33,154 bases of DNA from Candidatus Igneacidithiobacillus taupoensis (lineage in GTDB: Bacteria; Pseudomonadota; Gammaproteobacteria; Acidithiobacillales; Acidithiobacillaceae): contig JAEPKX010000021.1 of NCBI GenBank assembly GCA_021375695.1, forward strand, positions 1 to 33,154, written 5' to 3'. Shown here piece by piece: positions 1 to 33,154 of the stretch (positions within the stretch are counted from its first letter, which is position 1; every line of letters starts with the position of its first letter). The notes beneath the pieces were generated by a model. That model was not told the DNA's origin. It saw nothing but the letters and a program-made list of their open reading frames with translations, and did no database searches. Both the position numbers and the translations under genes were made by a program.

Positions 1-486
1 CGTGCGGCGCATCAAGCCTTGGCGAAGCACGAAAGCGCCGCCTCGCGTGTCATACTCTTGGAGGACCTGACCAAGAGCCTGTCGGGCACGCCCGTTGACG
101 TACAGGACTACTTCAGCGAGGCAACCGCTTGTCTCGAAGGCGAGCTGTACCGATCAGGGATTGTCCTTGCATGGGCGGGACACTTCCACGTGTTCTTGGA
201 GGTCTGCTACCAGAAGCATGAAGCCGACATTCGAGCCGCCCGCCCAAAGTGGGCGTTCAAGGACCTATCGGAGCTGAGAGAGTCCGTCGTAGAGTCCCAC
301 TTCCTGATCGTCGGCAAGGACGTGAAGTTCACGACCAAGGCCCAGCTTCGGATACTCGATGGACAGCTATCGCAGCGAAATCAGTGTGCGCACCCGACGC
401 TCTACCGCCCAAGCATGAATGCCGCCATCGGATACGTTGACAACATGATCCGGCAGACACTCTCATATCTCCAGCCACAGCCCTAA
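1..486 (+). CDS. HEPN-like protein, 5'-partial, accessory gene
   Basis: The frame is open from the left edge, so the gene probably starts outside the window; the first possible internal start is TTG at 19, which has no Shine-Dalgarno. The visible ~155-160 residues are mostly helical and soluble. Counting from that TTG, R120-N-Q-C-A-H125 matches the Rx4-6H signature of HEPN domains, a fold found in toxin RNases and in many defence and stress proteins. This motif is seen directly; ribonuclease activity and a role in defence are inference. There is no signal peptide or membrane segment. A strong terminator follows 10 nt after the stop. The gene points toward, and ends close to, the 3' end of a tRNA-Ser gene on the opposite strand, a common integration site, so horizontal origin is likely. 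It could equally be a non-catalytic HEPN accessory protein. Confidence 0.6.
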   Translation, partial: RAAHQALAKHESAASRVILLEDLTKSLSGTPVDVQDYFSEATACLEGELYRSGIVLAWAGHFHVFLEVCYQKHEADIRAARPKWAFKDLSELRESVVESHFLIVGKDVKFTTKAQLRILDGQLSQRNQCAHPTLYRPSMNAAIGYVDNMIRQTLSYLQPQP

Positions 487-495
487 GAAACAAAA

Positions 496-525
496 AAAGC
501 CGCCCGACGGCGGCTTTCTTCTTCA
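496..525 (+). terminator. Rho-independent terminator of the HEPN-like gene
   Basis: AAAGCCGCC and GGCGGCTTT form a perfect 9-bp stem around a CGAC loop (496-517), followed by the T-rich run CTTCTTC. It begins 10 nt past the stop codon at 484-486. The A-run on the 5' side makes it potentially bidirectional, which would also stop minus-strand transcripts coming from tRNA-Ser. Confidence 0.85.
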
Positions 526-630
526 TCTTACAAGACCTTGCCCCCTCGCATCCCATCACTTCGGGAAAGGCTGGTTATTAAGCGGGTGTGCCGCCAGAAC
601 CCTACGTTAAGGCCAGTAAAACTGGCAAAA

Positions 631-719
631 TGGCGGAGAGGGTGGGATTCGAACCCACGTGGGATTGCTCCCCATCCGATTTCGAGTCGGCGCCGTTATG
701 GCCACTTCGGTACCTCTCC
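631..719 (-). tRNA. tRNA-Ser (anticodon CGA)
   Basis: Read on the minus strand, the 7-bp acceptor stem GGAGAGG/CCTCTCC is closed by discriminator G and an encoded CCA (633-631). The T arm is GTGGG-TTCGAAT-CCCAC. The anticodon loop CTCGAAA sits on a CCGA/TCGG stem and gives anticodon CGA, which reads UCG. A long variable arm, as expected for class II tRNA-Ser, explains the ~89 nt length. It lies 48 nt downstream of secF on the same strand. The DNA just past its 3' end carries an accessory gene, consistent with use as an integration site. Confidence 0.95.
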
Positions 720-729
720 CAAGCTTCGT

Positions 730-758
730 ACAGTAAAGCAACAGAGGATTGGGCTCAA
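730..758 (-). promoter_or_regulatory. Possible sigma70-type promoter for tRNA-Ser
   Basis: On the minus strand TTGAGC (758-753) and TACTGT (735-730) are separated by exactly 17 nt. The -10 box ends 10 nt before the mature tRNA 5' end. Both boxes match the consensus only partly, so this is a weak prediction; read-through from secF is the alternative, since no terminator is visible between the two genes. Confidence 0.3.
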
Positions 759-767
759 TAGTCAACC

Positions 768-1718
768 TTATAGAATTGCACCATCCTTACGGTCCTTGGC
801 ACTGATGAACTGACGTTTCAGGACATGCTCTCTTTTCAGGCCCAGCCAGAGGGCGATGGGACTGGCAACAAAAATGGAGGAGTAGGTACCTACCACCACC
901 CCAATCACCAGTGCCGTTGCAAAACCGTGAATCACTGGCCCACCAAACAAAAAGAGCGACATGGCCACCATCAAGGTGATGAAGCTGGTAATGACCGTTC
1001 GCGACAGGGTTTCGTTGATGGCGAGGTTAAAGATTTCGGCAACACTCCCGTTACGTGCTGCCCGCAAATCCTCCCGCATCCGATCGAATACCACGACCGT
1101 GTCATTGAGAGAGAACCCCATCACCACCAGGAGCGCGGCAATGACCGTCATGGAAAACTCTTGTTGAGAGAGGGCAAAATAACCCACCACCAGGATGGGA
1201 TCGTGGAGCATGGCCACCACCCCACCCGTTGCAAAACGCCATTCGAAGCGAAAGCCTACGTAAATCAAAATCCCGATGGTCACCACGATGAGGGCCAGGA
1301 TCCCCTTGTTCCGTAGTTCCTTGCCCACCTCCGGACCGACATACTCCGTGCGGCGCAGTTGTACCCCCGGATAGGCACTGGGATCTTGGGTAAAGACCTG
1401 GAGGATCTGATGGGAAACAGCGCTGCTTTCCCCTGGACGAGTTCGCAGGCGGATCAACAAATCCCGATCCCCGCCAAAGGTCTGTACCACCGCATCAGCA
1501 TATCCGGCTTTGCCCAGGGTCTGCCGAACAGTGGCCAAATCTGGGGTGTGGCGGAAACCTAGCTCCACCAAGGTTCCCCCCGTAAAGTCGATGCTGTAAT
1601 TGAGGCCGCGCACCAGAAAAATCGCAATAGAGGCCAGGATCAACAAGCCAGAAATGCCAATGAAGATCCACCGGCGCGACATGAAATCGATATGGGTTTG
1701 GGAATGGAAGATTTGCAT
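768..1718 (-). CDS. secF: Protein translocase subunit SecF
   Basis: SecF works with SecD in the inner membrane to pull exported proteins from the SecYEG channel using the proton-motive force. The ~316-residue product starts MQIFHSQTHIDFM. It has a first membrane helix near residues 15-35, the family motif YSIDFTGGTLVELGF soon after it, a periplasmic domain, then further helices with GFSLNDTVVVFDRMRE, the conserved RND-type core. The ATG at 1718 is preceded by GAGGT at good spacing and lies 7 nt after the secD stop. A longer open frame back to 1781 would overlap secD and adds no conserved sequence. It is the last protein gene of the minus-strand block before tRNA-Ser. Confidence 0.95.
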   Translation of the reverse strand: MQIFHSQTHIDFMSRRWIFIGISGLLILASIAIFLVRGLNYSIDFTGGTLVELGFRHTPDLATVRQTLGKAGYADAVVQTFGGDRDLLIRLRTRPGESSAVSHQILQVFTQDPSAYPGVQLRRTEYVGPEVGKELRNKGILALIVVTIGILIYVGFRFEWRFATGGVVAMLHDPILVVGYFALSQQEFSMTVIAALLVVMGFSLNDTVVVFDRMREDLRAARNGSVAEIFNLAINETLSRTVITSFITLMVAMSLFLFGGPVIHGFATALVIGVVVGTYSSIFVASPIALWLGLKREHVLKRQFISAKDRKDGAIL

Positions 1719-1725
1719 GGTGACC

Positions 1726-3510
1726 TCAGATCCAGAGTGTGGTAACGCGGCGTTTACCCAGAGCAAGCTCCAAGATGCCACGACTCATCATGGTCGCGGT
1801 AAACATGGAAACCAGCACCCCAATGACCAGGACCAAAGCAAAGCCCTTGATGGCCCCCGTACCAAACTGAAAAAGAACCAGAGCAGCAATGAGCACGGTA
1901 ATATTGGAGTCGACAATGGTGGCGAAGGCCTTTTGGAAGCCCAGCTCGATACTGGCGCGGGGGCTCAGGCCTCGGCGTAATTCCTCGCGGATTCGCTCAA
2001 AGACCAGCACATTGGCATCCACAGCGAGGCCGATCTTGAGGACGATTCCCGCTATACCAGGCAAAGTAAGGGTCCCTCCCATGAGGGAAAGAACCGCCAA
2101 AATCGCCAGGATATTGACCAGGATGGCCAGGTCCGCAATCAGTCCAAAGGCCCGGTAATAAAGGGTCATGAAGGTGACCACAAAGAGCATCCCAAACAAT
2201 ACCGCAAGGACCCCATCATGAATGGAGTCCTGACCCAGGGTCGGCCCTACCGTTCTTTCCTCGGAGACGTGTACTGGCGCTGGCAGGGCGCCAGCACGCA
2301 ACTCGATGGCAACGTTACTCGCCTCTTTCAGATTGGCAAAACCATTGATCTGAGCCCGTCCACCCGTAATTGGCTCTTGGATTACCGGGGCAGTGATCAC
2401 TTTGTTGTCGAGGAGGATAGCCATCCGCTTGCCGACATTTTTGCTGGTCAAATCACCAAATATCCGGGTACCAACCCCATCAAAGCTGATATTGACAATG
2501 GCCCCACCCGTATTGTTGTCGATGCCCGCCGTGGCACCGTTGAGATAACGGCCAGTCAGGACGGTTTCCTTGTGAAGCAAATAAGGTTGACCATCAATCC
2601 CGTAATACAGGGCATCTCCATCGGGCACATCACCCTTCAGGGCCTGGGCAAGCAGGTTGGAATTGGCGACCATCTTGAATTCCAACTGTGCCGTGGAACC
2701 AATGATGGCCTTGGCCCGCTGGGTATCCTGTACCCCGGGTAACTGCACAGCGATATGCTCTTTCCCTTGCCGCTGGATCTCGGGTTCTGCAACCCCGAGT
2801 TCATCGATACGATTCCGGATGACCACAATGGCTTGTTGAAGGGCATCGTCGGTCTGTTTCTGCACCACAGCAGGCGGCAAATCCACCAGGATCTGGTCCG
2901 AAGCACTGGCTGTAGCCTTCAACTCCGGGTACGCCTCGGAAATCGCAGCGATGGCCTGCTGGATTTGCCGACCACTAGCCATCTGGATCGAGAGCTGGGT
3001 TGGGGCCGAGAGTTGGACATGCAAATAAGGGAGATCCTTTTTTCGCAATAGCGTCTGGATACCGCGCTGATACTCCTCCAGATGGTGATGAATCAGGGCA
3101 TTGGTATCGACCCGTAACAACAGATACACTCCGCCACGCAAATCCAGACCCAGATTTACTGGCTTCGCACCCAGAGCTGCCATCCAAGAGGGTTCAGCGG
3201 ACTTTTGCGAAAGAATGACCTGGGCATTGCTGGGCAAACGATTTTGCAGCAGGGTCTCGGCCAAACCCTGGGCGTTGTCATTGGGGAAATAAAAAATCGT
3301 CTGGTCATTTTGTATTAGTGTGCGCGTTACAGGGATTTTTGCCTCGGCCAACCACCTGGCCATGGTCTGGGGTGGTGGGAGCTGGACCCCCACTGGTGCC
3401 CGCACCTCAATTGCTGCATGCCAACCATAAAAGTTGGGAAGGGCATAAAAAATAGCCGGCACCACTACCAGCAAAATGACAAGATATTTCCACCTGGGAT
3501 AACGGGTCAT
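1726..3510 (-). CDS. secD: Protein translocase subunit SecD
   Basis: This 594-residue inner-membrane protein is the larger partner of SecF in Sec-dependent export. The N-terminal membrane helix (about residues 8-26) is followed by a long periplasmic region that includes the motif LDLRGGVYLLLRV. The C-terminal third holds a cluster of membrane helices with GLAVDANVLVFERIREELRRG-like SecD/RND signatures (here VDANVLVFERIREELRRG). Length fits the proteobacterial family (about 600-620). It begins 12 nt after the yajC stop and ends 7 nt before secF, so yajC-secD-secF are surely cotranscribed. Confidence 0.96.
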   Translation of the reverse strand: MTRYPRWKYLVILLVVVPAIFYALPNFYGWHAAIEVRAPVGVQLPPPQTMARWLAEAKIPVTRTLIQNDQTIFYFPNDNAQGLAETLLQNRLPSNAQVILSQKSAEPSWMAALGAKPVNLGLDLRGGVYLLLRVDTNALIHHHLEEYQRGIQTLLRKKDLPYLHVQLSAPTQLSIQMASGRQIQQAIAAISEAYPELKATASASDQILVDLPPAVVQKQTDDALQQAIVVIRNRIDELGVAEPEIQRQGKEHIAVQLPGVQDTQRAKAIIGSTAQLEFKMVANSNLLAQALKGDVPDGDALYYGIDGQPYLLHKETVLTGRYLNGATAGIDNNTGGAIVNISFDGVGTRIFGDLTSKNVGKRMAILLDNKVITAPVIQEPITGGRAQINGFANLKEASNVAIELRAGALPAPVHVSEERTVGPTLGQDSIHDGVLAVLFGMLFVVTFMTLYYRAFGLIADLAILVNILAILAVLSLMGGTLTLPGIAGIVLKIGLAVDANVLVFERIREELRRGLSPRASIELGFQKAFATIVDSNITVLIAALVLFQFGTGAIKGFALVLVIGVLVSMFTATMMSRGILELALGKRRVTTLWI

Positions 3511-3522
3511 GCCAACGCCTTG

Positions 3523-3861
3523 TCAGAGTTTTTTGAGAGTACCTTTGGGCAAAACCATGCTCACCGCATTGCGTTGGATCTTCACGATGATGCCCTCGGC
3601 AATTTCCAGGTGAAGATACTCTTCGTTGAGCTGCATGATCCGTCCCAGGAGACCGCCGGAAGTTATGACCTCATCGCCTTTGGCAAGCGCTGCAATCATC
3701 TCCCGTTGCGCCTTTACCTTTTGGCTTTGGGGACGGATAAGCAAGAAATAGAAAATCCCAAAGATGATGATCAGCGGTAGAAACTGCAGGATCATGGCTT
3801 CGGGTCCCCCGCTGCCACCGGCGGTGTCGGCATAGGCGTTCGCAATGGGCAGAAAACTCAT
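3523..3861 (-). CDS. yajC: Preprotein translocase subunit YajC
   Basis: This 112-residue protein is the small accessory subunit of the SecDF-YajC complex. One hydrophobic helix (about residues 23-43, FLPLIIIFGIFYFLLIRPQ) is followed by the family sequence RPQSQKVKAQREMIAALAKGDEVITSGG and a small soluble domain. The ATG has a textbook ribosome site, GGAGGAATCC, directly upstream. It stands between tgt and secD, the conserved order queA-tgt-yajC-secD-secF of many proteobacteria. Confidence 0.95.
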   Translation of the reverse strand: MSFLPIANAYADTAGGSGGPEAMILQFLPLIIIFGIFYFLLIRPQSQKVKAQREMIAALAKGDEVITSGGLLGRIMQLNEEYLHLEIAEGIIVKIQRNAVSMVLPKGTLKKL

Positions 3862-3908
3862 GGATTCCTCCGGCTTGAATACTGGGGCGACATTGTAGCC
3901 GCTGGGCG

Positions 3909-6058
<2,150 letters not shown>

Positions 6059-7384
6059 TCAGGCAAACCACTCTTCAGCATCGGTATGTGGATGAGGAAA
6101 TACTTGTAACGAAGTGATGCGCGGACCTTCGCGCTTCCGGACCAATACATCAAAGTCCCGAAAATGTAAGCGCTCCCCCTCCTCAGGCAAGCGTTCCAGG
6201 CGCTTCATGAGCAGCCCGCCAATACTATCGGCATCTCCCGCTTCGTCAATATCCCGATCCAAAAGCTGTTCTAGCGAATACACCGAGAGGCCACCATTGC
6301 CAATCCAGGAACCATCGGGTTGCTTTTCCCAATCCACCCGCTGATGGCAAAATTCATCGGGAATGGAACCCAGCAAGGCCTCCAGCAGGTGATCGAGGGT
6401 GACAAAACCGATGATCGTTCCCAGTTCATCCACCACCAGAGCAAAATGCGGCTGACTACGGAAATGGGTCAAGAGCTCCATGGCCGGCAGATTCCGATCG
6501 ACGGCGGGCAGCGGTCGGAGAAGGGAGCGCAAGTCCAGACCTTGCCCAGCCGATGCCAGCAGGGGTAACAAATCCTTGATATGGATGAGACCCAGCACAT
6601 GCTGCCGATCCCCCTCACAGACCGGGTAGCGGGTGTAGCGATGGATGGTCAGGACCCGACGAATCTCAGCCCGATCACTATCCACCAGCAGGCAGATCAT
6701 CTCTGCTGCTGGGCGCGCCAGATCTCCAGCTGTCAAATCATGAAAATCCAGGGCCCGCTCCAGAATCTCCCCTGTTCGCACCCCCAAGGTGCCTTGGGAT
6801 TGGCTTAAGGCCAGAATCATGGCAAGTTCCTCCCGAGAGTGGGGACTATCACGATGTTCTGGAGCAATACGCAAGGCAAACAGTCGCAAGAAAAAGCGCG
6901 AACTGCCATTGAGCAAGGCAATGGCAGGCAAGGTCAGCCAGTAAAAGCCATACAGGGGAAGAACCGTCCACAAGGCTATGCGCTCAGCGTTCCCAATGGC
7001 GAGGGATTTGGGTGCCAGCTCACCGAGAATGATGGTGACATACGCCACCAGGATAAAAGCGATGGCAAAGGAACCGGATTCCAGGGCAGAGTTCGAAAAG
7101 ACTCCCAAAAAGTGTAGGACCGGACGGAGCAAGTGGGCCGCTGCCGGTTCACCAATCCAGCCCAGGGCCAGGGAGGCAAGGGTAATACCGAGCTGTGTTG
7201 CCGACAAATAGGCATCGAGCCGTCGATGGACCTTGCGCAGAATGGTCCCCCGTCGGGGGTGCTGCTGCACCAATGCCCGCAGCTGGGTACTGCGCAATCG
7301 CACCAAGGCAAACTCTGCGGCCACAAAAAACCCATTGATCAGAATGAACAGGAGCGCAAGGAGGAGCGCCCAGGTCTCAGGCAT
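6059..7384 (-). CDS. CNNM/CorC-HlyC family membrane protein with CBS pair
   Basis: The ~441-residue product has the three-part plan of bacterial CNNM (CorC/YtfL/HlyC-like) proteins, several of which are linked to Mg2+ or Co2+ transport. Residues ~1-195 form a DUF21 membrane domain with about four hydrophobic segments and the N-terminal signature NGFFVAAEFALVRLRSTQL. Residues ~200-330 hold a CBS pair, and residues ~345-430 a CorC_HlyC domain with DGSWIGNGGLSVYSLEQLL. I chose ATG 7384 (MPETWALL) over an upstream TTG at 7408; GGGAGG stands ~11 nt before it. The old name 'hemolysin' is not supported. It lies 38 nt after a soluble CBS-domain gene and abuts queA. Confidence 0.88.
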   Translation of the reverse strand: MPETWALLLALLFILINGFFVAAEFALVRLRSTQLRALVQQHPRRGTILRKVHRRLDAYLSATQLGITLASLALGWIGEPAAAHLLRPVLHFLGVFSNSALESGSFAIAFILVAYVTIILGELAPKSLAIGNAERIALWTVLPLYGFYWLTLPAIALLNGSSRFFLRLFALRIAPEHRDSPHSREELAMILALSQSQGTLGVRTGEILERALDFHDLTAGDLARPAAEMICLLVDSDRAEIRRVLTIHRYTRYPVCEGDRQHVLGLIHIKDLLPLLASAGQGLDLRSLLRPLPAVDRNLPAMELLTHFRSQPHFALVVDELGTIIGFVTLDHLLEALLGSIPDEFCHQRVDWEKQPDGSWIGNGGLSVYSLEQLLDRDIDEAGDADSIGGLLMKRLERLPEEGERLHFRDFDVLVRKREGPRITSLQVFPHPHTDAEEWFA

Positions 7385-7422
7385 GGGAGGAACTACCTCC
7401 CTATCCAAGGGCTTGGTGTGGA

Positions 7423-8016
7423 TCAGCCATGGTCTGCGAGAATCTGCTCCAGTTCAGCAAAGCTTTGCACGGCACCACTGGTATCAATTGATATCCCCAA
7501 CTGCCGGCCAATCTGACTCAAGGAAAAGACACCGCAAATTTCAGGCTGTTGCTTTTTTTCCTCGACCAGGGCATGTTGACGGCCCGCTTCCTTGAGGGTC
7601 AGCACGATATCCCCAACCTTGGAGCGCAGCACTTCTGCGTAATCCAGCACCTCGATCTGATCCCGAGGCAGCATGAGTTCCCCCACCTGCAGGCTATCCC
7701 GCGGAACCTGTCTTTCGGTGGCAACTTGCAGGGGCTTGGTACCCATCAGGTCCCGCGCCGTCAAGAGCCCCACCAGATTACCCACGGTATCTACGACAAA
7801 CAGCATCCGCACCCCCGTATGCACCATGCGTTGCATTGCCGTGTCAATGCTGATTTCTGGGTGAACACTGACCGCTGGCACCCGACGCAAATCGGTCATG
7901 ACCTTGACAGCTTCCTCCTCCAGGCGCACATGTCTGGGTAAACCGTTGTCAAAGTAGCAAAGCTGGGTATCAGCCCCGAGGGGATGGCGCTGCAAGGAAC
8001 GAAATCGTGTCATCAT
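7423..8016 (-). CDS. CBS-domain pair protein
   Basis: This 197-residue soluble protein consists almost entirely of two CBS repeats, roughly residues 40-97 (MTDLRRVPAVSVHPEISIDTA... to VGLLTARDLMG) and 113-180. CBS pairs bind adenine nucleotides or AdoMet and act as sensors. A ~35-residue N-terminal piece is not recognised. Translation probably starts at the first of two adjacent ATGs (8016), 7 nt after GGAG. It sits between metZ and the CNNM-type gene, which has its own CBS pair; a shared regulatory role in ion transport is an inference from position only. Confidence 0.8.
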   Translation of the reverse strand: MMTRFRSLQRHPLGADTQLCYFDNGLPRHVRLEEEAVKVMTDLRRVPAVSVHPEISIDTAMQRMVHTGVRMLFVVDTVGNLVGLLTARDLMGTKPLQVATERQVPRDSLQVGELMLPRDQIEVLDYAEVLRSKVGDIVLTLKEAGRQHALVEEKKQQPEICGVFSLSQIGRQLGISIDTSGAVQSFAELEQILADHG

Positions 8017-8079
8017 TGTTTTTCTCCAGGAAAAGTGCAGTCCGACAAAACTCTTCTCTCACCAGCATAGCGCAAAATC

Positions 8080-9273
8080 TCAGGCAGATAATGCGCAAAA
8101 GGCATTTTCCAGGTCAGCCCGAAGATCCTCCACATGCTCAAGACCCACACTCAGACGCAACAGGCCGTCACCAATCCCCGCTGCTGCCCGCTCTTCTGGA
8201 CTTATCCGGCTGTGAGTCGTACTTGCAGGATGGGTAATGGTGCTTTTGGCATCTCCCAGATTGGCAGTGCGGGAAAAAAGCGTCAGCTGATCCATGAGCG
8301 TCCAGGCTGTTGGCTGCCCGCCGCGTACGGCAAAGGATAAAATCCCCCCTGGCAAGCGTTGCTGCTTGCGGACCAGATCGGCTTGGGGATGATCGGCGAG
8401 TCCCGGATAGTAAACCTGCTCTACTTCTGGGCGATCCTGCAGCCATTGCGCCAGGATTGCTGCGTTAGCACAGTGCCGCTCCATCCGCAGGGCCAGGGTT
8501 TCCAACCCTTTGCACTGGACCCAGGCATTGAAGGGGCTGAGGCTTGTCCCCGCCGTGCGCACAAAATTTCGCGGTCCTTCGAGGAGCGCCTTGCTGCCAC
8601 ATATCGCCCCGCCCAGGGTTCGTCCCTGACCATCGATGTACTTGGTATTGGAGTGCAAAACCAAATCAGCACCAAAGGCAAGGGGTTGTTGCAGAATAGG
8701 GGTGCAAAAACAATTATCGACGACCAGCAGGGCATCATGGCCATGGGCCAGTTCTGCCAAAGCCGTCAAGTCCCCCACTTCAGTGAGGGGATTGGACGGA
8801 GTTTCCAGGAAAAGCATCCGGGTGCTGGGTCGCAGCGCTGCGCGCCAGGCATCGAGGTCGGTCAGGGGTACAAAACTGGTTTCCACTCCAAAACGCCCCA
8901 GGATTTTCTGCAAGAGTTGTACTGTCGTACCGAAGAGGGATCGCGAGGCGACGATGTGATCACCCGCTTGCAAGGTACCCATGCAGACCGTCAGGCAAGC
9001 CGCCATTCCAGAAGCGGTGGCAACGCAATCCTCTGCTCCTTCCATGGCGGCCAGACGCTCTTCGAGAGCCCGCAGGGTGGGATTGGTAAAACGTGCATAA
9101 ATATTTCCTGGAGCCCGACCGGCAAAGCGATCGGCCGCCTCCTCGGCAGAGTCGAAGACAAAACTCGAGGTCAGGAAAAGGGCCTCGGAATGTTCCTGCT
9201 CCTGGGTACGATGGATGCCCGTCCGAATGGCCAGGGTTTCTGGATGAAGCCTGGAACTTTCCTTCTCCTTCAT
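8080..9273 (-). CDS. metZ: O-succinylhomoserine sulfhydrylase MetZ
   Basis: This PLP enzyme of the Cys/Met metabolism family makes homocysteine from O-succinylhomoserine and sulfide, the direct sulfhydrylation route to methionine. The 397-residue sequence carries YARFTNPTLRALEERLAAMEG, the substrate-side TASGMAA, the PLP-phosphate region and the Schiff-base lysine K211 in HSNTKYIDGQGR. The TKYIDGQGR form and the position after purF are typical of MetZ rather than cystathionine gamma-synthase (MetB), but substrate choice is inferred. The ATG overlaps the purF stop as ATGA. The sulfide dependence would suit a sulfur-metabolising host. Confidence 0.92.
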   Translation of the reverse strand: MKEKESSRLHPETLAIRTGIHRTQEQEHSEALFLTSSFVFDSAEEAADRFAGRAPGNIYARFTNPTLRALEERLAAMEGAEDCVATASGMAACLTVCMGTLQAGDHIVASRSLFGTTVQLLQKILGRFGVETSFVPLTDLDAWRAALRPSTRMLFLETPSNPLTEVGDLTALAELAHGHDALLVVDNCFCTPILQQPLAFGADLVLHSNTKYIDGQGRTLGGAICGSKALLEGPRNFVRTAGTSLSPFNAWVQCKGLETLALRMERHCANAAILAQWLQDRPEVEQVYYPGLADHPQADLVRKQQRLPGGILSFAVRGGQPTAWTLMDQLTLFSRTANLGDAKSTITHPASTTHSRISPEERAAAGIGDGLLRLSVGLEHVEDLRADLENAFCALSA

Positions 9274-10715
9274 CGTAACTCCTTCAACAGATAGAGTTGT
9301 CTGCTGCTGGGCAGGGTCGGTACCGCAATGGGGTAATCGTTACTGAAACAAGCATCGCAAAAACCGAGACTTCGACTGCCAATTGCCTCATAGAGGGCAT
9401 CGATGGTCAGGTATCCCAGGCTGTCAGCACCAATCATTTTGCCAACCTCCTCCACACTATGCTGCGCGGCAATGAGCTGGGACCGATCGGGGGTATCGAT
9501 ACCATAGTAACAAGGCCCAATGGTCGGCGGCGAACTGGAAAGAAAATGAATCTCGCGTGCCCCCGCACTACGAATCAAGTGGACAATTTTGGCACTGGTG
9601 GTGCCACGCACAATGGAATCATCCACCAACACTACCCTCTTCCCCTTGAGGATTTCCGGCTGGGCATTGAGTTTGACCCGCACCCCAAAATCTCTTCCGT
9701 GCTGGGCGGGTTGAATAAAGGTTCGGCCGACATAGTGATTGCGAATCAATCCCAATTCGAAGGGCAAACCCGAAGCTTCGGCGTAGCCCATGGCAGCGGC
9801 GACGCCGGAGTCTGGCACGGGTACCACCAGGTCGGCATCGATGGGATGCAATCGGGCCAAAACCTGTCCGATCCGTTTGCGGGCCGAATAGACGTGAATG
9901 CCATCCAGGACGCTATCGGGGCGGGCAAAATAGAGATATTCAAAGATACACATGTGCCGGGGAGAGGGCGGCAAATCGAAGCGACTTTCGATCCCTTCGG
10001 CAGAAATGATGACCATTTCACCGGGGGCCACGTCCCGTACAAATTCCGCACCCATGAGGTCCAGAGCACAAGTTTCCGAAGCAAGGACAAAACCCCCGGA
10101 ATCGATGAGCCGCCCCAACACCAGCGGCCGAAATCCCATGGGATCGCGCACCCCAATCAGGCGGGTCTCGGTCAAACAAACCAGGGAATAGGCACCAGAA
10201 ACCTGCGCCAAAGCCGCCGCTAGGCGCTCCCCCGCATCCTTGCCCGGGACCCTGGCCAATAAATGCACGACGACTTCCGTATCCATGGAGGTATGAAAAA
10301 TGGCACCCTGTTCTTCCAGGCGTCCCCGCAGCTCCCTGGCATTAACCAGGTTGCCATTGTGGGCAATGGCAAAACTTCCGTGACGGTAATCGATCAAGAT
10401 GGGTTGGGTGTTTTGCAGGACCGACCCCCCCGACGTGGAGTAGCGAACATGGCCAATGGCCTGATTACCAGGCAATTTGGCAATTTCCTTGGGACCAAAG
10501 ACCTCGGCAACGCGCCCCATGCCGCGGTAGCTTTGCAGTTTTCCTTCGTGAGCGGCGACAATGCCCGCCGACTCCTGGCCGCGGTGTTGCAAGGCATACA
10601 AGCCCAGATAGGCTAGATTAGCGGCCTCCGGGTGGGCAAATACCCCGACCACGCCACATTCATCCTGAAAATGGTCATCCTCGATTACTGAAGTCTTCGG
10701 AAACGGTTTTACCAA
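9270..10715 (-). CDS. purF: Amidophosphoribosyltransferase PurF, Fe-S and propeptide type
   Basis: PurF makes phosphoribosylamine from PRPP and glutamine, the first step of purine synthesis. The N-terminal Ntn glutaminase nucleophile is C20 (DECGVVGVF), so a ~19-residue propeptide must be removed. The PRPP loop is VVLVDDSIVRGTTS (residues ~361-374). C256, C402, C453 and C456 fall where the Bacillus subtilis enzyme binds a [4Fe-4S] cluster (CIFEYLYFARPDS, PCYYGIDTP, CDAC). The 481-residue length also fits that class, not the shorter-leader, cluster-free E. coli class. The start is TTG 10715 with GGGAG about 10 nt upstream; no in-frame ATG exists before C20. It overlaps cvpA by 41 nt. Confidence 0.96.
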   Translation of the reverse strand: MVKPFPKTSVIEDDHFQDECGVVGVFAHPEAANLAYLGLYALQHRGQESAGIVAAHEGKLQSYRGMGRVAEVFGPKEIAKLPGNQAIGHVRYSTSGGSVLQNTQPILIDYRHGSFAIAHNGNLVNARELRGRLEEQGAIFHTSMDTEVVVHLLARVPGKDAGERLAAALAQVSGAYSLVCLTETRLIGVRDPMGFRPLVLGRLIDSGGFVLASETCALDLMGAEFVRDVAPGEMVIISAEGIESRFDLPPSPRHMCIFEYLYFARPDSVLDGIHVYSARKRIGQVLARLHPIDADLVVPVPDSGVAAAMGYAEASGLPFELGLIRNHYVGRTFIQPAQHGRDFGVRVKLNAQPEILKGKRVVLVDDSIVRGTTSAKIVHLIRSAGAREIHFLSSSPPTIGPCYYGIDTPDRSQLIAAQHSVEEVGKMIGADSLGYLTIDALYEAIGSRSLGFCDACFSNDYPIAVPTLPSSRQLYLLKELR

Positions 10716-11199
10716 TTTTTTGTGACTCCCAATAGGATATGGCCGGAGCCGTAAGGGATTGTGCCATGCTTTGCACCCTTGGCTGTCCTAACCAGGATGC
10801 CTGCCACCACGGACTTTCCGCCAGATGAAAAGAACGGCCCAAAAATACCATGATTGCAATGACGACGGCAGCACGCAAGAGACCAAAAAAGCCGCCGATT
10901 AGTCGGTCCGTAAAGCCAAGGCCAACACTGTACAACAAGCCCCGCAGCAGCAAAGCGACCACGGTCGCGCTGGCCAGAACCAAAAAAAACAGCAAAAAGT
11001 CAGCTACGGGGGCGACCCATTCGGCGGGTAGAATCCCCTTGAGATGGGGGGCGACCAGAGTATGTCCAAATCGCCAGGCCACATAGAGCCCACCCACCCA
11101 ACCGACCAGGGAAAACAATTCTCGCAACATCCCCCGCAGCAGCCCCCACAGGGTAGAAAAGGCGATGGTACCAACGACCACCATGTCGAGCCAGGTCAC
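10675..11199 (-). CDS. cvpA: CvpA family membrane protein
   Basis: This 174-residue protein has four hydrophobic segments (about residues 6-28, 35-52, 66-90 and 105-128) and the CvpA signature LLRGMLRELFSLVGWVGGLYVAWRF. CvpA is needed for colicin V production in E. coli and has been linked to envelope stress; the molecular function is not settled. The GTG at 11199 overlaps the folC stop as GTGA and has GAGGA upstream. The longer frame back to 11457 only shadows folC. The pairing of cvpA with purF is conserved widely. Confidence 0.9.
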   Translation of the reverse strand: MTWLDMVVVGTIAFSTLWGLLRGMLRELFSLVGWVGGLYVAWRFGHTLVAPHLKGILPAEWVAPVADFLLFFLVLASATVVALLLRGLLYSVGLGFTDRLIGGFFGLLRAAVVIAIMVFLGRSFHLAESPWWQASWLGQPRVQSMAQSLTAPAISYWESQKIGKTVSEDFSNRG

Positions 11200-12482
11200 G
11201 GATAGTCCTCGCCAAACCAGGATCGGGGCAAGGCTGCCAGGACATGAAAAGAGCCAAAACACAGGAAAATATCGCGGGATGATCCTTGCTTTGCATCCTC
11301 TTCCAGACGCTTTGGCAAGTCCTGGTGATCCACCACTGCGCGGATGGTCCCATCGGGTAAAGCAGCGCGAAGTTGGGTCGCTGTAGCTGCCCGTTCCAGT
11401 TCGGGAAACTCGATCAGGGTCCAGTCTGCCACCAGCCCCAGCAGTGGTGCCGCACACTGCACCATATCCTTATCAGCCATCATTCCCCAATAGGCATGCA
11501 CGGTCCCCTGCCGGTAGTCGGTCAGCAGCTTGCCAAGGGCAGCAATGGCCTGGGGATTATGGGCCACATCCACCCATACCGACGGAAAATCCGTACCCCA
11601 GGGTTGGATGCATTGGCAGCGCCCAGGCAAAATGGGACGCTCCCGCCACGTAGCGGCAGGGGGCCACAGTTTGGGCAAGCGATGATGCAAATGAAAACTT
11701 GCGGCCAAGGCCAGCGCCAGATTGTCCCATTGTGCTGGGGATTGGGGCTGCAAGGGAGAGGGCGCCAGACCCTCCCAACCATCAGCTCCATAGAAAAAAC
11801 CCTTGTGCCAACCAAAATGGATACCCAGGCGCTCTAGCTTTGTCCCCAGCTTGGCTGCCTGGCTGAGCACGCTTTTACAGGGATTTTGCCCATCGCCATA
11901 GAGTGCCATCCCGCCAGCACGAAGAATCCCGGCTTTTTCTCTACCGATACTCTCGCGGTCCGGGCCTAACAGCGCTTGATGATCCAAATCCACCGAGGTG
12001 ATGATCGAAAGATCGGGGACAAAGGCATTGACCGCGTCCAGTCGCCCACCCAGACCCACCTCCAGGATAGCAAGGTCTGGCTCTTCCTCCAGGATCAAGG
12101 AAATCGCGGCCAGGGTACTCAATTCGAAATAGGTAAGGGGGATTCTTGTGGCAACCGGAGCCAGTGCCGCAAGGGCCCGCACCCAGCGATCTTCTGCCAG
12201 AGGCTGTCCCCTTATCCGCAGTCGCTCCCGGAAATCCCAGATATGCGGGCTCGTATATGCGGCAGTGGCATAGCCAGCGCCCCGCGCCAATGCCTCCAGA
12301 AAGGCTACGGTGGAACCCTTGCCATTGGTTCCAGCGACCATCACCACGGGAAAGGGTAAACGAACTGGTAAACGAGAGGCTAACAAGGCCGCCTGCATTC
12401 GCTCCAAACCAAGTTGGATTTTTGTTGCCGGGCCAGCCAGCTCCTGCAGGAGGGCCTCCGCCCCCAGGGAATCCCCCGCCAT
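11196..12482 (-). CDS. folC: Bifunctional folylpolyglutamate/dihydrofolate synthase FolC
   Basis: FolC, a Mur-ligase relative, adds glutamate to dihydropteroate and to folates using ATP. The ~428-residue protein shows the P-loop GTNGKGST (about 51-58), YTSPHIWDFRERLRI, LEVGLGGRLDAVNAF and SIGREKAGILR, and a C-terminal domain with WVDVAHNPQAIAAL. Two starts are possible: ATG 12482 (MAGDSLG), 4 nt after the accD stop, or ATG 12506, inside accD. Neither has a clear ribosome site; I prefer 12482 because its N-terminus has the usual family length. No dedD gene separates it from cvpA, unlike in many gammaproteobacteria. Confidence 0.93.
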   Translation of the reverse strand: MAGDSLGAEALLQELAGPATKIQLGLERMQAALLASRLPVRLPFPVVMVAGTNGKGSTVAFLEALARGAGYATAAYTSPHIWDFRERLRIRGQPLAEDRWVRALAALAPVATRIPLTYFELSTLAAISLILEEEPDLAILEVGLGGRLDAVNAFVPDLSIITSVDLDHQALLGPDRESIGREKAGILRAGGMALYGDGQNPCKSVLSQAAKLGTKLERLGIHFGWHKGFFYGADGWEGLAPSPLQPQSPAQWDNLALALAASFHLHHRLPKLWPPAATWRERPILPGRCQCIQPWGTDFPSVWVDVAHNPQAIAALGKLLTDYRQGTVHAYWGMMADKDMVQCAAPLLGLVADWTLIEFPELERAATATQLRAALPDGTIRAVVDHQDLPKRLEEDAKQGSSRDIFLCFGSFHVLAALPRSWFGEDYP

Positions 12483-12486
12483 GCTT

Positions 12487-13368
12487 TTATGCGAAGCGCT
12501 CGCCATGGAGCAAAATCTGGGTCAAACGGGAAATTTTCTCCCGCAACTGGCGCCGATCGACGATCATGTCGATTGCTCCATGTTCCAACAGGTATTCCGA
12601 GCGCTGGAAACCCTCAGGCAAGGTTTCGCGGATGGTTTGTTCGATCACACGCGGGCCGGCAAAACCGATGAGCGCATTGGGTTCGGCAAGAAGAATGTCG
12701 CCCAGGGTCGCCAGACTTGCCGAAACGCCCCCCATGGTTGGATCAGTCAATACCGAAATGTAGGGGATACGACTTTTTTGCAGGCGCTCGATCACGGCTG
12801 CCGTTTTTGCCATCTGCAATAGAGAAAAAAGCCCTTCTTGCATGCGTGCTCCGCCGCTGGCACTAAAGGAAATCAGCGGGCAACGGTTTACCAGGGCCAA
12901 TTCGGCGGCTTTGACAAATCGGGCTCCCACTACCGATCCCATGCTTCCGCCCATGAATTCAAAGGCAAAAGCAGTCACAACGACCGGTTGCCCCTGCAAA
13001 AAACCCTGCATGGCGACCAGGGCGTCTTTTTCCCCGGTTTTTCGTTGTGCCTCTTGCAGTCTGTCTTTATAGCGCTTTTGGTCATGAAAGCGCAGGGGAT
13101 CCACAGGAAGCAATTCAGCACCTATTTCCACCTGGGATTCTGGATCTAAAAAATATTGCAGGCGTTGGCGAGCGGTCAGTCGGTGGTGATGGCCACACTT
13201 GGGACAAACCTGCAGATTTACCTCCAGTTCGGTTCGGTAGAGCACGGCCTGACAGGTAGGACACTTGGACCAAAGCCCTTCAGGGACAGAACGTTTACCT
13301 TCCAGGGCCGCGGCTGATTCCGGTTTTTTATGGATTTTGGGGGGGAGGACCCGACTGAACCAGTTCAC
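12487..13368 (-). CDS. accD: Acetyl-CoA carboxylase carboxyltransferase subunit beta
   Basis: AccD pairs with AccA to move the carboxyl group from biotin to acetyl-CoA, forming malonyl-CoA for fatty-acid synthesis. The 293-residue protein carries the N-terminal zinc ribbon with C36, C39, C55 and C58, followed by the crotonase-fold domain with [24 protein letters not shown] and the ending [21 protein letters not shown]. The GTG start at 13368 overlaps the trpA stop as GTGA. The trpA-accD-folC order is conserved in related bacteria. Confidence 0.97.
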
Positions 13369-14177
13369 GCAATCTCCTTGGCAGTCAATGCTTGACGGAT
13401 CGGTCGCAAAAATTGCTCCGCGAGGACTTGTGCTGCTTGGTCATTCTCTGCCCTTTGCAGATAATCCACCAAGGCAGAGCCAATGACTACCGCATCGGCC
13501 TCGCCAGCGAGCTGGGCAGCAGTTTCCGCATCGCGGATCCCAAAGCCTACGGCGACCGGCAGGGCCAGTTCCCGTCGCAGGCTCGCCACCCGCCCTCGTA
13601 CCGCAGACCAATCTTCTTGGGTAGCGCCGGTGATACCGCGCAAGGAAACATAATAAACAAATCCACTACCCAGGCCCTTGACCGTTGCAACCCGATCTGG
13701 ACCACTGGTTGGCGCGAGGAGAAAAATCAAATCGATTCCCGCCTCCTGGAAGATCTTTGTTTCCGCCCTGGCCTCTTCTGGGGTGAGATCTACCACGATC
13801 AGACCATCGACACCGGCTGCAGCTGCCTGGTGCGCAAATTTCTGTACTCCGAAGCACTCCAATGGATTCAGATAACCCATCAGAATAATGGGAGTTTTTG
13901 TATCCCTTTGCCGAAACTCCTGCACCCAGGTGAGGATCTGCGCGAGCTTGACGCCCCGGGCCAGAGCACGCTCATTGGCCGCCTGGATCACCGGCCCGTC
14001 CGCCATGGGGTCGGAGAAAGGCATCCCAAGCTCTATGGCATCGGCACCACCCCGGACCAGAGCGTGGAGCAAATCCACGGTGCCGGTGGGACTCGGATCC
14101 CCAGCCGTCACAAAGGGAATCAAACCCGTCCGGCCTGCCCCCCGCAAGTGGCGGAAACACTCGCCCAGGCGACTCAT
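13365..14177 (-). CDS. trpA: Tryptophan synthase alpha chain
   Basis: TrpA cleaves indole-3-glycerol phosphate and passes indole through a tunnel to TrpB. The 270-residue TIM barrel has the catalytic pair E49 and D60 ([14 protein letters not shown]), and the phosphate-binding GFGIRDAE near residue 208. It overlaps trpB by 4 nt (ATGA) and accD by 4 nt (GTGA), so it is translated in a coupled chain. Confidence 0.97.
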
Positions 14178-15373
14178 AAGACAATGCCCTCCAAGGCCGC
14201 CACCGTATGGATATCCTTATCACCCCGGCCGGAAAGATTGACAATGATGGTCTGCTCCCGGCGCATTTGCGGGGCAAGCTGCAACGCATAGGCGATGGCA
14301 TGGGCAGTTTCCAGGGCAGGAATGATCCCCTCCACGCGACCCAGACGATGGAAGGCTGCCAAGGCTTCCCCATCGGTGACCGTCACATAGTCGGCGCGGC
14401 CAATATCTTTGAGAAAGGCATGCTCCGGACCGACGCCCGGGTAATCAAGACCTGCCGAAATGGAATGGGTGGCCTCGATTTGTCCGTCGTCATCGGCCAT
14501 AACATAGGTCCGGTTACCATGGAGGACCCCGGGACGGCCGGCATTGAGTGGTGCCGCATGTTTCCCGGAATCCAGCCCCAGGCCTCCGGCCTCCACTCCA
14601 ATCAAACGCACTTCTTCGTCTTCCACAAAGGGATAGAAAAGCCCGATGGCATTGCTGCCCCCGCCCACACAGGCAATGCAGACGTCGGGCAAGCGCCCGG
14701 TCTGTTCCAGGCATTGGGCCTTTGCCTCATCGCCAATCACCCGATGAAAATTGCGCACCATTTCTGGATAGGGATGGGGACCGGCCACGGTGCCAATCAA
14801 ATAAAAGGTATTCTCCACATTACTGACCCAGTCCCGGAGCGCCTCGTTGAGGGCGTCCTTGAGGGTCTTGGAGCCACTGTGTACGGGCACCACCGTGGCT
14901 CCCAGCAGGCGCATCCGATAGACATTACTGGCTTGCCGCTGGATGTCCTCGGCACCCATATACACCACACATTCCATGCCATAGCGGGTGGCCACCGTGG
15001 CCGAAGCAACCCCATGCTGCCCGGCTCCCGTTTCGGCAATGATCCGCCGTTTTCCCATCCGGCGAGCGAGCAAGGCCTGGCCCACGGCATTATTGATTTT
15101 ATGGGCACCCGTATGGTTCAGATCTTCGCGCTTCAGATAGATCTGGGCCCCACCCAATTGTTCCGAGAGACGGCGGGCGTGGTAGAGAGGGTTGGGTCGG
15201 CCAACGAACTGGCGCAATTCGCTATGCAGTTCGGCCAGAAAGGCAGGATCCTGCATTGCTTGCCTGTAGCCAGTCTGCAATTCCTCCAGGGCAGGGATGA
15301 GGGTTTCCGCGACATAGCGTCCCCCGTAGATCCCAAAATGACCCTGTGCATCTGGTTGCTGATATTGCCCCAT
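14174..15373 (-). CDS. trpB: Tryptophan synthase beta chain
   Basis: TrpB condenses indole with serine to give tryptophan, using PLP. The ~399-residue protein starts [14 protein letters not shown] and carries the PLP lysine K92 in [10 protein letters not shown], the substrate loop ETGAGQHG and the PLP-phosphate loop [10 protein letters not shown]. The ATG at 15373 follows AGGGGAG by 7 nt and lies 4 nt after the trpF stop; the extra 18 residues of the longer frame are not conserved. This is the ordinary TrpB1 type with its alpha partner next door. Confidence 0.97.
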
Positions 15374-15377
15374 GTTA

Positions 15378-15998
15378 CTACTCCCCTGCCTGGCGAGCAT
15401 TGGCGATGAATTTTTCCATTTTGCCACGATCTTTGCGCCCTGGCGAAGATTCTACGCCACTACTTACATCCACTGCATAGGGACGGCTTCGGGAAACTGC
15501 TTCGGCCACATTGGCTACGGTCAACCCACCGGCCAGAATGACTGGCAGTGATAGGTCCCGGGGCAGGGGCCACCAGGAAAAGCTACGCCCCGATCCCCCA
15601 TACAGGGAATCATGGCGCGCATCCAGCAGAAGCCCCTGGGCAGAGGCATATGCTGCGGCAAAGGGGTGCAGATCGCATTCTCCACTCACCCGCAGCACCT
15701 TGAGGTAGGGCCGGCCAAAGGAATTGCAGAAGGACTCCTCCTCATCACCATGGAATTGCAAAAGATCCAGGGGACATTGGGCCAACACCTCAGTCACCCA
15801 GGACTTCTGCGGATTGACAAAGAGCCCGACCCGGGTCACCAGCGGCGGTAAGCGCGCCAAAATCTCAGCTGCCTGGGCAATCTCCACGTTACGGGGGCTG
15901 GGCGGATAAAACACCATGCCAATGGCATCGGCCCCCGCCTGGGCCGCGGCAATTCCATCTTCAGGAGAGGTGATCCCACAAATCTTGATTCGCAGCAT
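15378..15998 (-). CDS. trpF: Phosphoribosylanthranilate isomerase
   Basis: TrpF isomerises phosphoribosylanthranilate in tryptophan synthesis. The ~206-residue TIM barrel starts [10 protein letters not shown] with the general base C7, and shows [23 protein letters not shown], the acid region LLLDARHDS and the terminal phosphate-binding [15 protein letters not shown]. The start at 15998 is fixed by the family N-terminus; the longer frame back to 16148 only overlaps truA. Unlike most neighbours it has a 79-nt spacer upstream, which contains a possible promoter. Confidence 0.96.
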
Positions 15999-16031
15999 AA
16001 TTAAGTCCAAAAATGTTGTCCTGACCTGGCG

Positions 16032-16040
16032 ACTATACCA
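16032..16040 (-). promoter_or_regulatory. Possible extended -10 promoter for trpF-trpB-trpA
   Basis: In the 79-nt truA-trpF spacer the minus strand reads TTGG-TATAGT: a TGn extension directly before a -10 box with 5 of 6 consensus bases (16037-16032). No good -35 box lies 17 nt upstream, as is usual for extended -10 promoters. The predicted start is ~25 nt before the trpF ATG. No leader peptide rich in Trp codons fits in the space, so classic attenuation is not seen. Confidence 0.35.
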
Positions 16041-16077
16041 AGGCTTGCAAGACGAGGGACTGTGCTTGCCATGCACG

Positions 16078-16926
16078 TCAGGATCCAAAGACCGGCCTTG
16101 TCGTAAGTGCCAGGGAAAAAGAATAGCCCATGGGGATGGGAAGATCATAGCTGGCAGGATATTGGGGGTGCAGAAAATACAACCCTTCGGCAGGGGCGGT
16201 CATTCCTGCAGCGCGCCGATCCTTGCTGGCCAACACCTGCTCTATCCACGTCGGAGAGCGCTCCCCCTTCCCCACCAGCAGCAGCGATCCGACCAGGTTG
16301 CGAACCATATGATGCAGGAAGGCATTGGCTTCACAATGGATTTCCAGGTACTCACCACTGCGTTCGATATCCAGACGGCGCAAGGTCCGGATGGGGCTTT
16401 TTGCTTGACAATCTGCAGCGCGAAAGGCAGAAAAATCATGGGTACCCAGCAGCAGTTTCGCCGCTTGCTGCATTTTTTCCTGATCCAGATGCTGCGGGAC
16501 CCACGTTACCCGTCCACGATCCAGGGCCGGACGCTCTCGTCGGTTCAGAATCAAGTAGCGATATTGGCGGCCCGTTGCCGAAAATCGGGCATGAAAGTCC
16601 GGGGGAACTGGCTTGGCCCAGCGAATACTCACCTTTTCGGGTAGAAATCGATTCCCTCCCCGCACCCAGGCCAAGGCAGGGCGGTATACAGGCGCATCAA
16701 AATGTACCACCTGACAAAGGGCATGGACACCGCTATCCGTTCGCCCCGCAACCACCACCCCAATGGGCGCTACCGCCACCGCCGATAACGCCTCCTCCAG
16801 CGCCCCCTGGATGGTTGGCAGTCCGTCTTGTATCTGCCAGCCAGCAAAGCCCTCGCCATTGTACTCGATCCCCAATGCCCAACGTTGTAAGCGAGTACAA
16901 TCCTTCAAGGGTTTACAATCCTTCAA
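16078..16926 (-). CDS. truA: tRNA pseudouridine(38-40) synthase TruA
   Basis: TruA converts uridines 38-40 in the tRNA anticodon stem-loop to pseudouridine. The catalytic aspartate is D64 in AGRTDSGVHALCQVVHF; other family motifs are RWALGIEYNGEGFAGWQ, FSATGRQYRYLILNR and FLHHMVRNLVGSLL. No ATG is available at the 5' end. TTG 16926 starts 3 nt after the fimV stop but has no ribosome site; TTG 16908, six codons later, has AAGGA about 10 nt upstream and may be the true start. The two options are created by an 18-bp tandem duplication. Confidence 0.94.
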   Translation of the reverse strand: MKDCKPLKDCTRLQRWALGIEYNGEGFAGWQIQDGLPTIQGALEEALSAVAVAPIGVVVAGRTDSGVHALCQVVHFDAPVYRPALAWVRGGNRFLPEKVSIRWAKPVPPDFHARFSATGRQYRYLILNRRERPALDRGRVTWVPQHLDQEKMQQAAKLLLGTHDFSAFRAADCQAKSPIRTLRRLDIERSGEYLEIHCEANAFLHHMVRNLVGSLLLVGKGERSPTWIEQVLASKDRRAAGMTAPAEGLYFLHPQYPASYDLPIPMGYSFSLALTTRPVFGS

Positions 16927-16931
16927 GGGTT
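16896..16931 (-). repeat. Tandem 18-bp duplication at the fimV/truA junction
   Basis: Two perfect head-to-tail copies of AACCCTTGAAGGATTGTA (minus strand) occupy 16931-16914 and 16913-16896. The unit is six codons, so truA stays in frame and gains KPLKDC. The fimV stop TAA (16932-16930) overlaps the first copy. Each copy contains an in-frame TTG and an AAGGA, so the duplication supplies a second start and a ribosome site. Confidence 0.95.
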
Positions 16932-19218
16932 ACAGGCGAGCGAGCAGTTGCGTTGCTTCGTCCCGTTGCTCCGGATTTCCCTCCCGAACAATCTCCTCGA
17001 GAAGCTCACGGGCAGCTTCCTTGTCAGCCATTTCCACATAAGCTTTGGCCAGGTCCAGCTTGGTTCCGATGGCATCCCATTCCATGCCGGTGCTTTGGAA
17101 TTCGGTAGGGGTGGATTCCGGGGATAAGCCTACGTCTGCGGACGGATGACTTTCCGGCTGCTGCTCAGGCTCGGCAGTTCCTTGCTCCGGCGGATTATCC
17201 AGAGCCCGAAACTGGGCATCCACTTCTTCCAGCAATTGGCGGTGGGCATCCGACCAGGGAATGCTGTCTGCATCTTTGGGAGAAGCAGCAGGATCCATGG
17301 ATACTGCCGACGGACCCTCAGGATCCGGGGCAGATTCGGAAAAAGCTTTGCCAAGATCAAAGTCCAATGCAGCAGGCAAGGGATCATTCTTTGGACCTGC
17401 ACTTGCGGAGGAAGAGGCCGATGGCACAGCATCGTTGGCCACAGGGTTACTCTCTTTCCGGGTAAAGAGCGGGTTGCCTGGGAAAAGACGTTCACCAGTA
17501 GCGGCAACCGTCTGCCAATCGGGGTTATTGGGTCCGAAACGACTACGCATGCGTTCGGCCAGAGCCAGAAAGTCCTCCCGCCGCCCTGCCTCGCCATAGA
17601 GACTCAACAGACGGCTATACAGATCCCGCCGTCTCGGATTGACTTCCAGGGCTTCCTGGAGAACTGTGATGGCCTGATCGATTTTGCCATAGGTCTGATA
17701 GAGATCCGCCTGTTCGATGGGATCCACCTGGAAGCTATCCTGTTCATCTTCTTCCTGCAGTGCCGAAGAGGTGGCGGGAAGAGCGGTAGTCGGCTGATCA
17801 GCAGCCACCGGCGACGGGGTAGGGGCCGCCGTAGCTGCCGAAAGGGTGGCTGCGGCTGTGGCAGCGCCAGTCGAAGTGGGCGTAGGTGCGGCAACACTTG
17901 TCGGAGTGGGCATGGCCTGGGCAGTGGATGGGGAAGCAGCAGGGACAGCAGGCGCAGGTGGCACGGCTTGGGGAGCTAGTGTCCTGCTGACGCTGGCACT
18001 ACTCCGATTGCTGGCGCTCAAGCTCGTAAGTTTGCTGGAGATCTCCCTTTGCCGCACCAAGGACAACTGCTGTTGTCGATAGATCCACAAAAATAACAGT
18101 AACAACAGGAGATTTCCCCCCAGGGAAACCCAAAGAAGCAGCGGGAATTTTTCTCCCTGATGCCGGGACAGTTCACTGATTTGTGCAGCCTGGGCGGCAA
18201 TTTGGGCCTGCGCGGTATGAAGACGTTCCTCCATTCCATGGAGGGATGCCTGCAATTGTTGTAGTTGCTGATCGGACACTGCCGCGACCGGATTAGCAAT
18301 ACTTTGCACGGGGGCCGTGGTCTCGGCACTCTGGGTCAAGGCCGCAGGAGCACTGGAGAGACGTAGGGTCGTCGCTGCCTGAGAAGAGCTTGGGGTCGTC
18401 ACCACCGCGCTTTGGACTTTGGCAGTGGGACTGACGCTTGGCGCCGTTGCTGCCGGGGCTTGGGGTTTGGGCACCATGTGTTTGGGTCGATGCAAAAGAG
18501 CAGCGGCTTGGGCTGGACTGATGGCCTGGATGTCCTGGGTACTGGGTAATCGCAACATGACCCCGGCACTCAGCAGGTTCGGATTCCCCTGGATAAAGGC
18601 TTGGGGGTTGGCACGGAAAATAGCGGCCATCACTTGCTGGACGTTGGTATTGGGGTTCACTTGCCTGGCTATTTGGTACAATGAACTGCCCTTGGGAACC
18701 GGCCCAAAACTCGTGCTCTGGGGGCGTGCCAATGCGGGCGTTGTATCGGTCTTGGCCCTGGCAGGCGATGCAGGCATCTGGCCCAGACTGCTCGTTGTGG
18801 GCAAAACGCTCTGCTTGGGAACCCCATAGGAATTACTGCCAGGATAGGCTTGGTATTCCCGAACCATCTGTCCACCGGCCCAATCCAACTGTACCAAAAA
18901 GGGAGTGGCTCCTGGGCCAAGAGGCAAGGGGCTGGTGATCAGGATCGCTGGATTTTCTCCACGACGGACAGAAAATTGCCAATGTTGTGTACTTGCTGCC
19001 ACGGGCAGATGGATCATGGCATAGGCCGAAGAATCCGCCAGTCTGGCCGAAAGGTTGGTCAATTCATTGGGGTGACTGGTATGAATGGGAATTTCGGCAC
19101 GAAACGGTTCCCCTGGTCCAGAGAGAACCACCAGAGAACCCAAGCCCAGGGCCCAAGCCGCAGATGGCAGAACCAAGCCCAGGGAAAGCAGCGACTGCAC
19201 CCACATCTTTTGTTTCAT
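16930..19218 (-). CDS. fimV: FimV-like polar pilus/motility protein
   Basis: FimV/HubP proteins mark the cell pole and support type IV pilus assembly and twitching. The 762-residue protein has a signal peptide (1-23, cut after WA), an N-terminal FimV domain (LGLGSLVVLSGPGEPFRAEI, ~24-120), a LysM-like peptidoglycan-binding segment (~172-226), an Ala/Thr/Pro/Ser linker, a short coiled coil (~315-352) and one membrane helix (359-380). A low-complexity cytoplasmic part follows, with a TPR-like stretch (QADLYQTYGKIDQAITVLQEAL) and the conserved FimV C-terminal domain (~713-762, LDLAKAYVEMADKEAARELLEEI). AGGGG precedes the ATG. The asd-fimV-truA order matches Pseudomonas. Confidence 0.92.
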   Translation of the reverse strand: MKQKMWVQSLLSLGLVLPSAAWALGLGSLVVLSGPGEPFRAEIPIHTSHPNELTNLSARLADSSAYAMIHLPVAASTQHWQFSVRRGENPAILITSPLPLGPGATPFLVQLDWAGGQMVREYQAYPGSNSYGVPKQSVLPTTSSLGQMPASPARAKTDTTPALARPQSTSFGPVPKGSSLYQIARQVNPNTNVQQVMAAIFRANPQAFIQGNPNLLSAGVMLRLPSTQDIQAISPAQAAALLHRPKHMVPKPQAPAATAPSVSPTAKVQSAVVTTPSSSQAATTLRLSSAPAALTQSAETTAPVQSIANPVAAVSDQQLQQLQASLHGMEERLHTAQAQIAAQAAQISELSRHQGEKFPLLLWVSLGGNLLLLLLFLWIYRQQQLSLVRQREISSKLTSLSASNRSSASVSRTLAPQAVPPAPAVPAASPSTAQAMPTPTSVAAPTPTSTGAATAAATLSAATAAPTPSPVAADQPTTALPATSSALQEEDEQDSFQVDPIEQADLYQTYGKIDQAITVLQEALEVNPRRRDLYSRLLSLYGEAGRREDFLALAERMRSRFGPNNPDWQTVAATGERLFPGNPLFTRKESNPVANDAVPSASSSASAGPKNDPLPAALDFDLGKAFSESAPDPEGPSAVSMDPAASPKDADSIPWSDAHRQLLEEVDAQFRALDNPPEQGTAEPEQQPESHPSADVGLSPESTPTEFQSTGMEWDAIGTKLDLAKAYVEMADKEAARELLEEIVREGNPEQRDEATQLLARL

Positions 19219-19280
19219 CCCGATCCCCTTTGTGGAAATTTATTGGGTATCCTGCACCAAAATTGGAGTGAATCCCTTGT

Positions 19281-20303
19281 TCATAAATAGTCGCGAATTA
19301 ACAACTCTGCAATCTGCACACTGTTGAGGGCGGCGCCCTTGCGGATGTTGTCGGCCACCACCCAAAAATTCAACCCGCGAGGGTGCGAAACATCCTCCCG
19401 GATCCGCCCAACCCAGGTGGGATCTTTTCCCGCAGCATCCACCGCTGTAGGCCAGCCTCCCGGTTTCTGGTCATCCCAGACTTGCACCCCTTGGGCCTTG
19501 CGCAACAACTCCTGAAATTCCAAAGCGGATATTTTTTGCTTTGTCACCACGTTGACAGCCTCGGAATGCCCATAAAAAACCGGCACCCGCACACAGGTAG
19601 CGGTCAAGGAAAAATCAGGAATCTCCAAAATTTTTCGCGATTCCCAGAGCATTTTCATCTCTTCCTTGGTATAGCCATTGTCCTGGAAGACATCGATTTG
19701 GGGGAGGCAATTGAAGGCGATCTGTTTGGGAAAAACCGACGGTGAGACTTCTTTTTGTTGGAAGATACCCAAGGTTTGCCGACCCAGTTCTTGGATCGCC
19801 CTGCTTCCCGCCCCACTGACCGCCTGATAGGTAGACACCACTACCCGCTCGATACCCACGGAATCAGCCAGGGGTTTCAAGACCAGCAACAATTGAATGG
19901 TCGAACAGTTGGGATTGGCAATGATGCGGCGAGGGAGATAATCCGCTACGCGCTGGGGATTAACCTCGGGTACCACCAGGGGAATATCCTCCTCGTACCG
20001 GTAGCGGGAGGTGTTGTCGATGACCACGGCCCCAGCCGCCGCCGCCAGGGGCGCATAGATCTCGCTGGCGGCCGCACCTGCCGAAAAGAGCGCAATGTCA
20101 ACCCCCTGCCAATCAAATTGGGCGGCATCCTGGACGCGGACACTCTTTCCGCCAAAATCCATGGTTCCGCCCGCCGAGCGTTCACTGGCCAGGAGTGTCA
20201 ATTGACTGATGGGGAATTGCCGTTCAGCCAAAATTTCCCGCATCACCTCCCCAACGGCACCCGTAGCACCCAGAATGGCCACATGGTAGGCAGACTTTTT
20301 CAT
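19281..20303 (-). CDS. asd: Aspartate-semialdehyde dehydrogenase
   Basis: Asd reduces aspartyl phosphate with NADPH at the branch point to lysine/diaminopimelate, threonine and methionine. The 340-residue enzyme has the nucleotide loop [10 protein letters not shown] (12-21), the nucleophile C133 in [10 protein letters not shown], and [14 protein letters not shown], which is typical of the family. Its ATG overlaps the leuB stop as ATGA. It supplies the aspartate-family precursor that MetZ later uses. Confidence 0.97.
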
Positions 20304-21379
20304 GCGCTACCCCCCCGCAGCGCAGCCACCACCGCATTGCCCATGGCCGCAGTGCCAATAACGGGAGTCCCTGGAGGGGCAATATCAGCGGTGCGTAGAC
20401 CTTGATCGAGGACTGCGGTCACGGCTTTTTCCACCCGTAGGGCCCAGGCCTCTGCAGCCAGGGAATGGCGCAGCATCATGGCTACCGAAAGAATGGTTGC
20501 CAGGGGATTGGCCTTGTCCTGACCAGCTATGTCTGGGGCGGAACCGTGGATGGGCTCGTACATGGCCCGCCCCTCCCCTAGGGATGCCGAGGGCAGCATG
20601 CCAATGGAGCCAGTGAGCTGACTGGCCTCGTCCGAAAGGATGTCGCCAAACATGTTCCCCGTCAGGAGTACGTCAAATTGGGCAGGGTACCGGATCAACT
20701 GCATGGCGGCGTTGTCCACATACAGATGTTCCAACTGGACATCGGGAAATTCTTGCGCCGTTTCCGTTACCACTTCCCGCCACAGGCGCGTACATTCGAG
20801 GACATTGGCCTTATCGACGGAACAAAGCTTCCCGCGCCGCCCCTGGGCTGCTCGAAAGGCAACCCGGGCGATCCGGCGAATTTCGTCCTCGTCGTAGACC
20901 ATGGTGTTATAAGCGCGGCGCTTGCCATCCACCTCTTCTCGTCCCCGGGGTTCGCCAAAGTAAATATCCCCCGTCAGCTCCCGCACCACCAGGATATCGA
21001 CTTCCCGTACCAGCTCTGGGCGTAAAGGAGAAGCATCCACCAGTTGGGGAAAGATCTGGGCTGGGCGCAGATTGGCATAGAGATCAAGGGCCTTGCGCAG
21101 ACGCAGAAGCCCTTGTTCCGGTCTTTTCTCCGGGGGGAGCCCATCCCACTTGGGCCCACCCACAGCCCCAAGCAGGACGGCATCGGCTGCCAAGGCCAGG
21201 TCCAGGGATGCCGCTGGCAAGGGTTCGCCCTCGGCATCCAGGGCTGCCCCACCGACCAGACCTTCCTGGATCTCGACGGCAGGACCGCCCAGGTCCATGA
21301 CACATTCCAGGACTTGCCGGGCACAGGAACTGATTTCCGGACCAATGCCATCACCTGGAAAAAAAGCTATCTTCTTCAT
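20300..21379 (-). CDS. leuB: 3-isopropylmalate dehydrogenase
   Basis: LeuB oxidises and decarboxylates 3-isopropylmalate with NAD+, the third step of leucine synthesis. The 359-residue protein starts [16 protein letters not shown] and carries [25 protein letters not shown], the metal-binding [31 protein letters not shown], and the NAD-binding [17 protein letters not shown]. The expected partners leuC and leuD are not upstream; an unrecognised gene sits there instead and overlaps leuB by 4 nt. Confidence 0.97.
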
Positions 21380-21951
21380 GAATCGTCCTTATTGTATAGC
21401 ACCCGGAGAATGAAAGGATTTTCGCGACCCGGATCGGGATTTTCGGGAATCTGCGTCAACGGGTAAACCCCTTGCCCCAAACCAAAGGCATCCTTGGCAA
21501 CAATGGCACGGGCGGCGGGGCTTGCACTTTGCTCGTTGACCAGGCTCAGACGCAAACCCACAACCCCAGGGCGTTGCCTTGCTCCCTGAATATACAAGCG
21601 GCGGGTAATTTCGCTAAAGAGGACCTGAAAAAACGAGGTCAAGGTCTGCTCATCAATTCCGGGAATGGGAGATTCTTGCAGGAAATCCCGTGCACTTTGC
21701 CTGGGCAAGGCGCGCAAGAACTCTGCCTGCCGCGCCCAGTGGAGTAATTTCTGTTGCCACAAGGAATCATCCGGGAGCTTGGCAAAGCCTTGATAGTGGA
21801 ACAAAAAAAGCATCTCTGGTAAAGGAAGATGATCGACACGCTCCTGATTGGGAATGCCCGCCTCGATTACAGAACCCCGCGGTACAGGTTCTCCGCCGTC
21901 CCCTTTACCCCGCAACCAATCCCAGATCACCGCCAGCCAAGCCCCCCTCAA
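21376..21951 (-). CDS. Hypothetical protein upstream of leuB
   Basis: I do not recognise this ~184-191 residue protein. It is soluble, with no signal peptide, membrane helix or cysteine-rich motif. It has hydrophobic/aromatic helical stretches ([18 protein letters not shown]) and a C-terminal part [34 protein letters not shown]. It is likely a real gene: it overlaps leuB as ATGA and heads the minus-strand block. The start is uncertain: TTG 21951 has no ribosome site, while GTG 21930 follows AGGGGGG by ~11 nt. It faces mobA across a short (~40-60 nt) divergent spacer. Confidence 0.7.
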
Positions 21952-21989
21952 AATTGCATTACCATAGCATATTGCGAGAAAATTACCCT

Positions 21990-22577
21990 ATGCAGCAATC
22001 ACCCGCCCCCGCCCTTTTACCCGTCAGTGCCCTGATCCTGGCAGGCGGTGCGGGCTCCCGAATGGGAGGGGTGGACAAGGGCTGGTTATCTTTTCAAGGG
22101 CAACCTCTCATTGAACATGCCCTACGTCCTCTGCGACCCTACGCCCGGGAAATTCTCATCAGTGCCAACCGGGAACAGGCGCGGTACGGGGCTTTGGGCT
22201 ATACCGTCCTCGGCGATGCCGAGCCGGGTTTTCCCGGCCCCCTCCATGGCTTGCTGGCAGGACTGGAAGCCTGTCGAGAGGAATGGTTGGCTTTTGTGCC
22301 GGTGGATTGTCCGCTGCTACCCGACGATTTCCTCCCTCGTCTCTGGTCGCTGCGCCGGGGGTATCCGCTGGTTGCCGTGGCAGACGACCAGGGTTTGGTA
22401 CCGGTCATGGGTCTGATCCATCGGCGTATCCAGGGTCCGCTGCGTCAGTATTTGCGCTCGGGCAAGCGTCGGGCCACAGAATTTCTGGCCACACTCCCCC
22501 ACCAGACCCTACCCCTTGCTGATTCGTACCTGCACAATTGCAATTACCCCGCCGATCTACGGGCGGAGCCATCATGA
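21990..22577 (+). CDS. mobA: Molybdenum cofactor guanylyltransferase MobA
   Basis: MobA transfers GMP from GTP to molybdopterin to make the guanine dinucleotide cofactor used by DMSO-reductase-family enzymes. The ~195-residue nucleotidyltransferase starts MQQSPAPALL. It shows the GTP loop LILAGGAGSRMGGVDKGWL with K30, PGPLHGLLAGL, and the metal-binding VPVDCPLLP. The reading frame continues upstream to 21690, but that part shadows the opposite gene. The ribosome site is weak. It overlaps mobB by 4 nt (ATGA). Confidence 0.94.
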   Translation: MQQSPAPALLPVSALILAGGAGSRMGGVDKGWLSFQGQPLIEHALRPLRPYAREILISANREQARYGALGYTVLGDAEPGFPGPLHGLLAGLEACREEWLAFVPVDCPLLPDDFLPRLWSLRRGYPLVAVADDQGLVPVMGLIHRRIQGPLRQYLRSGKRRATEFLATLPHQTLPLADSYLHNCNYPADLRAEPS

Positions 22578-23077
22578 AAGCACTTGGCTTTGTTGGTTAT
22601 AGTGGAGCGGGCAAAACCACCTTGCTCTGCGCCCTGCTCCCCCGACTGCGGTCAGCCGGCCTCCGGGTCGCGGTGGTCAAGGCTACCCACCATGACATCC
22701 GCTGGGACCAGCCGGGCAAGGATAGTTACCGTCTGCAGGAAGCGGGGGCCGACCCGGTACTGTTGGCAGGACCCCAGCGCTGGTATCTCAGTCGACCGGC
22801 GGCCAATGGCGATTGGCAATCCCTGCTTGCCACCCTCCAACCCCCGCCGGACCTGGTCTTGAGCGAAGGCAATACAGCGTGGCCCATTCCCCGCATCCTC
22901 GTCCACCGTGGCGGTCTGCAGCGCTCGCTGTGCTGGGAACCCCATGACCCGGTCTTGTTCGTCGCCAGTGATGAAACCCTGAATACCCCTTTCCCTTGCC
23001 TGGATCTCAATGATCCTGCAACCATCACCCAATACATCCTCGACTGGTATGGAGAAGCCCATGGCCACCTGCTGTGA
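22574..23077 (+). CDS. mobB: Molybdopterin-guanine dinucleotide biosynthesis adapter MobB
   Basis: MobB is a GTP-binding P-loop protein that assists MobA in cofactor synthesis; it is helpful rather than essential in E. coli. The 167-residue protein has the Walker A motif GYSGAGKTTLL (8-18), VAVVKATHHDIRWDQPGKDSYRLQEAGA, the family signature, and LVLSEGNT. The ATG lies within the mobA stop and is preceded by GGAG. It overlaps moeA. Confidence 0.94.
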   Translation: MKALGFVGYSGAGKTTLLCALLPRLRSAGLRVAVVKATHHDIRWDQPGKDSYRLQEAGADPVLLAGPQRWYLSRPAANGDWQSLLATLQPPPDLVLSEGNTAWPIPRILVHRGGLQRSLCWEPHDPVLFVASDETLNTPFPCLDLNDPATITQYILDWYGEAHGHLL

Positions 23078-24299
23078 CGATAACGAACATGATCCCAACG
23101 CCAAAAGTGTGGAGGAGGCCCTGGCGATCATTCTGGCGCAATCGCGAAGCCCCGAGGAGAGCATGATCCTGCCTCTGGATCTGGCCCTGGATCGGGTTCT
23201 TGCCCGCGATCTCCTGGCCCCCCAAGCCATCCCGGCCTGGCCCAATTCGGCCATGGACGGCTATGCCGTGCGGGTAGCCGACGGGATCTCGCCCCGCAAG
23301 ATTGTGGGCTCGGCCTATGCTGGTCGGCCCTATGTCGGTACAGTCCTGGCAGGAACAGCGGTACGGATCATGACTGGCGCCCCCCTGCCCGAAGGGGCCG
23401 ATGCGGTAGTTGCCCAGGAGCAGTGCACAGCCGACGACCAGACCCTGCAGCTTACCCATTACCCGAAACAGCAGGAAAACATTCGCGGTATTGGCGAGGA
23501 TCTGGCTTGCGGGGATCTGGCATTGGCGGCCGGTACCTGGTTACGACCGAGCCGCATTGCCCTTGCAGCCAGCCTGGGGGTAGCCGAAATCGAGGTTTTT
23601 CGACCTTTGCGGGTGGCTTTCTTTTCCACCGGCGATGAATTGCAGGGCCTAGGCGAGTCCCTTCGCTTTGGCAACATCTACGATAGTAATCGCCATAGCC
23701 TCCTGGCCCTCCTGCGCCGTCTCCCGCTGGAGGTTTATGATTTGGGACGCATTCCCGATGATCAGGAGCGGATTGCCGAGACCTTGCAACGGGCAGCCCG
23801 CATGGCGGATCTGGTGATCACCAGCGGCGGGGTGTCCGTTGGGGACGCCGACTACATCGCCCGGTTACTGCGGGATCTGGGTTCGGTGCAATTCTGGAAA
23901 ATGAATATGAAGCCCGGCCGTCCACTGGCCTATGGGCGCATTGGGGATGCTGATTTTTTTGGGCTGCCCGGCAACCCTGTCTCTACCATTGTCACTTTTT
24001 ATCAATTCGTTCGACCGGCATTGCTCAAGCGCATGGGCGTCCATGCCCCGTGGACGGTACCCAGCATCCGCCTGCCGGCCGCAGAACCCTTCCGGAAAAA
24101 AGCCGGGCGCACCGATTTTCAACGGGGCCGGCTGGTGGCAGGCGAATCGGGACTCGCCGTGGCACCGGTCAAGGCCCAGTCTTCGCACATCCTGACCGGC
24201 ATGGCCCTGGCCGATTGTTTTGTGATCCTGCCGGCAGCGGCGACGGACATTCCCGTCGGGAGTCTGGTGGATGTGCAACTGCTGGAGGGCCTGGTGTAA
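23061..24299 (+). CDS. moeA: Molybdopterin molybdenumtransferase MoeA
   Basis: MoeA inserts molybdate into adenylated molybdopterin. The ~412-residue protein shows PAWPNSAMDGYAVR, RIMTGAPLPEGADAVVAQE, the MoCF-biosynthesis domain with FSTGDEL and ITSGGVSVGDADY, and GLPGNPVS, with a C-terminal beta-barrel domain. I chose ATG 23061 (MATCCDDNE), 6 nt after GGAG; another ATG lies at 23049. It overlaps mobB by ~17 nt. It ends base-to-base with the opposite-strand nuclease gene, with no terminator visible. Confidence 0.95.
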   Translation: MATCCDDNEHDPNAKSVEEALAIILAQSRSPEESMILPLDLALDRVLARDLLAPQAIPAWPNSAMDGYAVRVADGISPRKIVGSAYAGRPYVGTVLAGTAVRIMTGAPLPEGADAVVAQEQCTADDQTLQLTHYPKQQENIRGIGEDLACGDLALAAGTWLRPSRIALAASLGVAEIEVFRPLRVAFFSTGDELQGLGESLRFGNIYDSNRHSLLALLRRLPLEVYDLGRIPDDQERIAETLQRAARMADLVITSGGVSVGDADYIARLLRDLGSVQFWKMNMKPGRPLAYGRIGDADFFGLPGNPVSTIVTFYQFVRPALLKRMGVHAPWTVPSIRLPAAEPFRKKAGRTDFQRGRLVAGESGLAVAPVKAQSSHILTGMALADCFVILPAAATDIPVGSLVDVQLLEGLV

Positions 24300-24935
24300 T
24301 CAATCCAGACCATGCCGCGCCGAATAGGGGGTCGAATGAGACCAGTGGTGGAGGAAGTTCTGAGCATAGAGTCGATTGAGGGCAGGGTTACCGCGCAGAA
24401 TCAGGAGATTTTCCGCGTTGGCCAGCTCCGCTGCCTTGCTGAAATTGAAGCTCCCCGTAACCACGGTGCCATCGTCAATGACCATGACCTTATTATGGGC
24501 AATGGCGTGCTGGTCATCGATGCGGACGTCTACCCCCTGATTGGCAAAGAAATCAGCCACCGAATACTTCTGGGTGCGCTGACTTTTATCCAATAGGACC
24601 TTGAGCTCCACGCTGCTTTTTTTGGCGTCCATGGCGGCCTTGGCAATGGGTGCGCTGGTAAAGCTGTACGCCTGGATCCATAAACGATGCTGGGCTTCAC
24701 CCATGGCCGAAACCAGGGCAGCGGTGGCCCCCGGAGGGGGAGAAAAGGCGACCTCGATGCTGCCCTCGGCGGGAACGGTCGTTGGGGATTGGGGAAGGGC
24801 CGCTGTAGCCTCTTGCAGTTGTTCCTGGGCACCGGCCACTGCCCCCTGGACCAGATCGGTATTACTCTCGGCCCACAGCAGGCCCGAAGCCATCACCGTC
24901 AGCGCCAGGACGGAAACGATCCAAACTTTACGCAT
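24300..24935 (-). CDS. Secreted phospholipase-D-fold nuclease (Nuc-like)
   Basis: The 211-residue protein has a signal peptide (about 1-22, cut near WA-ES) and a low-complexity linker to ~57. It contains a single PLD domain with H147-N-K149, D154 and the GSFNF block (G161, S162, N164), i.e. one complete HxKx4D...GSxN motif. A single HKD motif is typical of Nuc/BfiI-type endonucleases, which work as dimers. A periplasmic or secreted DNA-degrading role is inferred; lipid substrates are possible. AGAGGGAGC precedes the ATG. It abuts moeA tail to tail. Confidence 0.85.
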   Translation of the reverse strand: MRKVWIVSVLALTVMASGLLWAESNTDLVQGAVAGAQEQLQEATAALPQSPTTVPAEGSIEVAFSPPPGATAALVSAMGEAQHRLWIQAYSFTSAPIAKAAMDAKKSSVELKVLLDKSQRTQKYSVADFFANQGVDVRIDDQHAIAHNKVMVIDDGTVVTGSFNFSKAAELANAENLLILRGNPALNRLYAQNFLHHWSHSTPYSARHGLD

Positions 24936-25015
24936 CTTGCTCCCTCTTCTGTCTTGTCATGATCCCGCCGCTGAGGCAGGCTTTTCCGAACGTTATCTTA
25001 CGGATTTACCCACCC

Positions 25016-26449
25016 ATGACAAGCCTCGTTCTCTTTCGCCACGATCTGCGCATCGACGACCATCCCGCCCTTGCCCATGGGGCAAAGCAGGGACCGGTGC
25101 TGCCGGTTTTTCTCAGCGATCCGCGGGAGGACCGGGGCGCTGCCTACCAATGGTGGCTGCGACAAAGTCTGCGTAGTCTAACCCAGGGCCTTGCCGACCT
25201 GGGACTACCGCTGATTTGCCGCCGGGGTCACAGTGAAGAGATCCTGCCGCAACTGATCCAGGAGAGTGGTGCGACCCAGGTCTATTGGAACCGTCGCTAT
25301 GCCCAAGCCGAGCGGGAACGTGATCAGCAACTCAAATCCCGCCTGCGGCAACAGGGCATGGTTGCCGAATCTTTTCCCGGGGATCTCTTGACGGAACCCT
25401 GGACACTCCTGCGCGAGAATCAGCCCTTCAAGGTCTTTACCCCTTTTTGGAAAAAATTCCTGCAAAGTATCGAGCCTGCCCAACCGTGCTCACTCCCCCA
25501 GCACTGGCTAGCAGCCCCGCGTCTCCCTGCCAGCGAAAACCCCGATGATTGGCACTGGGAACCCAGGAATCCCGACTGGGCGTCACCTTTGCTCGCATAT
25601 TGGCAACCGGGAGAGCCGGGAGCGCATCAACGCTGGCGAGAGTTTCTGGACCATCGTTTGCGAGATTACGCCAAGGGCCGGGATTTTCCGGCCCTGGAAA
25701 AGGTCTCGCGCCTTTCCCCCCATCTGGCCCACGGCGAAATCAGTCCCCGCCGGCTTTGGCAAATGGCCAGGGAACGAGCCGCTGCCGAACCAGGACTCCG
25801 TCCGGCCGTCGACAAGTTTTTGCAGGAGCTGGGTTGGCGGGAGTTTTCCTGGCATCTCCTCTATCACTTCCCACAATTGCCCACCGAACCCCTGCGCGCC
25901 GAATTCCGCCACTTTCCCTGGCAGGAAGATCGCACCAGCTTGCAGGCCTGGGCGCGGGGGCGAACCGGCTACCCCATGGTGGATGCCGGCATGCGGGAGC
26001 TCTGGCAGACTGGCTATCTCCACAATCGGGTGCGGATGATCGCAGCCAGCTTTCTGGTCAAGGATTTGCTCCTCCCCTGGCAATGGGGTGCGGCCTGGTT
26101 CTGGGACACACTTTTGGACGCTGACCCCGCCAACAACAATGCCTCCTGGCAGTGGGTGGCCGGCTGCGGTACCGACGCCGCGCCCTATTTCCGGATCTTC
26201 AATCCCAGCCTGCAAGCTGCCAAGTTCGATCCCGAAGGCCACTACCAGCGGCGCTGGGTACCCGAATTGGCGGCACTTCCCAACAGCGCGTTGCCGAGCC
26301 CCTGGGCCTATCCGGAAACCCTGGAGTCGTTGGGGATCCAGCTGGGAAGGGATTATCCCCTACCCATCATTGATCATGCCGTTGCCCGGGAACGAGCCCT
26401 CGCCGCTTTCCAGAGGATCTCCGTCCGCACGGGAGATCACAATTTGTAA
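25016..26449 (+). CDS. phrB: Deoxyribodipyrimidine photolyase (class I)
   Basis: This light-driven FAD enzyme splits cyclobutane pyrimidine dimers. The 477-residue protein starts MTSLVLFRHDLRIDDHPAL, the antenna-binding Rossmann domain. The C-terminal FAD domain holds KFLQELGWREFSWHLLYHFP, RTGYPMVDAGMRELWQTGYLHNRVRM and the signature WQWVAGCGTDAAPYFRIFNP. These match CPD photolyases; a (6-4) photolyase or cryptochrome is less likely. The start at 25016 is fixed by the family N-terminus, though no good ribosome site precedes it. It is followed by the tandem small-RNA region, whose first terminator could also end this transcript. Confidence 0.95.
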   Translation: MTSLVLFRHDLRIDDHPALAHGAKQGPVLPVFLSDPREDRGAAYQWWLRQSLRSLTQGLADLGLPLICRRGHSEEILPQLIQESGATQVYWNRRYAQAERERDQQLKSRLRQQGMVAESFPGDLLTEPWTLLRENQPFKVFTPFWKKFLQSIEPAQPCSLPQHWLAAPRLPASENPDDWHWEPRNPDWASPLLAYWQPGEPGAHQRWREFLDHRLRDYAKGRDFPALEKVSRLSPHLAHGEISPRRLWQMARERAAAEPGLRPAVDKFLQELGWREFSWHLLYHFPQLPTEPLRAEFRHFPWQEDRTSLQAWARGRTGYPMVDAGMRELWQTGYLHNRVRMIAASFLVKDLLLPWQWGAAWFWDTLLDADPANNNASWQWVAGCGTDAAPYFRIFNPSLQAAKFDPEGHYQRRWVPELAALPNSALPSPWAYPETLESLGIQLGRDYPLPIIDHAVARERALAAFQRISVRTGDHNL

Positions 26450-26511
26450 CATATTTGTTTTGGGAACTTTTGGGCTTTTCCCTTTTCTAACCTTTTGCAA
26501 GCAGCTGTGAA

Positions 26512-26580
26512 GTTGCGAGCGCATGTTTCTTCCTCCTTTGGTGGTTTTGGGCGAATCTTCGGGTTCGCCCTCTTTTTTTT
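26512..26580 (+). ncRNA. Candidate small RNA, sibling 1
   Basis: The element starts with GTTGCGAGCGCATGTTTCTT, continues with CCTCCTTTGGTGGTTTT, and ends in a strong terminator (26549-26580). The first ~40 nt are repeated 140 nt downstream with only two compensating 1-nt indels, while the terminator stems differ in sequence but not in design. That is the pattern of sibling sRNAs. The CU-rich segment with CCTCC is complementary to Shine-Dalgarno sequences. No convincing promoter is seen just upstream (a poor -10 TTCTAA at 26485), so read-through from phrB or processing is possible. Confidence 0.5.
26549..26580 (+). terminator. Rho-independent terminator of sibling 1
   Basis: GGGCGAATC pairs with GGTTCGCCC (9 bp, one G-U) around a UUCG tetraloop closed by C-G (26549-26570), followed by TCTTTTTTTT (26571-26580). 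It is one of the strongest terminators in the window and would also stop phrB transcripts. Confidence 0.92.
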
Positions 26581-26592
26581 CCGACCGGTCGG
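26581..26592. promoter_or_regulatory. Perfect 12-bp palindrome upstream of the sibling 2 promoter
   Basis: CCGACCGGTCGG is a perfect palindrome lying between the T-run of the first terminator and the -35 box at 26600. Its position just upstream of a promoter would suit a dimeric activator or repressor, but no such site is known to me. It could also be chance. Confidence 0.3.
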
Positions 26593-26599
26593 AATGTTC

Positions 26600-26628
26600 T
26601 TGTCATCTTTCTGAGCATACGCTAATAT
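26600..26628 (+). promoter_or_regulatory. Sigma70-type promoter for sibling 2
   Basis: TTGTCA (26600-26605) and TAATAT (26623-26628) are separated by exactly 17 nt. The expected start is near 26635-26637, about 16 nt before the conserved small-RNA block. The boxes match the consensus at 4 to 5 and 4 of 6 positions. Confidence 0.6.
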
Positions 26629-26635
26629 ACCTACT

Positions 26636-26714
26636 CGCAGTCAGAGTTCTGGTTGCGAGCGCATGTTTCTTTCCTCCTTTGTGGTTTTCGGGGCTTTCGC
26701 AGCCCCGTTTTTTT
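26636..26714 (+). ncRNA. Candidate small RNA, sibling 2
   Basis: The start is inferred from the promoter at 26600-26628 and the end from the terminator at 26689-26714, giving ~79 nt. The conserved block starts at 26652: GTTGCGAGCGCATGTTTCTT, then TCCTCCTTTGTGGTTTT. CGCA and TGTG could pair around the CU-rich segment, leaving CCTCC in a loop; this pairing is less good in sibling 1. The block also contains an ATG that opens a frame into the next gene, but the strict DNA conservation with indels and the terminators favour RNA over peptide function. Confidence 0.55.
26689..26714 (+). terminator. Rho-independent terminator of sibling 2
   Basis: CGGGGCT and AGCCCCG form a 7-bp stem around TTCGC (26689-26707), followed by seven T (26708-26714). 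It lies 9 nt before the ATG of the alpha/beta hydrolase gene, so that gene needs read-through or a promoter of its own. Confidence 0.9.
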
Positions 26715-26722
26715 GGTTCACG

Positions 26723-29529
<2,807 letters not shown>

Positions 29530-29588
29530 TTAGTATATCATTCAGCGTGTCCGATGCTTGCAGTGATGCGGAACCTTTATCTGTTGCA

Positions 29589-29594
29589 TATAAT
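29589..29594 (+). promoter_or_regulatory. Consensus -10 box upstream of the BI-1 family gene
   Basis: A perfect TATAAT stands 79 nt before the ATG at 29673, giving a long 5' leader of ~70 nt. No clear -35 box lies 16-18 nt upstream (the nearest TTGCAG is 25 nt away), so the promoter call rests mostly on the -10 box. Confidence 0.45.
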
Positions 29595-29672
29595 CTAAAG
29601 GACAGCTTGTGTGGGAACTCGACAACCACTGGTTTACCTGGAGTGAGCGTTATAACTTTCTGGAGCAAATCG

Positions 29673-30371
29673 ATGAATTACGACCAAAACCCTTATCAAT
29701 TTCCCGAAGGCATGACTCCCTATGGGACTGATGCCTCGGCCATTAGCCGTGGCAGCCTCATGGCCAAAACCTACGGCCTGCTGGCTGCTACCCTGGGTGT
29801 CTCGGCCATCGCCTCGATCTATGGCATGAGTTCCCCCTTTGCCTACCAGCACCCCATTCTCCTGATGATCGGCTCCTTTATCCTGCTTTTTGCGGTTCAA
29901 TTTACGGGTGCCCATCGGAGTCCCCTGGCCGTGCCTCTGGTTTTTGCCTTTGCGGCGGGCATGGGCATGATGATGGGGCCTGGGATCGCTGTGTATCTGC
30001 GCATGCCCGATGGACCCCAAATCATTGCCACGGCCCTGGGAGCCACCGCAGTCATGTTTGTGGGACTTTCCGCCTACGCCCTGACCACGCGACGTAACTT
30101 CAGCAACATGGCGGGCTTCCTGATGACGGGGCTGATCCTGGCCATTCTCGTCTCGCTGCTCAACATGTTCCTGCTGCACATGCCGGCCTTGCAGCTGGCC
30201 ATTGCCGGCGTTCTGGTCATCGTGTTCAGCGGCTTAATCCTTTTTGATACCCAGCGGATGGTACAGGGGGGAATCCAGGAGCCCGTGCTATTGGTGGTGG
30301 GCCTGTATCTGGACATCATCAACCTTTTCATGGCGCTATTGGAAATCTTTGGTAGTTCCAACCGAAGCTAG
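29673..30371 (+). CDS. Bax inhibitor-1/YccA family membrane protein
   Basis: The 232-residue inner-membrane protein has about seven hydrophobic helices, starting near residue 27 and ending near the C-terminus, after a polar ~25-residue N-terminus (MNYDQNPYQFPEGMTPYG). GLILFDTQRMVQGG and LYLDIINLFMALLEIFG are the hallmark C-terminal motifs, with the acidic residues thought to form the pH-sensitive di-aspartyl gate of the BsYetJ calcium-leak homologue. Bacterial relatives (YbhL, YccA) interact with FtsH or conduct calcium; the role here is unproven. The ATG follows GGAG by 8 nt. A strong terminator follows. Confidence 0.93.
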   Translation: MNYDQNPYQFPEGMTPYGTDASAISRGSLMAKTYGLLAATLGVSAIASIYGMSSPFAYQHPILLMIGSFILLFAVQFTGAHRSPLAVPLVFAFAAGMGMMMGPGIAVYLRMPDGPQIIATALGATAVMFVGLSAYALTTRRNFSNMAGFLMTGLILAILVSLLNMFLLHMPALQLAIAGVLVIVFSGLILFDTQRMVQGGIQEPVLLVVGLYLDIINLFMALLEIFGSSNRS

Positions 30372-30400
30372 AAGCTAGGTAAGGAGTCAACCATTCCCAT

Positions 30401-30429
30401 GGCACACCGCCCAGGCGGTGTGCCTTTTT
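30401..30429 (+). terminator. Rho-independent terminator after the BI-1 gene
   Basis: GGCACACCGC and GCGGTGTGCC form a perfect 10-bp stem with a CCAG loop (30401-30424), followed by TTTTT. The T-run reaches into the stop codon of the convergent tpm gene. On the minus strand no T-run follows the stem, so it is directional. Confidence 0.92.
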
Positions 30430-31093
30430 ATTGGGTTTGCTTCGCTCCAGCACCCTGGAGACAAAAAACCAGTTCTTCAAAGAAGGGTAGTTGATCTTTT
30501 TTTTCCAACTCCCGCAGATCTCTCCTGGAAAGTTGCTCCAGCCTCCACTCTGGCTGGTAGAGTGTTTCCACTTCGGCTGTGGGGACCGCAAAAGGAGGAC
30601 CACTTTTGGCCTGTTGGGGATAATCCAGGGTGATCAGCAATATGGCTGGAGGGGTTGGGAACAGGGTTTTGAGTTTTTCCACATAACGCTGGCGAAGGTC
30701 CCGATCCAGGGCAATCAATGCCGCCCGGTCATAGATTCCCTGCACCTTGGGAAGCATATCTGCCTGCAGAGCAAAAAAATCACCGCAAAGAATTTCGATG
30801 GTACCGGCGCGATAGCGCTGGAATTCCCCAAAACTTTCCACTTCACAGGCTAGTTGATTTTCCTGAAAAAAAGCCTGGACCGCGATGGGACTGATTTCCA
30901 CCCCCGTGACCCGATATCCTTGCTGACCAAGCCATAAGAGATCAAGACTTTTCCCACACAGAGGGACAAAAACATGGCAACCTTTGGCAAGGGCACAATG
31001 GCTCCAGTAGCGTACAAGCTGCGGATGCACTTCGTTGCGGTGAAAGCCAATGCGATTTTCCTGCCATCGTTGTAACCAGTCTTTCGTATTCAT
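30428..31093 (-). CDS. tpm: Thiopurine S-methyltransferase family protein
   Basis: The 221-residue AdoMet-dependent methyltransferase starts MNTKDWLQRWQENRIGFHRNEVHPQL, the family N-terminus. It continues with the AdoMet site VFVPLCGKSLDLLWLGQQGYRVTGVEIS, GDFFAL and YDRAALIALD. Bacterial members methylate thiols, and some convert selenite or tellurite to volatile methylated forms; a metalloid-detoxifying role is possible for a sulfur/metal habitat but unproven. AAGG precedes the ATG by ~8 nt. The gene is transcribed alone, convergent with the BI-1 family gene. Confidence 0.93.
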   Translation of the reverse strand: MNTKDWLQRWQENRIGFHRNEVHPQLVRYWSHCALAKGCHVFVPLCGKSLDLLWLGQQGYRVTGVEISPIAVQAFFQENQLACEVESFGEFQRYRAGTIEILCGDFFALQADMLPKVQGIYDRAALIALDRDLRQRYVEKLKTLFPTPPAILLITLDYPQQAKSGPPFAVPTAEVETLYQPEWRLEQLSRRDLRELEKKDQLPFFEELVFCLQGAGAKQTQ

Positions 31094-31303
31094 ATGGAAA
31101 CCTTAGCTATCGCATTCCTTGCAAAGCGAATCAGGGATACACCCAAGGGTGTCCTTTGGGGATAATTACAGCCCAGGGCATGGCAGAACCCTGTCAAGCC
31201 CCGCTTCGAAGGACCAAGCTCCTTATGCAGACATGACGATAGTTACCCCAGTTACAGAGGATACCACCCGAGGCTTTGCGATTGCAGCCAGAAGCAAGGT
31301 CAA

Positions 31304-33154
31304 TTACTGGGTGAGCACCAGCCGCCAGGCAACGGGTCCGCCAATGACATTCCCACCCCCTACTGCCGCACTAAAGCCAGAAGTGCCACCAGTGCTATTT
31401 TGACTGGCGGCCCCTTGCAACAGGGATCTGCCATTGAAAACGCTCACACTGGGTGTATAGGCCGTACCCTGCCCGATGATAAAGCCCTGGGTAGTAATTG
31501 CCGAACCTGCGGAATAATACGCACCCGAGGGAAAGACACCATTGCTGAGCCCAAAGATGTAGTATTCGGCCAGGCTTTTCCCACAGGTTTCCGTAGATGC
31601 TGGCGGCACAGTAATCGGCACGATCACATTGCCATTATTGAAGATTGCCTGATCGGTGATCGTGGCTCCAGAGGGAATGGCCGAAACGGCATTATTGGCC
31701 GTGGATGCCCCTTGTGGCGTGAAGCTATTACCAGACCAGGTACCGGCTCCACCGCTGTACGATGTCCAAACCGGGGACCAGTTGCCATTAATCTGTTTAA
31801 AGAGGGTGATGCCATTGGGGCCTTGGACCCGAAGATAGTTGGCTCCCTGATAAAAAGTACCACCAATGAACTGCACATTGGCAGACAGGCTACTGGATGC
31901 CCAGGGGGCGTAATTACCAATTTTGGTAAACTGACCGCTGGCAATCGGGGAAGAATTGGTGGCGTTCAGCAAGGCCAAGAGATTGGAGTTGGACATTTCG
32001 TAGACATTACCGCTGCTATCGCCCAGGTAGAGATTCCCGGAAGCATCAATATAGGGTGTTGCCGTATTGGCAAAGGGTAGAGCATCCAAAAGCCAGGCAC
32101 CGGTAGTCACATTGAGGATCCCCAAATAGCTACCACGGGAATTTTTCAAGGCAAAAAAGGCCCAGGTAGCACCGTAATTAGTGGCGGAGCTATTCTGTAC
32201 CTGATAAAAGACCGGGGCACTGGGCTGGGGCTGGGCATAGCCACTCAAGGTATACTGCGCCACGGTAGACTTTAGATTGGGCGCGGAGGTGCCAGCTAGC
32301 TGCAGATCATAGACAATACCCCCATTACTGGCGGTACCCACCACATAGGTATGCCAGGTAGTACCATTGTCCGGGCTTGCATCAATGCTGGCAAAGTTGC
32401 CCATATTATTGCCCTGCCAGAAGGTGTTGTAGTTCTGCAGGGACGGCAGCAAGGCTCCGGGCATCCAACCCCACAACAGTGTCGGTGTCCCCGTATTGTT
32501 GTAGCCGATGGCATAGAGAAAACCATCATTATCCGAAAAGATCACGGCATTCTGTCTGTTTGCATGACTTGCAGCAAAGTTCAAATACGAACCACCAGCG
32601 CTGATCAGGTTGGCACTATTGGGCGGAGTCAGCACCAGAGCTGGAGCCGAACTGGGAAGCCCCAGCAACCAACCTGGTTGCCGCCCACCCAGATATTGAC
32701 CGTTACCATAGGAGGGATTGATGGTGTACTGGGCAATGGTAGAGGCCGACAGGCTGGTATTGTTTATGGCAAAGGCCGCGGAATTGGTAGATGCTACGGC
32801 AGTTAGCAATGAGGGCGTACCGCCATTGTTGGCGGCACCCGTATTGACGGGCGTGGTATACAAGGCGGCGGCGCGATTGCTTACCGACATGATACCATTG
32901 GCATCCCAGCTTGCCGTGGAGCTTGCGGCACCGGTACTGGTTACCGGATAGGCATAGAGATCTCCCTGCCCCGTGACCGGGTTCACATTCTTCAGCAAGA
33001 ACTCCAAAGTCCCCACGGATACAGTGGGTGGAGCGGCATAACTGGAGACGACACTCTTTCCCAGGATATTGGCAACAATACTGTTCAAGGCCGACTGCAC
33101 ATCGGTCTGGGTTAACGCCGAGTAATAACTGCCAGTACCACCAGCCTGGGCCAT
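31304..33154 (-). CDS. pilY1: PilY1-like type IV pilus tip/adhesin protein, C-terminal part
   Basis: The frame is open through the right edge, so the Met at 33152-33154 is probably internal. The 616 visible residues begin with AQAGGTGSYYSALTQTDVQSALNSI, the usual end of the PilY1 von Willebrand A region. A Ser/Asn/Gly/Ala-rich beta-propeller follows with VIFSDNDGFLYAIGYN and WGWMPGALLPSLQNY, equivalent to the NDG-h-h-H-A and P-x-x-LLP-x-L motifs of PilY1. Near the end, ETCGKSLAEYYIFGLSNG matches the usual C...GGTG-W/Y-LYAL block, and the protein finishes VAWRLVLTQ. PilY1 sits at the pilus tip, aids assembly and binds surfaces. The family-specific calcium loop is not obvious here. Confidence 0.8.
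   Translation of the reverse strand: MAQAGGTGSYYSALTQTDVQSALNSIVANILGKSVVSSYAAPPTVSVGTLEFLLKNVNPVTGQGDLYAYPVTSTGAASSTASWDANGIMSVSNRAAALYTTPVNTGAANNGGTPSLLTAVASTNSAAFAINNTSLSASTIAQYTINPSYGNGQYLGGRQPGWLLGLPSSAPALVLTPPNSANLISAGGSYLNFAASHANRQNAVIFSDNDGFLYAIGYNNTGTPTLLWGWMPGALLPSLQNYNTFWQGNNMGNFASIDASPDNGTTWHTYVVGTASNGGIVYDLQLAGTSAPNLKSTVAQYTLSGYAQPQPSAPVFYQVQNSSATNYGATWAFFALKNSRGSYLGILNVTTGAWLLDALPFANTATPYIDASGNLYLGDSSGNVYEMSNSNLLALLNATNSSPIASGQFTKIGNYAPWASSSLSANVQFIGGTFYQGANYLRVQGPNGITLFKQINGNWSPVWTSYSGGAGTWSGNSFTPQGASTANNAVSAIPSGATITDQAIFNNGNVIVPITVPPASTETCGKSLAEYYIFGLSNGVFPSGAYYSAGSAITTQGFIIGQGTAYTPSVSVFNGRSLLQGAASQNSTGGTSGFSAAVGGGNVIGGPVAWRLVLTQ

Follow-up and report, generated by a model that had tools for sequence, protein, structure and literature searches.

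Small RNAs (sRNAs) that are driven by stress sigma factors and expose a CCUCC motif in a loop include SorY of Rhodobacter, which depends on the alternative sigma factor RpoH and not on RpoE, and CcsR. The sRNAs of the enteric sigma-E response, MicA and RybB, are transcribed from promoters with a −35 element GGAACTTTT and a −10 element GTCAAA (PMC1804206). A further group comprises the CU-rich “toxic sRNAs” of Rfam family RF02278, represented by bdhR1/ncS03/05/27/62 of Burkholderia cenocepacia and by Bordetella S17; for S17 and bdhR1, an action on ribosome sites has been shown or predicted (PMC11722255, PMC5688073). Tandem sibling sRNAs with anti-Shine-Dalgarno motifs are exemplified by NmsRA and NmsRB of Neisseria, also designated RcoF2/1 and NgncR_162/163 (PMC5362039), whose meningococcal targets are genes of the TCA cycle.

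The RNA side of the sigma-E response outside the enterics is largely open, and the locus described here carries a near-perfect RpoE promoter and is conserved across the order Acidithiobacillales. It lies in a 33,154-nucleotide stretch of DNA from Candidatus Igneacidithiobacillus taupoensis, the whole of which was analyzed and is referred to as the window. It probably encodes a pair of trans-acting sRNAs of ~80 nt, likely to be Hfq-dependent, that would mask ribosome sites, with copy 1 under the control of RpoE and copy 2 under that of sigma-70.

Architecture and conservation of the tandem locus

In the 1.73-Mb genome to which the window belongs, the 20-mer GTTGCGAGCGCATGTTTCTT occurs exactly at positions 26512–26531 and 26652–26671 and nowhere else, even when up to three mismatches are tolerated. 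The original prediction had described two ~40-nt blocks that share this 20-mer and differ by two compensating 1-nt indels, all of which is borne out by direct inspection (TTCTT-CCTCCTTTGGTGG vs TTCTTTCCTCCTTTG-TGG). Copy 1 is predicted to be an RNA of ~82 nt (26497–26578, plus strand) that starts 7 nt past its −10 element and consists of a 5′ hairpin (26497–26520; GC..GCAGCU/AGUUGC..GC), a single-stranded CU-rich body GCAUGUUUCUUCCUCCUUUGGUGGUUUU with the anti-Shine-Dalgarno sequence CCUCCUU (26521–26548), which is near invariant across the order, and a Rho-independent terminator with its T tract (26549–26578; stem-loop 26549–26570). Copy 2, predicted at ~80 nt (26635–26714, plus strand), has a 5′ hairpin CUCGCAGUCA/UGGUUGCGAG (26634–26659), a CU-rich anti-Shine-Dalgarno body CGCAUGUUUCUUUCCUCCUUUGUGGUUUU (26660–26688), and a Rho-independent terminator (26689–26714; stem-loop 26689–26707) ending in T7. 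The terminators, with a 9-bp stem and UUCG loop in copy 1 and a 7-bp stem and 5-nt loop in copy 2, are those originally proposed, while both 5′ hairpins, the promoter of copy 1, and a palindrome between the copies were absent from that proposal. The two RNAs are predicted to fold alike, into a 5′ hairpin, an open CU-rich body, and a terminator. A covariance model scored copy 1, which is itself part of the model, at 95.2 bits and copy 2, which is not, at 55.3 bits.

Among 57 related genomes searched at the DNA level, the locus is present in 24 of the 28 others that belong to the window’s family, where the intergenic region is 76–85% identical over up to ~240 nt; one extra family genome retains the promoter end only, at a contig edge. 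Both sister-family genomes that were read carry the locus with two siblings, and one further member of the class gave a weak match. The alignment resolves into three conserved blocks, which correspond to the promoter and RNA of copy 1, the palindrome, and the promoter and RNA of copy 2. The frozen body spans ~28 nearly invariant nucleotides, and GCATGTTTCTT is invariant in every aligned copy. The signatures that distinguish copy 1 (TTCTTCCTCCTTTGGTGG, with an extra T in one genome) from copy 2 (TTCTTTCCTCCTTTGTGG) are each retained in nearly all species, indicating that the copies are paralogues that predate the family. Judged by the 24-genome alignment and these retained signatures, the two-copy arrangement is far beyond chance. 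In the sister family the two copies are nearly identical within each genome, terminator included, suggesting that they were duplicated later or homogenized by gene conversion. At locus L027 (genome G014) copy 2 is missing or degenerate, and at L025 it has diverged; copy 1 is intact at both.

As judged from the alignment, the hairpins stay paired where bases have changed, and the CU-rich body scarcely varies. For the copy 2 5′ hairpin, 89% of cells are paired in register, compared with 26–48% when the strands are slid, and two-sided changes occur at 5 of the 10 pairs; they involve seven cells, a value that none of 500 shuffles reached (1.9 ± 1.3). The terminator of copy 1 shows two-sided changes at three of nine pairs, with 92% of cells paired. 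All cells of the copy 1 5′ hairpin are paired (100%, in 17 distinct sequences), with one-sided changes only, which taken alone is weaker evidence. Alignment and pairing thus back the initial description, in which sibling sRNAs stand in tandem, their CU-rich anti-Shine-Dalgarno body is conserved, and their terminators have diverged in sequence while keeping their structure.

Conservation of a reading frame across homologous loci, which would have pointed away from an RNA, was also checked. The conserved ATG could begin a small peptide (MFLPPLVV.../MFLSSFVV...), making the locus a pair of microproteins, and both the invariance of this ATG and the restoration of the frame by the compensating indels fit such a function. 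However, the ATG has no upstream Shine-Dalgarno sequence, the nucleotides are almost totally conserved with no synonymous drift, and the hairpins carry two-sided pair changes. Conservation is at the level of RNA rather than codons, because GCATGTTTCTT is invariant, hairpin pairing is maintained, and the reading frames run into terminators of variable length; a coding function is hardly credible.

Promoters and genomic neighborhood

The promoter of copy 1 is of the sigma-E (RpoE, ECF) type and is read directly in the sequence (26463–26490, plus strand), as GGAACTT at 26463–26469 and TCTAA at 26486–26490, separated by 16 nt. The pattern GGAACTT-N16-TCYAA precedes copy 1 at a fixed distance in all 25 family genomes; GGAACTT and TC.AA show zero entropy, and most columns of the spacer between them show 1.0–1.9 bits. 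The −35 element agrees with that of rybB and micA. All four sister-family copies are preceded by a looser GAAC-N18-TCNNA, with GAACTT retained in two. When 30 genomes were searched with the strict sigma-E consensus, eight contained a match, in each case at the sRNA locus alone. A reversed control pattern also matched, once in each of three genomes, so that the count by itself is of modest value and the weight rests on position and invariance. RpoE scores above its curated cut-off in all 12 genomes checked, and Hfq was found in 11 of these, the sole miss being a genome that is 69% complete. By its promoter, copy 1 therefore appears to belong to the sigma-E regulon.

Another ECF sigma factor might read this promoter in place of RpoE, in which case the signal would be something other than envelope stress. 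Some genomes do carry further ECF sigma factors, and rpoE itself is not preceded by a sigma-E-like site; as the exact-consensus search also returned no second sigma-E promoter, the consensus lacks confirmation at an established RpoE target of these organisms. The site nevertheless matches the sigma-E consensus in its classical form, no ECF protein other than RpoE exceeds the RpoE cut-off in the 12 genomes, and the single other ECF match in the window genome is weak. Recognition by a different ECF factor is accordingly considered improbable. The gene 3′ of rpoE occupies the place expected for an anti-sigma factor, and a gene for a DegP/Q-like protease comes after it (by eye), but Pfam returned no RseA call.

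Copy 2 is preceded by a sigma-70 promoter (26600–26628, plus strand), TTGTCA-N17-TAATAT, with the 17-nt spacing given in the original prediction. The family consensus, TTGC..TGCTAATAT, includes an extended −10 element, the TG of which is present in all but the window genome. TTG and GCTAATAT are invariant in 24 family genomes, in the pattern TTG(C/T)...GCTAATAT. Between the T tract of copy 1 and the −35 element of copy 2 lies a perfect 16-bp palindrome, TTCCGACCGGTCGGAA (26579–26594; read as TTCCGACCGGTCGGAATGT at 26579–26597), which nearly every family genome read retains here with 0–2 mismatches. It lies just upstream of the copy 2 promoter and is a possible repressor operator. Near copies of the palindrome stand elsewhere in some genomes, before a gene for an RND-type outer-membrane factor (L249) and before an OvoA-like gene (L246, L247), both identified by eye, which makes a repressor conceivable.

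Upstream of the pair, the window carries a cryptochrome/photolyase-family gene identified by Pfam (24959–26449, plus strand); a photolyase scan of genome contigs did not turn up any close relative of the window. Elsewhere in the family, in other genera, and in the sister family, this place is taken by a divergent dsbD or cutA gene (assigned by eye in some cases). Downstream, an alpha/beta hydrolase gene (26723–27487, plus strand, from its likely start) follows the copy 2 terminator directly in all family genomes read. Its start is so tight behind the terminator (26708–26725) that its mRNA would have to come from transcription past the terminator or from a promoter within copy 2. On this basis, copy 2 (or even the two copies together) might be a cis-acting 5′ leader or attenuator of the hydrolase gene with a terminator that is conditionally read through, a function that would also suit the little room left for a promoter and the persistence of the hydrolase synteny in the sister family. 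Yet copy 1, with a promoter and terminator of its own, stands ahead of copy 2; related RNAs elsewhere precede other genes (fxsA, rplM); and at L027 the degenerate member is copy 2, the one next to the hydrolase gene. Moreover, conserved pairing of the CU-rich body with the Shine-Dalgarno sequence of the hydrolase gene could not be demonstrated, in a test whose summed values exceed 1 and are not probabilities. A leader function is regarded as quite unlikely.

Proposed mode of action and candidate targets

The preferred reading, a trans-acting sRNA pair, draws on conservation at the RNA level, pairing maintained through base changes, the invariant promoter, the presence of RpoE and Hfq, and the anti-Shine-Dalgarno core CCUCCUU. 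From these computed features we infer transcription from the predicted start sites, binding of Hfq, and action by base pairing. Read as its reverse complement, the body gives AAAGGAGGAAAGAAACATG, i.e., a Shine-Dalgarno sequence, a spacer, and AUG, and the exposed GCAUGUUUCUU(U)CCUCCUUUG segment would accordingly be able to pair with the Shine-Dalgarno and start-codon region of an mRNA, blocking translation or triggering decay. Transcription of copy 1 by RpoE would make it the repressing RNA arm of that factor’s response, a role held in enterics by MicA and RybB. Copy 2, with a nearly identical seed, a sigma-70 promoter, and a likely operator, might exert basal or differently timed repression. 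Because one seed is placed on two promoters, this natural pair makes both the redundancy of sibling sRNAs and their promoter wiring testable.

Target prediction, which had been recommended with the original prediction, yielded a few candidates; no conserved target emerged from the antisense pattern, duplex energies, or orthologue checks. Searches of 30 and 20 genomes for 19-nt antisense Shine-Dalgarno–AUG sites returned few non-self matches, which varied from one species to another. They included secreted cytochromes (P460-type in three species, and SoxA), an OmpA-family lipoprotein, a porin-like protein, and sspB, among others; the complementarity at sspB is retained in only three genomes. 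Proteins with signal peptides look frequent among the antisense matches. One cytochrome P460-type gene (L225 ~1480–1500, genome G007) has in its 5′ UTR the sequence TGGTTGCGAGCGCATG, which is identical to 16 nt of the sRNA and lies directly before the gene’s AAAGGAGGAA Shine-Dalgarno sequence, with a near copy in two sister species.

The strongest single candidate target, as judged by complementarity, is a 70-aa membrane ORF of the window genome (L230 ~1490–1520; G000:C7:2166–2190) that directly follows a predicted outer-membrane-type gene and contains AACCACAAAGGAGGAAA across its Shine-Dalgarno sequence, with 17 nt perfectly complementary to copy 2. The predicted duplex with copy 2 has an energy of −37.9 kcal/mol, compared with −7.7 to −27.2 kcal/mol for 21 start regions of the window, although energy alone does not discriminate, since the duplexes of ordinary genes reach −27 kcal/mol. 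Paralogues of the neighboring gene in related genomes showed no such complementarity.

CCUCCUU is itself the core of the anti-Shine-Dalgarno sequence, and the RNAs might act globally, competing with 16S rRNA for Shine-Dalgarno sequences and throttling initiation under envelope stress in the manner of “toxic sRNAs.” Such an action would accord with the failure of the searches to yield a specific conserved target and with the growth inhibition caused by overproduction of RF02278 relatives (PMC11722255, PMC5688073). On the other hand, ~28 nt are frozen rather than 7, including the GCAUGUUUCUU segment 5′ of the anti-Shine-Dalgarno core, which implies that the RNAs pair specifically over a longer stretch or bind a protein, and overexpression of S17 left the exponential growth of E. 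coli unimpaired (PMC11722255). Global competition is considered unlikely.

Relationship to described sRNA families

At its own cut-offs, Rfam called only a tRNA in the window, a tRNA-Ser (CGA) at 631–719 on the minus strand. The original view of the family as unrecognized holds to the extent that no Rfam family reaches its cut-off; it needs amending in that distant RF02278-like relatives exist across Gammaproteobacteria. These came from a covariance-model search of the kind originally suggested, which recovered genomes of the order together with distant gammaproteobacterial matches, the scores of the latter being weak. A first model (R1), in which the 5′ helix was one column off, gave matches at E ≤ 1e-3 in 28 of 274 genomes of the class, three of them from the order. 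With the corrected model (R2), the distant RNAs scored 27–40 bits, with E-values of 1e-3 to 1e-6 in 125 kb under a rough calibration. Nearly all distant matches hold CTCCTCCATCCTCCTTTGGTGGTTT or something close to it, and a GC-rich terminator followed by a T tract closes them; a sigma-70-like promoter is common, as is a position directly upstream of rplM. Gammaproteobacterial RNAs with CTCCTCCATCCTCCTTTGGTGG, many of them likewise upstream of rplM, reach 26–48.5 bits against RF02278, for which the cut-off is 50, and 28–40 bits against the covariance model of the present pair. An sRNA composed of CTCCTCCATCCTCCTTTGGTGGTTT and a terminator was seen in L176–L197 and L030 (e.g., L191 ~1503–1600, minus strand), just under that cut-off and with no Rfam call. 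In the sister family, the rplM-side copy is a third paralogue. The locus thereby connects the “toxic sRNA” family, hitherto classed as betaproteobacterial, with gammaproteobacterial RNAs that lack an Rfam call.

Two genomes of another family (f122) carry a related RNA with TTTTCCTCCTTTGTGGGTTGGG and a terminator, and GGAACT-N17-TCTAA, in which T or C follows GGAACT, stands farther upstream. These RNAs (L205, core ~2001, minus strand; L206, core ~1101) lie between divergent cutA/dsbD and fxsA-groES-groEL. A joint pattern of sigma-E promoter and core, searched in 369 genomes of the class, returned only loci of the order Acidithiobacillales and one chance match in a coding region; the f122 RNAs escape this pattern, their promoter being more distant. 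The shared cutA/dsbD neighborhood speaks for an old origin of the sigma-E variant; alternatively, a short CU-rich motif and its terminator evolved on two occasions. It can tentatively be proposed, as a possibility that falls short of being the expected outcome, that an ancient sigma-E-controlled anti-Shine-Dalgarno sRNA, unrelated in sequence to MicA and RybB, serves as the RNA arm of the envelope stress response across a large non-enteric part of Gammaproteobacteria, beside cutA/dsbD, and that it shares its origin with the rplM-linked CU-rich RNAs, either descending from them or emerging in parallel, and was duplicated in the order, where the second copy passed to a housekeeping promoter.

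Among described systems, MicA and RybB resemble the pair in length (~70–80 nt), in the −35 element and the TC-type −10 element, and in having RpoE and Hfq encoded in the same genome (PMC1804206). They differ in that there is no sequence relation, neither Rfam model matching the window, in that the seed here is an anti-Shine-Dalgarno CU stretch, and in that copy 1 has a sigma-70 sibling. SorY shares stress-sigma control and the CCUCC loop but is alphaproteobacterial, and its model (RF02651) gives copy 1 30.8 bits against a cut-off of 111. As for NmsR, a kinship that the original prediction had raised and itself doubted did not stand: RF02877 has no match in the window even when E-values up to 10 are allowed, and NmsR is transcribed from sigma-70-like promoters with a link to RelA (PMC5362039) whereas the copy 1 promoter is sigma-E-type, so that the resemblance, on the sequence comparison, is one of layout only. 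RF02278 offers the short double hairpin, the CU-rich anti-Shine-Dalgarno stretch, the Rho-independent terminator, and often several paralogues per genome, as with the window pair, but the 5′ half of the body is unlike that of the window copies, and neither a sigma-E promoter nor a tandem layout with split promoters is reported for it (PMC11722255, PMC5688073); its model scores copy 1 at 20.5 bits against the cut-off of 50 and does not match copy 2. By sequence and model comparison, then, the pair stands closest to the “toxic sRNAs” with their CU-rich stretch (RF02278, Bordetella S17) and to the rplM-linked gammaproteobacterial RNAs, all of them distant. The pair combines wiring like that of MicA and RybB with a likely pairing mode like that of RF02278 and S17, is by test a member of none of these families, and looks like a stress-response regulatory RNA family that is not yet filed.
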